A stretch of DNA of 64,000 nt, taken from assembly GCF_024227435.1 (NCBI RefSeq), contig NZ_CP100445.1, positions 2,911,369-2,975,368 on the forward strand. The letters are read 5' to 3'. Positions 1 through 64,000 of the stretch are shown here, piece by piece. Origin of the DNA: Natrinema caseinilyticum. Lineage in GTDB: Archaea > Halobacteriota > Halobacteria > Halobacteriales > Natrialbaceae. The notes below the pieces were generated by a model, which searched no databases, was not told the DNA's origin, and saw only the letters and a list, made by a program, of their open reading frames with translations. Positions within the stretch are counted from its first letter, which is position 1. Each line of letters opens with the position of its first letter. Position numbers and translations under genes: made by a program.

Positions 1-552
1 AAAGACCTGTTTCTCAACGAGCTTACCGACCGTATCGAGGAAATGAACATCGACTCCGGCGAAGTCGACCCCGATATGGGACCGCTCGTCTCCGAGGGTC
101 ACTTCGAGAAGGTCACCAGGTACCTCGAAATTGGGAAGTCAGAAGCCGGTGAGCCGCTTATCGGCGGAGATGCACTGGACCGCGACGGCTACTTCATCGA
201 GCCAACGGTTTTCACCGACGTCGACAACGATATGCGAATTGCTCAGGAGGAAATCTTCGGTCCGGTACTCTCGGTCATTGAGTTCAGCACTGAAGAAGAG
301 GTGATGGATATCGCCAACGATGTTGATTACGGCCTCGTGGCAGGTATCCACACGCAGAACATGGGCCGCGCCCACCGTTTCGCCCGCGACGTTCGCGCCG
401 GTCAGATCTACATCAACGAGTGGTTTGCGGGCGGTGAAGAGACGCCATTCGGCGGCTTCAAAGAGAGCGGCTTCGGTCGCGAAAAAGGTCTCGACGCGGT
501 CGATTCATACACTCAGGTGAAGAACGTCTGTGCTGACATCACCCCGAATTGA
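1..552 (+). CDS. Aldehyde dehydrogenase family protein, C-terminal part (5' end outside window)
   Basis: The reading frame is open from base 1, so the gene begins upstream of the window and only the last 183 residues are visible. They carry the NAD-dependent aldehyde dehydrogenase C-terminal signature: EEIFGPV near the start of the conserved block and PFGGFKESGFGREKG close to the end. The catalytic Cys and the Glu base lie in the missing part. The enzyme should oxidise an aldehyde to its acid with NAD(P). The substrate cannot be read from this fragment. An NTF2-like protein, an alcohol dehydrogenase and a regulator follow on the same strand, which suggests one catabolic locus in which an alcohol is oxidised to an aldehyde and then an acid. 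Family assignment is firm; pathway is inference. Confidence 0.93.
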   Translation, partial: KDLFLNELTDRIEEMNIDSGEVDPDMGPLVSEGHFEKVTRYLEIGKSEAGEPLIGGDALDRDGYFIEPTVFTDVDNDMRIAQEEIFGPVLSVIEFSTEEEVMDIANDVDYGLVAGIHTQNMGRAHRFARDVRAGQIYINEWFAGGEETPFGGFKESGFGREKGLDAVDSYTQVKNVCADITPN

Positions 553-790
553 TTGACAGACACGATGGACAGTGTCGCTGCCTTTGTATTATCTGAACTG
601 AGGTGCGAGGTCCGTTCCGCAACGACCGAACAAATTGGGTGAGAAGTAACACGCTGTGTTGCTATTGACCCGAATAAGAGTGGGTCGTGGAAATGTCCGG
701 TTTCATCCGTAAGCGCGATAGCATCAGCCCGGGCAAATAAGGAGTATTTCACAGTTCTCACCGTGTCTTGGCTGGGTGTAGAAGGAGGTC

Positions 791-840
791 TTAAAAAGGC
801 AGAACTATGTTTGCCTCAAAGGGTATGCGAGATTGTCGCA
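791..840 (+). promoter_or_regulatory. Promoter and inverted repeat upstream of the NTF2-like/ADH pair
   Basis: The 301-base gap 553-853 holds no convincing gene. It contains a TATA-like TTAAAAAG at 791-798. Downstream is a perfect inverted repeat, TGCGA-GATTG-TCGCA, at 826-840, 13 bases before the ATG at 854. Its position over or just after the likely transcription start fits an operator, possibly for the HTH_10 regulator at 2443. That link is inference. Confidence 0.5.
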
Positions 841-853
841 TTGAGTAATGTAG

Positions 854-1264
854 ATGAGCGTCGAAGTTGCCAAACGGTACTTTGAGCTAATGGATAGTGC
901 TGATGCTGGAACCGATGAAGTCCTTGAACTGTACGGGGACGACCCAGTCGTCCACTCATCACGCGCCGGCGTCGTCCGCGGCCTCGATGATATCCGACAA
1001 TTCTACGTGGACAACTCCGACTTCTTCACTGGCGGGGAGCATCATATGACGGATTTTCATCAGGACGGGAACACGGTCGTCTGCGAGGGATACCTCGACG
1101 GCGAGACGACTGTCGGTCGTGAGGCGAACGGTGTCCCCCTCTGCGATGTGATGGAATTCAACGACGACGGTGAAATTGTTGCCTTCCGTGCATACCTTGA
1201 CTATCGAGGATATGTTGACGAAGTTCCCGAGGATGTTCCAAACGTCCGAGCGGAGGCAGAATGA
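854..1264 (+). CDS. NTF2-like / SnoaL-like protein
   Basis: 136 residues with the shape of the NTF2/ketosteroid-isomerase/SnoaL cone fold. There is an N-terminal helix (VAKRYFELMDSAD), then LYGDDPVVHSS, a short helix reading GLDDIRQFYVDN, and alternating strands ending in the DGEIVAFRAYLDYRGY segment that closes the cavity. Such proteins are small isomerases, cyclases or dehydratases, or ligand binders; the substrate cannot be inferred. The stop overlaps the start of the alcohol dehydrogenase by four bases (ATGA), so the two are translationally coupled and probably act on the same compound. GC is lower than in most of the window. Confidence 0.8.
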   Translation: MSVEVAKRYFELMDSADAGTDEVLELYGDDPVVHSSRAGVVRGLDDIRQFYVDNSDFFTGGEHHMTDFHQDGNTVVCEGYLDGETTVGREANGVPLCDVMEFNDDGEIVAFRAYLDYRGYVDEVPEDVPNVRAEAE

Positions 1265-2388
1265 GGACCGAATCTGCAGTAGGGGACGAAGAGGCGAACA
1301 CCGGCCATCTCGTATACCTAAACGGCCCCAGGGATCTCGAATTCCGCGAATACGAGATTCCGGACCCCGAGCCCTACGCCATCGTGACAGAAGTTGTTCG
1401 GTCGAACGTGTGTGGGTCAGAACTGCACGTTTGGAAGGGCGACCATCCTCTGAAAGACTGCGTGCTTGGTCACGAGGCGCTCTGTCGAATCTCCGATCTC
1501 GGGGAGAAGGTCGATACCGATAGTGCGGGAAATCCCGTCGAAGAAGGCGACCTCGTCGCACCCGTGTACTTCCAGACTTGCCAATCCTGTGACTTCTGTC
1601 GGCGTGGTGAATTCTACGCGTGTGACAACGACTATGAACACACCGGAAAGTCGCCGGAGATCTGGCCACACTTTCACGCACCTTGGGGGACACACTATTA
1701 TATCTACCCGGACAACCAATTCTTCAAAATACCCGAAGAACTCGAAGAGAACTTGAATGTCGCCGCAGCAGCAAATTGCGCACTCTCGCAGGTGTTGTTC
1801 GGTATCGAGGAAGTGGGAATAGATTACAACGACACCGTCGTCATACAAGGTGCGGGTGGCCTCGGCCTCAACGCGACAGTCGTCGCAAACGAGTACGGTG
1901 CGGAGACAATCGTCATAGACGGTGTGGACAAGCGACTCGAGCAAGCAGCGGCATTTGGTGCCGACCACACTATCGACTTCCGCGAACTCGATTCGGTCGA
2001 GATTAGAAAGGAACGTGTCGAAGAGATCACAAACGGCGACGGTGCCGATGTTAGTATTGAGGTCGCCGGTGTTCCTGAGGCATTTACCGAGGGAATCGAA
2101 CTGCTCCGAAAGGGGGGACGCTATCTGGAGATGGGGAACGTCAGGCCCGGACATCAAGTCGACTTCGATCCCGGAAAACTCACCCGGAAGTCCATAGACA
2201 TCACCACGGCTGTCGAGTACGACCCTTGGGTCCTTTACGACGCGTTGCAGTTCCTCGCAAAGACCGTCGACGAGTATCCCTACGAACGACTCATCGACGC
2301 TGAGTATCCGCTTGAAGCTATCGAAGACGCATTAGAGGCCTCGGAGAGTCGCGACCTGACACGTGCTACGCTCGTGCCACCTAATTGA
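1261..2388 (+). CDS. Zinc-binding alcohol dehydrogenase (medium-chain dehydrogenase/reductase)
   Basis: 375-residue MDR-superfamily enzyme. The catalytic zinc ligands are probably Cys51 (in NVCGSE) and His71-Glu72 (GHE). The structural zinc lobe has four Cys at 107, 110, 113 and 121. The Rossmann motif GAGGLG lies at 197-202, followed by an acidic residue after the second strand (VIDGVD), which points to NAD rather than NADP. It should interconvert an alcohol and an aldehyde or ketone. It overlaps the NTF2-like gene by four bases and follows an aldehyde dehydrogenase, so a two-step alcohol oxidation is plausible. The exact substrate is unknown; threonine, sorbitol and sugar dehydrogenases all share this layout. 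Confidence 0.9.
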   Translation: MRTESAVGDEEANTGHLVYLNGPRDLEFREYEIPDPEPYAIVTEVVRSNVCGSELHVWKGDHPLKDCVLGHEALCRISDLGEKVDTDSAGNPVEEGDLVAPVYFQTCQSCDFCRRGEFYACDNDYEHTGKSPEIWPHFHAPWGTHYYIYPDNQFFKIPEELEENLNVAAAANCALSQVLFGIEEVGIDYNDTVVIQGAGGLGLNATVVANEYGAETIVIDGVDKRLEQAAAFGADHTIDFRELDSVEIRKERVEEITNGDGADVSIEVAGVPEAFTEGIELLRKGGRYLEMGNVRPGHQVDFDPGKLTRKSIDITTAVEYDPWVLYDALQFLAKTVDEYPYERLIDAEYPLEAIEDALEASESRDLTRATLVPPN

Positions 2389-2442
2389 CTGGCCCTGATG
2401 TCCGATGATTAATCTACTTTGGGAATATTGATGTAGATACTC

Positions 2443-3150
2443 ATGCTAACTGCACAGTTGAGCGTCCAATACGAGGGCGATTGGACCAGCAATCTCGTCG
2501 ACTACGATGTGTCCGGTGAGTTTCTCGCTTCTACCTTCCGTGACCGTCGCTATTTCGGATTATTCGCGCTCGAAGTCGCCGAATCAGACTATGATGACGT
2601 CATAGAGATAATCCGAGAGCATGAATCCACAGTGTCTATCGACATCATCGAAAAGTACTCCGTTGGTGGTGTCGACCGTCTCTCGGCGACGCTACTCATC
2701 CGAAGTCAACACTTTGAGTACACGCCTCTTCAGGTTCTCTTGCACGAAGGGTTTATTCCACTCGGTGGCTTCGGCGAATTGCATAATGGTGCTGAGAGTT
2801 TTGACTTACTGTTGACGATCAGAGAGGATCTTTCAGAGGCGGTCGAGTTGCTCGAGCGTTTCGGACCCGTTAAAATAGAGTACGTCTCATCCGAGTTTCA
2901 GAGACAAACAACGCCAAGTGTTACCCAATGGACTGAACTGTTCGAGACGGTAACACCGCGCCGCCGTAAGGTTCTCAATAAGGCGCTTGAAGCAGGCTAC
3001 TTCGACATTCCACGCGGAAGCACGCTACAAGAAATCGCGGACGACCTCGGTATCGCGAAGACTACCGCATCACAACATCTTCGAAAAGCAGAAAAAGACA
3101 TCATGCAGTTTTTCATACAGTACGTGAATATATCAGCTGGAAAGGATTGA
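2443..3150 (+). CDS. HTH_10 (bacterio-opsin-activator-type) transcriptional regulator
   Basis: 235 residues. The last third (about 169-222) is the HTH_10 domain of haloarchaeal Bat-like regulators: TPRRRKVLNKALEAGYFDIPR, then TLQEIADDLGIAKTTASQHLRKAE. The first 150 residues form an unrecognised alpha/beta sensor region with two similar halves, as is common in this family. It follows the dehydrogenase genes on the same strand after a 54-base gap and is their most likely local regulator. GC and codon choice are low for the window (for example AGA and ATA codons), in line with the rest of 1-4350 and with acquisition by transfer. Domain assignment is firm; the target is inferred. Confidence 0.88.
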   Translation: MLTAQLSVQYEGDWTSNLVDYDVSGEFLASTFRDRRYFGLFALEVAESDYDDVIEIIREHESTVSIDIIEKYSVGGVDRLSATLLIRSQHFEYTPLQVLLHEGFIPLGGFGELHNGAESFDLLLTIREDLSEAVELLERFGPVKIEYVSSEFQRQTTPSVTQWTELFETVTPRRRKVLNKALEAGYFDIPRGSTLQEIADDLGIAKTTASQHLRKAEKDIMQFFIQYVNISAGKD

Positions 3151-3238
3151 TTGCCAACGAGTACTATTTAGATCAGAACTTTCGCTGAGGTCTGCCCGTT
3201 GAGTGACCGATGCGGTTCCGTAACATTACACGGAACTC

Positions 3239-3981
3239 GGCACTGTCTAGTTTAGCACCTCTGCAGGTGTCTATCAATTATGTTATTTATGCGGTTGTTG
3301 TGTGTTATAGTAATGTACAAACTATTCAAGTTGCTCTCTGATGCTCGTCCGACTGCCGACCCACGAGTTATGGAAGCGACCGACCCGCATTTTGAGGGTG
3401 TGAAACCACTTTCGATCAAATTACTCTCGACGTAGTCGAACTGACCGCTCACCTCAAATCGATCGAGGGAAGTCAGATAGCCGTAGTCGTCGACGAGAAA
3501 CACAGCTTCGGAGAGATCCTATTTCTCGGTCAATCTACGAACGAATGTTACGGCTGGATCAGTCCCTCCCCGTCCGGAGACTGCGACATCGAGAATCAAC
3601 CGTGAGTCGATGTCTATTGCAGACTATGCCCAAGTCCAGTTTTCATTGATCTTCACAGCTGTCTGATCGATGGTGGCCCGCGACGGCGAATCCGTCGCGG
3701 GTCTGGAACGCTGTCAGCCAACCGATGTACCCGGTGCCAGATTGCTTGATGAGGGCGTTCGACGCCGATAAAGCGAAGAATCGCTTGTGTCTCTCGGAGT
3801 GAACAACCAGTCGCGTGGAGGCGGACGGCGAACACCCTGACGAGCGTCGCCGTCCGCTCACGCTCCCAGGACTCATCAAATTCCGCCGCGTAGTCCTCGC
3901 TGAGCAGGTCTACGAGCATCATTCCAGACCCACTCTCCGACCTGCTCACATCTCAAACCGCGCTACCTGGACGTTGCCGTG
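3239..3981 (-). mobile_element. Decayed IS6-family insertion sequence
   Basis: The element is bounded on the left by GGCACTGTCTAGTTTAGC (from 3239). A degenerate inverted copy lies at about 3962-3980 (GCTACCTGGACGTTGCCG, roughly 15 of 18 positions matching with one gap). Between them lies an IS6-type transposase reading frame broken by frameshifts and stops. Length and structure match a single-gene IS of about 750 bp. No target duplication could be identified with certainty. It is immobile unless helped in trans. Confidence 0.75.
3247..3949 (-). pseudogene. IS6-family DDE transposase pseudogene
   Basis: Read from 3949 leftwards, the N-terminal part is intact for about 85 codons (VDLLSEDYAAEFDESWERER, SLRETQAILRFIGVERPHQA, HRLADSVPDP). 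A frameshift follows near 3660. The core can still be followed across in-frame stops: AVKINENWTWA-stop-SAIDIDSRLILDVAV, GTDPAVTFVRRLTEK-stop-DLSEAVFLVDDYGY. The C-terminal part needs another frameshift (WFHTLKMRVGRFHNSWVGSR, then FVHYYNTQQPH and TPAEVLN before the final stop). At least two frameshifts and five internal stops make it non-functional. The family call rests on many conserved blocks in order. Confidence 0.9.
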
Positions 3982-4100
3982 TACCGAATACAATGCAGTA
4001 CTGGAGAGAATCGAATACGGTGCAAATGACATCGAACCGAACCTTCTAACATGGTGTTTCGCGTGTTCGCTGTCGAATGCGACGGCCACGGGTGGACTGG

Positions 4101-4352
4101 ATGACGCGGGGCGACGATGCGATCCTCGAGTTTCTTCTCAACGAGGGTAACCGCCCCCTCATCGCGAATCCGTCCACCGTGGAGGAAAACATCGATTACA
4201 AGATCTCGCACGTGCGCTGCAGACTTCGTGCATTGCAGGACGGTGGACTCGTGGAGTATTACGACGAGGAGCGGGGTCTCTATCGGATCAGTGAGCGAGG
4301 CCGGGCGTCTCTCGAGGCTGAACTCGACGCGGAGGATCTCAAATCATCGTAG
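4101..4352 (+). CDS. Small winged-helix protein (PhiH1-repressor-like)
   Basis: 83 residues starting at ATG 4101 (MTRGDDAILEFL), the usual start in this haloarchaeal family; an in-frame ATG at 4077 would add eight residues. The chain is almost entirely a winged helix: helices in DDAILEFLLNEG and STVEENIDYKISHVRCRLRALQDGGLVEYY, then the wing ERGLYRISERGRASL. It resembles small haloarchaeal regulators related to the PhiH1 repressor and probably binds DNA as a dimer. No partner gene is evident. It lies just past the IS6 remnant, at the border of the low-GC stretch. Confidence 0.8.
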   Translation: MTRGDDAILEFLLNEGNRPLIANPSTVEENIDYKISHVRCRLRALQDGGLVEYYDEERGLYRISERGRASLEAELDAEDLKSS

Positions 4353-4705
4353 CGAGACGGTTTGCTCAAGCGATCACGCCTCGTCGGAATGCGTGGCCCG
4401 ATCGATTCAGAGAATGTAGGCCTCGGCAGGTGAGTCGGACCGGCGGTTCGCCGCCGTCCGTTCAATTGTGGGTTGGACGAACATCGTGCCAGGGACACGT
4501 GCGAATCTACCGATTTCACTCCTACCACCGACCATAGATGGTGACGTCCTGATGAGTCTGCTCTCATAGCGACTCGCTCGTGTAGTTGTGAACTCTTCGA
4601 ACATCGCAAACGTCTCCCGTTTGCGCGGCCGTTCGGCTGTCCCTGCGTGAAAACACTCACTACCCCACGGCAGCGAGAATTTTCCACGACGGGCAGCCGG
4701 CAGTA
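4353..4705. other. Intergenic stretch without a supported gene
   Basis: 353 bases between the winged-helix gene and the C-terminus of the DUF4397 gene. A minus-strand frame starting MFEEFTTTRASRYE (about 4407-4604) is open. It has codon use unlike neighbouring genes (AGA, AGG, ACA) and no recognised domain, so it was not called. Nothing else was identified. Confidence 0.4.
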
Positions 4706-5548
4706 TCACTCGGCTTTCTCGTCCTCGTACTTCTTTTCCGTTTCGGGCTCTTTCTCGGGTTCGTCTTCTTTCGGCTCCTCTTCGTCCGACTCGACGTCCT
4801 CTTCGTCCGGCGGGGAATCCTCCGTGAGGAGTATCTCGAACGGCTCATCGGCGGGTGCTCCCTCCGTCTCGAGGTAGCCAATCGCGAACGCGGAGTAGAC
4901 GGCCCCTCCGGCGAGGGAAACGTCTATTTCGAAGACGCTGGTCTCTCGGTCACCCGCAGGATAGATGACGAGCGTATACTCGCCTTCCGGGACTTCGGTG
5001 TAACCGGATTCGCCGAAAGCGACGTTCTCGAACAGCGCGTCCCCGTTTTCACCGGCAACGACGTCCACCGCGGGAGCGTCGGGTGAGGCGTGGAGGACGC
5101 GAACGCGAGCGGTACCCGGACCGACCGGGCTGTTATCGTCCTCGAGTATTAGCGCCTCGAGGGGCTGGTTTTCGGCGGCCACTTCGCCGATCGCCGCAGC
5201 GGTGTAGTCCCCGTCGTCGACCTCGACGGTCTTCTCGAGCACTGCTTCGGCCAGGTCTTCACCGGTGGGAACGACCTGGATCGTGTACGTGCCAGGCTCG
5301 AGGTCGCGGTAGTCGGAGACCGTCCGGTACGAGACGTCCTCGCGGATCAGCTCTCCGTCGACGTAGATGTCGATGTTGGGTGCGTCGGGTGAGAGGTGTG
5401 CACTTCGAGTCCGGACGCCGGTATCGGTCGGCTGGTCGTTCGTTTCGTGGTCACCCGAGGCGGCCACGGTGTTTCCGACGCCATTGACCACCACGAGGCC
5501 GCCGCCGATCTGTAGAATTCGTCGTCGGCTTACGCCATTTCCAGTCAT
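4706..5548 (-). CDS. Secreted DUF4397 domain protein with Tat signal
   Basis: 280 residues. The N-terminus has a twin-arginine signal (SRRRIL at 7-12, then a glycine/valine hydrophobic stretch), so folded export by Tat is expected. Two DUF4397 repeats follow (about 45-150 and 150-245). Each opens with the hallmark HLSPDAPNIDIYVDGE or HASPDAPAVDVVAG and contains Y-T-[IVL] strands such as PGTYTIQVVPTG. The tail (about 246-280) is almost pure Glu, Asp, Lys and Pro and may act as a spacer or charged surface segment. The family has no known enzymatic role; a cell-surface beta-sandwich protein is likely. It stands alone on the minus strand. Confidence 0.9.
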   Translation of the reverse strand: MTGNGVSRRRILQIGGGLVVVNGVGNTVAASGDHETNDQPTDTGVRTRSAHLSPDAPNIDIYVDGELIREDVSYRTVSDYRDLEPGTYTIQVVPTGEDLAEAVLEKTVEVDDGDYTAAAIGEVAAENQPLEALILEDDNSPVGPGTARVRVLHASPDAPAVDVVAGENGDALFENVAFGESGYTEVPEGEYTLVIYPAGDRETSVFEIDVSLAGGAVYSAFAIGYLETEGAPADEPFEILLTEDSPPDEEDVESDEEEPKEDEPEKEPETEKKYEDEKAE

Positions 5549-5589
5549 GCAATTGTCACGAACGGCGATATCGGTAATAGTGCTAACAG

Positions 5590-5898
5590 TTGCAGGCGCA
5601 GGCCGATGCAGTTCCGAAGCTCGATATCCAACGCTCTGGGCCGTCCGAGCGAACCACCCGGTATGGAAGAATCCGATACGTCCACGCCCTGCCCGTCGCC
5701 GTCGAGTACGGCGACCTCGTGTTGACGATCACGCCCGCGGCCGTCGGGACCGAACGCGGTCTCGTCCTGGTCGACGTCGGCCCCGAGGCGATCGCCGACG
5801 CCCTCGCGGTCCACCTCTCGAATCTGGGCCGTGGACTCCCATCTGAGAAGCGGACTTCCGATGACAAGGGTTCGTCTAGCTCACCCGTACGGGAGTAG
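5590..5898 (+). pseudogene. Remnant of a metallo-beta-lactamase-fold hydrolase (N-terminal part)
   Basis: The frame contains the start of an MBL-fold domain: GRIRYVHALPVAVEYGDLVL, then TPAAVGTERGLVLVDVGPEA and IADALAVHLSNLG (codons covering about 5665-5829). This matches the first two strands and first helix of haloarchaeal MBL hydrolases. The zinc-binding HxHxDH block that should follow is absent: the frame runs into unrelated residues and a stop at 5898. It is therefore a truncated relic and not a working enzyme. The assignment rests on about 50 residues and is moderate. Confidence 0.5.
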
Positions 5899-6009
5899 GG
5901 GCGAAGCCGGAGACCGGTGACGCGCACACGTCTCGAAACCTCAATCCAGCACATTTGCTGGTATTCTACCTGCGGTGGAAGCCCCTGGCGTTTACGCCGG
6001 GCGAAAATG

Positions 6010-6267
6010 TTACCCTTCGCCCTCGGACTGGTAGGGTTCTCCGACCGAGTGCCGCGGGAGGAGGTTCATGACTTCGGTTTCCAGATCGTCCGCCGAGACG
6101 AACCTGTCGTCGCTGGCTCCACTGATGATGTCCCCGAGGTTTTCCGTTCCCTCCGCGAGTACCAGTGTGACGTCGTCGGTCTGCGAGACGGCTTCGTCGT
6201 GGCTAATAGGGTAGTCCAACTCCGAGAGTACGGTCTCGAGGTGACTGAGTTTGACTTCACGGGCCAT
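6010..6267 (-). CDS. DUF5789 family protein
   Basis: 85 residues from ATG 6267 (MAREVKLSHLETVLSELDYP). A longer frame to 6381 exists, but the family starts at this Met. The protein matches small haloarchaeal DUF5789 proteins: an N-terminal helix with DYPISHDEA, a central DDVTLVLAEGTENLGDIIS, and the conserved ending LLPRHSVGEPYQSEGEG. Function is unknown; size and charge suggest a soluble cytoplasmic protein. A second, more distant relative lies at 30831-31160. It has no obvious operon partner. Confidence 0.85.
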   Translation of the reverse strand: MAREVKLSHLETVLSELDYPISHDEAVSQTDDVTLVLAEGTENLGDIISGASDDRFVSADDLETEVMNLLPRHSVGEPYQSEGEG

Positions 6268-6374
6268 GATTCGAACCCCACCGACGACGGTCATAAAGGT
6301 ACACACAACTGGTAACCGAACGGCCAGATGCGTCCCGAATCGCCGCCGGAATCCATCGATACGAGAACCCGACG

Positions 6375-6480
6375 GTGCCACTCGGAGCGCTCTCGCGCCC
6401 GTTCGGTCCGGCGGCCGCGGTCAGCGAGACGACGACGTCGCATGACTCGGCGACGGTCATCCAGTACTCATCTGCTTTCC
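6375..6480 (-). pseudogene. Short remnant related to the C-terminal part of the gene at 9226-10281
   Basis: On the minus strand the frame reads PWKADEYWMTVAESCDVVVS then LTAAAG. This is clearly like EPWVTVAESCELVISLAAVG near the end of the protein encoded at 9226-10281. Outside this block of about 25 residues the similarity is lost and an in-frame TGA lies just upstream. It looks like the relic of a second copy of that family. The match is short, so confidence is limited. Confidence 0.45.
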
Positions 6481-6550
6481 ACGGAAGTCAGTTCGGTCCG
6501 CAATCGAGATCGTCCCCCGCGAGACGCCCCTCGTCGACCGGTTCGCGTCG

Positions 6551-6937
6551 TCAGTCGTCTTTCGGGATGAGTCCCTGACTCGAGCCGGTCAGAACGGTTT
6601 CACCGTCCGAATTCTCACAGACGATCTCCGACTCGAACCGGTAGGAGTCCTCACGTTCGACGACCGTGTCGTAGGTCGATCGGCAGGTGATCGAGTCGCC
6701 GGTATAGACGGGGCGATGGAAGTTGAATTCCAGCGTGCTGGCCAGTACTTCGTTGTCGCTTCCCATCTTGGTGGGCAGGGTCGCGGTCAACAACCCCTGT
6801 ACCATCACACGTCCGTCTTCGTCCGGTTCGGTGTGCCGGGGCTGGTCGTCACCGGAGAGTTCCGCAAACTGCCGTACGTCGTCGACTGAAAACGTCCGTT
6901 CGAACGTTCTCGTCTGTCCCTCGACGGGCGGTGTCAT
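6551..6937 (-). CDS. MaoC-like hotdog-fold dehydratase
   Basis: 128 residues from ATG 6937 (MTPPVEGQTRTFERTF). The longer frame to 7042 lacks family-like sequence. The hotdog fold is visible: SVDDVRQFAELSGDDQPRHT, then GLLTATLPTK and the strand FNFHRPVYTGDSITCRSTYD, which is the typical MaoC ending pattern. MaoC proteins are R-specific enoyl-CoA hydratases. Here the usual D-x-NPxH motif appears as GDDQPRHTE, with His kept and Asn replaced by Gln, so activity may be altered. It stands alone. It may act in lipid or polyester metabolism, or as a stand-alone acyl-CoA hydratase; this is inference. Confidence 0.82.
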   Translation of the reverse strand: MTPPVEGQTRTFERTFSVDDVRQFAELSGDDQPRHTEPDEDGRVMVQGLLTATLPTKMGSDNEVLASTLEFNFHRPVYTGDSITCRSTYDTVVEREDSYRFESEIVCENSDGETVLTGSSQGLIPKDD

Positions 6938-7186
6938 TACAATCGCGTTGCCGATATACGACGAAAAGCGTTGGGAAAGTTGGGGCGAGGTGAATCGTCG
7001 GCTCTCGATACTGGTCGAGTACGGTGTCGTTCCCGGAGTCAAACGGGGATACTACGAGATCACTGAGGTCGTCGAGAACGGAGATGAGGTCACTTCTCAC
7101 TGCTATCGAGGAAGCAACCATTCACTTCATCTGCAAACCGAACGGCACCCCGAAAACACTTATGAATAGTATTTTATAAGCGGCGT

Positions 7187-7936
7187 ATGGAGAAGGCTCG
7201 TGTCGGTCTGTCGCTGGTTATTGTGGTTCTCCTCACGGGGGCGATTTTCTATCCGGGTGCCCTCGCAAGACCGTACAGTGGGGACTCAGAAAATTATGCG
7301 ATAGCACACGAATCGACAGTCGCATACGAGGAAACGCTTGCCGATGCCCCTCGCACTAGTGTTCGAAACGTTACTGTAGATGATTTTTCCGAGGGGCAAC
7401 GAAGGGCCTTCGAGGGGGCGAAAGAACAGACACCGAGCACCTTCGGGTGGCAGGGCATCGGGGACCCTCCAGTCTGTGATCCTGCACTACTTCTGTGCAA
7501 CGAGTATGAGACGTTTCCAAACCCCGTCACTGAGGGTGATGCTGACCACACGACAGCTATCGTCGAAGACTCTACCGGGGAGGAGTATCTTGTCAAAATA
7601 GGCCTTCCTGGAGCAGAGTGGGACGTCGACGGAATCATTACATTCGTCACTAAACTACTAATTCTTGGCCCATTTGCTGTCTTCCTGGGTCCGTTTACGT
7701 TCTTCCGTTCATATCGAACGGGGACAGTCAGCCAACCACTCCCGACACGTTCCGCATTGGGAGATGCGTCCGCACTTGTAGTCATCGTCCTGGGATACCC
7801 GTATCTCTTGATGTACACCAATATTTCTCTCCCATCGTGGCATCTTCCGCTAGTCGCTGTGACAACCTGGGCAGTGATACTCGCTGAGACAGATCGCGTT
7901 GAAACCCGATTGGAGAAACAGTCAGTGTCTGACTGA
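7187..7936 (+). CDS. Haloarchaeal membrane protein of unknown function
   Basis: 249 residues. There is an N-terminal hydrophobic segment (about 7-28), then an extracellular-looking region of about 120 residues with two Cys (PPVCDPALLLCNEYE) that could form a disulphide. Three hydrophobic segments follow near the end (about 151-170, 187-205, 212-230) and a short charged tail. No family was recognised with confidence. A TATA-like CTTATGAAT at about 7158 places transcription near the ATG, so the mRNA may be leaderless. Codon use is less GC-rich than in surrounding genes, which hints at a different origin. Confidence 0.7.
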   Translation: MEKARVGLSLVIVVLLTGAIFYPGALARPYSGDSENYAIAHESTVAYEETLADAPRTSVRNVTVDDFSEGQRRAFEGAKEQTPSTFGWQGIGDPPVCDPALLLCNEYETFPNPVTEGDADHTTAIVEDSTGEEYLVKIGLPGAEWDVDGIITFVTKLLILGPFAVFLGPFTFFRSYRTGTVSQPLPTRSALGDASALVVIVLGYPYLLMYTNISLPSWHLPLVAVTTWAVILAETDRVETRLEKQSVSD

Positions 7937-8186
7937 CGACGTGACAGAAACGAACTCTCTATCGGAGAGGGCTGTTTCTTCCGGTGATCAAACGCAGGCC
8001 AGGTGCTAATCGCACCATCTGTACGCGCCCTTTCGGCTAGCGGTCGTCATAGCGATCGGTCGCCCCGTTTCGCCACGTCACGACCTAGAACGGATGACTC
8101 CGACACGAATTCCCGCCGCTCGTCTCGAGTACGCGACGGGGCCCTCGAGCACCTGAAAAAAGGAACGTCGGTTCGCTGTTCAGTTC

Positions 8187-8771
8187 TCAGAAGGACTGGC
8201 CACGGACGTGTGGTGACGACGTTTGGCCACCCATCTGCTGGCCACCCATCTGCTGTGATTGGCTCTGCTGGGCGACTTGCTGGCTCGCCTGCGAAATCGT
8301 CTGGGAGAGCTGTTGTGCCTTCTGGATTACCTGCTGGACGCCCGGGATTTGGGACTGCTGGAGTTCCTGGGAACTCTGCTGGAGCGCTTGCTGGGTGCAC
8401 TGGCCGAACGTCTGTGCCATGTCGGATTGGCGCAGTAGGAGAGTCTTCTGGAGGTGAATGGCTTGGGAGAGGTCAGCAAGCTTCCCGGAGGTGAACCGGT
8501 CGCCGGCCTCCATCGCCCGGCCGTGCGCCCACTCGGCGTCCGATTCGAGCTGCTCGAGTTGGTAGATGGCCTGTGAAACCTGCTGGGGGACGGCCTGGTC
8601 GAACGACTGCGGCTGCTGTTGGTACTGTTGCCCGGTCTGTTGCTGGGGCTGCTGTTGCCCGGTCTGTTGCTGGGGCTGCTGTTGCCCGGTCTGTTGCTGG
8701 GGCTGCTGGCGTCCGACCTGCTGGTAAGTTGCCTGTCCCTCTTGCTGTCGCGGTGGCTGTTGGTATGACAT
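8187..8771 (-). CDS. Glutamine-rich repeat protein
   Basis: 194 residues, extremely rich in Gln. Residues about 18-55 are a low-complexity head containing three perfect copies of the nine-residue unit QQQPQQQTG. The middle (about 55-120) is a regular helical segment (VSQAIYQLEQLESDAEWAHG, then SGKLADLSQAIHLQKTLLLR). The rest is again Gln/Ser-rich, with QQMGGQQMGG near the end. No signal peptide or membrane segment is seen. The central helical block looks conserved and could be a four-helix or coiled-coil module, while the flanks are probably disordered. Function is unknown; a structural, aggregating or condensate-forming role is conceivable but unproven. Confidence 0.75.
   Translation of the reverse strand: MSYQQPPRQQEGQATYQQVGRQQPQQQTGQQQPQQQTGQQQPQQQTGQQYQQQPQSFDQAVPQQVSQAIYQLEQLESDAEWAHGRAMEAGDRFTSGKLADLSQAIHLQKTLLLRQSDMAQTFGQCTQQALQQSSQELQQSQIPGVQQVIQKAQQLSQTISQASQQVAQQSQSQQMGGQQMGGQTSSPHVRGQSF
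8625..8705. repeat. 27-bp coding tandem repeat
   Basis: Three 27-base units inside the Gln-rich gene, each containing CTGTTGCTGGGGCTGCTG followed by TTGCCCGGT (the last unit partial). They encode the QQQPQQQTG repeat. The nucleotide copies are identical, so the array is recent or kept uniform by recombination, and copy number may vary between strains. Confidence 0.85.
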
Positions 8772-9225
8772 GGTTCTATAGACGGCGTCCTACGAGGTCG
8801 GGGATCCGGAAGCGCGTTGCCTCGTAGGGCATTGCGATCAGTCCAGCCGCCCCAGTAAAGACCCGGGATACTGTTTCTCCCACTCCCCTTACTGTTTCTC
8901 TCACGCGCTCCCGTTTCTCCCACTCGCGCTACCGTTTCTCCCACTCGAGTTCCTGGCGCGACTGTTCACGTCTATTCGGGCTTCCCGCCCGAGACGACCG
9001 GCCGGTCAAGAGATAGTTACCGGACGTCGTTCACGCGGTATATTTCTGTCACGCAATATGTCACGTCGCCGCCGACGCGATTCGTTTGCGTCGTCGACCG
9101 GAGTTCCCGCTGGTGGCTCGGACGACGGCGGACGGGGAACGTCTCCACGATGGCGAGGGCCGTTCCTCCGACGGCCGCGATCGACCGGTCGAATGCGCCG
9201 AGGACGCGGATTCGAACGAGCCGAG
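8772..9225. repeat. Gene-free stretch with a short tandem repeat (8869-8945)
   Basis: 454 bases without a supported gene, lying upstream of the Gln-rich gene and past the 3' end of the operon at 9226. From 8869 there are four imperfect copies of TACTGTTTCTCCCACTC-type units, starting at 8871, 8892, 8911 and 8932 (spacing 21, 19, 21). The rest shows no recognisable feature. Confidence 0.7.
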
Positions 9226-10281
9226 TCAGTCGAATACCGGCTCGAGAAACAGCTCGCCGGCCGGCGATAGTCCCGACAGCGCGTCCGCGGCCAGCACCGC
9301 CGCGGCGCCGGTCCACGTCGGCCGTTCGCCCGGCCAGAACTCCCCGTCCTCGAACTGATAGCCGGTCCAGAAGACGCCGTCGTCGTCGGTCCACTGAAAG
9401 AGCCACTCGTAGATCTCACGCGCCCGCTCCGTCTCACCGACTGCGGCCAGCGAGATGACCAGTTCGCAGGACTCGGCGACGGTCACCCAGGGCTCGTCGT
9501 CGACGCAGCGACAGCCCAGTCCCGCTTCGAGAAACCGGTCCATCCCTGCCTCGAGCCGATTGCGCGCTCGATCGCCGGTCAACACGCCACAGAGGACGGG
9601 ATAGAACCAGTCCATCGCGTACCGCGATTTGCTCTCCCAGGTGCGATCGAACCGGTCGGGCCGCGAGCGAATCGCCTCGCCGAGTCGGGTGCGGGCCTCG
9701 AGCCACCGGTCGCGGTCCTCGGGATGGCCGAGTACGTCTGCGATCGCCGCACCGCACGCGAGGCTCTTGTAGATCGAGGCACAACCGGAGACGAGCGCGT
9801 CCTCGTACACCTCGCCGTCGGCCTTGACGGTCCAGTAGATCTCGCCCGTGGCAGCCTGCTGGCGGCACGCGAACGCGAGGGCGCTCTGAACCGTCGGCCA
9901 GAGTTCCTCGAGAAACGCCCGGTCGCCGGTACACCGATAGTGGTGCCAGATTCCGACGGCCACGTAGGCGCTCCGGTGGGTCTCCTTCCGCGGTTCGTCG
10001 CCGGCGTGTGACCCGTCACCGTCCTCCGAGTCGCCGTAGGTGGCCCACAGCGCCCCGTCGTCGTGCTGTGCGTCGGCCACCCAGCGGTACGCGCGGCGGG
10101 CGGCCTCGGTACGGCCGGCGACGGACAGCCCCATCGCGCTCTCGACGTGATCCCAGGGGTCGGCCGGCCCGTCGGCATACCAGAGGATGAGCCCGTCCGA
10201 CCGCTGGACCCGTTCGATGTAGTCCGCCGCGGGCTCTAAGTCCCACGCGGTCAGCGTTTGCCGACCGGTCGCGTCGCTCAC
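9226..10281 (-). CDS. Glucoamylase/terpene-cyclase-like alpha-barrel protein (probable glycan enzyme)
   Basis: 351 residues from GTG 10281. This start overlaps the stop of the methyltransferase gene by four bases (GTGA); the open frame to 10467 is a shadow. The chain has the repeated helical-hairpin pattern of (alpha/alpha)6-barrel enzymes: GLILWYADGPADPWDHVES, RRAYRWVADAQHDDGALWA, WPTVQSALAFACRQ, VAESCELVISLAAVG, EIYEWLFQWTDDDGVFWTGY. Families with this fold include glycoside hydrolases (GH15-like) and prenyltransferase/squalene-cyclase-like proteins. A catalytic pair cannot be assigned. It is third in an operon with a glycosyltransferase and a methyltransferase, so a role in surface glycan or glycolipid handling is likely (inference). 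Confidence 0.8.
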   Translation of the reverse strand: MSDATGRQTLTAWDLEPAADYIERVQRSDGLILWYADGPADPWDHVESAMGLSVAGRTEAARRAYRWVADAQHDDGALWATYGDSEDGDGSHAGDEPRKETHRSAYVAVGIWHHYRCTGDRAFLEELWPTVQSALAFACRQQAATGEIYWTVKADGEVYEDALVSGCASIYKSLACGAAIADVLGHPEDRDRWLEARTRLGEAIRSRPDRFDRTWESKSRYAMDWFYPVLCGVLTGDRARNRLEAGMDRFLEAGLGCRCVDDEPWVTVAESCELVISLAAVGETERAREIYEWLFQWTDDDGVFWTGYQFEDGEFWPGERPTWTGAAAVLAADALSGLSPAGELFLEPVFD

Positions 10282-11000
10282 GGTCGTCCCTCCAGTCGGA
10301 AGTAATAGACGACGCTCTTGCCGACCAGTGGATCGAGCGCCCGCTCGAGCAGCCTGACGGGCCGCGGCGACTCCAGGACGTCCCACTCGAGAAAGCGGTC
10401 GTAGGCCCGGAGCGGGAGCGGCGGGTCGCCGCGCTCGTCGCGGTCCCACCAGAGACATTTCAGCCACCAGTAGGGGGCGTGCAGCGCGTGGGCGAAGTGG
10501 CTGTCGACCCGGCGGAATCCGCGCCGTTCGATCGCAGCGCGTAGCTCCTCACGGTCGAAGATGCGAACGTGGCCGCCCTCGACCTGATGATACTCGTCCG
10601 AGAGCGCCCAGCAGACGCGCTCGGGGCCGGCTCTTGGCACGCTCACCGCGAGCGCGCCGTCGGGCCGACAGACCCGCCGGAGCTCATCGATCGCGGCCTC
10701 GTAGTCGGGGAGATGCTCCAAGACCTCGGTACAGAGGACGACGTCGAAGGCCCCGTCTTCGAACGGCAGCCGGAGCGCGTCGCCGGCGCAGAACGTGACC
10801 GGGACGTCGGTCGCCCCGGCGACGTACTCGTCGTAGTCGTCCCGGGCGGCCGCCAGATTGTCCGGCCCGAGATCCAGCCCGACCACTTCGGCGACGTTCT
10901 CGAGGGCGGCGGCGTGGACGTGTCGGCCCTCGCCGCAGCCGACGTCGAGGACGCGGGTTCCCGGTGTCAGCGTGAGGCGGTCGAAATCGATCGTCTCCAT
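10278..11000 (-). CDS. Class I SAM-dependent methyltransferase
   Basis: 240 residues from ATG 11000 (METIDFDRL). Motif I is VLDVGCGEGRH (about 21-31), the acidic residue after strand 2 is in EVVGLDLG, and the post-motif EVLEHLPDYEAAIDEL with LRRVCRPDGALAVSVPR matches the Methyltransf_11/UbiE-like group. It transfers a methyl group from SAM to a small or glycan-linked acceptor. It starts one base after the glycosyltransferase stop and overlaps the next gene by four bases, so the three genes are co-translated. The C-terminal region (about 180-240, rich in Trp, Arg and Pro) is lineage-specific. The acceptor is not known. Confidence 0.92.
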   Translation of the reverse strand: METIDFDRLTLTPGTRVLDVGCGEGRHVHAAALENVAEVVGLDLGPDNLAAARDDYDEYVAGATDVPVTFCAGDALRLPFEDGAFDVVLCTEVLEHLPDYEAAIDELRRVCRPDGALAVSVPRAGPERVCWALSDEYHQVEGGHVRIFDREELRAAIERRGFRRVDSHFAHALHAPYWWLKCLWWDRDERGDPPLPLRAYDRFLEWDVLESPRPVRLLERALDPLVGKSVVYYFRLEGRP

Positions 11001-11001
11001 C

Positions 11002-12372
11002 TCAGGCTCCCTGTCCCTGTGTTTCGATGGCGGTGTGATACGTTCGGACGGTTTCGCGGGCGGCCCGCTCCCAGTCGAACTCCTCGACGATGCGGTGGCG
11101 CCCTCGCTCGCCGAGGCGCCGACGGCGCTCGCCGTCCCCGAGTAACTCGCGGACGGCGTCGGCGAGCGCAGCGGAATCTCCCGGCTCGACGAGGACGCCG
11201 GCGTCGCCGACCACCTCGGGGAGCGCCCCACCGGTGGTGGCGACGACCGGGACGCCACAGGAAAGCGCTTCGCCGGCGGGGAGGCCGAAGCCCTCGTACA
11301 GCGAGGGGACGACCGCGACGTCCGCGGTCCCGTAGAGGTCGACCATTCGATCGTAGCTGATCTCGCTGTGCGTTTCGATCGCGTCTCCGATTCCCAGGTC
11401 CGATATCAGTCGATCGCAGTCGCCGCCGTCGTCGAACTCGCCCACGACGACGAGTTCGGCGTCGACGTCCTCGCGGACGTCCGCGAACGCCTCGAGCAGG
11501 TAGCGCGCGCCTTTCAGCGGCACGTCGGCGCTGACGGTCGTCATAACGCGCGGCCGGTCGCGCGGTCTGTCCCGGGGTTCGAACAGGTCGGTATCGATCC
11601 CGTTGTGGACGACCCGGATCGCGTCCGGGTCGGCACCGAAGTCCGCGACCGTGTGCCGTCTGGCGGACTCGGAGACGGTCAGCACGTGGGGCAAGTCCTG
11701 TACGACGTTGCGTTGCATCTCGAGAAACCGGTACCACCGACGTATCAGCAGCCGCTCTTTCCAGTCGTCGGCCGCGGCGAGGGCGGCGTCTCGGTCCACG
11801 GTGATCGGATGGTGGACGGTCGCGACGACCGGGTGGCCCCGCTCGCGAAGCGTGTGGAGTCCGTGACAGAGCGATTGGTTGTCGTGGACGACGTCGTAGT
11901 CGGGCTGGTGCTCCTCGAAGTAGTCGACGACGCGACGGCCGAACGCGTACGGATCCGGAAAGCCGCCGGTCAGGGCGCTCAGCCACTCGTAGAGCGCGAG
12001 CGGGTCGCGGAGATACGAGAGTTCGAACTGCCCGAGTCGGTCGAGTTCGTCGACGACGTTCTCGCCGGGCAATCGGATCAGTCCGACGCCGTCGTCGAGA
12101 TCCGGGTACGGTTTCCCCGATATCACGTCGACGGAGTGGCCGAGTTCGGTCAACGCTCGGCTGAGATACTTCACGTAGACGCCCTGTCCCCCCGAGTACG
12201 GGTTCGACCGATAGCTCAGCAGACAGACGTCGAGTGGCTCGTCGGCGGGCGCGGCTGTCTCGAGCGACGGCTCCGACTCCGCCGGCACCCCTGTGGCGGT
12301 CGACCCCCCTGCCGACACGGACGAGGTGATACTGCTCCCCCGAAGAAGACGTCTGAACGTACCAGTGACCAT
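11002..12372 (-). CDS. Family 4 glycosyltransferase
   Basis: 456 residues. After a variable Ser/Thr-rich N-terminus (about 1-45) the GT-B fold begins with LDVCLLSYRSNPYSGGQGVY (first Rossmann domain). The C-terminal donor domain holds HNGIDTDLF, the strand VMTTVSADVPLKGARYLLEA and the GT4 E-x7-E motif (EGFGLPAGE), then GGALPEVVGDAGVLVEPGD. It should transfer a sugar from a nucleotide-activated donor with retention of configuration, at the cytoplasmic side of the membrane. First gene of the operon with the methyltransferase and the alpha-barrel protein. Donor and acceptor are unknown; glycolipid or surface polysaccharide synthesis is the best guess. Confidence 0.93.
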   Translation of the reverse strand: MVTGTFRRLLRGSSITSSVSAGGSTATGVPAESEPSLETAAPADEPLDVCLLSYRSNPYSGGQGVYVKYLSRALTELGHSVDVISGKPYPDLDDGVGLIRLPGENVVDELDRLGQFELSYLRDPLALYEWLSALTGGFPDPYAFGRRVVDYFEEHQPDYDVVHDNQSLCHGLHTLRERGHPVVATVHHPITVDRDAALAAADDWKERLLIRRWYRFLEMQRNVVQDLPHVLTVSESARRHTVADFGADPDAIRVVHNGIDTDLFEPRDRPRDRPRVMTTVSADVPLKGARYLLEAFADVREDVDAELVVVGEFDDGGDCDRLISDLGIGDAIETHSEISYDRMVDLYGTADVAVVPSLYEGFGLPAGEALSCGVPVVATTGGALPEVVGDAGVLVEPGDSAALADAVRELLGDGERRRRLGERGRHRIVEEFDWERAARETVRTYHTAIETQGQGA

Positions 12373-12606
12373 CGCAGTCTATTCTGCATGTGTGGTCACT
12401 CCCTCATAAACCTCTCGCTCGTGTACTGTTTCTTGACAGTGTTCCGTCCGGAGATGAGACTCCTCGTGTGCCGATCGACGAGGCGAGAACCGTCCGGCCC
12501 CTCGAGCGGGCCGTCTCTTCCGACTCGCGGCCGACGGCGCGAATCGGGTTGGCCTGCTGGCCGATCCGCGGGCCTGCCCGCCGGCCGACACCTTCCGTCT
12601 CGGTCG

Positions 12607-13167
12607 CTACTTCGTGTCCCGCCGCATGGCGATCTCGAACCACGGGCAGAGTCGAAGCTGACGGTACCATTCCGGGTGCGCGTCGAGGCGCTCGTAGGGG
12701 ACCCACATCAGCCCCGCGACCTCCTCTTCGTCGGGCTCGAGGCTCCGGTCCGACAGCGTCAGTTTGAGGACGGTACAGACCTCGTGCTCGACGCCTTCGT
12801 TCTCGAAGTAGCGCTTGTACTCGAAGCGGTCGGTCACCCGCAGATCGTCGTACTGATCGGGCGTGATCCCCAGTTCCTCCTCGAGACGCTCGCGGGTCGC
12901 CTCCTCCTGGCTCTGCCCCTCGACGGGGTGGGACGCGACGGTGCCGTCCCAGAAGGTTCCCCAGAGACGCTTGCCGGGTGCGCGCTGGGCGAGTAAGATG
13001 TTCCCCTCGCCGTCGAAGACGAGTGAGGTGAACGCGCGGTGGCGAACCCCGTCGTCGGTGTGGGCTTCGAGCCGATTGACTAACTCGAGTTCGGTGTCGT
13101 CGCCGTCGACGGCGATCACGTCCTGTCTCGCGTTCTCGTGTTCCAGGTCCTCCTGGGGTGTACTCAT
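12607..13167 (-). CDS. idi: Nudix hydrolase, type 1 isopentenyl-diphosphate isomerase-like
   Basis: 186 residues from ATG 13167; the frame to 13371 is longer but not family-like. The Nudix/IDI-1 core is clear: RHRAFTSLVFD, LLAQRAPGKRLWGTFWDG, SHPVEGQSQEEATRERLEEELG, DRFEYKRYF, EHEVC and RLCPWFEIAMRRD. By alignment from memory to Escherichia coli Idi, metal ligands His43, His80 and Glu129 are kept. The catalytic Cys (E. coli Cys67) falls on Ala78 (TVASHP). Type 1 isomerase interconverts IPP and DMAPP for archaeal lipids and carotenoids. The missing Cys leaves open a different mechanism or a different Nudix substrate. It stands alone, between the glycan operon and a lipid kinase. Confidence 0.8.
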   Translation of the reverse strand: MSTPQEDLEHENARQDVIAVDGDDTELELVNRLEAHTDDGVRHRAFTSLVFDGEGNILLAQRAPGKRLWGTFWDGTVASHPVEGQSQEEATRERLEEELGITPDQYDDLRVTDRFEYKRYFENEGVEHEVCTVLKLTLSDRSLEPDEEEVAGLMWVPYERLDAHPEWYRQLRLCPWFEIAMRRDTK

Positions 13168-13408
13168 ATCCGGACAATCACAGTGGCTCTTGAAACCAGT
13201 ATCGTCTCGTCTCGACCGTTTCGAATCGAAATCCCGGAGATTTCCGCGTTCGTACGTATCGTCCCGGCGACGGAACGCACCGTGACTGAGTCGATCGTCG
13301 ATTCGATCCGTTCGCTTCCCAACCCGCCCGCGGGAGTGACCGACGATCGCCTCGAGCGACGACGCCCGCACGATTTCGACACCTCGAACGGAATCTGGCG
13401 CCCGGCGG

Positions 13409-14359
13409 CTACGGTAGCAGTCCGTCGTCCGGATCGGGTTGATAGCCGTCCCCGACGGCGATCTCGAGCGTCCGCGAATTCGTCTCGACGGTCAGGATTT
13501 CGGTTTCGAGCATCTCCCCGTCGAGACTGTACTCGACGGAGTCCCGTCGGCTCTCGATCGCGAGCGACGGCGTTCGCCGGCGAACGATGTGGTCGCTATC
13601 GCGTCCGAACAGTTTCTGCATGGCTGCACCGCCGAGGAGGTTCAACGCCGCGGCGTCCTCGACGATCGTCACCTCGAGCAGGCCGTCCTCGACGTCGGCC
13701 TGCGCCGTTCGCGCGCCCGTAAACCGTCGACAGTTCCCGATGAGGACGAACATGGCCCTCCCTTCCCAGGCTCGCGTCCGTTCCCCGTTCGGTCCGGGTT
13801 CCGTCTCCACCCGGAGCGGGAGCGAGTCGAACGAGCCCATCGTCTCGAGCGTGGTCTTCACGTACGCGAGGACGCCCAGGTTCGCCTTGCTCTCCGGGGT
13901 CGTGTTGCTGCTCGCTTCGGCGGTGATGCCGCCGACACAGGAGTTGAGGAAGACCCGATCGTTCGCGAGTCCGACGTCGATCGACCGCCGTCTCCCCTCC
14001 TCGATCACCGTAAACGCGTGGTCGACTCCCTGAACGCCGATGTTCGTCGCGAAGTTGTTTCCCGTTCCCGTCGGAACGACGGCGAGAGTCGTCGTCTCGA
14101 GTTCGTCCGCGGCCGCGAGTCCGTTGACCACGGCGTTTACCGTGCCATCGCCGCCGGCCGCGGCGACGAGGCCCGCGTCGGGGGCGGCCTCGTCGGCGAA
14201 TCGCTTCGCGTCGCCGGCCTGTTCGGTTTTTCGGATTTCGAACCCGTGCTCGGTCCCGAATTCGACGACGTCGTCGACGTGGTCTCCGCTGCCGCTTTCG
14301 GGATTGAGGACGAGCACGCGGTCGTCGGCCCGACCGTCGGTCGACCCCTCCGATTGCAT
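13409..14359 (-). CDS. Diacylglycerol kinase-family lipid kinase (DgkB/YegS/LCB5 type)
   Basis: 316 residues from ATG 14359 (MQSEGSTDG). The catalytic domain starts with VLVLNPESGSGDH and contains the nucleotide-binding AAAGGDGTVNAVVNGL and the conserved PTGTGNNFATNIG (about 90-110), all diagnostic of DAGK_cat. The C-terminal half (DVGLANDRVFLNSCVGGITAE, FTGARTAQADVEDGLLEV) is the beta-sandwich of YegS-like kinases. It probably phosphorylates a lipid with a free hydroxyl, such as archaeol-type or prenyl alcohols; the substrate is not determinable. Divergent from the PHP gene at 14414 with only 54 bases between starts, so the two promoters are close or overlapping. Confidence 0.93.
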   Translation of the reverse strand: MQSEGSTDGRADDRVLVLNPESGSGDHVDDVVEFGTEHGFEIRKTEQAGDAKRFADEAAPDAGLVAAAGGDGTVNAVVNGLAAADELETTTLAVVPTGTGNNFATNIGVQGVDHAFTVIEEGRRRSIDVGLANDRVFLNSCVGGITAEASSNTTPESKANLGVLAYVKTTLETMGSFDSLPLRVETEPGPNGERTRAWEGRAMFVLIGNCRRFTGARTAQADVEDGLLEVTIVEDAAALNLLGGAAMQKLFGRDSDHIVRRRTPSLAIESRRDSVEYSLDGEMLETEILTVETNSRTLEIAVGDGYQPDPDDGLLP

Positions 14360-14413
14360 GGTACGGGAGACGCCAGCCGAGGACAAAAGGGTCTGGCCGG
14401 CGTATGCGTTTCC

Positions 14414-15121
14414 GTGTATCGCGTCGATCTCCACACGCACACGCGATTCTTCCACGGTCGCAGATCGCTCGGCGACCGGTTCGACCCGATCGGGGTCCGC
14501 CTGCTCACAGCGGTGGCCGACCGGCGCGACCTCGACGGGATCGCGACGACCAATCACGATTACTACACGCCGTTCGACCCGTCTTCGAACGTCGAAACGC
14601 TACCCGGAATCGAGATCACGACCGACCGCGGCCACGTCCTCGTCGTCGGACCGGACCCGCCCGCGGCGACGAAACCGGGGGCGCTCTCACCCCGCGAGGC
14701 GGTGGCACTCGCTCACGACCGTAACTGCGCGGCCATCGTCGCGCATCCGTTTCGGAACAGTTCTGTCCGGGAACTCGACGACGTCCCGTTCGACGCAATC
14801 GAGGTCAACGGCAAACACCCCCGATCGCGGCCGCTCGTCGAGGAACTGGCCGAGGAACGCGACCTTCCGCTGGTCGGCGGCAGCGACGCGCACTACCCCT
14901 TCGAGGTGGGGCGAGCGTACACCGTCGTCGAAGTGGAGGAACTCACGCCCGGGGCGGTGGTCGACGCGATCCGCGACGGTCGCGTGAGTGCGCGCGTCCA
15001 CCGCTCGTGGCACGACCGCTTGCTGCGCAAGGGCTACCGTGCCGTCCACGACCGCAAGCGAGTCATCGACGCGCTCGACCGGCCGACGCCCGGCGTCGGA
15101 CGGCCGCCGGGAAAGGAGTGA
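14414..15121 (+). CDS. PHP-domain phosphoesterase
   Basis: 235 residues from GTG 14414 (MYRVDLHTHTRFF); the family begins at this point, while the long open frame upstream is a shadow. PHP metal-ligand motifs are visible in order: DLHTHT near the start, TNHDYYTPF, LPGIEITTDRGHVLV, IVAHPF and GGSDAHYPFEVG. Such proteins bind two or three metals and hydrolyse phosphoesters; stand-alone ones are often annotated as RNase AM-like or histidinol-phosphatase-like. The C-terminal 40 residues are basic (RSWHDRLLRKGYRAVHDRKR). Divergent from a lipid kinase. The substrate is unknown. Confidence 0.9.
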   Translation: MYRVDLHTHTRFFHGRRSLGDRFDPIGVRLLTAVADRRDLDGIATTNHDYYTPFDPSSNVETLPGIEITTDRGHVLVVGPDPPAATKPGALSPREAVALAHDRNCAAIVAHPFRNSSVRELDDVPFDAIEVNGKHPRSRPLVEELAEERDLPLVGGSDAHYPFEVGRAYTVVEVEELTPGAVVDAIRDGRVSARVHRSWHDRLLRKGYRAVHDRKRVIDALDRPTPGVGRPPGKE

Positions 15122-15395
15122 CGACCGCCGACCGCTTTCGATTACGGGTACCGATCGGGCGACGGCGGTTTCCGCCTCGAGTATCCGGCCGGCGCGTTCG
15201 TCCGCAGCCGACGGTGGCAGACGCGATTCCGTGCACTCGCCGTTGCCCGTTCGACTGACTCCCTCGAGCAATCGCCCTGATCGTCGGACGCGAGACGAAA
15301 GGGTGACCGACGTACCCTGTTCTGCGGACCGTTTCGGTAAAATGGCTGTTTGAGTCACCAGGTCACGTATCGGAGTCTCCGACCATCGTTTCTAC

Positions 15396-15851
15396 ATGAA
15401 TCGGCGCACGTTCGTCACGTCGCTCGGTGCGGCCGGTGGTCTTGGAGCCGTCGTAGCCGGCACGAATGCCGTCCTCGCAGCGCCGTCGACGGTCGAGGGA
15501 ACGGTCGAAGCGAAGTCGATTACGGGGCGAGGCGGTGACGAGAGTCACGCCGTGTTAGCACACGAGGGGACGCTCGTCGTCGACGACGCCGAGTACCGGG
15601 ACGCCGTCTCCGACTGGCGGAACGTAACGGTTAACGGCGCTCTCGCCCGCCAGTTTGAAACCGACTACGAGGCCGTCTACTACAATCTTCACGTCCACCA
15701 CGAGACGGCAAACGAGAAACGGAACGTGGCGACCGGCGAATCGCTGGCCTATCGGACCGACCGTCCGGTGTTCAACAGTGTGCAGGTCGGCGACGCGGTG
15801 ACCGCCGAGACGGCCGGTGCAGACGTCCCGCGCATCGACTCCCTCGAGTAA
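15396..15851 (+). CDS. Secreted protein of unknown function (Tat signal)
   Basis: 151 residues. MNRRTFVTSLG followed by an Ala/Gly-rich hydrophobic stretch and a likely cleavage after VLAA (about residue 29) forms a twin-arginine signal. The mature part is a small acidic beta-rich domain (VEGTVEAKSI, VLAHEGTLVVDDAEYRDAV, NVTVNGAL, AVYYNLHVHHETA) without a recognised family. It stands alone. The secretion call is fairly sure; function is unknown. Confidence 0.75.
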   Translation: MNRRTFVTSLGAAGGLGAVVAGTNAVLAAPSTVEGTVEAKSITGRGGDESHAVLAHEGTLVVDDAEYRDAVSDWRNVTVNGALARQFETDYEAVYYNLHVHHETANEKRNVATGESLAYRTDRPVFNSVQVGDAVTAETAGADVPRIDSLE

Positions 15852-15962
15852 CCTGGGACGTTCGGTCTCCGAGTGAGAAAGCAGTGTCGTGACAGACTCG
15901 GCCTCGTCCGTCCCGAATCGGGACCCGACTGGAGGAAAAGTGTGCTGGGGAGACGGTGTTCC

Positions 15963-16355
15963 TTAGGAACTCGCCTCCATTTTGCGCCGAATGTGGTCGA
16001 GGACTTCGCCGTGTTCGTGTTGCGGGCTGAAGAGAACGAAGTCCGTGTCCTCGTCGGCCCGGACCGTGTGTCCGGGCGGCCAGTAGAACATATCGCCGCC
16101 CTCGTCGGCTTCTTCGTTGCCGTCGGCGTAGGTGACGGTCAGCGCACCGCGTACCACGTATCCCCAGTGGGGCGACTGGCAGAGGTCGTTTTCCAGTCCC
16201 TCGAGAAGCGCAGCGAGGTCGGTCCCCTTCGCGACCGTGAAATGTTCCGCAGCCATGTCTCCGTACCCGGTCGCGTCGCCGAAGTCGGGTTGGTGCTGAG
16301 CGACGGCGTCCGGGCTGTCGATCCTGGTCGGAATGTCTTCTTTCGCTACTTTCAT
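15963..16355 (-). CDS. Cupin domain protein
   Basis: 130 residues from ATG 16355 (MKVAKEDIPTRID). A single cupin is seen: PHWGYVVRGALTVTYADG corresponds to the first cupin motif and DMFYWPPGHTVRADEDTDF to the second. The first motif keeps one His (PHWG) and the second keeps PPGH, so a metal site may be reduced. The related families handle small hydroxy or keto compounds or bind ligands. No operon partner. Confidence 0.8.
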   Translation of the reverse strand: MKVAKEDIPTRIDSPDAVAQHQPDFGDATGYGDMAAEHFTVAKGTDLAALLEGLENDLCQSPHWGYVVRGALTVTYADGNEEADEGGDMFYWPPGHTVRADEDTDFVLFSPQHEHGEVLDHIRRKMEASS

Positions 16356-16555
16356 GGGTCTCCTCCGGGTAAAGCACTCGGCCCAGCAAGACAGCATCTC
16401 GTCTGCGTGGCTTCTCTCCAAGTACTCCGAGTATACTTCGCCACCCTCTCTGTTAGCTGTTACCATTGATCGTCGTCCCCGATAGCGTCACGGTGTCCGG
16501 TCGAGGATTCGCTGGTATACCGATATGTATCAAAATTGGTCCGAAAGTATCGTCC

Positions 16556-17188
16556 ATGCCAGGGCCCGTCTTCCTCGAGGGAGAGCGATTGTAACTTCGA
16601 ACAGTTCGATCAGCGGACTACGAATGTATCGTTCGCACTCTCAACGATCCGGCGGTTCGACACGGCGGCTACGAGGGGTATCGAACACCCGTCTCGGCGG
16701 AGGACGTCACGGCTAAACTGGAAGCCGACGACCGTCATCTGTTTCTCGCTTGTCGAAAGGGCACACCGATCGGGAGTGCGTCGCTCAAAGACATCGACCT
16801 GGAGGGTCGCAAGGCGGAGCCGGGGTACTGGATCGCCCCCGACGAACAGGGCAACGCATACGCGACGGAAGCGGCGGATCTCTGTCTCACGCACGCCTTC
16901 GACGAACTGGGTCTGCACGAGGTCTGGGCACGAACAGTCGGCGATAACGACGCCTCGAATCGAGTACTCGAGAAACTCGGATTCCAGCGTGAAGGCGTCA
17001 TCGGCGAACACTGGTACGGGTTCGGTCGCGACGTCGACGAGCACCGTTTCGGCCTCCTCGAATCCGAACGACAGGAATTTTCTGGTGCGCAGGATCGCCA
17101 CGATCACCCCCTGGCGGTCGGCTCTGAGCAGTCAGTGAGCGTTCGCCACCGTCGACGCACGGATTCGGTACTCCTGTCTCGGCCGTAA
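16556..17188 (+). pseudogene. GNAT N-acetyltransferase interrupted by an early stop
   Basis: From ATG 16556 the frame reads MPGPVFLEGERL, then TAA at 16592-16594, then continues LRTVRSADYECIVRTLNDPA to a stop at 17186. The part after TAA is a complete RimJ/RimL-like GNAT domain (APDEQGNAYATEAADLCLTH, ARTVGDNDASNRVLEKLGFQ, GEHWYGFGRDVDEHRFGLL). No in-frame ATG or GTG lies soon after the TAA that would preserve the first strand. The C-terminus also runs about 40 residues past the usual end of the family, as if the normal stop was lost. Both point to decay. Alternatives are a sequencing error or stop readthrough. Confidence 0.8.
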
Positions 17189-17238
17189 TCGAGTGACCGG
17201 GGTCGATACTGGAACGTCTGCTGCCACGAGTCGACCGG

Positions 17239-17709
17239 TCAGTCGGTAACGTCCGGGAAGCAGTTGAACTCGATGGTGACGGAGTCGACAGTTTCGCCAG
17301 CCGTGTTCACCGCGACGACCCGATACCGACCGTGAAACGGTCGGTGGCCGAGTGATTGCTCGTACAGGAGCTGTCCCTCGTTCACGCCTGCTTTGTTCGC
17401 CATCAGTCCGGCGTCCTCCGCCGAAACTGGAATCGTGTACGCCAGTGCGTCTGCCGCGTCGTACACTTCCAGGCTGTCGATATCGTTTTCTCGGACGTCG
17501 TCGACGGACAGTGGAACCGCGAGCCTCACGTCGCCGTCTTCGACCGTCCCGCGAGCGCCGTTGTCGAGAGCGTCCCCGTCGCCGTGAGCAAAGGCGCTCG
17601 TGTGACAATCGACCGTGTCGGAACCACCCGTTGCCGAGCCGCCACAGCCAGCCATTCCAGCGACGGCCACGCTGCCGACGGTGGCCAGCAATCCTCGTCT
17701 GGACGACAT
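17239..17709 (-). CDS. Predicted Tat lipoprotein of unknown function
   Basis: 156 residues. The start MSSRRGLLATVGSVAVAGMA has a twin-arginine motif and is followed by a lipobox-like MAGCGG (Cys about residue 22), so the protein is probably lipid-anchored outside the membrane. The mature domain has SVDDVRENDIDSLEVYDAAD and HGRYRVVAVNTAGETVDSVT, a beta-rich Ig-like pattern with two Cys (VDCH and FNCF) that could pair. No family was recognised. It stands alone. Confidence 0.78.
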   Translation of the reverse strand: MSSRRGLLATVGSVAVAGMAGCGGSATGGSDTVDCHTSAFAHGDGDALDNGARGTVEDGDVRLAVPLSVDDVRENDIDSLEVYDAADALAYTIPVSAEDAGLMANKAGVNEGQLLYEQSLGHRPFHGRYRVVAVNTAGETVDSVTIEFNCFPDVTD

Positions 17710-18010
17710 ACAATTAATTTCTGATCTGACAGGAAATGCGTTTCGGTTCCGGTGAACTACCCCGCCCTACTCGCTCGGCTTCGCCTCGCTCCGTGAGGAC
17801 GGGGGCTCGGCACCCTCACCGCCACCGCTAACTCGGCGTACTCGATTCGCGTAGCGACTCCGGCGAGAGACACGCTCGCTACGCAGCAGGCACACCGCTA
17901 CGCATCGTCGTTCTCGGGGCGCATTCGTCGACCACCCCTCGGCAACGGTGAAAGCGGCGAGGGATATCCCCATGAGCAGAATTTAAGCCGTTCGTCCGGT
18001 GATACCGGCT
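17710..18010. other. Intergenic region with an IS200/IS605-like hairpin
   Basis: The 301-base gap contains GTGAACTACCCCGCCCT at 17752-17768 and the near-complement AGGACGGGG at 17796-17804: a stem of nine with one mismatch around a GC-rich loop. This pattern often marks the ends of haloarchaeal IS200/IS605 (TnpB) elements or their relics (recollection, not searched). No tnpA or tnpB reading frame is present. Confidence 0.4.
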
Positions 18011-19288
18011 ATGGCGTTTCGTCGAGTTCGCGACGCGGTCGCGTCCGTCTCGAGGCAGACGGCGCTGGTCGTCGGGCTGATCAGCGGATCGCAGTTCGCG
18101 AACCACGCGTTTCTCGTCCTCCTTCCACCTATCCTCCCGCTTCTCTCTTCGGACCTCGACGTCTCCATCGCGATGTTGGGGGTGGCTCTCGGCGCACAGG
18201 CGCTGGTCAACACCGCGTTCCAACTTCCGTTCGGATACCTGGGTGACCACTACGATCGGACGATCGCACTCGGTCTCTCCTCAGTGTTGGGCGCGGTCGG
18301 CGCCATCGTCACGGCGCTCGCGACGAGTTTTCCCGAACTCCTCGTCGGTCAGGTCGTCCTCGGTATCGGCGTCGCCGGTCATCACCCCGCCCACTATCCG
18401 CTGTTGTCCGACGCGACGACGGAGGACACGCGCGGTCGCGCGTTCGCCGTATACAATTTCGGCGGCAGCCTCGGGTTCGCGACGCCGCCGGTCTTCATCA
18501 CGGCAGTCATTTCGGTGCCGGGATTGACGTGGCGTCACGCCATCGGCGTGCTGGGCCTGGTCGGCCTGGCGTACGCGGTAGTCATCACGGCCGTCTTCGC
18601 CTGGCGCGTCGACGACGAAATCTCCGCGCCGAACGTCGAACCGTCCGCGGCCGAGGACCCACTGACCGATCGTATCCGTTCAGAACTTCGGACGCTCGTC
18701 TCCGAACCGGGTATCCTCGCAGTGGCGCTCCTCGCCCTGTTCGCGTCGACCGCCAACTGGGGGGTAACCTCGTACGCCGTCGTGTTCCTGACGGACGTCT
18801 ACGGCCTGTCGCTGGGGCTCGCGAACCTGACGTTGACGGGACTGTTCGTCGTAGGAGCGGGCGCAATCCTCGTCGGCGGGTACCTCACGGACCGGTTCGG
18901 CGGCGGCCGGGTCCTCGTCGTCAGCTTCCTCGGCTTTTCGGCGCTGGTCAGTCTCATCGCAGCACGCCTCGTCTCCGCACCCGTCGCAGTCGGGTTGTTC
19001 CTCGTGCTGGGCGCCGTGCGAAGCGTGGCCGGTCCCGCTCGAGACGAACTGACCGAACGGCTCGCCGCCCGAGGGGCGGTCGCGAAGAGCTTCGCCATCG
19101 TTACCATCGGCATCATGCTGGGGAGCGCGATCGCGCCACCGGCATTCGGCTACATCATCCAGTGGATCGGCGTCGAGGCGGCGTTCGTCGCCGTGGCCGG
19201 CGTCGGCCTCGCGTCGACCGTCATCACGCTGTTCGTCGTCGCCGAATTCGCCGACGCTCGAGGGGGAACGTCGGCGCCCGGGGACTGA
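18011..19288 (+). CDS. MFS transporter
   Basis: 425 residues from ATG 18011; a GTG at 17999 would add four. Twelve hydrophobic segments are visible. The MFS A-motif region appears as FGYLGDHYDRTIAL between segments 2 and 3 and is repeated as GGYLTDRFGGGRVLV in the second half. A central loop (about residues 195-230) separates the halves. HHPAHYPLLSDAT after segment 4 resembles haloarchaeal MFS proteins of the fosmidomycin-resistance/YfcJ-like type. It is probably a proton- or sodium-coupled exporter or importer of a small molecule. Substrate unknown; no partner genes. Confidence 0.92.
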   Translation: MAFRRVRDAVASVSRQTALVVGLISGSQFANHAFLVLLPPILPLLSSDLDVSIAMLGVALGAQALVNTAFQLPFGYLGDHYDRTIALGLSSVLGAVGAIVTALATSFPELLVGQVVLGIGVAGHHPAHYPLLSDATTEDTRGRAFAVYNFGGSLGFATPPVFITAVISVPGLTWRHAIGVLGLVGLAYAVVITAVFAWRVDDEISAPNVEPSAAEDPLTDRIRSELRTLVSEPGILAVALLALFASTANWGVTSYAVVFLTDVYGLSLGLANLTLTGLFVVGAGAILVGGYLTDRFGGGRVLVVSFLGFSALVSLIAARLVSAPVAVGLFLVLGAVRSVAGPARDELTERLAARGAVAKSFAIVTIGIMLGSAIAPPAFGYIIQWIGVEAAFVAVAGVGLASTVITLFVVAEFADARGGTSAPGD

Positions 19289-19542
19289 TCGAGACGCTCG
19301 GGGGAGAATCTCGACTACCGAATCGATGGATGCGGGCGTCCAAACGAGGACCGAAGGGAAAATCCGGCAGGGCGAATCGGTGATATGGCCGAGACGAACG
19401 ACGGTCACGGGAGGGTCTGAGCCCCGTCGACGCGCTCTCGGAGCCGTCTCGCGACGTGTCTGAGCTTCCGTACCGGGAGCGGGTCGTGCTCGTACACGGT
19501 CCCCGAGATAACAACCACGAGTAAGACGGGGCCTCGGTTCAA

Positions 19543-20196
19543 CTACTCGCTCGTCGCCCGCACCGCGAGTGAAGCCGTCGCGATATCCCGCTCTGAGGCA
19601 CCAAGAAATCCCTTCGTGAAGCCCGCTCCGAACGTCGCGTCGACGAGACCATCGCCTGCCTCGGGCGGTTCGTCACGGTCCACGACAGTGGCGAAGCGAA
19701 ACGTACGGGAGTCCCCCGTTGCGGCATCAAATGTCAGGTGCCATCGGTACCGCCCCGTCGATCGGTCGGTACCGATATAGAGGTTCGAGTCGCCGTCGCC
19801 GTTGCCGTCGTCGGCGGGGACGACGTCTCCGGGGTGGGAGACGATCGATCCCGTGCGCCAGGCGTGTTCGACCGTCAGCGAGGTCGTCTTCCACCCACTC
19901 CCCGCGTGGAAGTTCGACCCCGGGACGAGTCGATATCCGGTGACGAGAGCGTACCGACCGGCCGGTTCGAGATCGAGAACCGACGCGTGCTGTCGGACGG
20001 TTCCGTACGTCTCGCTTCCCGCCGTCGTCGTGTCCGTGGCCACGACGGGTCTGTTCCACTCCCGCGCCGGGAGTACCGGCTCCTCGGCGGACGTGGCTGG
20101 TGGCGCAGAGTGCCGGTCGGCGACCCCGCCCGCGACCCCGAGGACGCCACCGATTCCGGCGCCGGCGGCCAGTCCGAGAAGCGCACGTCGGTGCAT
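19543..20196 (-). CDS. Exported protein of unknown function
   Basis: 217 residues. MHRRALLGLAAGAGIGGVLG is a twin-arginine-like signal (RR then a glycine-rich hydrophobic core). The mature part has LDLEPAGRYALVTGYRLVPG, SLTVEHAWRTGS, NLYIGTDRSTGRYRWHLTFD and FRFATVVDRDEPPEAGDGLV, consistent with a secreted beta-sandwich protein. No family was recognised. It stands alone on the minus strand between the MFS and Lrp genes. Confidence 0.72.
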   Translation of the reverse strand: MHRRALLGLAAGAGIGGVLGVAGGVADRHSAPPATSAEEPVLPAREWNRPVVATDTTTAGSETYGTVRQHASVLDLEPAGRYALVTGYRLVPGSNFHAGSGWKTTSLTVEHAWRTGSIVSHPGDVVPADDGNGDGDSNLYIGTDRSTGRYRWHLTFDAATGDSRTFRFATVVDRDEPPEAGDGLVDATFGAGFTKGFLGASERDIATASLAVRATSE

Positions 20197-20378
20197 CGTC
20201 TCGAGGGAATGTCTCAGAGATAGAATACCTTCTGGTCGGTCGTTCCAACATCCTCTCCGCCGGTAGCTCGGAAGGTGCGACGCGCTCGATCCGGCGTTTC
20301 ACTGAGCGGTCGATTCATGGCGAGCGACAGCGACGACTCGTCGTCGATGTTCCTCGAGTGTCCGACTGTGAGTGAATT

Positions 20379-20406
20379 CCACGACTTCAGTCGTGGGAAG
20401 ATGTCA
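20379..20406 (-). other. IS200/IS605-like terminal hairpin supplying the stop of the Lrp gene
   Basis: On the minus strand the sequence runs TGACATCTTCCC and then the perfect 8-bp hairpin CCACGACT-GA-AGTCGTGG (20379-20396). The first three bases are the stop codon of the Lrp gene (20406-20404). The same layout, TGACATCCTCCC plus hairpin, ends the HTH gene at 23791-23818. It may double as a transcription terminator. The IS origin is inferred from the recurring CATCCTCCC-hairpin pattern. Confidence 0.6.
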
Positions 20407-20817
20407 CCCGAGTTCCTCGTCCAGAATCAACCGCGTCTTCGTGCTCACGACCTCGTCCTGGTCGCGGGCTTTCGTGATGAGATCGTTGACCCCGCGCGTG
20501 TCCGCGGCGTCGACGACGAGGACGATGTCCTGTTCGCCCGAGACCATCCAGACGAAGTCGACCTCCTCCCACTCGGCCATCCGCTCCGAGACCGCCTTGG
20601 TGTCGACGTCGACCGCGACGCCGATCTCGAGCATCGCCTGGACGTTGCCCGTCCGGGTCGATATGGTAAAGCGTTCGATGACGTCGTCGTCCATCATGCG
20701 CTCGACGCGGTTGCGAACGGTCCCTTCGCTCGTCCCGACCACGCTTGCGATCTCGGTGTACGGCGTCCGGGCGTCCCGCCGGAGGACATCGAGGATCTGT
20801 CGGTCCAGGTCGTCCAT
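20404..20817 (-). CDS. Lrp/AsnC family transcriptional regulator
   Basis: 137 residues. The N-terminal HTH is MDDLDRQILDVLRRDARTPY, then TEIASVVGTSEGTVRNRVER. The C-terminal RAM/AsnC ligand domain covers about 60-135 (VQAMLEIGVAVDVDTKAVSE, FVWMVSGEQDIVLVVDAADT). It is divergent from carA with 102 bases between starts. A perfect palindrome sits in this gap, so it probably regulates carA, itself, or both, in response to an amino acid or arginine/pyrimidine status (inference). The C-terminus ends on a TGA shared with a hairpin element. Confidence 0.92.
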   Translation of the reverse strand: MDDLDRQILDVLRRDARTPYTEIASVVGTSEGTVRNRVERMMDDDVIERFTISTRTGNVQAMLEIGVAVDVDTKAVSERMAEWEEVDFVWMVSGEQDIVLVVDAADTRGVNDLITKARDQDEVVSTKTRLILDEELG

Positions 20818-20853
20818 GGAGATGTGTCCCTACGTGTGACGTGCACTTACCGA

Positions 20854-20868
20854 TTACGAAAATCGTAA
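20854..20868. promoter_or_regulatory. Palindromic operator between lrp and carA
   Basis: TTACGA-AAA-TCGTAA is a perfect 6+6 inverted repeat, located 37 bases upstream of the Lrp start and 52 bases upstream of the carA start. A half-site-like TTCGTAA directly precedes the carA ATG. Size and AT-rich centre fit an Lrp/AsnC binding site. Binding is inferred. Confidence 0.6.
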
Positions 20869-20919
20869 CTGAGCTTCGAAGACAACACTTATGATGGTAC
20901 AAACGATACGTAGTTCGTA

Positions 20920-21999
20920 ATGACGGAAGCCTACGTCGCACTGGAAGGCGGCCACGTACTCGAGGGTCGTGGTCGTGCGTCTGGAACGGCTCGTGGGGAA
21001 CTCGTTTTCACAACAGCGTATACGGGCTACGAGGAAAGTCTCACGGATCCCTCCTACGAGGAGCAGATCCTGACCTTTTCGTACCCGCTGATCGGTAACT
21101 ACGGCGTCCGCGAGGAGCGATTCGAGGACGACCGCGTCCATCCGCGCGCCGTCCTCGCGAAGGAACTCACCGAGGACGTCGCCGAGTGGCTCGAGGGTGA
21201 GGGCGTTCCGGCCGTCGACCACCTCGACACTCGCGAGGTCGTCACTGACATCCGCGACGGCGGTGCGATGAAGTGCGGAATCGCCGTCGGCGAGGACGTC
21301 ACGGAGGAGGACGCGCTGGCAGAACTCGAACAGTGCGAGGCGATGAGCGATCACACCGACATCGGCGCGCAGGTCAGCGTCGACGAACCGACCGTCCACG
21401 GGGAAGACAACGACGGCGAGACGGTGGCCCTGATCGACTGCGGCGCGAAGGGCTCGATCGTCGACTCGCTGCTCGAGCGCGAGGCGACCGTTCACGTCCT
21501 GCCGTACGACGCGTCCGTCGCGGACGTCGAGGCCCTCGACCCGGACGTGCTGTTCATCTCGAACGGCCCCGGCGACCCGGTCAACTTCGAGGAAGCGATC
21601 GACCTCGTCGAGGCGTTCGTCGAGGACACGCCCGTCGCCGGCATCTGTCTCGGCCAGCAGATCGTCGCCGAGGCGCTCGGCGGCTCCACCGAGAAGATGA
21701 CGTTCGGCCACCGCGGCGTCAACCAGCCCGTCCTCGATCTCGAGTCCAAGCAGGTCGTCATGACCACTCAAAACCACGGCTACACCGTCGCCGACCCCGG
21801 TGACCACCTCGAGGTCACCCAGATCAACGTCAACGACGACACGCCCGAAGGGATCGACGGCATCGAATACGACGTTATCACCCGCCAGTATCACCCCGAA
21901 GCGAACCCCGGCCCCGAAGACACCCTCGACTTCTTCGACGACGTTCTCGCCATGGCTTCCGGCCGAGAAAACGCTCGAGCGGTCCCCGCCGACGACTGA
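20920..21999 (+). CDS. carA: Carbamoyl-phosphate synthase small (glutaminase) subunit
   Basis: 359 residues, full length. The N-terminal CPSase small-chain domain (about 1-150) includes FTTAYTGYEESLTDPSYEEQ and FSYPLIGNYG. The class I glutamine amidotransferase domain carries the nucleophile Cys243 in GICLGQQ, with His325 and Glu327 (QYHPEA) completing the triad. It hydrolyses glutamine and passes ammonia to CarB for carbamoyl phosphate, the precursor of arginine and pyrimidines. carB is not in the window. Divergent from an Lrp regulator with a palindrome between them. Confidence 0.97.
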   Translation: MTEAYVALEGGHVLEGRGRASGTARGELVFTTAYTGYEESLTDPSYEEQILTFSYPLIGNYGVREERFEDDRVHPRAVLAKELTEDVAEWLEGEGVPAVDHLDTREVVTDIRDGGAMKCGIAVGEDVTEEDALAELEQCEAMSDHTDIGAQVSVDEPTVHGEDNDGETVALIDCGAKGSIVDSLLEREATVHVLPYDASVADVEALDPDVLFISNGPGDPVNFEEAIDLVEAFVEDTPVAGICLGQQIVAEALGGSTEKMTFGHRGVNQPVLDLESKQVVMTTQNHGYTVADPGDHLEVTQINVNDDTPEGIDGIEYDVITRQYHPEANPGPEDTLDFFDDVLAMASGRENARAVPADD

Positions 22000-22196
22000 T
22001 CGTCAGCGGACGAGTGCGGAGTTCCGATTTTGTACGTCCGTCACCGACGACAGATTCCGTTCTTCTGCGCCCGCCGCCGATCGTTTCGCGCAACGCATCG
22101 TCGACCGCGGCCGTGAACGATATCGGTCTCGAGTGAATCTGCGACCGAAGTCGTTCACCGCAACAGATACGATTGTTGAGCTTATAGGGGAAACTG

Positions 22197-23138
22197 ATGG
22201 AACGAACTTCCGAGTTCGGGGTCGACATCGACACCGCCGAGAGCGTCGACGAATTGATCGGTGAAACGCCATTGGTGCGACTGGACGCCGTCGCCGACAA
22301 CTGCTTCGGGAAAATCGAGGCGGCGAATCCGTACTCGGTCAAAGACCGGATCGCACGAGCGATCGTCGACGCCGCCGAGCGAGACGGGGCGCTCGAATCC
22401 GGTGGGACCGTCGTGGAATCGACCAGCGGCAACACGGGAATCGGGTTGGCGGCCGTCTCCGCGGCACGGGGATACGACTGCGTGCTGACGATGCCGTCCT
22501 CGATGTCGATCGAACGGCGCCAACTCCTGGGGGCACTGGGTGCGGAACTGGAACTCACGCCCGCCGAGGACGGAATGACCGGTGCGAACGACCGCGCCGC
22601 GGAGATCGTCGCCGACCGCGAGGACGCGATCCTGGCTCGACAGTTCGAGAACGAGGCCAACCCGGCGGCCCACCGGGAGACGACGGGCCCGGAAATCTGG
22701 GCCGCCACCGACGGTGCGGTCGACGCGGTCGTCGCGGGCGTCGGAACTGGCGGGACGATCACCGGCGTTTCGGAGTACGTAAAGGAAGATCGGGGGAAGA
22801 CCGATTTCACGTCGGTGGCCGTCGAACCGGCCGAATCGCCGACCCTGTCGGAACGCAGCACGGACGGACACGACATTCAGGGGATCGGTCCCGGTTTCGT
22901 GCCCGACGTCCTCCGGACCGATCTCGTCGACGAGATCCGCTCCGTCGAGGCCGAAGCGGCCAAAGAAGCGGCCCGGAACCTGGGCCGCGACGAAGGGCTG
23001 TTGGTCGGCATCTCCGCGGGTGCGGCGCTCGCGGCCGCCGCCGAGTACGCGAGCGAACACCCGGACGAGTTGACCGTCGTCGTCCTGCCGGACACCGGCG
23101 AGCGCTACCTCTCGACCGACCTGTACGAACTCCAGTAG
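22197..23138 (+). CDS. cysK: Cysteine synthase (O-acetylserine sulfhydrylase family)
   Basis: 313-residue fold-type II PLP enzyme. Lys49 in NPYSVKDR should carry PLP, TSGNTG (76-81) binds the substrate carboxylate, and GVGTGGTITG binds the cofactor phosphate. The ending VVVLPDTGERYLST matches CysK. It makes cysteine from O-acetyl- or O-phospho-serine and sulphide. The lack of a C-terminal CBS region argues against cystathionine beta-synthase, although paralogues with other acceptors exist. No operon partner is evident; the following regulator gene is on the same strand. Confidence 0.93.
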   Translation: MERTSEFGVDIDTAESVDELIGETPLVRLDAVADNCFGKIEAANPYSVKDRIARAIVDAAERDGALESGGTVVESTSGNTGIGLAAVSAARGYDCVLTMPSSMSIERRQLLGALGAELELTPAEDGMTGANDRAAEIVADREDAILARQFENEANPAAHRETTGPEIWAATDGAVDAVVAGVGTGGTITGVSEYVKEDRGKTDFTSVAVEPAESPTLSERSTDGHDIQGIGPGFVPDVLRTDLVDEIRSVEAEAAKEAARNLGRDEGLLVGISAGAALAAAAEYASEHPDELTVVVLPDTGERYLSTDLYELQ

Positions 23139-23265
23139 CCGGAACCGCGTTCCGGCGTTCGGACGCGACGACGGTTCTCGATTGCTGGGAACGCGGGACA
23201 CCCGTTATATGCGCACAGCGGCTAGCACCGAGTACGTCCAGCGGCAGGACGACCACGAGCTACCG

Positions 23266-23793
23266 ATGACTGAAACGCGCCAGAAGATCCGAGCGCACGT
23301 CGGTTCGAACGCCGGCGTCCACTTCAACGAAATCGTCAGGCAATCCGACTTCGCACCGGGGCAGGTTCAGTACCACGTCCGGCGGTTACTCGAGGAGGAT
23401 CGGCTCGTCCGCGAGGAGTTCTACGGCCGGACCCACTACTACCCGCCGGAGTACGACGAGTGGGAGCGTGCCGCACTGGCGCTGTTCCGCCGGGAAACCG
23501 CCCGCGAGATCGTCGTCTATCTGATCGAACACGAGCAGGCCGCACCCGTCGACGTCGCGGACGCGCTCGGGATCGCTCGCAGCACGCTCGAGTACCACGT
23601 CGACCGGCTGGTCGACCACGATATCGTCGAGAAGCGCTACCGCGAGCGAAACCGGGTCGTCCTCGAACTCGCCACCCCCGAAGCGACGGGCAGACTCCTG
23701 ACGACGGTGACGCCGACCGTTCCCGACCGACTCGTCGATCGCTTTTCCCGACTCGTCGACGAGTTGCTCGCGGGCACGCCCGACTCCGCATGA
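23266..23793 (+). CDS. Tandem winged-helix transcriptional regulator
   Basis: 175 residues from ATG 23266 (MTETRQKIRAHVGSNAG). The longer frame starts at a TTG and has no family support, and a TATA-like TTATATG lies at about 23203. Two winged helices follow each other: residues about 1-65 (HFNEIVRQSDFAPGQVQYHV, then RRLLEEDRLVREEFYG) and about 75-150 (VDVADALGIARSTLEYHVDR, then LVDHDIVEKRYRERNRVVLE). This double arrangement is common in haloarchaeal regulators. The target is unknown. The stop codon TGA is the first three bases of a CATCCTCCC-hairpin element. Confidence 0.87.
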   Translation: MTETRQKIRAHVGSNAGVHFNEIVRQSDFAPGQVQYHVRRLLEEDRLVREEFYGRTHYYPPEYDEWERAALALFRRETAREIVVYLIEHEQAAPVDVADALGIARSTLEYHVDRLVDHDIVEKRYRERNRVVLELATPEATGRLLTTVTPTVPDRLVDRFSRLVDELLAGTPDSA

Positions 23794-23818
23794 CATCCTC
23801 CCCGCCGTGAACGGCGGG
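23791..23818 (+). other. IS200/IS605-like terminal hairpin supplying the stop of the wHTH gene
   Basis: TGACATCCTCC is followed by the hairpin CCCGCCGT-GA-ACGGCGGG (23801-23818). The TGA is the stop codon of the regulator gene. The same arrangement in the other orientation ends the Lrp gene at 20404. Two independent genes with the same stop-plus-hairpin join suggest insertion of related elements at coding ends. It could also act as a terminator. Confidence 0.6.
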
Positions 23819-23946
23819 ACTCTCTCGCCGTTCGAAGGAAGCCGACGTTCGGCGGTCTCCGGGCGCGGTTCGTCCGTCCCGCGACCGCGATCGATCCGTT
23901 CGCTCCGGCGCAGTTCGTCGGCCCGCGTGTGTCGGATCGCGTTCCG

Positions 23947-24966
23947 TCACTGCATGCCCGGAACGTTCTCGAGTTCGTTGTAGTGATCGTTAATCACGTT
24001 CAGCGTCGCGATCAGCGCGCCGAGGACGACGGGGCCGTAGAACAGTCCCATGATGCCGAACGCGTAGACGCCGCCGAGGACGCCGAGGATGATGACGGCG
24101 GGGTTGAGGTCGGCGTAGCGATCGACGAGGATCGGTCGCAGGTAGTCGTCCGAGAGGCCGACGACGACCGTGCTGTAGGCGAACAGCGCCACGGCGAGAA
24201 ACGGCTCGCCCGTCGTAACGAGGAAGATAACGGCCGGTCCCCAGACCAGGAACGAGCCGACCAGCGGGATCAACGAGAGGACGATCATAACGACCGTCCA
24301 GAACGCGGCGTTCGGCACGCCGGTCGCGACCAACCCCAGACCGGCAATGGTCCCCTGAATAATCGCGATCAGGACGTGACCTGCGAGGACGGCCCACATG
24401 ACCGCGTCCAGTTCCCGGTAGAAATCGTTCTGGGCCTCGTCCGGCAGCGGCGTCAGATCTCGAATCCAGGAAAGCAGTGCGCTCCCGTCTTTGAGCAGGT
24501 AGTAGAGCAGGAAGATCGCAACCCCGAGTCCGACCACGGTGTGGGTAAGCGCGCTGAACCAGGCGGTCGACTGTTCGAGGAGAATCCCGCCGACCCCCTG
24601 TGCTGACTCGGCGAGCGTGGCCGTCAGGTCGACGCTCACACCCGTTCGCGTCTCGATGAACCGTTCCAGTTCGGCGGTCTGGAGCGCGTCCGTGTCGGCG
24701 TTCTCGATGAGTCGTCGGGCGTCACTGGCGACCGCCGCGACGATGACGATCACCGGGACGACGACGCCGGCGATCGCGAGCAAGACGAGCGCGAGCGCGG
24801 CGATCGAAGGCGCAACCCGCCGCTCGAGGCGCTCCTGGACCGGATAGAGGACGTACGCGACGAGGATGGCACCGAGGACGTACTGACCGAACGGGAGGAC
24901 GAGCAGCAGCGAGAGATACGCGAAGATCCCGACGAGGACGAGGAGAAATCCCTTGCTGAGGTTCAC
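23947..24966 (-). CDS. AI-2E family transporter (UPF0118/TqsA-PerM family)
   Basis: 339 residues from GTG 24966. Hydrophobic segments cluster at about 7-50, 62-82, 150-180 and 210-320, giving the eight-helix layout of the family. A soluble periplasmic-side region (about 85-140) lies between segments 3 and 4. The conserved last third includes GVPNAAFWTVVMIVLSLIPL, then VGSFLVWGPAVIFL and LGVLGGVYAFGIMGLFYGPV. The family includes quorum-signal exporters and Na+/H+ antiporter-like members; the solute here is unknown. Convergent with the wHTH gene upstream. Confidence 0.92.
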   Translation of the reverse strand: MNLSKGFLLVLVGIFAYLSLLLVLPFGQYVLGAILVAYVLYPVQERLERRVAPSIAALALVLLAIAGVVVPVIVIVAAVASDARRLIENADTDALQTAELERFIETRTGVSVDLTATLAESAQGVGGILLEQSTAWFSALTHTVVGLGVAIFLLYYLLKDGSALLSWIRDLTPLPDEAQNDFYRELDAVMWAVLAGHVLIAIIQGTIAGLGLVATGVPNAAFWTVVMIVLSLIPLVGSFLVWGPAVIFLVTTGEPFLAVALFAYSTVVVGLSDDYLRPILVDRYADLNPAVIILGVLGGVYAFGIMGLFYGPVVLGALIATLNVINDHYNELENVPGMQ

Positions 24967-25083
24967 GCCGATAATTTTGGTGCTCGAGGGAATAAAACCA
25001 CTCCTCGAACCTATCTGTCGGTTGGATTGTCGTCAGAAGCCGTCACACGCCTTCAAGGGCCTGGTTAGTGAACTCCTACCCGA

Positions 25084-25821
25084 ATGTCGACTCAGCTCGA
25101 TCCCCTTTCGCTCTCGGCCGATCTCCTCTATACTGTCAAGACCGAGGGTGACGCCGATCCGCTACGGGAGCATCTCGCCGCCCTCGATCGGTCACAGCTA
25201 AAGCGGGCGATCGACAGTCGCGAAGGAAAACTCGCGTTCTGGCTCAACTGTTACAATGCGTACGCCCAGCTCATTCTGGAAGACGAGGAGGCCGAACTGC
25301 ACGAAGGCGGACTGCTCGACCGCTGGAAGTTCTTCGTCCGCGATCGGGTCCCTATCAGCGGGGTCTGGCTGAGTCTCAACGACATCGAACACGGGCTGCT
25401 CCGAAGTTCGAAACACCCCTGGGGGTTCGGCTACCTCCCGCGGCTGTTCCCCTCCTCGTTCGAACGGCAGTTCCGACTCGAAGCGTGTGATCCCAGGGTT
25501 CACTTCGCGCTGAGTCACGGCGCCGAACACTGCCCGCCGATCGCGGTCTACTCGCCGCGCGACGTCGACGAAGAACTCGACATCGCTATCGAGTGGTTTC
25601 TGGAGGAGAACGTCACCTACGACGCCGAGGAAAACGTCGCGACGGTTCCGCGGCGCTTCCGGCAGTACCGTGGCGACTTCGGCGGCACCCGCGGCATCGT
25701 CGCGTTCCTTCGGGAGTACAACGCCGTTCCGACCGACACGACGCCCTCGCTCGAGTACGAGCGGGTCGACCGGTCCGCGGATCTCGACGTCGACATGGAC
25801 GGCGACGATATTCGGCCGTAG
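25084..25821 (+). CDS. DUF547 domain protein
   Basis: 245 residues. The DUF547 core is recognisable: REGKLAFWLNCYNAYAQLIL (about 47-66), SLNDIEHGLLRSS, DPRVHFALSHGAEHCPPIAV (about 138-157) and GDFGGTRGIVAFLREYN near the end. The family resembles a papain/transglutaminase-like fold with a conserved Cys and His; here AEHCPP holds the Cys. No signal peptide is seen, so it is probably cytoplasmic. Function in archaea is unknown. Divergent from the AI-2E gene with a gap of 117 bases. Confidence 0.88.
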   Translation: MSTQLDPLSLSADLLYTVKTEGDADPLREHLAALDRSQLKRAIDSREGKLAFWLNCYNAYAQLILEDEEAELHEGGLLDRWKFFVRDRVPISGVWLSLNDIEHGLLRSSKHPWGFGYLPRLFPSSFERQFRLEACDPRVHFALSHGAEHCPPIAVYSPRDVDEELDIAIEWFLEENVTYDAEENVATVPRRFRQYRGDFGGTRGIVAFLREYNAVPTDTTPSLEYERVDRSADLDVDMDGDDIRP

Positions 25822-25918
25822 CCTCCCGCTGTTGGTCGCGTCCGGATTTTCGCAGCCGCGCCGGTCCGGCGCTCCCGGCGTGCGATTTCGACACGCCAGC
25901 TTCGAACCCGTCGGACGC

Positions 25919-26518
25919 TCAGTCGCGTCGCTCTATCGTCGCCGTCGACGCGCTTCGGATCACGCTCCGTGCGGCCCGCTCGGCGTTCGAGCGTGATACG
26001 TATCCTTCGCCGCTGTCGGCGACGATGTTCCCGTTCCAGTGGACGAGCCGCCAGCGCCACTCTCCCGCGCTGTCCTCGTAGACTTCGAAACGGCTGGTCC
26101 GCTCGGCTTCGCTTCTCGGGTCCGTCTCTCCGGCGTCGGATCGTTCCGCCGTATCGGCCGTCACGCCGACGACGGTCGTCCCGTCGGTTTCCGCCGTCTC
26201 GTCGGTCGCACCTCGGTCGGCGATCCGGACGCTCGAGCCCTCGACGTCGTCCCACTCCAGTTCGAGTGCCAGTTCGGCGATCGACGGCGTTGCAGTCGGG
26301 TCCCGCGCTGTGGCGACCGCGGCGGTGACTCGCTCCGGGAGTGTAACGCTTGCCGTCCGGCCGTCGCTCTCCAGGCGAACGGGTCGTCCGTCCTCGAATG
26401 CGGTCGCGAACTCGCGGAGGACGGCGGCGAATTCGTCGCGGTCGTACGCGCACTCGAGGGCGAACCGATCCGCGCCCGATCGTTTCCCTCCGTCCCTGTC
26501 GTCCGGTGTCTTGCCCAT
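25919..26518 (-). CDS. amphi-Trp domain and DUF1508-like (YegP) fusion protein
   Basis: 199 residues from ATG 26518; the frame to 26770 is not family-like. Residues about 18-85 resemble the amphi-Trp domain of haloarchaea (FALECAYDRDEFAAVLREFA, GRPVRLESDGRTASVTLPER, LALELEW). Residues about 140-190 are a YegP/DUF1508-type module (SRFEVYEDSAGEWRWRLVHW, NGNIVADSGEGYVSRSNAER). A linker rich in Thr and Asp joins them. Both modules occur alone elsewhere and neither has a known reaction. The protein is cytoplasmic and acidic. It ends convergently with DUF547. Confidence 0.8.
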   Translation of the reverse strand: MGKTPDDRDGGKRSGADRFALECAYDRDEFAAVLREFATAFEDGRPVRLESDGRTASVTLPERVTAAVATARDPTATPSIAELALELEWDDVEGSSVRIADRGATDETAETDGTTVVGVTADTAERSDAGETDPRSEAERTSRFEVYEDSAGEWRWRLVHWNGNIVADSGEGYVSRSNAERAARSVIRSASTATIERRD

Positions 26519-26779
26519 GGCGAACCCACGCGGGCCGCGGGTTTGTAGTTCCTGGCCCTGTGCCCGGAAACTGACGCCGAATTCGCGCGACTGCTCGAGC
26601 GAGGGCGGCGGGTCCTCGATTACCACGGGACGGACGGTCGCCGGTCGGCCGTCGATCGTCGAACAGCAGCGATCGGCCCGCCGGACGCCGAGGGATGCCC
26701 GGTCCCGTCTCGAAGTGTGGCCGATCGAACCGCCGGGGTAGCCGGAGCGTTTTTGCCCCAGCGCCGCCATCGCTCGCTC

Positions 26780-27589
26780 GTGACTTCACGCGACTGGCGT
26801 GCCGACCGGGCGTTCGTCTTCGATCGCGACGCGTTCACCTGCCGACACTGCGGTACCGTCGACGACGACGAGCCGACGAGCCTCCGGTCCTATCCGGTCG
26901 GCGACGTCCCTCTCGAGGGTGACGTCCACGAGAGCGCACTCGTGACGGTCTGTCGCGATTGTTTTACCGAACTCGAATCTTCCCCCTCGACCGAAACGAT
27001 CGGTTCCGGCGACCTGTTCGACCTCGTCCGCGACACCACGCGCGTCCAGGGCAGAACGATCTCCGACGTCGCCGACTTCGCATCGGTCGCGACGTCGCTT
27101 CCCGACTCGCTCGAGTCCGCCGTCGACGACGAGACGGACGTCGACCTCGACGCCTCGGTCGCGAAATACCGCCGCGCCCGTCGGGACGTCCTGCTCGCAC
27201 TCGACGTCGTCGACGCCCGCCTCGAGCGCCTCACCGCCTCCGAGACGGCCGTGGATTCGGACGTTCGGGCCTCGATCGCTGCGTTTTCCGAAACCGCGAC
27301 GCGGCTGCAGCGATCGCTCCGCGAGGTCGTCGCGTCGAGCGAAACCGTCGCGACCGGGCTCGACCGCTGTCACGGTTGTTTCGCCTCCCTCGAGCGCACC
27401 GAGGACGAGACGTGCCCGAACTGCGGACTCGTCGTCCACCAGACGGTCGACTGGGAACACGACGACGGTACCGTCGCATTCGACCGTCTCTTCGCGACGA
27501 TCAACGAGACCCTTCAGGGCGCGTCCCAGACGACCGAGACGTTGACCGACCGGACGACGACGCTGGCCGAGCAACTGGTCGAATCATAA
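26780..27589 (+). CDS. HNH-like/zinc-ribbon protein with a helical middle
   Basis: 269 residues from GTG 26780 (VTSRDWRADRAFVF); the frame from 26717 is longer but lacks support. The N-terminus has an HNH-like zinc knuckle: FTCRHCG then HESALVTVCRDC, with one spaced His. The middle (about 90-200) is helical and polar with coiled-coil character. A second zinc ribbon, CHGCFASLERTEDETCPNCG, sits at about 207-226. The classical HNH catalytic His pair is incomplete, so nuclease activity is uncertain; it may be a DNA-binding adaptor. No operon partner. Confidence 0.72.
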   Translation: MTSRDWRADRAFVFDRDAFTCRHCGTVDDDEPTSLRSYPVGDVPLEGDVHESALVTVCRDCFTELESSPSTETIGSGDLFDLVRDTTRVQGRTISDVADFASVATSLPDSLESAVDDETDVDLDASVAKYRRARRDVLLALDVVDARLERLTASETAVDSDVRASIAAFSETATRLQRSLREVVASSETVATGLDRCHGCFASLERTEDETCPNCGLVVHQTVDWEHDDGTVAFDRLFATINETLQGASQTTETLTDRTTTLAEQLVES

Positions 27590-27630
27590 CGACGGCTGCG
27601 ACGGCGCGTGCCTCGACGGCCACCGCTCGA

Positions 27631-27705
27631 GACGGAGCTTCGATGACGGTGTCCCCTCGGGACGGAGCTTCGATGACGGTGTCCCCTCGGGACGGAGCTT
27701 CGATC
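27631..27705. repeat. 30-bp tandem repeat between convergent genes
   Basis: Two identical 30-base units (27631-27660 and 27661-27690), beginning GACGGAGCTTCGATGACGGT, are followed by a 15-base partial copy (27691-27705). The array fills the 126-base gap between the convergent 3' ends of the HNH-like gene and the membrane protein at 27716. No hairpin is visible inside the unit. Confidence 0.9.
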
Positions 27706-27715
27706 GTCGCGTGGC

Positions 27716-28309
27716 TCAGTCCTGCCACCATCTGTAGAGCCGCCGACCGACGACGCCCCCTCCGATGAACCCGACGAAGGCGGTCACGAATACGCCGAGA
27801 ATCGGAATCGATTCGAGCGCAGACAGAACCAACGCACCGACAGCGGCGTCTTTCCCGCCGATGCGGTCCCCGGTGTGTCTGGTGACGAGCGTGCCGACCC
27901 AGACGACCGCGACCGCGGTGCCGACCAGTTCGACGATTCCGACGACGATCAGTCCGGGAATCGAGACGACGAGTCCCACGATCGTAATCGCGAGAAGCAC
28001 TAGCGCGATTGGCACGCCGAGCAAGACGAGCAGTCCCCAGCCGAACGCGGTATCGGGTTCGTCCTGGATCTCCGTCACGGTCTGTTTCGCATAGCGAGGC
28101 CCGAAGGCGACGAGTAAGCCCGCGATCAGACCGTTGACGAGGAACAGCCCGATGAATTGAACAGCGAGCGACGTACCGAAACCGAGTCCGTTGCCACCCG
28201 TCGATCGAGCAGCAGCGGTGCCCGCTCCTGCCGTCACGGCGACGATCCCTGCGAGTAGTGAGACGATGGCGGTCCTCCCCGGGCGGATATTCGAGCGTTT
28301 GTGCCACAC
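27716..28309 (-). CDS. Haloarchaeal polytopic membrane protein
   Basis: 197 residues from GTG 28309. An ATG at 28333 would add eight residues, but a TATA-like TTATTGTA at about 28337 makes the GTG the leaderless start. The N-terminus has a signal-like segment (VSLLAGIVAVTAGAGTAAA). Hydrophobic segments follow at about 48-68, 90-112, 115-140 and 165-190, with glycine-rich turns (VGLVVSIPGLIVVGIVELVG, then GVFVTAFVGFIGGGVVGRRL). The pattern resembles haloarchaeal bactofilin-associated DUF membrane proteins, without a known function. The start is uncertain. Confidence 0.75.
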   Translation of the reverse strand: MWHKRSNIRPGRTAIVSLLAGIVAVTAGAGTAAARSTGGNGLGFGTSLAVQFIGLFLVNGLIAGLLVAFGPRYAKQTVTEIQDEPDTAFGWGLLVLLGVPIALVLLAITIVGLVVSIPGLIVVGIVELVGTAVAVVWVGTLVTRHTGDRIGGKDAAVGALVLSALESIPILGVFVTAFVGFIGGGVVGRRLYRWWQD

Positions 28310-28371
28310 AGTTCGACAGTCTAACCCGTACAATAAGCCGTTTGATGTGTGGAACTAAACCCGTCGGCCGC

Positions 28372-29148
28372 TCACAGGTCGGTCGCGGCCTCGAGCGCGA
28401 TATCGATCGCCCGGCCGACGTTGTTCTTCGCCTTGTCGGGGAGTTCGTCGTCCTCGGTGTCGGTCCCCTTCTGTGTGCCTTCGACGAGGTTGCCATCGAC
28501 GGTACAGATCGCGCCGGCGCGAAGCCCCCGGCGGCGAGCGAGCGTGAAGACGGCCGCGGCTTCCATCTCGACCGCCAGCAGGCCGGCGGCTTCCCAGTCG
28601 TCGACGGCCGCGTCGGTTTCGGCGTAGTACGCGTCGTCGGAGGCGATGGGGCCGACGTGAACGCCTCCGTCTCCGCTCACGGGTTCACCGTTCGCGCTAT
28701 TCGCGGCCCACTGGGCCGCGTGCGCCTCCGCCGCGTCGACCAGCGCCGACAGCACCTCGTAGTCCGGGACCGCGGGATACTCGACGGCCTCGTACCGCTT
28801 CGTGGTCCCCTCGTTCTTTGCGGCCCCGGTCGCCACGATCATGTCGCCGATTTCGAGTTCCGACTGGAGCGCACCGGTCGTCCCGACACGGACGAACGTC
28901 TCGACGCCGACGTTGGCCATCTCTTCGATGGCGATGGCGGCGGAGGGACAGCCGATCCCGGTCGAGCAGATCGTCAGGTCTCGGTCCTCATAGGTGGCGT
29001 TGACGATCTTGTACTCGCGATTGCGAGCGATCGTCTCCGACTCGTCACAGTGGTCGGCGATGCGATCGACTCGTCCCGGGTCGCCCGGGATGAGTGCGAT
29101 GTCCGTCAGTTCGCCGTCGTCGACCAGCAGATGTGGCTGCGTCGCCAT
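28372..29148 (-). CDS. udp: Uridine phosphorylase (nucleoside phosphorylase family)
   Basis: 258 residues. Phosphate- and ribose-binding motifs of the NP-I family are in place: LIPGDPGRVDRI near the N-terminus, ICSTGIGCPSAAIAIEEMAN, and FVRVGTTGALQ. VEMEAAAVFTLARRRGLRAG in the second half contains the ribose-binding Glu-Met-Glu. It splits uridine (or a related nucleoside) with phosphate to base plus ribose 1-phosphate in the cytoplasm. The nearby PfkB kinase and ribose-1,5-bisphosphate isomerase could take ribose 1-phosphate further. Purine specificity cannot be excluded from sequence alone. Confidence 0.92.
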   Translation of the reverse strand: MATQPHLLVDDGELTDIALIPGDPGRVDRIADHCDESETIARNREYKIVNATYEDRDLTICSTGIGCPSAAIAIEEMANVGVETFVRVGTTGALQSELEIGDMIVATGAAKNEGTTKRYEAVEYPAVPDYEVLSALVDAAEAHAAQWAANSANGEPVSGDGGVHVGPIASDDAYYAETDAAVDDWEAAGLLAVEMEAAAVFTLARRRGLRAGAICTVDGNLVEGTQKGTDTEDDELPDKAKNNVGRAIDIALEAATDL

Positions 29149-29247
29149 ACCGACGCGTTCCGCGGGCGGTGAGAAAAAAGGTTCGAGGAAGGGTCGAGGC
29201 GCACCGGCTCTCTCGACGCCACCCCGTTCCCTGCATTCGACCGACGA

Positions 29248-29550
29248 CTATCCGCTCGGACGCACTTCGATGCGGTCGTGTCGGACGGCGACCACCGCGT
29301 CTTCGATCTCGAACTCGACGGTTCCAGTCGCTCGGGATCCGCCACGATTCGTCTCCGCGAAGAGGCTGTCGAGCGCCTCCGGATCGATGTAGTCGTATAG
29401 CTGCGTGCTGGCTGCAGTAACGTCGTCACCATAATACTGAGCCAGCGCCAACGCAGTGGCGATACTCGGCGGTTCGTCCGCACGTCGCTCGTACTGGATG
29501 CGACGTCCGAAGCCACATCCGTTTGACTCATTTACCCTTCCTTCCGTCAT
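29248..29550 (-). CDS. HalOD1-type output domain protein
   Basis: 100 residues. The PPSIATALALAQYYGDDVTA, LYDYIDPEALDSLF and GTVEFEIEDAVVAV pattern is the haloarchaeal HalOD1 domain, usually attached to response regulators but often stand-alone as here. It probably serves as a small signalling or binding partner. It lies between the phosphorylase and the PfkB kinase, although those genes have their own spacing. The start could be at the first Met (used here) or nearby. Confidence 0.8.
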   Translation of the reverse strand: MTEGRVNESNGCGFGRRIQYERRADEPPSIATALALAQYYGDDVTAASTQLYDYIDPEALDSLFAETNRGGSRATGTVEFEIEDAVVAVRHDRIEVRPSG

Positions 29551-29689
29551 GTCTCTCAGTCACAGGATCGTGACTGTCTATTCGTCTGGGCAACGGCGCC
29601 GCCCATATAACTACCGTCAGACGACACCCCATGAGAACCGCACGACTGCGAGACGGCGCCGTCACGATCCGGGTCGTCGATCCGACCGG

Positions 29690-30577
29690 TCACGATCGGC
29701 GTCCGAGGACGGTTTCGACCGCGGACGCCGTCGGTGCACTCCGCGCACCAGTTCGACTCGCGGTAAGCGCGCCACAGGCGTTCCCGTACGCGAGCGCCCG
29801 ATCGATGTCGCCGTCCTCGAGCCACGTCGTGAGAAATCCCGCGGCGAAGGCGTCACCCGCACCGGCCGTGTCGACCGGATCGACGTCGAATCCCGGATGA
29901 ACGACGGCGCCGTCCGGCGCGTACGCTTCCGCTCCGTCGGCACCGCAGGTGACGACGACGATCCGACCGTCGCCCTGCTCGTCGAGTCGGTCGGGCCCGA
30001 GCAACGCCGTCGCCTCTCGGTCGGTCACGAAGACGACGTCGGCGAGTGCGAGCGCCTCGTCGAAATCTCGGTCGGCGATTCGCCGACCCGGGTCGAAACT
30101 GACCGACAGACCGGCGTCGCCGGCGATCCGTGCGATCGCAGCGGCGGTGTCGGGGCGCTGTCCCGTGAGATGGACGTGGTCCGCCGATCGGATTCGAGCC
30201 GACTCGAGGTCGTCCGGTGTGATGGCCTCGTTGACGCCGTCGTTCCCGAGGATCGCGACTTCGCCGACCTCGTCGACGAGCAGGTACTTCACGGCCGTGT
30301 CGGCCCCCTCGACGACGCGGACGCCGGCCAGGGAGACGCCCGTCGCCTCGAGTTCGCGACGTGCCAGCAGGCCGTTGTCGTCGTCGCCGACGCTGCCGAT
30401 CAGCCCGGTCTCGACGCCGAGGTCGGCGAGTGCGGCGGCGACGTTAGCAGCGCTCCCGCCGCCGGACTGGCGCTGCGAGCGGATCGAAGCCTCGCCGTCG
30501 GGCTCGGGGAGTCTGTCGACGCGGAGGGTCACGTCCCAGTTGATGTGCCCAGCCGTGAGTACCGTCACCGTATCCAT
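29690..30577 (-). CDS. PfkB-family sugar/nucleoside kinase (candidate ribose-1-phosphate kinase)
   Basis: 295 residues from ATG 30577 (MDTVTVLTAGHINWD). PfkB signature 1 is GGGSAANVAAALADLG (about 40-55). Signature 2, DPVDTAGAGDAFAAGF (about 238-253), contains the catalytic Asp in GAGD. It phosphorylates a sugar hydroxyl with ATP or ADP. Placement beside uridine phosphorylase and upstream of ribose-1,5-bisphosphate isomerase makes ribose-1-phosphate kinase the most attractive specificity, as described for haloarchaeal nucleoside degradation. Ribokinase or a 2-keto-3-deoxy sugar kinase are alternatives that sequence alone cannot rule out. Confidence 0.88.
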   Translation of the reverse strand: MDTVTVLTAGHINWDVTLRVDRLPEPDGEASIRSQRQSGGGSAANVAAALADLGVETGLIGSVGDDDNGLLARRELEATGVSLAGVRVVEGADTAVKYLLVDEVGEVAILGNDGVNEAITPDDLESARIRSADHVHLTGQRPDTAAAIARIAGDAGLSVSFDPGRRIADRDFDEALALADVVFVTDREATALLGPDRLDEQGDGRIVVVTCGADGAEAYAPDGAVVHPGFDVDPVDTAGAGDAFAAGFLTTWLEDGDIDRALAYGNACGALTASRTGARSAPTASAVETVLGRRS

Positions 30578-30830
30578 TCGACGATATCGGAAGGACGGTG
30601 TCGGCCGGCAAAAATCTAGTGACGAGTGGCGGTGATCGGCTCGTCGACCGTCCGACCGCCAGTAGTGAGAGGACCTCTCTCGAACGGCTCTCGCCGCTGT
30701 TTCTCTCGGTACTCGGGTGCGGAGAAGGTGTAAACGGGCCTCCCGTACGAATCGGCCGAGGGAAGCGCTCCGGGGTGTCGGGACGTCGGTCACCTCCTTC
30801 GGCGGGGATTGCCGAACGCGGACGGCGTCC

Positions 30831-31160
30831 TCAAAACGACTCGTTCGGTCTCTCGCTCCGTTCGCCGAGCGCCGGCGGCGTGCGATCGCTGTAGCCCTTC
30901 CGTCCGATGGCTCCTTCAGCGACGTTGCCGAAGATGGCATCACGGGCCTCCGTCGCAGACGCGAACCGCTCTTCGTACACGAGATCCAGCACCTCCTCGA
31001 GCGTCTGTTCGCCGTTCTGGAAGCGGAGGACCTCGCTGCCGTAGGCCTCGACCAGTTCCTCGCACGTCGTCGGATATTCGTGTTGCTCGAGTTGGCGAGC
31101 GAGCCGACCGAATTCGACCCCCAGTTCTCTGGTCCGGTGACTCTCGGTATACTCGGTCAT
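30831..31160 (-). CDS. DUF5789-like small protein
   Basis: 109 residues. An N-terminal helix (RTRELGVEFGRLARQLEQHE) is followed by PTTCEELVEAYGSEVLRFQN, ETLEEVLDLVYEERFASATE and the conserved ending VAEGAIGRKGYSDRTPP. This resembles the DUF5789 family seen at 6010, with a longer N-terminus and a poorly conserved tail. Probably cytoplasmic; function unknown. A TATA-like ATTTATAATG (minus strand) lies about 20 bases upstream. Confidence 0.8.
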   Translation of the reverse strand: MTEYTESHRTRELGVEFGRLARQLEQHEYPTTCEELVEAYGSEVLRFQNGEQTLEEVLDLVYEERFASATEARDAIFGNVAEGAIGRKGYSDRTPPALGERSERPNESF

Positions 31161-31316
31161 CGCGGCGTTTGTACATCATCGACCATTATAAATTTCGTGC
31201 GCGATTTCTCGACCTGTCTGGGCGGTGAGTTTCCGATCCGGTGAGAGGTCGGTCCGTGGCCGATCCGCCGCGGTTTCAGCGCGAACATTTTGTATGCCGT
31301 GTGGTGTACGGGCGAT

Positions 31317-31862
31317 ATGTCCACCAACGGTGACGAGGACGGTTCACCGACGAATTCGAAGGCGGGAGCCGATTCGTCGGAACGCCGAACTGATCCGGAC
31401 GGCACCGGCCCCGAACACACGGCCGAGTCCGTCCCGAACGAGGGCGTCATCTCGACGACCGTCGAGGACGCGAGTGGCTACGGGCTCACGTTGACGTTCA
31501 TCGGGGGCCTGCTGCTCGCACTGGGGTACTACGGATACATCGCGGTGACCGGCCCGCAGACGCTCGGCCAGGCGATCCCCGGCCCGTTCTACCTGCTCGC
31601 GTTCGCACTCCTGTTCGTCCTCGAGTTGTTTCGAAGTCGCGAGCGCGGGGCGATGGCGGTGGTTCGGGCAACCGCCCTGGCGCTTTTTTACGGCGGTCTC
31701 ACCGCGTTCGCGATCGAGGGCAGCGTCTACCTCTGGTACAATCCCGCCGCGGCGCTCGACGGGTTCGTCGGGGTGACCGTGTTAGCCGTGTCGCTGATCG
31801 TCGCGGGTCTCTCGTACTTTCTCTACCTCGCCGCACTCGAGTCGAATCGGTCCGGCCGGTGA
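31317..31862 (+). CDS. Membrane protein, unknown function
   Basis: 181 residues from ATG 31317 (MSTNGDEDGSP); the frame from 31290 starts within the promoter. An acidic, disordered head of about 50 residues is followed by four hydrophobic segments (about 58-78, 85-103, 113-133, 147-170). The first pair is GLTLTFIGGLLLALGYYGYI and GPFYLLAFALLFVLELF. No family was recognised. It stands alone. Confidence 0.75.
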   Translation: MSTNGDEDGSPTNSKAGADSSERRTDPDGTGPEHTAESVPNEGVISTTVEDASGYGLTLTFIGGLLLALGYYGYIAVTGPQTLGQAIPGPFYLLAFALLFVLELFRSRERGAMAVVRATALALFYGGLTAFAIEGSVYLWYNPAAALDGFVGVTVLAVSLIVAGLSYFLYLAALESNRSGR

Positions 31863-32076
31863 GTGCGGAGCGTCGTTCTCGACCGCGCCCGAATAGCGCA
31901 CTCCTCGGCGTATTCCGTCTGCAACCTGTCCGTTCGGATCCACCGTCGGCGGACACGGTCTGAGAACATCGGTCCGATACGATCACGGGTCGGACGGCGT
32001 GCTGGTGGACGATTCCCACCGCGTTCGCTTCGAACGGTCGGATCCGACCGATCCGGGAGAGGGACGGATGTCTCGT

Positions 32077-32409
32077 TCAGACGACCCACTCGTCCGGGAG
32101 TTCGTCCGCGTGGTCGTCCAACAGCTCCAATAGCGGCTCTACTTCCTCGAACCCCCGTCCCCGCCGGACGACGTTCTCGGTTCGATCCCACTCGATGAGG
32201 CCGGCGTCCTCGAGTTTCGGCAAGTGGGTGTGATGGATCGCGATCGTTCGGTCTCGTCGCTCTTCACGCCGAGTGCAAGCCTCGGCGGGACGCTGCGGGT
32301 TGCGTTCTCGCAGCGCGATCAGCAACCGGCGGCGATACTCGTCCGCGAGAACGTCGAACAGGGCGTCCAGAGATAAATCGTTCTGTGGTGGGACCGTCTC
32401 CTCTTCCAT
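32077..32409 (-). CDS. ArsR-like winged-helix protein (DUF7344 type)
   Basis: 110 residues. LSLDALFDVLADEYRRRLLI is the typical first helix of haloarchaeal DUF7344 proteins. The helix-turn-helix and wing run through AIHHTHLPKLEDAGLIEWDR, TENVVRRGRGFEEVEPLLEL. It is a probable DNA-binding regulator or signalling output module. The N-terminal acidic segment is short. No neighbour suggests a target. Confidence 0.85.
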   Translation of the reverse strand: MEEETVPPQNDLSLDALFDVLADEYRRRLLIALRERNPQRPAEACTRREERRDRTIAIHHTHLPKLEDAGLIEWDRTENVVRRGRGFEEVEPLLELLDDHADELPDEWVV

Positions 32410-32514
32410 AGCGTATCGAAACCGGTGGTGACAAAGGAATCTTGGGAGTCCGTATGCACCCCTCTTTTTAAGTCCCCGGATCTCGAGAACGATTCGCCAA
32501 TCCCTTCGAGGCGG

Positions 32515-33336
32515 TCAGGCCACGGCGAACAGGAGCGTGTTGTGAACGGCCGGCCCGAGACCGACCGCGGCGACCAGTGCGAGGATGGTCCGGGCCTGCT
32601 GGGGTTGTTCGTCGACGTACTCCCGGAATAGCCCGAGGATAACCAGCGCGAGGACGACCTTGACGAGGACGAACAGCCAGCCGGCGCCGATGTACTGGGC
32701 GGTCGGCAGCGACTTGCCGGCCTCGAGGATCATCAGTGAGACCGGCACGTCCTCGCCGGCCCCGAGGACGTCGTAGCCGATCGCGGTCGTGACGCCGTCC
32801 AGCGTGTGCGAAAAGACCACGAGCGCCCCTGTCGCTCCCGTGGTCGCGGCCACGTCCGTAAACCAGAGACTCAGCGCAACCCAGGCGACGGCTGCGACGA
32901 TGCCGGCGACGACGACGCTGATGACCGGCCAGAACGGTTCGAAGGTCCCCGCCTCGACGCTGCGAAAGATGGCGAACATCGTAAAGACCGTAAAAAAGGC
33001 GGTGCCGGTGATCCCGACGAATCGGTGAACCGTCGGCTGGAGGCCGCCGACGTGGAGAAAAACCGCGACGATCCAGACGATCCCCGCGACGGTCGCCGTC
33101 GCCGCGTAGACCATCGGTGCGCTGAACAGGGGAGCGATACTCGCCGGAAACGCGTCCAGCTTGTACAGAACGTGGAGGCTCGAACCGAACATCATCCACG
33201 GTGCGAACGCCAGAACCGTCTGATCGGTCACCGGTGGCTCGATCACCCACAGGAGCGCGATGACGCTTCCGAGAATCACGACGGTAGGAACCAGCAGGTA
33301 CCACGGTGGGATGACGAACCCCTCGGGTAATACCAT
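32515..33336 (-). CDS. DUF63 family integral membrane protein
   Basis: 273 residues with about seven hydrophobic segments. The archaeal DUF63 pattern is visible: FVIPPWYLLVPTVVILGSVI at the N-terminus, FAPWMMFGSSLHVLYKLDAF, VVFSHTLDGVTTAIGYDVLG and YIGAGWLFVLVKVVLALVIL. HTLDG within the membrane is a conserved polar patch. The family is archaeal, with no known transport or enzymatic role. It stands alone. Confidence 0.9.
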   Translation of the reverse strand: MVLPEGFVIPPWYLLVPTVVILGSVIALLWVIEPPVTDQTVLAFAPWMMFGSSLHVLYKLDAFPASIAPLFSAPMVYAATATVAGIVWIVAVFLHVGGLQPTVHRFVGITGTAFFTVFTMFAIFRSVEAGTFEPFWPVISVVVAGIVAAVAWVALSLWFTDVAATTGATGALVVFSHTLDGVTTAIGYDVLGAGEDVPVSLMILEAGKSLPTAQYIGAGWLFVLVKVVLALVILGLFREYVDEQPQQARTILALVAAVGLGPAVHNTLLFAVA

Positions 33337-33483
33337 AGGGGCAATAGGACAGACCAGTGACTAACACTTTCCGATTACCGAAGTAATCAGACACGAGACA
33401 CGTCATCCGACGAAATTTCACGACTCGGTGCGGACGGCGTCCGGTGATACCGCGGGTCGTTCCGGTTTCGTATCCCGTTTTCG

Positions 33484-34638
33484 TCAGATTTCCCACGGTT
33501 CGCCCGTCGTCTCGCCGAACAACTCCCGCATGAGTGTCACAATGCTCTCCGGTGGGAACTGACCGTGTTCGGTAACGATCGCGTCGACGTATCGCGGCGG
33601 GGTGACGTCGAAGGCGGGGTTCTCGACCATCAGATCGGCATCGGTCTCGAAGTCGGCATCAGTCTCGAAGTCGGCATCGGTCTCGAGGTCGGACTCGATC
33701 TGTGCGTCCGTCTCGAGCGGCTGGTCGTCGACGTCGGCGTTCACGGCGGGTTCCGATCGATCGCCTTCCTCACCGACCGCTTCCGTAGTGGCGCGTCCCG
33801 TATCGTTCCCCGCCTCGACCCCGACGCTGCCCGTGATCGCGGCCCGCTCGGCGTCCGAGAGGACCTCCGTTTCGTCGCGCATCTCTATTTCGACGCTGTG
33901 ACCCGTCATCGTGTCGGGGTGGAGTTTGATCGTCTGGGCCGCGACCATCACGGGAACGCCCCGTTCGCGAGCGTTGACCGCCAGCCCGCTCGTTCCGATC
34001 TTGTTGATCACGCTGCCGTCCGCCGCGATGCTGTCGGCGCCGACGAGTACGTGATCCGCGTCGTCCAGGTATCGGCGGGCCGCGTTGTCGACGATCAGCG
34101 TCACCGGCACGTCCCACGCTCGTAACTGACGCGCCGTGATGTGGCCCTGCTTTCGAGGTCTGGTCTCCTTGACGATCGCCTCGAGAGATTTTCCGTCCTC
34201 GAGTGCCGCCTCGATACACGCGAGGGCGTCCGTCGAGTGACAGTGGGTCAGGACGGTGTCGCCGTCTCGCAGTCGGTTCGCGCCGACCTCGCCGAGCGTA
34301 TCCTGGGCCTGCGCTAAGTCGCGCTGGAACGCCTCGGCGCGGGCGATCGTCGACGCCCGGAGTTCCGCGACGGTCTCGCCGTCCATCCCTCGAAGCACGT
34401 ATCGGAGGGCGTTCGGCAGGCTGACCGCGGTCGGACGCGTTTCGTAGAGCGTTCGGGCGGCGGCTCGAAGTTGTCTCCGAAACGCGTCCGGACCGTCGGC
34501 CACGGCGTGTTCGGCCTGGACGGCCAGCGCCGCGGCGGCCGCGTCCGCGATCGACGCAGCGCCGCGAATCCGCATGGCGGCGATGTCGTCGGCGGTGGAT
34601 TCGACGACCGGGACGACGCCCGATTCGGCATCGGCCAT
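33484..34638 (-). CDS. Ribose-1,5-bisphosphate isomerase with a large acidic insertion
   Basis: 384 residues from ATG 34638 (MADAESGVVPV), longer than the roughly 320 usual for archaeal R15P isomerase. The eIF2B-related core is intact: MRIRGAASIADAAAAAL, GDTVLTHCHSTDALACIEAA (Cys 133), VKETRPRKQG, DHVLVGADSIAADGSVINKI (likely catalytic Asp 202) and MVAAQTIKL. Residues about 268-336 are an insertion of acidic repeats (ETDADF, ETDADF, ETDADL) before the conserved ending NPAFDVTPPRYVDAIVTEHG. It converts ribose 1,5-bisphosphate to ribulose 1,5-bisphosphate in nucleoside catabolism. Relatives include methylthioribose-1-phosphate isomerase; the TRPRKQGHITA and DVTPP blocks favour R15P isomerase. 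Confidence 0.88.
   Translation of the reverse strand: MADAESGVVPVVESTADDIAAMRIRGAASIADAAAAALAVQAEHAVADGPDAFRRQLRAAARTLYETRPTAVSLPNALRYVLRGMDGETVAELRASTIARAEAFQRDLAQAQDTLGEVGANRLRDGDTVLTHCHSTDALACIEAALEDGKSLEAIVKETRPRKQGHITARQLRAWDVPVTLIVDNAARRYLDDADHVLVGADSIAADGSVINKIGTSGLAVNARERGVPVMVAAQTIKLHPDTMTGHSVEIEMRDETEVLSDAERAAITGSVGVEAGNDTGRATTEAVGEEGDRSEPAVNADVDDQPLETDAQIESDLETDADFETDADFETDADLMVENPAFDVTPPRYVDAIVTEHGQFPPESIVTLMRELFGETTGEPWEI
33634..33693. repeat. 18-bp coding tandem repeat in the isomerase gene
   Basis: About three copies of an 18-base unit (GGCATCGGTCTCGAAGTC on the plus strand, with single-base changes) encode the ETDADF-type acidic repeats on the minus strand. The array is confined to the inserted segment of the enzyme and could expand or contract without changing the frame. 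Confidence 0.85.
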
Positions 34639-34853
34639 GTCACCGCGTTCCACGCCGCGGCTGAAAAGCGTGCTGTCGGCTGTGACTGGAAAGGTAACCG
34701 CCTCGGGGCACGCCCCGTGGCATCCGCCTCGACAACCTGTGAACCCGTCGCGGCCGTCCGGTAACCCGCCACGGAGTCTGACGGCCGATAGGTTCCGTCG
34801 GAACCCTTCTCGGACGTTGAGCCGCCATCCTCGGCGAACGTACGGACCGTTTC

Positions 34854-35243
34854 TCACTCCGGACGAGACGCTCGGTACGCCGCGATCGTTTCCGTGAGCA
34901 GGTACCGACCGACGATGAGGACGACGATCGGGATCCCGATCGTCGCGAGCGGAACGGTTCCGATCGTTCGGTCACCGGCGTACGTCACGAGGGCACCCCC
35001 ACCGAGCACTACGGCGAGCATCCGAACGTAGCGCCATCGTGCGTCGGCTGGAACCGCGCCGTCGTCTCCCGGGAGCGCGAGATAGAGGTGACCCCCGCCG
35101 AAGATCAGTCCGAAATGCACCACGGTGACCGCGATCGAAGCCGGTCCCGCTCCCCCTCCCACATCGAAGGAGGCGGCGACGACCCAGACGGCTATCGCGA
35201 GGCCAACTGCACCGACGTGTGCAGCCGTCTCTCGAGAAACCAT
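34854..35243 (-). CDS. Small four-helix membrane protein
   Basis: 129 residues with hydrophobic segments at about 8-27, 35-57, 72-88 and 94-112 (VGLAIAVWVVAASFDVGG, then VTVVHFGLIFGGGHLYLAL). Short charged loops and an Arg/Glu tail follow. No family was recognised. It lies between the isomerase and deoC, on the isomerase strand, but 215 bases separate it from the isomerase start. That gap carries a hairpin CGGGGC-AC-GCCCCG at 34704-34717, so co-transcription is doubtful. Confidence 0.72.
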   Translation of the reverse strand: MVSRETAAHVGAVGLAIAVWVVAASFDVGGGAGPASIAVTVVHFGLIFGGGHLYLALPGDDGAVPADARWRYVRMLAVVLGGGALVTYAGDRTIGTVPLATIGIPIVVLIVGRYLLTETIAAYRASRPE

Positions 35244-35423
35244 AGCGGATATCGTAATAGAAACAACATTACTGTTGCGGAAATTACATCCGGCGGAGAC
35301 CGGTCACTCGGCTCGTGTCGAGCGACCGAACCGAGAGGCGAACTCTCGGTGGGAATTTCTACGGGGTGGCGGTCCACTGGACGATCGGGCGGCTTTTTCT
35401 CGGCTCGGTGAGTCGACGCGCGT

Positions 35424-36059
35424 ATGAACCGCAGCGAACTCGCCCCGCTGATCGACCACACCGTGCTCGGGCCCGAGACGACGCCCGCCGACGTCCGGGA
35501 CGGCCTCGATGCGGCCCGACGGCACGGGATGAACGCCTGTATTCCGCCGTACGCGGTCGAGGAGGCGGCCGCGTACGCCCCCGACGTCACGCTCGCGACC
35601 GTCGTCGGCTTTCCGCACGGGCAGAACACCCGCGAGACGAAGCGCCGCGAGGGCGTGACCGCCTGGCAGGCCGGCGCCGACGAACTCGACGTCGTGATCA
35701 ACGTCGGTCGCCTGCGGGCGGGCGAGGACGACGCCGTCAGGGCCGAACTCGAGGAACTGGTCGCGGCGGTGCCGATTCCGGTGAAGGCGATCCTCGAGAC
35801 GGCACTGCTTTCGGACGCGGAGAAACGTCGTGCCTGCGAAGCCGCCGCGGCCGCCGGCGCGGCGATGGTCAAAACGTCGACGGGATTCGAAGCGAGCGGC
35901 GCGAGGACCGACGACGTCGCGCTCATGAGCGAGTACCTCCCGGTCAAGGCCAGCGGCGGCATCGGCAGCTACGACGAGGCCGCGGCCATGCTCGAGGCCG
36001 GTGCCGAACGGATCGGCGCGTCGAGCGGCGTGGCGATCCTCGAGGGTGCGCCCGAGTAG
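35424..36059 (+). CDS. deoC: Deoxyribose-phosphate aldolase
   Basis: 211 residues, a short archaeal-type DeoC. The Schiff-base Lys is Lys150 in MVKTSTGF, with Lys121 (IPVKAILET) and Asp89 (ELDVVIN) as the other active-site residues. The N-terminal [12 protein letters not shown] is typical. It splits 2-deoxyribose 5-phosphate to acetaldehyde and glyceraldehyde 3-phosphate. Proximity to uridine phosphorylase, the PfkB kinase and ribose-1,5-bisphosphate isomerase fits salvage of deoxyribose from nucleosides alongside ribose. The following gene is on the same strand but has its own TATA-like CCTATATTA. Confidence 0.95.
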
Positions 36060-36112
36060 CCCCAGCAACGACAAACGTTTTGGTCGATCCAGATCCTATA
36101 TTACCAAGATCA

Positions 36113-37591
36113 ATGCTCGAGGGAGTGCGAGCGCGGATACACGCGCTCGCGAGACGACTTCGGCGGCTCGAGCGACGGGAACTGGACGCGTTCCTGCGCT
36201 GGGTCGAGCACACGGGCAACCTCCTGCATCTCTCGGTACTGGTATTCGTCCCGCTTTTGATCGCGATGGTGACGTGGCTCGCGAACGTGACCGCGGTCGT
36301 CTCGTTCCTGCTGTTTCCGCCGCTGGCCGCCGGGACGTACACCCTCTTTTCCGATCCCGAAGGCAAGTACGCGACGCCGTGGAAGTTCGTCGGCGGCATG
36401 ACCGTCGGCGCCTGCTGTGGCTGGCTCGCCCTCGCGCTGACGACCGCGATCGGGCTGAACGGCGGCGGAATCAGCGCGTCCGGGGCCGCACTCAGCGTGC
36501 TTTTCACCGGCGCCTGTACGTGGGCGCTGGATCTGGAGGAACCGGGGGCGTTTTCGACCGCGCTGCTCATCCTCGTCACCGGGAACGCGCAGTTCGCGTA
36601 CGTCCTCGGGATCGTCGTCTCGAGTTCGTTCGTCGCGGTCTCGTTCGTCGTCTGGCGGGCCCGCTTCTACGAGCAGCGCGCCAGGTACCTCTACGGGACG
36701 ACCGGCGGGGACGATCACGTCCTCGTTCCGATGGAAGACGGCGACGAGACGGTCGCCCGCTTCGCCGCGTCGATCGCGAGCGCACACGATGCCGGAAAGG
36801 TCGTCCTCTTCGACGTCGTCGACGAGTCGGCGACCACACGAGGTGCCGACGACCGGGCGGCGGATGCCGGAGGCGATCGATCCACCGCGGGCCTCGGGTC
36901 CGGGTCGAGCGCCGAGGGCGACGGTGGGGCCACGGCGACCGCCGCGGAACGCGCGGCTGGCGACGTCGGGAACAGCCTCGAGTCCCTCGCGGCCGACCTC
37001 GAAGCCGCCTACGGTATCCCGTGCGAGGTCGTCGTCGCGGCGGACGGCGGCTTCTCGGCCGGAATCGTCCTCGAGACGGCGCGCCGACAGAACTGCGACC
37101 TCATCGTCACGCCGTACGCCGAGGACGATCGCGGCGCCCTCTCGTCGTTTATCAGGGGGCTGTTCGACAGCGAAATCGACGTGATCGCCTTTCGCTCGAA
37201 CGGGGGTCGCCGGCGGTGGCAACACAGTCTCGTGGCCGCGCGGGGTGCCGGCGACACCGCGCGTGCGATGTTGGACTTCGCGATCCGGGTGACGGAGACC
37301 GGCCGGACGATCAGCGTCCTCACCTGTATCGACACCGAATCACAACGTCGCACGGCCGAGAGCACGCTGGCGGATCTCGTCGACGCGTTCTCGGGGCGCT
37401 TCGAAACCCACGTCGCCAACGCGACGGTCCAGTCCTATCTCTCGCGTGTCGCACCCCGGTACGACGTGCTCTTCGTCGGCTCGAGTACCGACCGGTCGGC
37501 CGCCTCGCGGTTCGTCTCGCCGCCGACGTTCAGAAAACTTCGCGACCTCGAGTCGGACGTCGCGATCGTCCACCGCGGTCGCCACCGCTAG
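36113..37591 (+). CDS. HPP-family membrane protein fused to UspA-like domains
   Basis: 492 residues from ATG 36113. Residues about 1-190 are an HPP-type membrane domain with four hydrophobic segments (NLLHLSVLVFVPLLIAMVTW, then FLLFPPLAAGTYTLFSDPEG and KYATPWKFVGGMTVGACCGW). The F-x-PP-x-A-x-G-x-Y-x-L-F-x-DPE block is the family signature. About 200-365 and 370-490 are two universal-stress-like halves (DHVLVPMEDGDETVARFAAS, NCDLIVTPYAEDD, VLFVGSSTDRSAASRF, DVAIVHRG). A low-complexity linker (about 240-300) lies within the first. HPP proteins are proposed nitrite or anion transporters, and Usp domains bind ATP. Next to a K+ channel gene, which suggests osmotic or stress adaptation. Confidence 0.87.
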   Translation: MLEGVRARIHALARRLRRLERRELDAFLRWVEHTGNLLHLSVLVFVPLLIAMVTWLANVTAVVSFLLFPPLAAGTYTLFSDPEGKYATPWKFVGGMTVGACCGWLALALTTAIGLNGGGISASGAALSVLFTGACTWALDLEEPGAFSTALLILVTGNAQFAYVLGIVVSSSFVAVSFVVWRARFYEQRARYLYGTTGGDDHVLVPMEDGDETVARFAASIASAHDAGKVVLFDVVDESATTRGADDRAADAGGDRSTAGLGSGSSAEGDGGATATAAERAAGDVGNSLESLAADLEAAYGIPCEVVVAADGGFSAGIVLETARRQNCDLIVTPYAEDDRGALSSFIRGLFDSEIDVIAFRSNGGRRRWQHSLVAARGAGDTARAMLDFAIRVTETGRTISVLTCIDTESQRRTAESTLADLVDAFSGRFETHVANATVQSYLSRVAPRYDVLFVGSSTDRSAASRFVSPPTFRKLRDLESDVAIVHRGRHR

Positions 37592-37620
37592 ACCGCGGTC
37601 GGCGGCGAGACGAACCGCGG

Positions 37621-38805
37621 TCACTCGCTCTCGAGAATCCGATCGACCAGCGCGGTCTCGTCGCTGCCCAGCGCCGATTGAACGAGCAGGTGTCCGCCGA
37701 GTTGGGCGGGACTGATCACCGCGTCCGCGCCGGCCCGCTCGAGTTTCTCGATGTTCTCACGGTCGGTCGCGGCGGCGACGATACGGGTGTTCGCTGCGAG
37801 TTGGTGCGCCGTGAGGATGGTCAGCGCGTCTTCGGCGTCGTGATTCGTCGCGACGAGGATCGCGGCCGCGCGATCGATTTTCGCGCGATGGAGCGGCTCT
37901 TCGTCGCTTGGATCGCCGGTGACGACAGCGATGCCCCGGTCGGCGAGCATCGTCGCGGCCTCGCGGTCGGTGGTGACGACGACGTACTCCCGGGCGCTTT
38001 CCGCGAGTTCGTCGACGATCGGTTCCGTCAGTTCGCCGTAGCCGAGCACGAGGATGTGCTCGTCGAGCAGCTGGAGTTGTGAATCTGTCATTTTTCCGAG
38101 TGTCTTCGAGATGCGGTCCTGGATTAGCGGGCCGACGAGCGCCCCGATGGCGATACCGAAGCTGGCGACCCCGAGGATGAGCACGGACATCGTAAACAGC
38201 ATCCCCTCGACCGATTCCGGGTTCGGGGTCACGTCGCCGTAGCCGACCGTACTCGAGGTGATCAGCGTGAAGTAAAACGCGTCGAGGATGGTGTCGATGC
38301 CGTCGAAGTGGTCTCTGAGTGTGTACCCGCCGATGGTGCCGTAGAGTTGGACCCCGACGAGCGCCGCCCCGGCCGCGATCTGCGTCGTGGTGAGCGAGAG
38401 CGGTTTGTCGAACCGGTCGTACGTCAGCAACAGGAGCGGGATCGAAACGATCGAGAGGACGACCAGCGGAAACGAGTACGGACTCGACTGGAGGAGTCCC
38501 TGCGCCGCGGTCAACGGAAGCAACACCAGCGTCGCCCACCACCCGGCACGGAGTCCGCGTCGGAGCGCGAGTGCGCTGCCGACCATCGTAAATCCGGTGA
38601 GCGCCCCGGTGAAGGCGGCGGCGCTCTGAATCGCTTCGGGAACGTACCCGTGGAGCGGACCGGGGTTCGGATTCCAGATGTTCAAAACCGCGGTGGCGAC
38701 CGACAGCAGCGCGACCAGCAGGACGAGGACGACGGTCGCGCGCGTCGTGAGGACTCGCTGCCAGTTCTCGGGTAGTCGTTCGCGCAGCGACCGATCGCCG
38801 ACCAT
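37621..38805 (-). CDS. Potassium channel with TrkA-N (RCK) domain
   Basis: 394 residues from ATG 38805; a GTG two codons upstream is possible. The membrane part has six hydrophobic segments, with the pore loop and selectivity filter TVGYGDVTP at about 192-200 before the last helix. The cytoplasmic RCK/TrkA-N domain begins HILVLGYGELTEP (Rossmann motif GYGE in place of GxGxxG, about 250-260) and runs to EKLERAGADAVISPAQLGGH. It conducts K+ and is gated by a nucleotide or ion bound to the RCK ring. It lies within a cluster of HPP-Usp, UspA-remnant and TrkA-C-like genes. Confidence 0.93.
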   Translation of the reverse strand: MVGDRSLRERLPENWQRVLTTRATVVLVLLVALLSVATAVLNIWNPNPGPLHGYVPEAIQSAAAFTGALTGFTMVGSALALRRGLRAGWWATLVLLPLTAAQGLLQSSPYSFPLVVLSIVSIPLLLLTYDRFDKPLSLTTTQIAAGAALVGVQLYGTIGGYTLRDHFDGIDTILDAFYFTLITSSTVGYGDVTPNPESVEGMLFTMSVLILGVASFGIAIGALVGPLIQDRISKTLGKMTDSQLQLLDEHILVLGYGELTEPIVDELAESAREYVVVTTDREAATMLADRGIAVVTGDPSDEEPLHRAKIDRAAAILVATNHDAEDALTILTAHQLAANTRIVAAATDRENIEKLERAGADAVISPAQLGGHLLVQSALGSDETALVDRILESE

Positions 38806-38920
38806 ACACACCGCTGAGCGACGGTGTTAGTTAAACGTCATCGTCTTCGTCCGCCGACGGGCACCCACCGCCTGCCGATCGGCGGCCGAACGGTCAGCGA
38901 ACGACGGTTTGCGAACGTGG

Positions 38921-39133
38921 TTAGCGAACGACGGTTACGGGTACTGGCGAGTGCTCGAATACCTTGTCCGCGACGTTGCCGACGAACAGGCGATCGATCA
39001 CGTCGCCGCCGTGACTGCCCATCACGACGGCGCCGTAGTCGCCAGCACGACGGACGATCGCTCGCGTCGGCCGGTATCTGAAACCCGCCGTCGGAAAATA
39101 CGTCTCCGACGCCCGCCGTCCCGACGGCCGCAT
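38921..39133 (-). pseudogene. Universal stress protein (UspA) C-terminal remnant
   Basis: The frame ends with a typical UspA C-terminus: DYGAVVMGSHGGDVIDRLFV, then GNVADKVFEHSPVPVTVVR, including the ATP-binding G-x2-G-x9-G-[ST] region. The first half of the domain (strand 1 with its Asp, and the following helices) is missing in this frame. Related-looking pieces occur in another frame just upstream (VEYERPCRER). It is probably a frameshifted or truncated copy. It sits upstream of the K+ channel gene. A 14-base direct repeat AGCGAACGACGGTT (38895-38908 and 38923-38936) brackets its end. Confidence 0.7.
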
Positions 39134-39288
39134 TCGGTCGCTCCCGACAGGGTCGCTCGTATTCGACCACCGGACCGGTGGTCGATCCCGATAACTCGCG
39201 TTCGGTCGCGTCGGCCGATCCCCCGCACCCGGTGGTCCCCGACCGGGGCGGCGGTGAACCTTTACCGATGCCGCGCGACCGGCCCATC

Positions 39289-40542
39289 ATGCAATCGCTT
39301 CCGGTCGAAGTACTGCTCGGCATCTATCTTGGGCTCTTGACCGGTATCGTCCCCGCGTTCGTCGCCGGCTCGTTGGGCTTTCTCGTCCGATACTTCACCG
39401 GCGTTACGCTGCCGGGATTCGGTGTCGTCGTCCTCGCGCTCTCGATCGCCAGCGTCCAGGGCGGCTTGCTCGGCCTCGTCGAGCCCACCATCGCCCAGTC
39501 GCCGCGGCTGCTGGTTGCCGTGCTGGTCGTCCTCATGCTCGCGCTCTACGCTCACAACCAGGGCGACAGACTCGGGGCCGAACTCCCCCGCAGACTCTCG
39601 CTTACCTCTCTCAGACAGCGAACGCTCTCTGCCGACGTGGTCGAACTCGTCGGCTCGGTCGGCCAGGTGACGGTCAGACCCGCCGGCGAAATCCGTGACA
39701 TTGAGGGGTATCCACCGCTGTCGCCCGACCTCCGACAGACCATCAAGGCGGGTTCGTGGCGACTGCCCGCCGATCTCCCGATCTCGGAACTCGAGTCCCG
39801 GCTCGAGGAACGGCTGCGAACCGATCACGATCTCGCTGACGTCGACATCGCCATCAGCGAGCGGGCGCGAGCCACGATCGCCGCGGCGCCGCCGTCCGGA
39901 ACGCTCTCGCGGCGCGTATCGGCGGGTGAGCGTGCCGTCTCGTTCGCGACGGTGATTCCGACGGGGCTGGCTCCCGGCGACGAGGTGACGGTCGGGTCAG
40001 GCGACCGTTCGATACCGGGAACGGTACTGAGCGTCCGGACGGCGGTCGACGACGAGCACGATTCGGCCGCGGTTCCTGTCGACGTCGCAACCGACGGCGG
40101 CGAAGACGTCGAGCCCGTCGTCCCGTCGTCGAGACCGACCGTCGGGACCGCTGGCGGACCCGGCCGCGTCACGCTCGCGGTCGCGAGACGGAACGTGAAA
40201 TCGATCCTCGAGGCCACCTCACCGCGGCTCGTCGTGCGCTCGCGCGGGACCAGCCGGGAGTTCGAGGCGTTCGCGCTCGTCAAACGTGACGGGAACGCCA
40301 TCCGTCGGCTCACCGTCGGTCCGACGGGAGCGAAAGCCGACGCCACCGAACTCGACGGGTCCGTCTCGTCGGCGGACGTGACGGTCCTCGCGGTGCGACG
40401 GCAGGGCAGCGAAACCGACGGCCGACGTCACGGCTGGGTGTTCGGGCCCGGCATCGAGCGCCGCCTCGAGGCGGGCGACGAGGCGTTCGTCGCTGGACCG
40501 GCGGAGGCCACCGAAGCGTTCGTGGAGGCGCTCGCCCGATGA
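39289..40542 (+). CDS. Membrane-anchored TrkA-C-like protein (first of a pair)
   Basis: 417 residues from ATG 39289 (MQSLPVEVLLGIYLGLLTGI); the frame from 39178 adds a non-family segment. Three hydrophobic segments (about 6-25, 33-55, 63-82) are followed by soluble domains. About 120-200 is an unrecognised region with paired SELESRLEERLRTDHDLADV. The last 110 residues resemble a TrkA-C/RCK-C module (SPRLVVRSRGTSREFEAFAL, VTVLAVRRQG, ending RRLEAGDEAFVAGPAEATEA). It probably regulates or forms part of a K+ uptake complex. A similar gene follows on the same strand after 142 bases. Confidence 0.82.
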   Translation: MQSLPVEVLLGIYLGLLTGIVPAFVAGSLGFLVRYFTGVTLPGFGVVVLALSIASVQGGLLGLVEPTIAQSPRLLVAVLVVLMLALYAHNQGDRLGAELPRRLSLTSLRQRTLSADVVELVGSVGQVTVRPAGEIRDIEGYPPLSPDLRQTIKAGSWRLPADLPISELESRLEERLRTDHDLADVDIAISERARATIAAAPPSGTLSRRVSAGERAVSFATVIPTGLAPGDEVTVGSGDRSIPGTVLSVRTAVDDEHDSAAVPVDVATDGGEDVEPVVPSSRPTVGTAGGPGRVTLAVARRNVKSILEATSPRLVVRSRGTSREFEAFALVKRDGNAIRRLTVGPTGAKADATELDGSVSSADVTVLAVRRQGSETDGRRHGWVFGPGIERRLEAGDEAFVAGPAEATEAFVEALAR

Positions 40543-40570
40543 ACCGATCCAGCACCGATCGCTGTCCGGT

Positions 40571-40636
40571 GGTCCGTCCCTTCTCCGGTGCGGTACCGAC
40601 GGTCCGCCCCATCTCCGGCGCGGTACCGACGGTCCG
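40571..40636. repeat. 30-bp tandem repeat between the TrkA-C-like genes
   Basis: A 30-base unit containing CTCCGGTGCGGTACCGACGG occurs at 40571-40600 and 40601-40630 with four differences. The next unit begins with the same GGTCCG and then diverges. It fills most of the 142-base gap between the two paralogous genes. The period equals that of the array at 27631, but the sequence is different. Confidence 0.8.
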
Positions 40637-40684
40637 ATCTGTCACCGCGGCTCGCGGTCGGCCGGGCCTCGGAGGTGCTGTCCC

Positions 40685-42013
40685 GTGGTAGCCCTCCCGG
40701 TCGCCCAGATAATTTCCACCGAGACGCTGCTCCAGGCGCTCGTTCGGATTGTCGGGTTCGCCCTGCTCGCGGGTGGAACGGGAGCCGCCGCGGCGTTTGC
40801 GTACCGCTGGTACAGCGCGGACGAAATCCCGGAAGGGATCGCGGTGTTGGCCGGCGTCACGATCGTCGCGCTCTGGCTGAACACGCAGACCGCACTGCAG
40901 CGTGCAATAATCGGCGATACCGGGCTTCTCGAGCCCGGAACCGCGGTCTACACCGTCGCCACGTTCGTCGTCAGTGCGATCGCCGCCGACGCCGGTCGTC
41001 GGCTGGGCGATTTCGCGGCCCGCGACGTGTTCGCGGTCGCCTCCCCGCGGACGATCACCGAGGTCACGCAACTCGTTCGCGCGGCCGGCCGCGTCGTCAC
41101 CGTCGAGATTCCCGACGAAATCGGCGACGTCGACGGCTACGATCCGGTCGACGAATCGGTGAAGGCCGAACTCGAGGGCGAGACGTTTCTCTTTCCCCGC
41201 AGGCTCACCGGCGAGGAACTCCGCGAGCGGTTTCTCGCTCGCCTCGAGCGCGATCACGGGATCGGCCACGTCGACGTCGACCTCGCGGCCGACGGGACAA
41301 TCGACTACCTCGCGGTGGGGAGCCGGCCGGCGGGGATCGGCCCGACGCTCGCGCCGGGGACCGTCGCCGTCGCGCTGGATGCCGATCCCGCGGCCGACGC
41401 CAGCCCTGGCGATGCGGTCCGCATCTGGCTGCGCGACGGGGACGCGACGCGACGGGTCGCCGGCGGGGAACTCCGCGCGACCACCGGCGACGTCGCGACC
41501 GTCGCGCTGGACGCCGACGCCGCGAGCGACCTCGAGCCGGGCCGCGACTACCGACTCGTGACCCTGCCGGGCAGTCCCGATGCCGAACGGGATCTCGTCT
41601 CCGTGCTCCGGGCGGCCGACGAGACGGTGACGACCGTCCCCGTCGAGCCTGACGATCCGCTCGCGGGGATGACGGTCGACTCGCTGCCCGTCCTGGTGCT
41701 CGCACTCGAGCGCGCAGCCGACGAGGGCGACGGTCGCGACGAGTCACTCGCGTTTCCGGCCAGCGACGTTCGACTCGCGGTCGGGGACGTGGCCTACGTC
41801 CTCGGTCGCCCGGACGCGCTCCGTCGGGTGACCGACCGAACGGTCGCCGAGACGGTAGGCAGGAGTCACGGGCGGACCGAGGGCGGGGACGGGAACGGCG
41901 ACCGCTGCGATCGGAGTCGGACGGCGCCCGACGAGCGTCGAACCCCGGATCGGGAGGCCGAGCACCGACCTGGAGGTCGCACAGCCGACGGATCGCGCCC
42001 ACGGGAGCGGTAG
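40685..42013 (+). CDS. Membrane-anchored TrkA-C-like protein (second of a pair)
   Basis: 442 residues from GTG 40685 (MVALPVAQIISTETLLQALV). Hydrophobic segments lie at about 13-36, 50-68 and 86-104. Soluble regions follow in the same order as the preceding protein: a middle module (GEELRERFLARLERDHGIGH, VDVDLAADG) parallel to SELESRLEERLRTDHDLADV there, and a TrkA-C-like end (GMTVDSLPVLVLALER, VRLAVGDVAYVLGRPDALRR). The last 60 residues are a disordered Arg/Asp-rich tail. The pair probably functions together, perhaps as subunits of a K+ regulatory complex (inference). Confidence 0.8.
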   Translation: MVALPVAQIISTETLLQALVRIVGFALLAGGTGAAAAFAYRWYSADEIPEGIAVLAGVTIVALWLNTQTALQRAIIGDTGLLEPGTAVYTVATFVVSAIAADAGRRLGDFAARDVFAVASPRTITEVTQLVRAAGRVVTVEIPDEIGDVDGYDPVDESVKAELEGETFLFPRRLTGEELRERFLARLERDHGIGHVDVDLAADGTIDYLAVGSRPAGIGPTLAPGTVAVALDADPAADASPGDAVRIWLRDGDATRRVAGGELRATTGDVATVALDADAASDLEPGRDYRLVTLPGSPDAERDLVSVLRAADETVTTVPVEPDDPLAGMTVDSLPVLVLALERAADEGDGRDESLAFPASDVRLAVGDVAYVLGRPDALRRVTDRTVAETVGRSHGRTEGGDGNGDRCDRSRTAPDERRTPDREAEHRPGGRTADGSRPRER

Positions 42014-42044
42014 CTACTTGCCGTCGGCAGCGATAGCGCCAGGT

Positions 42045-42329
42045 ATGCCCACGGAGTGGAAATTGTTCGCCGATCTCGCCGAACGTGCCGGTGACAGACA
42101 GGTGACCGTCGACGCCTCGGCCGGAGACACGGTCGGGGACGCACTCGAGCAGTTGCTCGATGACGCACCCGCCCTCGCGGATCGCGTCCTCGACGACGAC
42201 GGCGAACTGCGATCGCAGATCAACGTGCTTCGCGACGGAACCAACGTCCTGGTCGAAGCGGAGGGGCTGGAAACGGAACTCGACGGAGACGACGAACTGG
42301 CGCTGTTCCCACCGGTCAGCGGCGGGTGA
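42045..42329 (+). CDS. samp1: SAMP1-type ubiquitin-like small archaeal modifier (MoaD/ThiS fold)
   Basis: 94 residues from ATG 42045 (MPTEWKLFADLAERAG). The beta-grasp MoaD fold is seen, with TVGDALEQLLDDAP, DGELRSQINVLRDGTNV and the terminal ELALFPPVSGG. The last two residues are Gly-Gly with no extension. This matches SAMP1 of Haloferax volcanii (recollection), which is adenylated by the E1-like UbaA and attached to protein lysines or used for molybdopterin sulphur transfer. No E1 gene lies in the window. It starts 31 bases after the TrkA-C-like gene and may be co-transcribed. Confidence 0.92.
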   Translation: MPTEWKLFADLAERAGDRQVTVDASAGDTVGDALEQLLDDAPALADRVLDDDGELRSQINVLRDGTNVLVEAEGLETELDGDDELALFPPVSGG

Positions 42330-42375
42330 CCCGTGACGCGGGGACCGTCGGTCTCGGGCTTCTCGAGCGGTCGGG

Positions 42376-43344
42376 TCACCCCCACCGGTTCCGACCCGAG
42401 CGCACGCTCGTCAGGTCGACTCCCAGCACGAAATCCGGTTCCTCCGAGAGGTCGGCGCCGGTCGCGGCGGCGTCGGTGACGCACCGAGCCGTTTCCGGGA
42501 CCGCGACGCGGGTCGCATCGGCCCCGATGGCGGCCGCATCTCGAGCGATCGCGGCGAACAGGGAGCGGGCGGCGTCGACGTCCGTCCACGCGCCGAGTCC
42601 GTACTCGGCCCACGTCTCCGTCCCCGCGGGCTCGTCGCCGCCGTCGGCAGTCCGTTCGACGGTCCGGGTTCTGTAGGCGGCGCCCGCGAGCCCGTCGTCG
42701 CTCTCGACCGCGAACACGGCCGTCTGATCGGCCAATCGGTCGAAATCGCGTCGCGTGAGTTCCCGGACGGCCCACGATTCCTCGGGTGCGAGCCCCAGTC
42801 CGTCGAGGTGATCGCGCGCGCCGCTGTGGGTCCAGTACCGCCAGGCCGCCGTCGGATCGCTCGAGACGCGACGCGAATCCGGTCCGTCGGCGTCCGGGTC
42901 GGGTTTCGGGTGGGCGAACCTGAACTCGGTGATCGGGACGTAGCCGCTCGCCCGCGCCGCGCCGAGCGAGACCGTGTTCCACGAGAAAACCATGACCCGG
43001 CCGACGGTCGCACCCTGTTCGCGCCCCCACTCGAACGTCGCGTCGTTCAGCCGACGGCTCACTCCCTGCCGACGGTAGTCCGCGGCGACCCGCATCCCCT
43101 GGAACCACGCCTCGTCCGGCGAGAGCATCACGCCCTGGACGATGCCCGCGACCTCGCCGTCGACCTCCGCGAGGAAGGTCTTCTTCCCCGTCTCGTCGGG
43201 GTCTTCGAGCCACTCGTGGTAGATTCGCGGAATGTAGTCGCCGCCCCGGTCCGACCAGATGTCGCTCGTGAAGGCGGTGACGGCCTCGTAATCGTCGTGC
43301 GTCGCGCGGCGAATTTCGATGGAGGGGTCGGCGTCAGGTAACAT
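42376..43344 (-). CDS. GNAT family N-acetyltransferase
   Basis: 322 residues, twice the usual GNAT length. The N-terminal GNAT domain (about 1-150) contains IEIRRATHDDYEAVTAFTSD and the acetyl-CoA loop MRVAADYRRQGVSRRLNDAT with Q/RxxGxG/A-type spacing, then GRVMVFSWNTVSLGAARASG. The second half (about 160-322) is a degenerate or regulatory GNAT-like domain (VRELTRRDFDRLADQTAVFA, WAEYGLGAWTDVDAARSLFA). It probably acetylates an amine on a small molecule or protein; the substrate is unknown. Convergent with the SAMP1 gene, 46 bases apart. Confidence 0.88.
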   Translation of the reverse strand: MLPDADPSIEIRRATHDDYEAVTAFTSDIWSDRGGDYIPRIYHEWLEDPDETGKKTFLAEVDGEVAGIVQGVMLSPDEAWFQGMRVAADYRRQGVSRRLNDATFEWGREQGATVGRVMVFSWNTVSLGAARASGYVPITEFRFAHPKPDPDADGPDSRRVSSDPTAAWRYWTHSGARDHLDGLGLAPEESWAVRELTRRDFDRLADQTAVFAVESDDGLAGAAYRTRTVERTADGGDEPAGTETWAEYGLGAWTDVDAARSLFAAIARDAAAIGADATRVAVPETARCVTDAAATGADLSEEPDFVLGVDLTSVRSGRNRWG

Positions 43345-43435
43345 CGTCCGTGGTACAGTCCCCTCTCACGGTGCCGTACGGTGAAAGCCCTTCGTCGAAT
43401 CGACGGCGGCGCTCGCAGGTGTGCGTCGTTCGTGT

Positions 43436-44704
43436 CTACTCCCAGGGGACCGACCGCGCCTGAATCTCGCCGGCCAGCGACGTCCCCATCGCCTCCTCGA
43501 CGTCGTCCGAATTCGCGAGCGCCCACATCAGCTTGACCTTTGCCGTCCCGGGCAGCGTATCGCCGCCCTCGAGTACGCCCGCCTCGAGCAGGTCCCGCCC
43601 GGTGTCGTAGACCCTGTCGCAGACTCGGCCCTCGAGACACTGGCTGGTCATGACGACCGTCGTGCCGTCGTCGACGAGGTCCTCGATCCGCGGAATGAGA
43701 TCGGTGTGAACGTGGCCGAGACCGGTACCCTCGACGATCAACCCTTCGGAGCCAGAGACGACGTCGAGGAAGGCGGGATCCATGCCGGGCGTGAATTTCA
43801 GGAGTTCGACGCCGTCCTCGAGCGCCGGTTCGATCGCGAGATCGACCGCGCCGCGCTCCTGGTACTCCCGTCGGAAGCTGACGGTCTCGGTCTCGTAGTC
43901 GACGCGGCCCAGCGGCGCCGCCCCGACCGTCTCGAACGCGTCCCGACGCGAGGTGTGGTTCTTCCGCACGCGGGTCCCGCGGTGGAGCGCGCAGACGTCG
44001 TCGCTCTCGGAGGCGTGCATACAGACCAGCACCTCCGCACAGTCGCTCTTGGCCGCTTCGACGGCCGACACGGCGTTCATCACGTTGTCCGACGAGGGTC
44101 GGTCCGCCGAGCGCTGGGACCCGGTGAAGACGATCGGGACCGGCGTCTCGAGCATGAACGCGAGCGCGGCGGCCGAGTACTGCATCGTGTCGGTGCCGTG
44201 CATGACGACCACGCCGTCGGCGCCGGCTTCGATCTCCTCGTGGACGGCCCGGGCGAGATCCTTCCACAGGGGCGGCTCCATGTTCTCCGAGAGGATGTTG
44301 GCGACGACGCGGCCGCGGTAATTCGCGCGGCCCGCGAGGTCCGGGACGGCGCGCAGGACGTCCTCGGCGTCGAACTGCGCCGTCACCGCGCCGGTACGGT
44401 AGTCGACCGTCGAGGCGATCGTGCCGCCGGTCGACAGCAGCGAGATCGTCGGGAGGTCGTCGTCGAACTCGATTTTCGAACTGACGCCGTCGGTCTCGGC
44501 CTCGTCGGGGCCCGTCGCATCCGTCCCGTCGATTTCGTAGACGTCCTCCGCGAGGACGGACACGTCGGCGTCGTCCCGATCGATACCGACGTTGTAGCCC
44601 CCCTCGAGTTTCACGACGAGGTGCTCGTCCGTACTCGAGGGGAGTAACACGCCTTCGTACGTGCGATCCGCGCGGTCGACGCGGACGCGGTCGCCTGGAT
44701 TCAT
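43436..44704 (-). CDS. gatD: Glutamyl-tRNA(Gln) amidotransferase subunit D
   Basis: 422 residues from ATG 44704 (MNPGDRVRVDRADRTYEGVL), the typical archaeal GatD N-terminus. The asparaginase-like domain carries the nucleophile Thr in LLSTGGTIAS (about 92-101) and the second Thr-Asp-Lys triad site in VVMHGTDTMQYSAAALAFML, with GSQRSADRPSSDN nearby. With GatE it forms the archaeal GatDE complex, which converts misacylated Glu-tRNA(Gln) to Gln-tRNA(Gln). gatE is not in the window. Divergent from mfnA with 177 bases between starts. Confidence 0.96.
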   Translation of the reverse strand: MNPGDRVRVDRADRTYEGVLLPSSTDEHLVVKLEGGYNVGIDRDDADVSVLAEDVYEIDGTDATGPDEAETDGVSSKIEFDDDLPTISLLSTGGTIASTVDYRTGAVTAQFDAEDVLRAVPDLAGRANYRGRVVANILSENMEPPLWKDLARAVHEEIEAGADGVVVMHGTDTMQYSAAALAFMLETPVPIVFTGSQRSADRPSSDNVMNAVSAVEAAKSDCAEVLVCMHASESDDVCALHRGTRVRKNHTSRRDAFETVGAAPLGRVDYETETVSFRREYQERGAVDLAIEPALEDGVELLKFTPGMDPAFLDVVSGSEGLIVEGTGLGHVHTDLIPRIEDLVDDGTTVVMTSQCLEGRVCDRVYDTGRDLLEAGVLEGGDTLPGTAKVKLMWALANSDDVEEAMGTSLAGEIQARSVPWE

Positions 44705-44881
44705 GGAGGTGCGTTGCGCGCCGGCGGACTTGAAGGCACGCTTTCCGCGGAGCGGACCGCGCCGTGTCGTCGCGGGTCGGGTTGGCGACGGACCGTCGCA
44801 GCGGCTACTTCCGAAGACGACCGCCGTTGAGATACGTCCGCAAACGCAACAAATAAACCGACGACGGGTCACGTACGTGAT

Positions 44882-45967
44882 ATGCAAATCGAGCCGCAAG
44901 CGTTCGACCGGGTTCTTTCGTCCATGTGCACGGACCCGCACCCGGCGGCGCGCGACGCGGCCGAGCAGTTTCTCGCGACGAACCCCGGCGATCCCGGCAC
45001 CTACCCGAACGTCGCGGCGCTCGAAGACGACGCCATCGCCCTTCTGGGGGAGATCGCGGGGCTGGACGATCCGGCGGGCTACATCACCAGCGGCGGGACC
45101 GAGGCGAACATCCAGGCCGTCCGGATCGCCCGCGAGCGAGCCGACACCCGCTCGCCGAACGTCGTCATGCCCGAATCGGGCCACTTCAGTTTCCGGAAGG
45201 CCGCCGACTTGCTCGGCGTCGAACTCCGCGTCGTTCCGACCGACGATCGACACCGCGTCGATCTCGAGGCCGTTCGCGCGAGCGTCGACGACGACACGGC
45301 GCTGGTAATCGGGGTCGCGGGGACGACGGAGTACGGCCGGGTCGATCCGATCCCCGAACTTGGCGAGATCGCTCACGCCGCCGGCGCGATGCTCCACGTC
45401 GACGCCGCCTGGGGCGGGTTCGTCCTCCCCTTTACCGACCACGAGTGGCACTTCGGTCACGCCGCGGTCGACACGATGGCGATCGATCCGCACAAGATGG
45501 GACAGGCTGCAGTCCCCGCGGGCGGACTGCTCGTCCGTTCCCCGGCCCTGCTCGACGAACTCGCCGTCGATACGCCCTATCTCGAGTCGACCTCCCAGGC
45601 CACGCTGACCGGAACCCGTTCGGGTGCGGGCGTCGCGAGCGCAGTCGCCGCGATGGAGGCGCTGTGGCCGGAGGGATACCGCAGTCAGTACGTCCGGTCA
45701 CAGAACAACGCGACGTGGTTGGCGGACGCCCTCGAGAAACGAGGCTATCGGGTCGTCGATCCGGTGCTCCCGCTCGTCGCGGCCGACGTCCCTCGGTCGA
45801 CGTTCGACGCGCTCCGAGGGGCCGGGTGGCGAATCTCTCGGACCGCCACCGGCGAACTCCGGATCGTCTGTATGCCCCACGTCTCCCGCGAAATGCTGGC
45901 TTCGTTCATCGGGGATCTCGACCGGCTCGAGGTGCGCGCGAGCGTTCCCGTCGCGAGCGACGATTAA
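44882..45967 (+). CDS. mfnA: PLP-dependent tyrosine/aspartate decarboxylase (MfnA family)
   Basis: 361 residues. The PLP Lys is in [16 protein letters not shown] (about 200-215), preceded by DAAWGGF with the cofactor Asp. [20 protein letters not shown] near residue 70-89 binds the cofactor phosphate. MfnA-type enzymes decarboxylate tyrosine in methanogens. In haloarchaea the same family is assigned as aspartate decarboxylase, giving beta-alanine for coenzyme A, which fits here as no methanofuran is expected. A TATA-like AAATAAACC lies about 30 bases upstream. Convergent with the LOV gene. Confidence 0.93.
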
Positions 45968-46106
45968 GCCGGTCACGGGATGCCGGGTCCCTGTTGTGGC
46001 CGGTCACGTGTGCCGTCGCCGCACCGCATTCGATCGCAGCCACCGCTGACCGTCCGCTGACACCCCGACCAGTTCGCGGTACCCCTCCGTAGTGGGCCTT
46101 CCCGGT

Positions 46107-46138
46107 GACTCCTACAGCGGAAGACGACTCCTACAGCG
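46107..46138. repeat. 19-bp tandem duplication in the mfnA-LOV gap
   Basis: GACTCCTACAGCG occurs at 46107-46119 and again at 46126-46138, spaced 19 bases. It lies in the 205-base gap between the convergent 3' ends of mfnA and the REC-PAS-LOV gene. The spacer between copies differs, so only 13 bases are identical. Confidence 0.75.
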
Positions 46139-46172
46139 AAAAGAGCAGGAGCGATCCGGACTCCGCCGTCGG

Positions 46173-47336
46173 CTACTCGCGAGCCGTAATATCCTCTTGA
46201 AACCCGGCGAAATGGGTGAGCGTTCCGTCGTCGTCGAAAAGCGGGACGACCGTGAGCCGGTTTACGAACGGGTCGCCGTTCTTCCGGTAATTCTGTACGT
46301 CCACGGTGACTCGCTCGCCGGCATCGATAGCGCGTCGGATCTCCGCGACGGATTCCGTCCGCGTGGCTTCTCCCTGGAGGAAGCGACAGTTGCGACCGAG
46401 GATTTCCTCGCGCGGATACCCGGTCAGTTCGACGCATCCTTCGTTCGCGTAGATGATCGGATTGTCGTCCCGGCTCGGATCGCTGATCGTGATTCCGATG
46501 GGGGCCACGTCCATCGCGTCTTCCTTTATCGAGAGCTCTTCTCTCACCACCTCCGCTTCCTCCGCCCTCGAGATGGTGCAGATCGTCACGTCTTCGGACG
46601 TCGACGAAACCGTGTGCTCGACACGGATCTGCTCCCCACCTTTTCGGACGAAGTAGTTCGTTCCGCTCCACTTGTCTTCTCTCGACGTTGGAATGATCTC
46701 CTCGTAGGCCCTGTCGAGTTCGTCTTTGGGGTACAATAGCTCGAAGTGTTTGCCGAGTAACTCGCTGCGGTCGTACCCGACGATTTCAGTGTACGATTCG
46801 TTCGCATAGATGAATTCCAACTTCTCATTGAGCAGGCTGATACCGTCGTGTGCGGTCTCGATGGCACGGAATCCGCGTTCGAGTTGTTGTTCGGCTCGGT
46901 GACGGGCGACGGCCTGTTCGATTCGATTGGCCAGGACCGTGTACTGGTCCGTTCCGACTTCTTTTTGGAGGTATTCGGTGACGCCGGCCGAGATGGCGTC
47001 GCTCGCGATTTCTTCGCTTCCTTTCCCGGTGAAGAGGACGAACGGAAGGTCCGGCTGCGTTTCCCTGACGTTCTCCAGTACGTCCAATCCGTTCATCCCC
47101 GGCATATCGTAATCGCAGACGATACAATCGACGTCGATCTCCTCGATTCGCTCTACCCCGTCGTGAGGGTCGGTTTCCGTAACGATCTCGAAATACTCGC
47201 GCTCCCGTTCGAGGTACGTCGAGACCAGATCGGCAAGCGACGCGTCGTCTTCGATGTGGAGAATCGTAACGTCGCCTCCCGCATCTGTGATGAGCGCTTG
47301 CTCGTCGAAACTCGTTCGAACGCGATCGGTACTCAT
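46173..47336 (-). CDS. Response regulator with PAS and LOV domains (probable blue-light sensor)
   Basis: 387 residues. A REC domain (about 24-143) has the acidic pair EDD at the start, the phospho-acceptor Asp75 in CDYDMPG, and the conserved Thr and Lys (LFTGKG, LQKE). A PAS domain spans about 152-258. The last domain (about 275-387) is a LOV domain: GRNCRFLQG with the photoactive Cys317, NYRKNGDPFVNRLTVVP with the flavin-binding Asn residues, and FAGFQEDIT with the flavin Gln. It should bind FMN and form a Cys adduct in blue light. There is no kinase or DNA-binding output, so it must act through a partner. It stands alone. Confidence 0.92.
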   Translation of the reverse strand: MSTDRVRTSFDEQALITDAGGDVTILHIEDDASLADLVSTYLEREREYFEIVTETDPHDGVERIEEIDVDCIVCDYDMPGMNGLDVLENVRETQPDLPFVLFTGKGSEEIASDAISAGVTEYLQKEVGTDQYTVLANRIEQAVARHRAEQQLERGFRAIETAHDGISLLNEKLEFIYANESYTEIVGYDRSELLGKHFELLYPKDELDRAYEEIIPTSREDKWSGTNYFVRKGGEQIRVEHTVSSTSEDVTICTISRAEEAEVVREELSIKEDAMDVAPIGITISDPSRDDNPIIYANEGCVELTGYPREEILGRNCRFLQGEATRTESVAEIRRAIDAGERVTVDVQNYRKNGDPFVNRLTVVPLFDDDGTLTHFAGFQEDITARE

Positions 47337-47514
47337 ATTCTCCCGAATTGATTCTTCCGTCGTATAAATATTATCGCCGCACTGACGGACCGGTGACGGG
47401 GAACTGGGGCAGTTCGCTCGCGACGACAGGTGGTCGACTTCGACTCGACACCGGTGGTCGATTCCCGCGATCGAAACCGGCGGGTTTTACGCCCGCCGGC
47501 CCTTCGTGACGACC

Positions 47515-49632
47515 ATGAGCCACGACGAGTTTCCGACGGACGAACCCGCCGTCGTGACCTGTGGGTTGCCGTACGCGAACGGCGACCTGCACATCGGTCA
47601 CCTGCGGGGCTACATCGGCGCAGACGCGTTCAATCGCGCGCTCGAGACGCTGGGTCAGGACTCCATCTACGTCTGCGGATCGGACATGCACGGGACGCCG
47701 GTCGCGGTCAACGCAGAGCAGGAAGGGGTCGATCCGGAGGACTTCGCGCTCGAGTGGCACCACCAGTACGAGGAGACGTTCCCGCAGTTCAACGTCGATT
47801 TCGACAACTACGGACACACCCACGACGAGACAAACACCGAACAGACCCAGGAGATCGTCCGAACCCTGGACGAGCAGGGCTACATCTACGAGAAGGAAAT
47901 TCAGGTCGCGTACGACCCCGACGCCGACCAGTATCTGCCCGATCGATACGTCGAGGGGACCTGTCCCTACTGCGGCGCGAAAGCCCGCGGCGACGAGTGC
48001 GACGAGGGGTGTCAGCGCCACCTGGAACCGGGCGAAGTCGAGAATCCGACGAGCACGATCACGGGCAATCCCGCGGAGTACCGCGACCGGCCGCACAAGT
48101 TCTTCGAGGTCTCCGAGTTCGCCGACTTCCTCACCGAGTTCCTCGACGATCTCGAGGGGACGTCCAACGCGCGCAATCAGCCCAGGCAGTGGATCGAGGA
48201 GGGGCTACAGGATTGGTGTATCACCCGTGACATGGACTGGGGGATCGATTACCCCACCGCCGAGGGCGACGAGGAAAGCGACCTCGTCCTCTACGTCTGG
48301 GTCGACGCGCCGATCGAGTACATCTCGAGTTCGAAGCAGTACTCAGAGCGCGTCGGCGCGGACGAGTACGACTGGGAACAGGTCTGGAAGGGTGAGGGCG
48401 AGATCGTACACATCATCGGGCGGGACATCATCCAGCACCACACGATCTTCTGGCCGGCGATGCTCGAGGGTGCGGGGTACAACACGCCGCGCGGGATCGC
48501 CGCGACCGGCTTCATCACGATCAACGGCAAGGGACTCTCGACGAGCCGAAATCGTGCGATCTGGGCGAAGGAGTACCTCGAGGAAGGGTTCCACCCGGAC
48601 CTGCTCCGGTACTACCTGACGACCACGGGCGGCCTCCAGCAGGACGTCGACTTCTCGTGGGAGGCCTTCCAGGAGAAGGTCAACGGCGAACTCGTCGGCA
48701 CGGTCGGCAACTTCTGGTACCGCTCGCTGCTCTTCGCCTACCGGAATTACGAGGGGACGCCGGACGCGGCGGTATCCGAGGACGTCCGAGAGCGCATCGA
48801 GGGCGCGATCGGCGAGGTTCGCGAGAGCGTCAACGACTACTCCATGCGAGGGGTAGGGCAGGCCGCGACCAGGCTCGCACAGTTCGGTAACGAGTACATC
48901 CAGCGCAACGAGCCGTGGAAGCTCACTGACGACGAGCCCGAGACGGCCGCGCAGGTCATCCGGGACTGCGTCCAGATCGCCAAGGCGGTCGGCGTCCTCA
49001 TCGAGCCGATCGCCCCCGGCAAAGCGCAGGCGCTGTGGGCCCAACTCGGTGAAGAAGGCGATATCGCGGACGCCCGCCTCGAGGACGCGCTCGAAGCCCC
49101 GCCACGGACGTTCGACGAACCGGGCGAACTCTTCGAGCAGATCGAGGACGACCGGGTCGCGGAACTGACCGAGAACCTCGAGGACAGGATCGCGGCGGCC
49201 GCGGCCGGCGGCGACGAGTCGGACGAGGCCGACGCGGAAACCGAAAGCGACGACACCGACGCGAGCGAATCCGCGGGTATGACGGAGACTGACGATCTCG
49301 AGGCGTTGACCGAGGAGCGAATCGGGTTCGACGACTTCCAGGAACTGGACATTCGCGTCGGCCGGATCGAGACGGCGGAGGGTATCGAGGGCGCGGACGA
49401 CCTCGCGCGACTCGAGGTCGACATCGGTTTCGAGACCCGACAGGTCGTCGCGGGGATCAAGCAACTCCACGACTTAGACGAGTTGCCGGGGACGAAGTGC
49501 GTCCTGCTCGCGAACATGGAACCCGCCGAACTGTTCGGCGTGGAGTCGAACGGCATGATCCTCGCGGCCGGCGAGCAGGCGGATCTGTTGACCACGCACG
49601 GGGACGCGGACCTCGGCGAGAAGATCAGGTAG
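47515..49632 (+). CDS. metG: Methionyl-tRNA synthetase
   Basis: 705 residues from ATG 47515 (MSHDEFPTDEPAVVTCGLPY); a GTG three codons upstream also reads in frame. The class I signature is LHIGH (25-29), the zinc knuckle is CPYCGAKARGDECDEGC, and the KMSKS loop appears as KGLSTSR. An alpha-helical anticodon-binding domain follows. A disordered acidic linker (about 565-590) leads to a C-terminal EMAP/tRNA-binding domain (FDDFQELDIRVGRIETAEGI). It charges tRNA(Met) in the cytoplasm. A TATA-like TTTTACG lies about 27 bases upstream. It stands alone. Confidence 0.97.
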   Translation: MSHDEFPTDEPAVVTCGLPYANGDLHIGHLRGYIGADAFNRALETLGQDSIYVCGSDMHGTPVAVNAEQEGVDPEDFALEWHHQYEETFPQFNVDFDNYGHTHDETNTEQTQEIVRTLDEQGYIYEKEIQVAYDPDADQYLPDRYVEGTCPYCGAKARGDECDEGCQRHLEPGEVENPTSTITGNPAEYRDRPHKFFEVSEFADFLTEFLDDLEGTSNARNQPRQWIEEGLQDWCITRDMDWGIDYPTAEGDEESDLVLYVWVDAPIEYISSSKQYSERVGADEYDWEQVWKGEGEIVHIIGRDIIQHHTIFWPAMLEGAGYNTPRGIAATGFITINGKGLSTSRNRAIWAKEYLEEGFHPDLLRYYLTTTGGLQQDVDFSWEAFQEKVNGELVGTVGNFWYRSLLFAYRNYEGTPDAAVSEDVRERIEGAIGEVRESVNDYSMRGVGQAATRLAQFGNEYIQRNEPWKLTDDEPETAAQVIRDCVQIAKAVGVLIEPIAPGKAQALWAQLGEEGDIADARLEDALEAPPRTFDEPGELFEQIEDDRVAELTENLEDRIAAAAAGGDESDEADAETESDDTDASESAGMTETDDLEALTEERIGFDDFQELDIRVGRIETAEGIEGADDLARLEVDIGFETRQVVAGIKQLHDLDELPGTKCVLLANMEPAELFGVESNGMILAAGEQADLLTTHGDADLGEKIR

Positions 49633-49728
49633 GCCGTCCGCCCGACCGCGGTCTGACCGAGCGGGCCAGTACTGGACGTCGGCTTTTTCGTCCGCATTCG
49701 CCCGCTCGCGACCGGCGGACCGAGGCGA

Positions 49729-50016
49729 TCAGATTTCGTCGACCAGGTCCGCGAAGCTGTCCGTGTCGACGATCTCCATGGTCTTTCCCTCGAGCCCGTG
49801 GCGATGAAGCGTCAGCGCGGATTTGAACGCGGCTTCGCGGTCGGCGGCCTCGAAGATGACGAGAAAGTCGTATTCGCCGAGGGCGGCGTACGAATGCCGG
49901 AGTTCCGAGCCGTGTTCTTCGAACTCCGTTTTGATCTCGCCCCAGATCGAGGTCAGTTCCTGGGCGTTCTGGACGGTGCGGTCCTCGATGTCGATGAGCG
50001 TCGCGTAGGTGGGCAT
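49729..50016 (-). CDS. GYD domain protein
   Basis: 95 residues. MPTYATLIDIEDRTVQNAQE, RHSYAALGEYDFLVIFEAAD and ALTLHRHGLEGKTMEIVDTD match the GYD domain, a ferredoxin-like fold of about 95 residues with the Gly-[EA]-Tyr-Asp motif (here GEYD, about 47-50). Function is unknown; the fold suggests a ligand-binding or oligomeric regulatory role. Convergent with metG, 96 bases apart. Confidence 0.9.
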   Translation of the reverse strand: MPTYATLIDIEDRTVQNAQELTSIWGEIKTEFEEHGSELRHSYAALGEYDFLVIFEAADREAAFKSALTLHRHGLEGKTMEIVDTDSFADLVDEI

Positions 50017-50059
50017 ATCTGATGCGATGGTCGAACCGCGGAAAACGGTTGTCGTGGCA

Positions 50060-50108
50060 GTGGACGGGAGGGGGCTGGTGGACGGGAGGGGTCCGGTGGA
50101 CGCTGGGG
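50060..50108. repeat. 18-bp tandem repeat upstream of the GYD gene
   Basis: GTGGACGGGAGGGG occurs at 50060-50073 and 50078-50091. A third weaker copy, GTGGACGCTGGGG, starts at 50096. Period 18. The array lies in the 231-base gap between the divergent GYD and pyk genes. Confidence 0.75.
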
Positions 50109-50247
50109 GTGAGTGGCGGCGGACGACGACGGGAGTGACGACCGACGAACACCGACCGGTGTGACGGCTGTGGGCCGATTACGGTAAAAAGTACTCGAGA
50201 TCGAGTAAGTCCCCATCTTTTAGGCGGTGCTCGCGCTACTCACCGCT

Positions 50248-52032
50248 ATGAGAAACGCGAAGATCGTCTGTACGCTGGGACCAGCGTCGAACGACAGGGA
50301 GACGATCCGAGACCTCGCCGCGGCCGGGATGTCCGTCGCACGACTGAACGCGAGCCACGGGTCTCGCGACGAGCGGGCAGCCCTGATCGATCGCATCCGC
50401 GCGGTCGACGAGGAACGAACGGAGTCGGTCGCGGTCATGCTCGACATGCAAGGCCCGGAGATTCGGACCGCCCCGCTCCCCGACGGCGAGACGGTGACCC
50501 TGGAGACGGGCTCCGTGATTCGGTTCGTCGAGGGCGACGAGGTGACGGGGGACACGATCGGGCTCTCGCTGCCGATCGACGCCGTCGAGCCGGGCGATCG
50601 CATCTTGCTCGACGACGGACTGATCGAGACGACCGTCCTCGAGCGCGCGGAGTCGGGAGCGACCGATTCCGACGCGGTTCGGGTACGTGTCGACACCGGC
50701 GGCGAGTTGGGCGGCCGAAAGGGGGTCAACGTGCCCGGCGTCGGCCTGGATCTCGACGTGGTCACCGAATCGGATCGCAAGGACCTCGAGATGGCCGCCG
50801 AGAAGGGCGTCGACTTCGTCGCGGCGAGTTTCGTCCGCGACGGCGACGACGTCTACGAGGTCAGCGAGGTGCTCGAGGATGCGGGTGCGGACGTCCCCGT
50901 CATCGCGAAAATCGAACGCGCGGGTGCGGTCGAGAACTTAGACGAGATCATCGACGCCGCCTACGGTGTGATGGTCGCACGGGGGGACCTCGGCGTGGAG
51001 TGTCCGATGGAAGACGTCCCGATGATTCAAAAGCGGATCATCCGCAACTGTCGCGACGCGGGCCGGCCGGTCATCACGGCGACGGAAATGCTCGATTCGA
51101 TGGTCCACGCGCGTCGGCCGACACGCGCGGAGGCGTCGGACGTCGCCAACGCGGTTCTCGACGGCACCGACGCGGTCATGCTCTCGGCCGAAACTGCCGT
51201 CGGCGACCACCCCGTCGCCGTCGTCGACGCGATGGATCGCATCGTCAAGCAGGTCGAACGCTCCGGGGAGTACGCGGAGATGCTCGAGCAGCGCGTCCCC
51301 GCCTCCGGCGAGGCGCGGACGGATGCGCTGGCCCGCTCCGCGCGGTTTCTGGCGCGGGACATCGGTGCGGACGCGGTCGTCGCGGCGACCGAATCCGGCT
51401 ACACCGCGCTGAAGACGGCGAAGTATCGCCCCGGCGTGCCGGTCGTCGCCTCGACGTCGAGCCAACCTGTGCGTCGCCAGCTCGCGCTGACGTGGGGGGT
51501 GACGCCGCTTTACGCTCCGGTCTCGGGGCAAAGCGCCGACGCCGTCGTGGAGGAAGCCGTCCAGGCCGCGCTGGACGCCGGCGTCGCCGCGAGCGGCGAT
51601 ACCGTCGTCGTCCTCTGTGGCATGATGACCGAACTCGAGGGGGCGAACACGACGAACATGCTGAAAGTCCACGTCGCTGCCGAGACGTTGACGACCGGAC
51701 GGGTCGTCGTGGAGGGGCGCGTAACCGGTCCGCTGGTGCGGAGTTCGGACGGCGACCTCTCGAGCGTTCCCGAGGGTGCGATCCTCGCACTTTCGGACGA
51801 GTTCGACGAGGAGTTCGCGGGCGATACCGGCCGACTCGCCGGCATCGTAAACGCCGAGCGGGGAATGACCGGGTACCCGGCGCTGGTCGCTCGCGAACTG
51901 GATCTCCCGATGATCAGCGACGCGGAGCTCGCGGAATTCGAGGGGATCGCGGACGGTGACATCGTTACCCTCGACGCGGAACGCGGCGTCGTCTACGGTG
52001 GCGACCTCGGGGATCGAACCGAACGGACCTGA
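50248..52032 (+). CDS. pyk: Pyruvate kinase with C-terminal PEP-utiliser domain
   Basis: 594 residues from ATG 50248 (MRNAKIVCTLGPAS). The barrel and B domain carry LNASHG, MQGPEIR and VIAKIERAGAVENLDEIIDA with the active-site Lys. VARGDLGVE and ITATEMLDSMVHARRPTRAE are the classical signatures. A pyruvate-kinase alpha/beta domain (about 340-470) is followed by a swivelling PEP-utiliser domain (about 480-590: VEGRVTGPLVRSS, GAILALSDEFDEEF, IVNAERGMTGYPALVAREL), whose catalytic His is not evident. It makes pyruvate and ATP from PEP and ADP. A TATA-like TTTTAGG lies 30 bases upstream. Confidence 0.96.
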   Translation: MRNAKIVCTLGPASNDRETIRDLAAAGMSVARLNASHGSRDERAALIDRIRAVDEERTESVAVMLDMQGPEIRTAPLPDGETVTLETGSVIRFVEGDEVTGDTIGLSLPIDAVEPGDRILLDDGLIETTVLERAESGATDSDAVRVRVDTGGELGGRKGVNVPGVGLDLDVVTESDRKDLEMAAEKGVDFVAASFVRDGDDVYEVSEVLEDAGADVPVIAKIERAGAVENLDEIIDAAYGVMVARGDLGVECPMEDVPMIQKRIIRNCRDAGRPVITATEMLDSMVHARRPTRAEASDVANAVLDGTDAVMLSAETAVGDHPVAVVDAMDRIVKQVERSGEYAEMLEQRVPASGEARTDALARSARFLARDIGADAVVAATESGYTALKTAKYRPGVPVVASTSSQPVRRQLALTWGVTPLYAPVSGQSADAVVEEAVQAALDAGVAASGDTVVVLCGMMTELEGANTTNMLKVHVAAETLTTGRVVVEGRVTGPLVRSSDGDLSSVPEGAILALSDEFDEEFAGDTGRLAGIVNAERGMTGYPALVARELDLPMISDAELAEFEGIADGDIVTLDAERGVVYGGDLGDRTERT

Positions 52033-52076
52033 TCGGAACGAATTGCGGGGTCGTAGCGCGCCGGCCGGTACGCACC

Positions 52077-52113
52077 GTTAGTCGTCGTTTGCACTGTTAG
52101 TCGTCGTTTGCAC
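52077..52113. repeat. 19-bp tandem duplication after pyk
   Basis: GTTAGTCGTCGTTTGCAC occurs at 52077-52094 and 52096-52113, identical over 18 bases with a period of 19. It starts 45 bases after the pyk stop. Confidence 0.85.
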
Positions 52114-52184
52114 GGCCGTTATCGTTCGAGCCGGCGTCGTCCGCAGACCGCGGCTTTTTGGCGACGGGACCAGTACGATCGGGT

Positions 52185-52592
52185 ATGGCAGACGACCCGT
52201 CCGGAGCCGGTGGCGAACCCGACGACCGACGGCGCGACGCGTGGGGGGCGGACCCGGACCGCGGATCGACGGCGGACTCCGAGTCGGCCGACGCTCCCGG
52301 AGGCGAGGGCACCTGGAACGGGAACGTCCGTCCCGATCGAACGGACGCGAACGACCGCGGTGACACCGAAACGGCGGACGGCACGCGGGACGGTCTCCCG
52401 CTCGATCTCTCCGGTTCGAGCGACGATGGCACGGGCGCAGATCCCTCCCTCGAGGACGAATACACGCCGGAGGCGAACTCGACGCCGATCGAACCCGGCG
52501 ACCCGGACCTCGAGAACGCTCTGTTCGTCCTCCTGGGCGCGATTGCGATGGTACTCGTCCTCCTTCGGCTGATAACCATCCCGCTCGGCTGA
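52185..52592 (+). CDS. Small acidic protein with C-terminal membrane anchor
   Basis: 135 residues from ATG 52185 (MADDPSGAGGEPDD). About 105 residues of acidic, Gly/Ser/Asp-rich, probably disordered sequence are followed by one hydrophobic helix (LENALFVLLGAIAMVLVLLR) and a few C-terminal residues. This layout recurs in small haloarchaeal tail-anchored proteins of unknown function (DUF7312-like, recollection). A TATA-like CTTTTTGG lies upstream. Function is unknown. Confidence 0.75.
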   Translation: MADDPSGAGGEPDDRRRDAWGADPDRGSTADSESADAPGGEGTWNGNVRPDRTDANDRGDTETADGTRDGLPLDLSGSSDDGTGADPSLEDEYTPEANSTPIEPGDPDLENALFVLLGAIAMVLVLLRLITIPLG

Positions 52593-52870
52593 GCGACGAG
52601 TGCGCTCGCGTGGCTGCAGTGGCGTCCGGTGCCCGACTCGTTCGCTTCGAGTCGATCTTCCTCGACTTCGATCCGAAATCGGTCCAGTCGCCCCGAAGAC
52701 CTCCGATCCGACCCGATGATCGCCCCGAAAGCCTCCGAGTGGACTCGATCGAACCCGTCCGTATTCGTTCACGTCGTCCGACCTCGAAGCCGCCGCTCGT
52801 CGCGTTCGGCCGATAAAATCAGTCCTGGTACCCAGTAAACATTTAATCGGGGCGGGACCTAACCCCGCAT

Positions 52871-53482
52871 ATGGTCGAATCCCTCGTGGGGAACGTGCCG
52901 CTGCTGCTTTTAGTCGCGGGACTCGTGTTGATGGTCCTCGAGGCCCTCTCTCCCGGTGCCCATCTCATCGTCATCGGGATCGCGCTGGTCGGTGCCGGGC
53001 TCGTCGGCGTGCTCTTTCCACCCGCGGCGAGTCCGATCATTCTGGCCGGACTGACGCTCGTGATCGGACTCGCCGCCGCCTACGTCTACCGGGAGTTCGA
53101 CTTCTACGGCGGGAAAGGGACCGCACAGACGACGGACTCCGATTCGCTGGCGGGGACGACAGGGTACGTTACCGAGGCCGTCACGAACCGAAGCGGCGAG
53201 GTCAAACTCGAGCAAGGGGGCTTCGCTCCCTATTACAGCGCGCGGACGACGAACGGGACGATCGAGGAAGGCGAGGAGATCATCGTTCTCGATCCGGGCG
53301 GCGGTAACGTTCTCACTGTCGAATCGCTCGATTCGATCGGCGAGGACGAGATCGACCGCGCGCTCGCACGTGAGCGGGCGGCGTCCGAGTCACGCGAACG
53401 GGAGGCCGCGGACGGCGGCGACGAACTCGACGACGCGGGGTCCGAAGCCGACCCCGAACCCGAAACGGAGAAATCGAGTTGA
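52871..53482 (+). CDS. NfeD-family membrane protein
   Basis: 203 residues. Two or three hydrophobic segments (about 6-25, 30-48, 52-70) are followed by an NfeD OB-fold domain (about 90-155: LAGTTGYVTEAVTNRSGEVK, GTIEEGEEIIVLDPGGGNVL). A disordered acidic tail closes the chain. NfeD proteins partner with SPFH/stomatin proteins in membrane microdomains. The next gene encodes exactly such a partner, 81 bases downstream on the same strand. A TATA-like TTTAATCGG lies just upstream. Confidence 0.93.
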   Translation: MVESLVGNVPLLLLVAGLVLMVLEALSPGAHLIVIGIALVGAGLVGVLFPPAASPIILAGLTLVIGLAAAYVYREFDFYGGKGTAQTTDSDSLAGTTGYVTEAVTNRSGEVKLEQGGFAPYYSARTTNGTIEEGEEIIVLDPGGGNVLTVESLDSIGEDEIDRALARERAASESREREAADGGDELDDAGSEADPEPETEKSS

Positions 53483-53563
53483 GAAAATTGGTACATGCGA
53501 ACAACTGCCATATGTTGACGAAATAAGGGAACGCTTTTCTCCCCCCCGCCGTAACCCCGAAAT

Positions 53564-54730
53564 ATGGTCGCACAATTGTTCCCCCTACAGACCACCGGCG
53601 CCGCCGTGCTACTCGTCGGTGTGCTCGTTCTGGTCGTCGTTATCGCCGCGCTCCTCAGCGCGATCGAGATCGTCGCCGCCTACGAGAAACGCGCCCTGAC
53701 CGTCTTCGGCGAGTACCGCAAACTCCTCGAACCGGGTATCAACTTCGTCCCGCCGTTCGTCTCGAACACGTACGCGTTCGACATGCGAACCCAGACGCTC
53801 GACGTCCCCCGGCAGGAAGCCATCACCCGAGACAACTCGCCCGTCACGGCGGACGCGGTCGTCTACATCAAGGTGATGGACGCCAAGAAGGCGTTCCTCC
53901 AGGTCGACGACTACAAGCGAGCCGTCTCGAACCTCGCCCAGACCACCCTTCGCGCCGTGTTGGGTGACATGGAACTCGACGATACGCTGAACAAACGCCA
54001 GGAGATCAACGCCCGCATCCGCACCGAACTCGACGAACCCACCGACGAGTGGGGCATCCGCGTCGAGTCAGTCGAGGTCCGCGAGGTCAACCCCTCGAAG
54101 GACGTCCAGCGGGCGATGGAACAACAGACCTCCGCCGAGCGAAAGCGTCGTGCCATGATCCTCGAGGCCCAGGGTGAACGCCGAAGCGCCGTCGAAAAGG
54201 CCGAAGGTGACAAGCAGAGCGAAATCATCCGCGCCCAGGGTGAAAAGCAGAGCCAGATCCTCGAAGCACAGGGTGACGCGATTTCGACCGTGCTTCGCGC
54301 ACGATCCGCGGAATCGATGGGCGAACGCGCGGTCATCGACAAGGGAATGGAAACGCTCGCAGACATCGGCCAGGGCGAGTCGACGACGTTCGTCCTGCCC
54401 CAGGAACTCTCCTCGCTGGTCGGCCGCTACGGCAAGCACCTCTCGGGCAGCGACGTCAAGCAGAACGGCGCGGAACTCGAGAGCCGCGAGTTCGACGAGG
54501 AGACCCGCGAACTGATCGGACTGGACGACATCGCCGAGATCATCGGCGAAATCGACCAGGAAGCGGATATGGACGTCGAGGCGATGGAACAGGAGGCCCA
54601 GGCTATCAAGGAAGGAAAGGACACGGCGGAGATCTCGGACCCCGACGAGGTCATCGAGGAGATGGATCAGGACTTCCAGAGCCAGGCCGACGGTGGCACC
54701 GAGGTGCCGGCCGACGACCCGGAGGAATAA
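53564..54730 (+). CDS. SPFH/stomatin-prohibitin family protein
   Basis: 388 residues. One N-terminal membrane segment (about 10-33) is followed by the SPFH core: YEKRALTVFGEYRKLLEPGI, VPRQEAITRDNSPVTADAVV, and the helical SAERKRRAMILEAQGERRSA then VEKAEGDKQSEIIRAQGEKQ coiled coil (about 185-240). An acidic C-terminal region (about 320-388) carries DPDEVIEEMDQDFQ. It forms large oligomers on the membrane and scaffolds proteases or transporters. It is paired with the preceding NfeD gene. Confidence 0.95.
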   Translation: MVAQLFPLQTTGAAVLLVGVLVLVVVIAALLSAIEIVAAYEKRALTVFGEYRKLLEPGINFVPPFVSNTYAFDMRTQTLDVPRQEAITRDNSPVTADAVVYIKVMDAKKAFLQVDDYKRAVSNLAQTTLRAVLGDMELDDTLNKRQEINARIRTELDEPTDEWGIRVESVEVREVNPSKDVQRAMEQQTSAERKRRAMILEAQGERRSAVEKAEGDKQSEIIRAQGEKQSQILEAQGDAISTVLRARSAESMGERAVIDKGMETLADIGQGESTTFVLPQELSSLVGRYGKHLSGSDVKQNGAELESREFDEETRELIGLDDIAEIIGEIDQEADMDVEAMEQEAQAIKEGKDTAEISDPDEVIEEMDQDFQSQADGGTEVPADDPEE

Positions 54731-54990
54731 TCGTCGACTGACCGAGGCGGATCCCACGCTCGGGCACTGCACTCGTCCCCTCCGTTTCGGCTTCGCTCCT
54801 CGACCGACGCTTCCTTCCGAGACCGGCGAACGACCGCTCGAGGGACCGCTCCGTCTCGAGTTCGGTCGCCGGGTAAGCGACTGCTACCGATCACCGATCG
54901 AAACGGTCCGATCGCCAACTGGTCGTCTTCGGAGAACAAAGCGGAGCGAAACCTGTTTTACGGGTCGCCTCGAAGGGACCGTAGGCAGCC

Positions 54991-55608
54991 ATGACATCAC
55001 CCGACGGGGTCGACGACGAGAAACGGGCGACCCTGCGCCGATTCGCAGCCCTCGGTGCTGCTTCTCCGCTGGTCGGACTCTCGGAGTCAGCGGCGGCCGA
55101 GACGGGTGAAAGCGACGCGCGCGACGCCATCGCCGGATACCTTTCTACGACACCGGGCGCGCACTTCTCGAAGATACGGGACGACCTCCAGCTCGGGACC
55201 GGTGAAACCCAACACCACCTTCGGCGACTCGAGGAGGTCGGCGCGATCGAGCGCTATCGCGACGGCGATTACAAACGGTTCGTTACCGCCGGCAGATTCG
55301 ACGGATTCGAAAAGCGGGCGCTCGGCTACCTCCGGCGGGAGACGCCACGTGGGATGTTGATCGAACTCCTGTTGAATCCGGAGGCGACGGCCGGCGACCT
55401 CGCGACGGCGCTCGACGTCTCGCCGCCGACGGTCAGCAAGTACGCCGGCGAACTCGAGGAAGCCGGATTGCTCTCGCGGGACGACGGATACGCGGTCGAA
55501 CGGCCGGAGACCGTCCTGGTCCTCGTCGTCCGCCACGCGGATTCGTTCGGAACGCGAGCGCGGACGCTCGCGCGGACGGCGGATCAATTCCTGACGTACG
55601 ACGTCTGA
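54991..55608 (+). CDS. Two-winged-helix regulator with a signal-like N-terminus
   Basis: 205 residues. The first 35 residues read DDEKRATLRRFAALGAASPL, then VGLSESAAAE. This looks like a twin-arginine signal (RRFAALG plus a weak hydrophobic stretch) although the rest is DNA-binding. Two winged helices follow: about 45-100 (GAHFSKIRDDLQLGTGETQH, HLRRLEEVGAIERYRDGDYK) and about 110-170 (ATAGDLATALDVSPPTVSKY, AGELEEAGLLSRDDGYAVER). The HTH part resembles double-wHTH haloarchaeal regulators such as the one at 23266. Whether the N-terminus is functional as a signal is unclear. A TATA-like TTTTACGG lies upstream. Confidence 0.8.
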   Translation: MTSPDGVDDEKRATLRRFAALGAASPLVGLSESAAAETGESDARDAIAGYLSTTPGAHFSKIRDDLQLGTGETQHHLRRLEEVGAIERYRDGDYKRFVTAGRFDGFEKRALGYLRRETPRGMLIELLLNPEATAGDLATALDVSPPTVSKYAGELEEAGLLSRDDGYAVERPETVLVLVVRHADSFGTRARTLARTADQFLTYDV

Positions 55609-55731
55609 CGGGACGGCCTCCGGTGCCGGGAAGACGGAGAACGGGGGACGGGGGCGGGGTGACGCTGACGCAGTCACACGGTGATCTCCCGATACGGTCG
55701 TCCGGGGCGTAAGAACAGATTACCCGCCGAG

Positions 55732-56391
55732 TCAGACGGGTTCGACGACGTCCAGTAACTCCCGGAGCGATTCGATCTCGTAGGTGGCGTGTGCGGGGCT
55801 GTCGCGCTCGCGGTTGTGCGGTCGCCGAACGAATGCGGTCTCGAGACCGGCCGTACGCCCGGCCGTGACGTCTTTCGGTGAATCGCCCACGTAGATCCCG
55901 TCGGACACGCCGAGGTCGGCGAGTGCATCGTCGAGATAGTAGGGATCGGGCTTGCGCCGCTCGTAGCCCGCGACGGTCGGGTCTCGGCCGCGCACGACGT
56001 CGAAGTTGAACCCGAAGTGGTCGGCGACGAACACGGCTGTTTCGTGGCGGTTGTTGGTGACGAGACCGGTCGTCGTTCGATCGGTCAGGTCGTCGATCGC
56101 GTCGATATCTTCGTACGTCACCCGCTCTCCGGACCGTATCCGGTCGTGGGTTCGCCTCGAGGCGTGGGTCTCCTTCGCTTTCCAGAACCGGGCGAGGTCG
56201 ATCTCGAGGTCGTCGCAGTGATCTCTGATCCGGTCGTGGTCGTGACGTCTGAAATCGCGGCGCTGGGACGGGGTCGGATCGGCCTCCAGTTCGGCGAGGG
56301 CTGCGTCAGCGGCGTCGGCGTACACTTGCGGGTCGGTCCGCGGCCCCTCGAGGATCACCCCGTCCATGTCGAAGAGGACTGCCGGCGTCAT
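55732..56391 (-). CDS. HAD-superfamily phosphatase (phosphoglycolate phosphatase-like)
   Basis: 219 residues from ATG 56391 (MTPAVLFDMDGVILEG); the frame to 56460 is longer. HAD motif I is FDMDGV (nucleophile Asp8, acid/base Asp10), motif II Thr in GLVTNN, motif III Lys in RRKPDPYY, and motif IV GDSPKD. A helical cap (about 15-100) places it in subfamily I. It should release phosphate from a small sugar phosphate or nucleotide. Substrate unknown; ribulose bisphosphate or phosphoglycolate are possible given the pentose genes, but they are not adjacent. Confidence 0.9.
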   Translation of the reverse strand: MTPAVLFDMDGVILEGPRTDPQVYADAADAALAELEADPTPSQRRDFRRHDHDRIRDHCDDLEIDLARFWKAKETHASRRTHDRIRSGERVTYEDIDAIDDLTDRTTTGLVTNNRHETAVFVADHFGFNFDVVRGRDPTVAGYERRKPDPYYLDDALADLGVSDGIYVGDSPKDVTAGRTAGLETAFVRRPHNRERDSPAHATYEIESLRELLDVVEPV

Positions 56392-56511
56392 GTATCGATG
56401 ACGTCGGGACTCGAGAGACAAGGATGTTCGGCGTCTGCGACGGTCGCCACTACGGTGCAACGGTGAGCAAACGGCGGAGAGAAAAGCGTTCGACTCCGGT
56501 ACCGGCTCCAG

Positions 56512-56745
56512 TTAAAGGTCGACTTTCCAGGTCGTACTCGAGGAGTACCCCCATTTTTCGATCTCGACGTCGTACTCGCTGTTCTGGAGTGCGGTGATGT
56601 TCGAGCCGACCTCTTTTGCCGTCATACCGAGTTCCTGGCCGATAAGACGGGATTTGAAGTACGTTTTCGTCGCCGCGTTCTCCCGGAGGTACTCCAGAAT
56701 CTGCTGTTGTTTGCTCGTGAGGTCGGGTGCCATTGCAGTGCTCAT
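56512..56745 (-). CDS. Small winged-helix-like protein (DUF7123 type)
   Basis: 77 residues from ATG 56745. The sequence SKQQQILEYLRENAATKTYF, KSRLIGQELGMTAKEVGSNI, TALQNSEYDVEIEKWGYSSS is a compact winged-helix fold found in a conserved haloarchaeal family. The promoter is strong-looking: CCAAACCCCCTAAGGGTAT on the minus strand (about 56765-56783), which places transcription near the ATG (leaderless). Function is unknown; the high conservation suggests a global DNA-binding role. Confidence 0.85.
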   Translation of the reverse strand: MSTAMAPDLTSKQQQILEYLRENAATKTYFKSRLIGQELGMTAKEVGSNITALQNSEYDVEIEKWGYSSSTTWKVDL

Positions 56746-56764
56746 ACACCGTGGAATGGCAGGA

Positions 56765-56878
56765 ATACCCTTAGGGGGTTTGGTACGCGCAGTTAACCCG
56801 CTCACGTCTGGCGATTTTCGGGGCAAGTAATCGAGGAATAATCGGGTTGAAAGCTTTCGTTGGTACGGCCGGTTAAAC
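56765..56878 (-). promoter_or_regulatory. Promoter and repeated GGTAC-N-GTTAA sites upstream of the DUF7123-type gene
   Basis: TGGTACGCGCAGTTAAC at 56781-56797 and TGGTACGGCCGGTTAAAC at 56861-56878 share the spacing of GGTAC and GTTAA and are 80 bases apart. The first abuts the TATA-like CCTAAGGG. They may be activator or autoregulatory sites. The role is inferred from symmetry of position only. Confidence 0.45.
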
Positions 56879-56987
56879 AATCTCCAGGAGAGACTGTCGG
56901 TTGTTCGTGATCGTTTCCGACCCCCCGGGTTGCGATTGCGGCCGCCAGAGCGGGGCACCGACCCTGTGCGGCCGGTTCGGGACCCGG

Positions 56988-57512
56988 TCAGCTCTCGTCG
57001 TCGTAATAGGTCGTTAGGAAGGGGCCAAACGAACACGCAACTGCTTCGCCGAGCGCTTGCGTTCGGTCCGTCAATCCCGCCGTCAGTACACCCGCCGCCC
57101 CCTCTGCCTCGGCGACGTGTTCGGTTCCGAGGATCTCGTCCACCACCGGGCCCAGTTCCGCGCCCTCCGTGACGCGCTCGGCGATGCGGTCGGGAAGCCG
57201 AAGCGTCGGCCCGCCGCCTCGCTCCGTTCTGACGCCGTCCGTTACGGCACCCCACATGATCAACGAGAGCCCCGGCGTCGCCTCGAGCCGAGCGATCCCG
57301 CCTTCGAGGCCGACTCCGTAATCGGCGTCGGTCGCTGCGAGCGCTCGGCGTGCACGATTCTCGGCTCCCCTGACCGTTTCGTCGACCGTCCGCGGTTGCT
57401 CGCCGACGCCGGAGTCCACGTCGACGGCGGTAACCGTCGGGTCGTACCGCTCGAGCGTTCGTTCGACGGCGTCTATCTTGACCGGATTCGTACTGCCGAC
57501 TGCGACCTCCAT
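56988..57512 (-). CDS. DUF84 family NTPase (inosine/xanthosine triphosphatase-like)
   Basis: 174 residues. The family start VAVGSTNPVKIDAVERTLER is followed by VDVDSGVGEQPRTVDETVRG, AENRARRA and VGLEGGI, all diagnostic of YjjX/DUF84. WGAVTDGVRTERGGGPTLRL and GAAGVLTAGLTDRTQALGEA complete the domain. It hydrolyses non-canonical ITP and XTP and protects nucleic acids from deaminated purines. Divergent from the TFB gene at 57731 with 218 bases between starts. Confidence 0.92.
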   Translation of the reverse strand: MEVAVGSTNPVKIDAVERTLERYDPTVTAVDVDSGVGEQPRTVDETVRGAENRARRALAATDADYGVGLEGGIARLEATPGLSLIMWGAVTDGVRTERGGGPTLRLPDRIAERVTEGAELGPVVDEILGTEHVAEAEGAAGVLTAGLTDRTQALGEAVACSFGPFLTTYYDDES

Positions 57513-57620
57513 ACCGGCCGTTCGTGGGGACCGAAGTTGGCAGCTGCGTTTCGGAACTACCGATCGACGTTAATGTTACTATCTATCATGCTCCTTCGGT
57601 CGAATTATCCACTTTCGAGG

Positions 57621-57645
57621 GGTTTCGGGACAAGATTCCGAAACC
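57621..57645. promoter_or_regulatory. Inverted repeat upstream of the TFB gene
   Basis: GGTTTCGG (57621-57628) and CCGAAACC (57638-57645) form a perfect 8-bp inverted repeat around nine bases. A TATA-like ATTAAACC follows at once (57646-57653). The repeat covers the BRE position, so a protein bound there would compete with TFB/TBP. Autoregulation is a guess. Confidence 0.6.
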
Positions 57646-57730
57646 ATTAAACCTCGAGTGTCTGAACGTGAGAGGTAACGAATCCGTCCGGGCTTTTACG
57701 ATTGGTTCGGCCGGGAGCATTCGCCATCGC

Positions 57731-58711
57731 ATGACTAACGCACCATCGAAAACGAGAGTACGACGTAGCGACCCACAAACGAACGAACAGGAAGCGGAGA
57801 GCGAGGAAGCGGGCCTCGCGTGCCCCGAGTGTACGGGCCACCTCGTCGTCGACGATGAGCACGGCGAAACCGTCTGCGAGGACTGCGGACTCGTCGTCGA
57901 GGAAGATTCGGTCGACCGCGGCCCCGAGTGGCGTGCGTTCGACGCCGCCGAGAAGAACGAGAAGTCCCGCGTCGGCGCACCCACGACGAATACGATGCAC
58001 GACAAGGGGCTCTCGACCAATATCGACTGGCGCAACAAGGACGCCTACGGGAACTCGCTCGGCTCGCGCCAGCGCGAAAAGATGCAGCGGCTGCGCAAGT
58101 GGAACGAGCGCTTCCGGACGCGAGACTCGAAGGAACGCAACCTCAAGCAGGCGCTCGGCGAGATCGATCGGATGGCATCCGCGCTCGGTCTTCCGACGAA
58201 CGTCCGCGAGACGGCGAGCGTCATCTACCGGCGCGCGCTCGACGAGGACCTCCTTCCCGGTCGCTCGATCGAGGGCGTCTCGACCGCCTGCGTCTACGCC
58301 GCCGCCCGACAGGCGGGCGTTCCCCGCAGCCTCGACGAAATCGCGGACGTGTCCCGCGTCGAGAAAAACGAGATCGCTCGCACGTACCGATACGTCGTCC
58401 GCGAACTCGGACTCGAGGTGCAGCCCGCAGACCCCGAGAGCTACGTTCCCCGCTTCGCGTCCGGTCTGGAACTCTCGGACGAAGCCGAACACCGCGCGCG
58501 ATCGCTCCTCCAGAACGCAAAGGAAAAGGGTGTTCACTCCGGCAAGTCTCCGGTCGGTCTCGCAGCGGCCGCGGTCTACGCCGCCGCGCTCTTGACCAAC
58601 GAAAAGACGACTCAAGCCGCCGTCAGCGACGTCGCAGACATCTCCGAGGTCACGATTCGGAACCGCTACCACGAACTCCTCGAGGCCGAGGAGACGATCG
58701 GCCTGGCCTGA
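57731..58711 (+). CDS. tfb: Transcription initiation factor TFB (TFIIB-like)
   Basis: 326 residues from ATG 57731 (MTNAPSKTRVRRSDPQ); the open frame from 57524 covers the promoter. The zinc ribbon has Cys31, Cys34, Cys49 and Cys52. The B-finger/linker continues through SVDRGPEWRAFDAAEKNEKS, RVGAPTTNTMHDKGL. Two cyclin-like repeats are at about 135-215 (IEGVSTACVYAAARQAGVPR) and 230-310 (SPVGLAAAAVYAAALL, VTIRNRYHELLE). It recruits RNA polymerase to TBP-bound promoters. Haloarchaea have several TFBs; which paralogue this is cannot be told. An 8-bp inverted repeat lies just upstream of its TATA box. Confidence 0.97.
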   Translation: MTNAPSKTRVRRSDPQTNEQEAESEEAGLACPECTGHLVVDDEHGETVCEDCGLVVEEDSVDRGPEWRAFDAAEKNEKSRVGAPTTNTMHDKGLSTNIDWRNKDAYGNSLGSRQREKMQRLRKWNERFRTRDSKERNLKQALGEIDRMASALGLPTNVRETASVIYRRALDEDLLPGRSIEGVSTACVYAAARQAGVPRSLDEIADVSRVEKNEIARTYRYVVRELGLEVQPADPESYVPRFASGLELSDEAEHRARSLLQNAKEKGVHSGKSPVGLAAAAVYAAALLTNEKTTQAAVSDVADISEVTIRNRYHELLEAEETIGLA

Positions 58712-58781
58712 ATCGGACACGTCGCCCGGAATCTCGCCGAAACGATATCGTTTTTGCCGCTCTCGGTCCCAGTGGAGAGCA

Positions 58782-59504
58782 ATGGGACTGAACCTCGACT
58801 CGTTCGTGCTCGCGGCATCGACGGCGGACCTCTCCGACGAGCCCGCGGCCCGCGATCACGCCGACGCGATCGAGTTCCGGATGGACCTGGCCGACGACCC
58901 CCTGGCCGCGCTCGAGGCCTACGACGGCGAACTGCCGATTCTCGCGACGAACCGCGCCCCGTGGGAAAGCGGCGCGGACGGGCGCTCCACCGACGACTCG
59001 AGCGGCGAACCGCCGCGTGACGGCGAGGCCGAGGCGCGCCGACTCGGGGCGCTGGCCGAGGCGACCGCGATCGAGTCCGTCGAGGCGATCGACGTCGAAC
59101 TCGCGTCGATACGCGCCGGTGACGCCGACGAACTGCTCGAGACGGCCCGGGACCGCGACGTCACGATCGTCGCGTCGGCCCACGATTTCGAGGGGACGCC
59201 GGCCCGAAGCGAGCTGGTGCGGACGCTGACGGAGGCGGGTAAGTACGCGGACGTCGCGAAACTGGCGGTTACAGCCGAGTCGAGGGCGGATACGCTCGCG
59301 CTGTTGTCGGCGACCGAGCAGCTGACGGCCCACGGTGATGCCGTCGCGACGATGGCGATGGGCGACGTTGGGAGTCACACGCGGGCGGTGGCGCCGGTAT
59401 ACGGGTCGAAAATCGGATACGCGCCCGTCGACCCGGCGGAGGCGACTGCACCGGGGCAGTACGACCTCGAGACGCTCGCGGGACTGGTTGCACGACTGGA
59501 CTGA
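58782..59504 (+). CDS. aroD: Type I 3-dehydroquinate dehydratase
   Basis: 240 residues. The start VLAASTADLSDEPAARDHAD, then AIEFRMDLADDPL, is the haloarchaeal AroD pattern. The Schiff-base Lys is in GKYADVAKLAVTAESRADTL, the catalytic His is in SAHDFEGTPA, and VYGSKIGYAPVDPAEATAPG near the end closes the barrel. It converts 3-dehydroquinate to 3-dehydroshikimate. The 3-dehydroquinate synthase II that supplies its substrate is in the same window at 61891. An insertion of Ser/Asp/Gly residues (about 68-85) is lineage-specific. It follows the TFB gene by 70 bases. Confidence 0.95.
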   Translation: MGLNLDSFVLAASTADLSDEPAARDHADAIEFRMDLADDPLAALEAYDGELPILATNRAPWESGADGRSTDDSSGEPPRDGEAEARRLGALAEATAIESVEAIDVELASIRAGDADELLETARDRDVTIVASAHDFEGTPARSELVRTLTEAGKYADVAKLAVTAESRADTLALLSATEQLTAHGDAVATMAMGDVGSHTRAVAPVYGSKIGYAPVDPAEATAPGQYDLETLAGLVARLD

Positions 59505-59564
59505 TCCGAAAGCAATCGAAATCGGAATGTTAAGGGCAGGGGTCCCCTACCATCACCACGTACA

Positions 59565-60002
59565 ATGACATGGCTCCGCGCGCTCTTCGCTGCCGGCCTC
59601 TCGGTGATCATGCCCGGGGCAGGCCACGTCCTCGTCCGTGACTGGCTTCGTGCCGCTCTCTTCGCCGGTATCTTTCTCTCGGCGAGCGCGCTCTTTCTCC
59701 CGACCGACCAGATCGCGGCCGCCGGCCCGATAACGAGTCCGAACGAGCTCTTCGAGCAGGCGTCGATTATGGCCGAAGAGACCGACGCGATGGCTCGGTT
59801 CTTCCTCATGTTTATCGCCCTGTTCGCCGCGATCGACGCGACCTTTCGCGTGCTCAGGCCCCAGTCCGGTGGGGGTGGCGATGCGGAGGGAACGACCTGT
59901 CCCCAGTGCGGAAAGGAGGTCGACGAGGACCTCGCGTTCTGTCACTGGTGTACGACCCGACTCGAGCCCGAGACGTCCGACGAAGAGCCGGGTCGCTCGT
60001 GA
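59565..60002 (+). CDS. Membrane protein with C-terminal zinc ribbon
   Basis: 145 residues. Hydrophobic segments at about 5-22, 27-47 and 75-95 (FFLMFIALFAAIDATF) are followed by a zinc ribbon, CPQCGKEVDEDLAFCHWC (about 114-131), and a disordered tail. The membrane part with PGAGHVLVRDWLRAALFAGI resembles haloarchaeal DUF7575-type proteins. The role is unknown; the cytoplasmic ribbon may sense or bind a partner. A TATA-like TGTTAAGG lies upstream. It follows aroD by 60 bases on the same strand. Confidence 0.82.
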   Translation: MTWLRALFAAGLSVIMPGAGHVLVRDWLRAALFAGIFLSASALFLPTDQIAAAGPITSPNELFEQASIMAEETDAMARFFLMFIALFAAIDATFRVLRPQSGGGGDAEGTTCPQCGKEVDEDLAFCHWCTTRLEPETSDEEPGRS

Positions 60003-60181
60003 ACGCACGGAAGCGGTCGCCGTTCGGACGGAACCCGTCGTCGGCCCCGACCGGCCAGCGTCGCGGGCACGACTCGTGATATACCCACACGAGTAGTCTA
60101 TCGTCGGAGCCCTTTTGCCGTCCCGTCGGATACCGGGGCACACCTCGTCGATTGCGGACGCATTCGGCGGGAGTGGTCTGA

Positions 60182-60343
60182 ATGCGAACGAACGGAAAAC
60201 GACGCGGCGAACGGACCATCACGGCCGACTTCGATATCGATCGGTACGTGAGCTACGCGGACGGTGACGGAACGATTGTTACCGACCGGCGGACCCCGTC
60301 CGCGTGGATTCGGTCGACGGATACGCGGCCGTGCGTCCGATAA
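60182..60343 (+). CDS. Small haloarchaeal protein, unannotated length (53 aa)
   Basis: ATG 60182 opens a 53-codon frame, MRTNGKRRGERTITADFDID, then RYVSYADGDGTIVTDRRTPS, AWIRSTDTRPCVR and a TAA at 60341. The DIDRYVSY...D-x-x-PSAWIRSD pattern resembles short haloarchaeal proteins of the DUF7331 kind (recollection). The rest of the 414-base gap 60003-60416 holds nothing else that I recognise. The frame has normal GC-rich codon use, which favours a real gene. Confidence 0.6.
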   Translation: MRTNGKRRGERTITADFDIDRYVSYADGDGTIVTDRRTPSAWIRSTDTRPCVR

Positions 60344-60416
60344 GCTGGGTGACATCAGCGGAGCGACCCTCACGACCTCGCCGTCGGTGACTGGACCGTG
60401 ACGTCGACAGGCGCTG

Positions 60417-61673
60417 TCAGCGGCAACGGCGACAGACGAATTCGGAGGCGCGACCGGTCTCGAGCCGTGGTTTCGGGTAGTACCGGCCGCACTCAGAACA
60501 CCACGTCCAGTAGGTCCAGTGCGAGTCGGCTTCTTCCGTGGCGTGTGTCCTCCCCGCGGTCGTGGCTTCGACGTCGGCCCGTTCGATCCCGATGGATTCG
60601 TCGGAAACGTCGGTAACCGTCCCGTCGATGGGCGCGTGGTGGGCCACGCTGATCCCGTCGGCCGGTTTCGCGATCATCTCACCCGTCCGTACCTCGTCCG
60701 TGGGCCGGACGATCGGTTCGCTCGGAGTAACCACGCCTTCGAAGTCGGGATTGGTGATCAGCGGGACCTCGACTCGATCCGGAGCGAGCGTCTCCGTGGG
60801 TTCCGTCTCGTGGCTCGATTGCTTCCAGGCCGCTGGCGCGAGGACGTTGACCCGACCGCCGCTCCCGAGGCGATTCTCCGCAACGACCGACTCCTCGATT
60901 ACGAGCAGACAGTTCGTTCGCTTGCGGACACCGAACGTCTCCGGGGACTGTTCGATCTCGAAACACCACCCCGGGCCGCCGTCGAGGATGATCTCGTTCT
61001 CTTCGAGGCCTGCCGATCGGCCCGCGGCCTCGAGGAGCGCCGTTGCAGGCGTGCCGACCGGGACCTCGAGGAACCGGTGGGTCGGGACGCGGCCGTCGAC
61101 GTGGACGAACTTCTCGGTCGTCGGCTCGCCGTCGACGAGCGCACGGTAGACGTCGAAAAGCGTCTCCGTGTTCTGGACGATCCAGCCGTAATCCATCGGT
61201 AACTCCTCGCCTTGCACGACGGCGTCCGCGACGATCCGCATGAGCACGCTCTCCATCCCGTACTCGTATTTGTCCGCCGTGTACGCGATTGTGACACCGG
61301 TTTCGTCGCCGTCGACCGGGAGGTCGGCCGGTTCGTAGATCGTCGCGTCGGTCGCCGCCTCGAGTTCGCCCAGCCACTCGTCTCGGTCGGCTCGCTTTGC
61401 AGTGACAACGATTCGATCGAACGCGTGGTCGAGCAGCCCGTCGAACAGCGACGACAGCTCGTCGGATCGCTCACGGCCCAGCCACTTGTCCATGTAGTAG
61501 TTCGGTTCGCTCTCCTGGTGGTTCACGAGCAACGAGTCGACCTCCTCGAGCCGTTCCCACTTGGCGTACGTCGGAAAGCCGGCACCGCCTGCCCCCGCCA
61601 GGCCGGCGTTGCGCAGCGTCACCGCGAACTCGGGCGGTGCAACCGCTTTCACTTTCTCTCGAGTGACGCTCAT
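60417..61673 (-). CDS. RnfC/NuoF-like protein without Fe-S motifs
   Basis: 418 residues from ATG 61673 (MSVTREKVKAVAPPEF). The N-terminal half has the RnfC-like GLAGAGGAGFPTYAKW (about 25-40), an FMN-domain pattern (NHQESEPNYYMDKWL), and an SLBB-like block (FLEVPVGTPATALLEAAGRS). The family's two 4Fe-4S motifs (CxxCxxCxxxCP) are absent. Instead the C-terminus has a zinc ribbon, CSECGRYYPKPRL ... FVCRRC. A barrel-sandwich-like region (about 300-360: TDEVRTGEMIAKPADGISVA) precedes it. It may bind flavin and a nucleotide but cannot pass electrons through clusters; the role is unknown. It stands alone. Confidence 0.8.
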   Translation of the reverse strand: MSVTREKVKAVAPPEFAVTLRNAGLAGAGGAGFPTYAKWERLEEVDSLLVNHQESEPNYYMDKWLGRERSDELSSLFDGLLDHAFDRIVVTAKRADRDEWLGELEAATDATIYEPADLPVDGDETGVTIAYTADKYEYGMESVLMRIVADAVVQGEELPMDYGWIVQNTETLFDVYRALVDGEPTTEKFVHVDGRVPTHRFLEVPVGTPATALLEAAGRSAGLEENEIILDGGPGWCFEIEQSPETFGVRKRTNCLLVIEESVVAENRLGSGGRVNVLAPAAWKQSSHETEPTETLAPDRVEVPLITNPDFEGVVTPSEPIVRPTDEVRTGEMIAKPADGISVAHHAPIDGTVTDVSDESIGIERADVEATTAGRTHATEEADSHWTYWTWCSECGRYYPKPRLETGRASEFVCRRCR

Positions 61674-61890
61674 AGTCCGGCTCATAACGCCGCAGCGACC
61701 ACCATAGGATGGGGACAATGTTCCCCTCAATTAATAGAATTGTTGAATGTTAGTCTCCGAACTGGTGTAACGGGAGAAGAGAATTCACTGGTGTGTTGAA
61801 AGGCCGCCGGTTTCTGATCGCACCCGCCGACGACCATGTTATATGTTACCAATTAACTATGAAGGCGGAACGAGAGGTAGCTGAAAGCCG

Positions 61891-63090
61891 TTATTTCTCG
61901 ATGATGCTCTCCTCGACGGCTTCGCCGAAATGGCGAGCCGTGTCCTCGTAGTAGATCAGGATCTCGTCGCCGGCCTCCAGGTCGGTCACCGCCGTCCGTC
62001 CCTTCGCGGCGGCCACTTTGATCGTCTCCGCGTTCTGGAGGAGCGTCTCGATTCGATCGCCGCTCTGGGTCTCGATGGCGATCCGGAACATCGGCCGCTT
62101 CTCGATCTTGACGCGGCCGACAATCGCTTCGCGGGTGTTCCCCTCGAGGTCGACGACCTGGACGTCGTCGCCGCTCTGGAGTTCCGCGAGGTACTTCGTG
62201 CCGCCGTCGGGCGTGCGGACGTAGGCGTGGACCGCGCCCGCGTTGACCCGGAACGGTCGGGAGGCGACGTACGGCGATTCGGCGGTTTCGGCGTGGACGA
62301 AGACCAGGCCGCGGCTCATCGAGCCGACGAGCATTCCCTCCTCGTGCTCGAGCAGGTTCCCGGTATCGACACAGACCCGGTCGGCGCTGCCGGCCCGTTC
62401 GACGTCTACGACCTCAGCGTACTCGAGATCGAGTCGCTCGCGCTCGGCCTCGTCGCGGACGTCGACCGTCTTCCGGATCTCGTCCGGATCGTCCGAATCC
62501 AGCAGGACGGAATCGGCGCCGATCTCGAGCGTTTCGAAGGCCGTCTTCGCCTCCTCGGCGCTCGTCACGCCCGCGACCAGGTCGGTTTCCCCGCCGATGC
62601 GCGCGATCAGATTCTCGAGGGGGATGATCGTCCAGTCCTCGCCGACGACGATCGTGTGATCGGCCTCCTCGGCGGCGGTCTCCGCGAAGCGCTCGTATTC
62701 CTTGCCGAGGATGCGGACGTACGCGCCCCGATCGAAGTCGCCGTCGCGGCGCAGCGTCGAGAGATCGGCAGAGCCCGAGAAATCTTCCGGAAGGTCGATC
62801 GTCGCGTCGCCTTCGCCGCCCTTTCCGACGACGACCGCGTCGGCCTGTGTGGCCGGCTCCGCGTCGTCGCTGTCCGCTTCCGCGTCGTCGATGTCGTCGA
62901 CCAGGGTCACGTCCCCGTCGGTACGGTACGCGGCGACGTTGATATCGCCGAGTTCGCGAACGCGTTCCACGTCGTCTTCGTCCACGAGTACCCAGTCTAC
63001 ACCCGATTCGAGCGCGGCGGTGATCCGCGCTCGGCGGTCGTCCCAATCGCCGACTGCGTCGTCGGCTTTTACCCAGACACTTCGCGTCAT
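61891..63090 (-). CDS. 3-Dehydroquinate synthase II
   Basis: 399 residues, the archaeal DHQS-II (AroB-prime) family. Conserved blocks are VRILGKEYERFAETAAEEAD, DWTIIPLENLIARIGGETDL, VEVVDVERAG-type VCVDTGNLLEHEEGMLVGSM, SRGLVFVHAETAESPYVASR, PFRVNAGAVHAYVRTPDGG and AAKGRTAVTDLEAGDEILIY near the end. An acidic insertion (about 68-85, DDAEADSDDAEPATQAD) is unusual. It forms 3-dehydroquinate from 2-amino-3,7-dideoxy-D-threo-hept-6-ulosonate, the archaeal entry into aromatic amino acids. The next enzyme, aroD, lies 2.4 kb away on the other strand. Confidence 0.95.
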   Translation of the reverse strand: MTRSVWVKADDAVGDWDDRRARITAALESGVDWVLVDEDDVERVRELGDINVAAYRTDGDVTLVDDIDDAEADSDDAEPATQADAVVVGKGGEGDATIDLPEDFSGSADLSTLRRDGDFDRGAYVRILGKEYERFAETAAEEADHTIVVGEDWTIIPLENLIARIGGETDLVAGVTSAEEAKTAFETLEIGADSVLLDSDDPDEIRKTVDVRDEAERERLDLEYAEVVDVERAGSADRVCVDTGNLLEHEEGMLVGSMSRGLVFVHAETAESPYVASRPFRVNAGAVHAYVRTPDGGTKYLAELQSGDDVQVVDLEGNTREAIVGRVKIEKRPMFRIAIETQSGDRIETLLQNAETIKVAAAKGRTAVTDLEAGDEILIYYEDTARHFGEAVEESIIEK

Positions 63091-63316
63091 AAATCGTCCG
63101 TCGGAGGGAATCGGCTTGAACGTGGCGGATCGGGCGGCGTCGCCGGGCCCCGAGGTGAGTCGTGGCGGTGACGCCGACGATCGGTGTGGCCTTCCGCACG
63201 GTTGCGACGGGCTAGTCTGTCACGACACGCCAGTTAGTGCCGACAGTACTGATAGTAACGACAGTAACGATACTTTCTCATAAATAGATAATATGGGCCC
63301 GTTCGGTCCATCACGT

Positions 63317-63907
63317 ATGGGTCAGCGCCACCTCGAGACGACGGCCGAACTGACGATCGACTGTGCCGCCCACCGTCTGGAGGTGACTTCCGTGACGGAC
63401 GTCGCTCGAGCGGCGTTCGATCACGCGGGCGAGGAGGCAGTCGGAACGATCGGCCTCGACGCGGCCGTTCTGGGTGCCGTTCGCCTCGCGTGTCGTCGCA
63501 CCGACGTCGGCGAACCCACTCGCGAGCAGTTCGCGGCCGAGTTCGCTGTCGATCCGGGTCTCGTCGTCGCGGCGGATGACGTGTTGGCGGGCCGACTGAG
63601 CCCGCCCGCCGATGCCGACGATATCCGCACGCTTCGACGGCGACTAATCGTGGCACAGGAAGTCCTCACCGCGGTCGAGCGCGACCGCGGCGCTGGCCCG
63701 CAGCTTCCGGGTTCGCACCTCGCTGACGCCGCGCCCTTCCTGCTCGCTCGCGCGAGCAGCCATCTCGACCCACGGACGGACCGCGAATTCCCGGGGCTGT
63801 CTGCGGCGGCACTTCGCGATCACATCGACCGACTCGAAGCCGACCTCGCGTTGGCCCGCCTCGGGACGACGCTGTTCACGCTCGTTTCCGACGCGGACTG
63901 CCAGTGA
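63317..63907 (+). CDS. Conserved-looking protein of unknown function (possible cyclin-like helices)
   Basis: 196 residues from ATG 63317; a TATA-like CATAAATAG at about 63279 puts transcription near this ATG, while the ATG at 63293 lies too close to the box. The chain is acidic and mostly helical: VTDVARAAFDHAGEEAVGTI, GLDAAVLGAVRLACRRTDVG, RTLRRRLIVAQEVLTAVERD, LSAAALRDHIDRLEADLALA. The GLDAAVLGAVRLACRR block faintly recalls the second helix of a TFB cyclin repeat, which may be coincidence. No family was recognised. Confidence 0.7.
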   Translation: MGQRHLETTAELTIDCAAHRLEVTSVTDVARAAFDHAGEEAVGTIGLDAAVLGAVRLACRRTDVGEPTREQFAAEFAVDPGLVVAADDVLAGRLSPPADADDIRTLRRRLIVAQEVLTAVERDRGAGPQLPGSHLADAAPFLLARASSHLDPRTDREFPGLSAAALRDHIDRLEADLALARLGTTLFTLVSDADCQ

Positions 63908-64000
63908 TTAGCGTACGTTTTCATACGGTCAAACGGAGCAGATTACAGTCATAATGGAATCACAGTGATCGAGATCGAGTAAGAGTTCAGTACAGCGACT

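Follow-up and report, generated by a model that had tools for sequence, protein, structure and literature searches.

Archaeal LOV proteins have been surveyed before. In the main text of a 2014 census, 167 of them appear as DNA-binding fusions (30%) and kinases only (PMC4844311), and the main text of a 2025 survey describes mostly kinases (PMC12202551). The latter also presents ALovD-1, another haloarchaeal LOV protein, as a slow-cycling photoreceptor that is active at 3 M salt, binds flavin and forms the 390-nm adduct in blue light. Proteins without a fused output are known on two sides. Among archaeal response regulators, REC-(PAS)n proteins without an output have been recognised as class v and predicted to act through dimerisation and protein contacts; according to the main text of that work, the class comes mostly from methanogens, LOV domains do not figure in the account, and as of 2018 the class was without a studied member (PMC5847659). 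Among LOV proteins, DsLOV regulates pigment synthesis although it lacks a C-terminal extension (PMC4335406), and PmSB-LOV requires illumination to bind the repressor PmlR2 (PMC9758184).

The DNA analysed here, referred to as the window, is a stretch of 64 kb from Natrinema caseinilyticum. On its minus strand lies a gene (46173..47336, ATG start, TAG stop) for a protein of 387 aa, which the preliminary description had read as a REC-PAS-LOV protein and a probable archaeal blue-light receptor lacking an output. Our searches agree with this architecture, and every residue named in that description turned out to be correct. The REC domain occupies residues 25-131 (46944..47264, minus strand; Pfam Response_reg, 2.7e-22), and its phosphorylation site, of which only Asp75 (codon 47112-47114, minus strand) had been pointed out, is complete and consists of E29, D30, D75, T103 and K125. 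It is followed by a PAS domain without the LOV cysteine (residues 154-243; 46608..46877, minus strand; Pfam PAS PF00989) and by the LOV domain (residues 272-386; 46179..46523, minus strand), where the Pfam scan gives the second PAS-fold match of the ORF (PAS_9, residues 281-385, 1.1e-36). The same scan finds no HisKA, HATPase, HTH_10, HalX or HalOD in the 387-aa protein, as had been supposed for kinase, HTH and HalX outputs, and Pfam and NCBIfam together reveal only PAS and no known output domain after REC. A single-sequence AlphaFold prediction of the whole protein gave no usable model (mean pLDDT 37).

The LOV assignment is supported from several directions. In NCBIfam, the best match is to the YtvA family (YtvA_fam, NF052652, 4e-47); it covers the LOV part, and its score of 160.8 bits stays below the whole-protein cut-off of 250 because the STAS domain is absent. 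Solved LOV domains are matched in PDB by phmmer (9vf7, 1.9e-34; DsLOV, 6gay, 3.5e-31). The alignment to DsLOV runs without a gap, so that the Natrinema residue number equals the DsLOV number plus 245, and it places Cys317 (codon 46386..46388, minus strand) exactly at the adduct position, C72 of DsLOV. A misplaced Cys317, which the preliminary description had named as a refuting case, is thereby ruled out. Also identical are DsLOV residues N71, R73, Q76, R89, N104, N114, F131, A132, G133 and Q135. In other words, all polar flavin contacts of DsLOV are kept (N316, R318, Q321, R334, N349, N359 and Q380), and the substitutions (V38 to T283, L92 to I337, I118 to V363, as well as M49I) all fall on non-polar contacts. 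Across all 4.77 Mb of the genome, the LOV core pattern has just two occurrences and its reversed control has none, which puts the signature far beyond chance. The other occurrence belongs to L001, a LOV protein whose C-terminal part looks like a helix-turn-helix and, judged by eye, resembles Bat/HTH_10; the genome also encodes three rhodopsin-family proteins. The conserved flavin contacts and the LOV matches thus make the 387-aa protein a probable blue-light receptor, in line with the preliminary description.

The gene lies on a 3.94-Mb replicon, between two plus-strand genes that we take, from family knowledge, to be mfnA (pyridoxal-dependent decarboxylase, 44882..45967) and metG (methionyl-tRNA synthetase, 47515..49632), the latter divergent from the LOV gene. 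A TATA-like box, TTTATA (47363..47368, minus strand), matching by consensus only, has its centre some 30 nt ahead of the ATG, a position that would fit a leaderless transcript.

A point absent from the preliminary description is how the protein came to lack an output. Its closest homologues, which belong to other haloarchaeal families, are collinear proteins of 600-611 aa with 61-66% identity over the full length (G066 and G225, 66%; G304, 64%; G039, 62%), and end in HisKA-HATPase, as Pfam confirms for L147. The Natrinema protein stops at "FAGFQEDITARE", three residues past the "DIT" motif of the LOV domain: where it reads 'DITARE*' in the alignment, the homologues run on as 'VTSRRELIEEF...HDMQNP', with a linker of about 15-30 residues leading to the H box (e.g. 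"HDMQNP"). By comparison with the homologues, the kinase should begin in the 205-bp spacer between the stop of the LOV gene and that of mfnA (45968..46172, minus strand), but no kinase remnant is present there in any frame, and there is no kinase match anywhere in the 64-kb window. The genome contains 28 kinase-like matches, none of them a close copy of the missing part, the best being only 35-37% identical to the G066 kinase. Taken together, the empty spacer and these low identities indicate that the kinase has been lost from the genome. That the kinase is concealed by a frameshift or a split of the gene, or has been relocated within the genome, was considered and rejected on the same grounds. 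In a tree of 87 proteins, the Natrinema protein falls among 11 kinase-bearing ones, in a clade with 99% SH-aLRT support; a search of genome contigs returned distant, non-halophile matches alone. As far as the sequences tell, the lack of an output is therefore a secondary loss, caused by a deletion or rearrangement directly behind the LOV domain. That an assembly or sequencing error, be it a frameshift or a chimera, merely conceals the kinase seems vanishingly improbable: nothing specific speaks for it beyond a listed contamination of 3.86%, whereas none of the downstream frames contains kinase sequence, the next gene, mfnA, is intact and lies only 205 bp away, and related species have the same spacer between mfnA and metG.

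As for the origin of the gene, the 1.5 kb preceding metG include mfnA in 19 of the other 28 Natrinema genomes, and in two more mfnA lies slightly further away; the LOV gene is absent from that stretch in all 28. A comparison that took in 29 Natrinema genomes and 125 of the family as a whole showed the truncated form in a single species. The spacer between mfnA and metG (45968-47505 in the window; loci L049-L076) is tolerant of insertions across the genus; it is short in some species, and in others, judged by eye, it is occupied by unrelated inserts, among them genes for a transposase, an MFS transporter and a TrmB-like regulator. The GC content of the LOV gene is 57.6%, compared with 65.9 +/- 4.3% for window genes longer than 180 aa. 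The low GC content, the closest relatives in other families and the variable spacer all suggest that the gene was probably acquired laterally and settled in a permissive location.

The loss is not confined to this locus. Among matches in 391 haloarchaeal genomes (one per species), we examined reading frames that stop shortly behind the third domain, in assemblies of mixed quality but mostly with long contigs. The search for output-less REC-PAS-LOV proteins proposed in the preliminary description yielded 12 further kinase-less proteins of this type; the layout noticed there is thus real, but not unique. Six of the 12 have an intact LOV pocket (L128, L129, L130, L137, L139 and L140) and six an eroded one (L131-L136, all in genus g62), so that the LOV sites are kept in 7 of the 13 kinase-less LOV-type proteins. 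Seven more kinase-less proteins are REC-PAS-PAS without a LOV pocket. The 87-protein tree needs eight architecture switches, at least six of them forced by well-supported branches. AU tests reject both a single origin of the 13 LOV-type kinase-less proteins (p=0.003) and the pairing of the Natrinema protein with the kinase-less protein of G272 (p=0.0002), with p-values that are somewhat favourable since the groups were defined with the tree already in view. One ancient kinase-less family that includes the Natrinema protein is ruled out by the tree and these tests. For the Natrinema and G272 proteins, both nested among kinase-bearing relatives, the tree makes it clear that the direction was loss and not gain; on deeper branches the direction is less certain.

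Several frames met in the course of this survey deserve separate mention. In G266, a 287-aa frame (L166, 4758-5618) consists of PAS-LOV only and is about 70% identical to the G066 kinase protein, both receiver and kinase having been lost. A REC-PAS-LOV-GAF frame in G095 (L027, 1474-3720) was excluded from the count, as its kinase continues in the same frame past an in-frame stop; it may represent a split gene, a nonsense mutation or a sequencing error. In the LOV kinases L127 and L028, the adduct cysteine is replaced by Thr or Trp; they are possibly light-blind or photoreducing.

The kinase-less proteins differ in what they have preserved. A complete REC site, with the signature D-D-D-T-K or E-D-D-T-K, is present in all 20 kinase-less proteins of the tree and in 55 of the 67 longer, nearly all kinase-bearing ones, although these are not independent samples. 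Genus g62 retains a kinase-less protein in all eight sampled species, with conserved gene surroundings and a LOV kinase encoded 1-8 kb away. Six of these eight proteins have a decayed LOV pocket (Cys replaced by Tyr, Gln by Tyr, His or Ser, and Asn lost) but an intact receiver site, which implies that in this genus the receiver is more important than light sensing; the latter is thus not invariably preserved once the kinase is gone. Beside the kinase-less gene, all eight species carry a conserved divergent gene of about 390-470 aa (L129, 5103-6440, and relatives) that has no Pfam family. The kinase-less protein of G272 is likewise encoded about 3 kb from another LOV kinase; its gene is followed after 43 bp by a TrmB-family regulator on the same strand (L128, 5706-7646), and the two possibly form a light-responsive pair. 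These patterns raise the question of whether such proteins are light-independent modulators, in which the receiver serves as a phosphate sink or the PAS domains form mixed dimers that damp full-length kinases, the LOV domain being incidental. The better preservation of REC than of LOV sites would agree with this, and the two lineages with a LOV kinase nearby make mixed dimers feasible. For the Natrinema protein, however, we consider this explanation quite improbable: its LOV pocket is fully intact, and a LOV kinase with which it could dimerise is missing from its genome, the only other LOV motif being that of L001 with its HTH-like C-terminus.

A different concern is that the remaining part became functionless once the kinase was deleted and has simply not yet acquired stop codons. 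Occurrence in a single species and residence in an insertion-tolerant spacer are what one would expect of such a remnant, and a relative in G266, L166, is devoid of both REC and kinase. Moreover, at sites otherwise invariant in the clade the Natrinema protein has 16 changes out of 131, a twofold excess over the 2-8 seen in its relatives, suggesting that selection is somewhat relaxed or altered. Nonetheless, the changes are mostly mild (F34L, F41Y, E113D, V383I), none of them hits a REC catalytic or polar flavin-contact residue, and the end branch measures 0.36, compared with 0.22-0.33 for its sisters when taken from the same node. The long ORF is intact, and kinase-less versions persist in other lineages. 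We therefore regard decay as unlikely, if by no means negligible.

With domain layout, kinase loss, intact key residues and recurrence all established by comparison, the explanation that we consider fairly probable is that an acquired REC-PAS-LOV histidine kinase lost its kinase and became an output-less, light-switched response regulator signalling through protein binding in trans. According to this scheme, the gene would have entered the Natrinema lineage laterally as a haloarchaeal REC-PAS-LOV-histidine kinase, and the HisKA-HATPase part would then have been lost just past the LOV domain. The LOV domain would bind flavin and form the Cys317 adduct in blue light, while Asp75 of REC may be phosphorylated by some other histidine kinase of the cell. 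Light and phosphorylation might jointly alter the dimer state or the surface of the protein, and the signal would leave by binding another protein. We infer signalling in trans from the archaeal REC-(PAS)n class and from the short LOV proteins that act on partners. The partner-switching role put forward in the preliminary description finds no support when the term is taken strictly, since it would call for STAS, anti-sigma or RsbT-type parts: the protein carries no such fusion, and the 64-kb window contains no candidate partner gene. Nor do the conserved neighbours that were to be looked for include a partner at this gene, mfnA and metG being housekeeping genes. More broadly, one may speculate, if only tentatively, that the conversion of REC-PAS-LOV kinases into soluble light-gated receivers without a kinase is a recurrent step in haloarchaea. 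The products would form a photoreceptor class of their own, small proteins that integrate the light input of LOV with phosphorylation of REC and work through protein contacts only, some members partnering a nearby LOV kinase.

How, then, does the protein relate to the systems described so far? Haloarchaeal REC-PAS-LOV histidine kinases (e.g. G066, L147:7785-9587) share its REC residues, and most of those in the clade also its flavin-contact residues, but they go on into HisKA-HATPase where it stops after LOV. The LOV core is common to the YtvA family (LOV-STAS; NF052652) and to Bat-like LOV-HTH regulators; the C-terminal STAS of the former and the DNA-binding HTH_10 at the end of the latter are both missing here. 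Short LOV proteins (DsLOV, PMC4335406; PmSB-LOV, PMC9758184; RsLOV; VVD) are similar in having a LOV domain without a fused output, but they are single LOV domains with caps, whereas the Natrinema protein adds REC and PAS in front. Archaeal REC-(PAS)n regulators come closest in plan, with REC followed by PAS folds only and no output. The best reading of the sequence is that the protein belongs to this class and has a photoactive LOV domain; it differs from the class in that its last PAS is a canonical LOV and its apparent origin is kinase loss. Since output-less REC-PAS proteins and output-less LOV proteins were both known, it is their combination that is new, relative to the main texts of the papers compared, whose supplementary lists may name an output-less archaeal LOV protein. 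A kinase-less REC-PAS-LOV protein joins the archaeal LOV proteins with the output-less REC-PAS class. Its light input can be switched at will, which would make the way in which output-less archaeal response regulators signal directly testable, and repeated kinase loss supplies natural replicates for the comparison.
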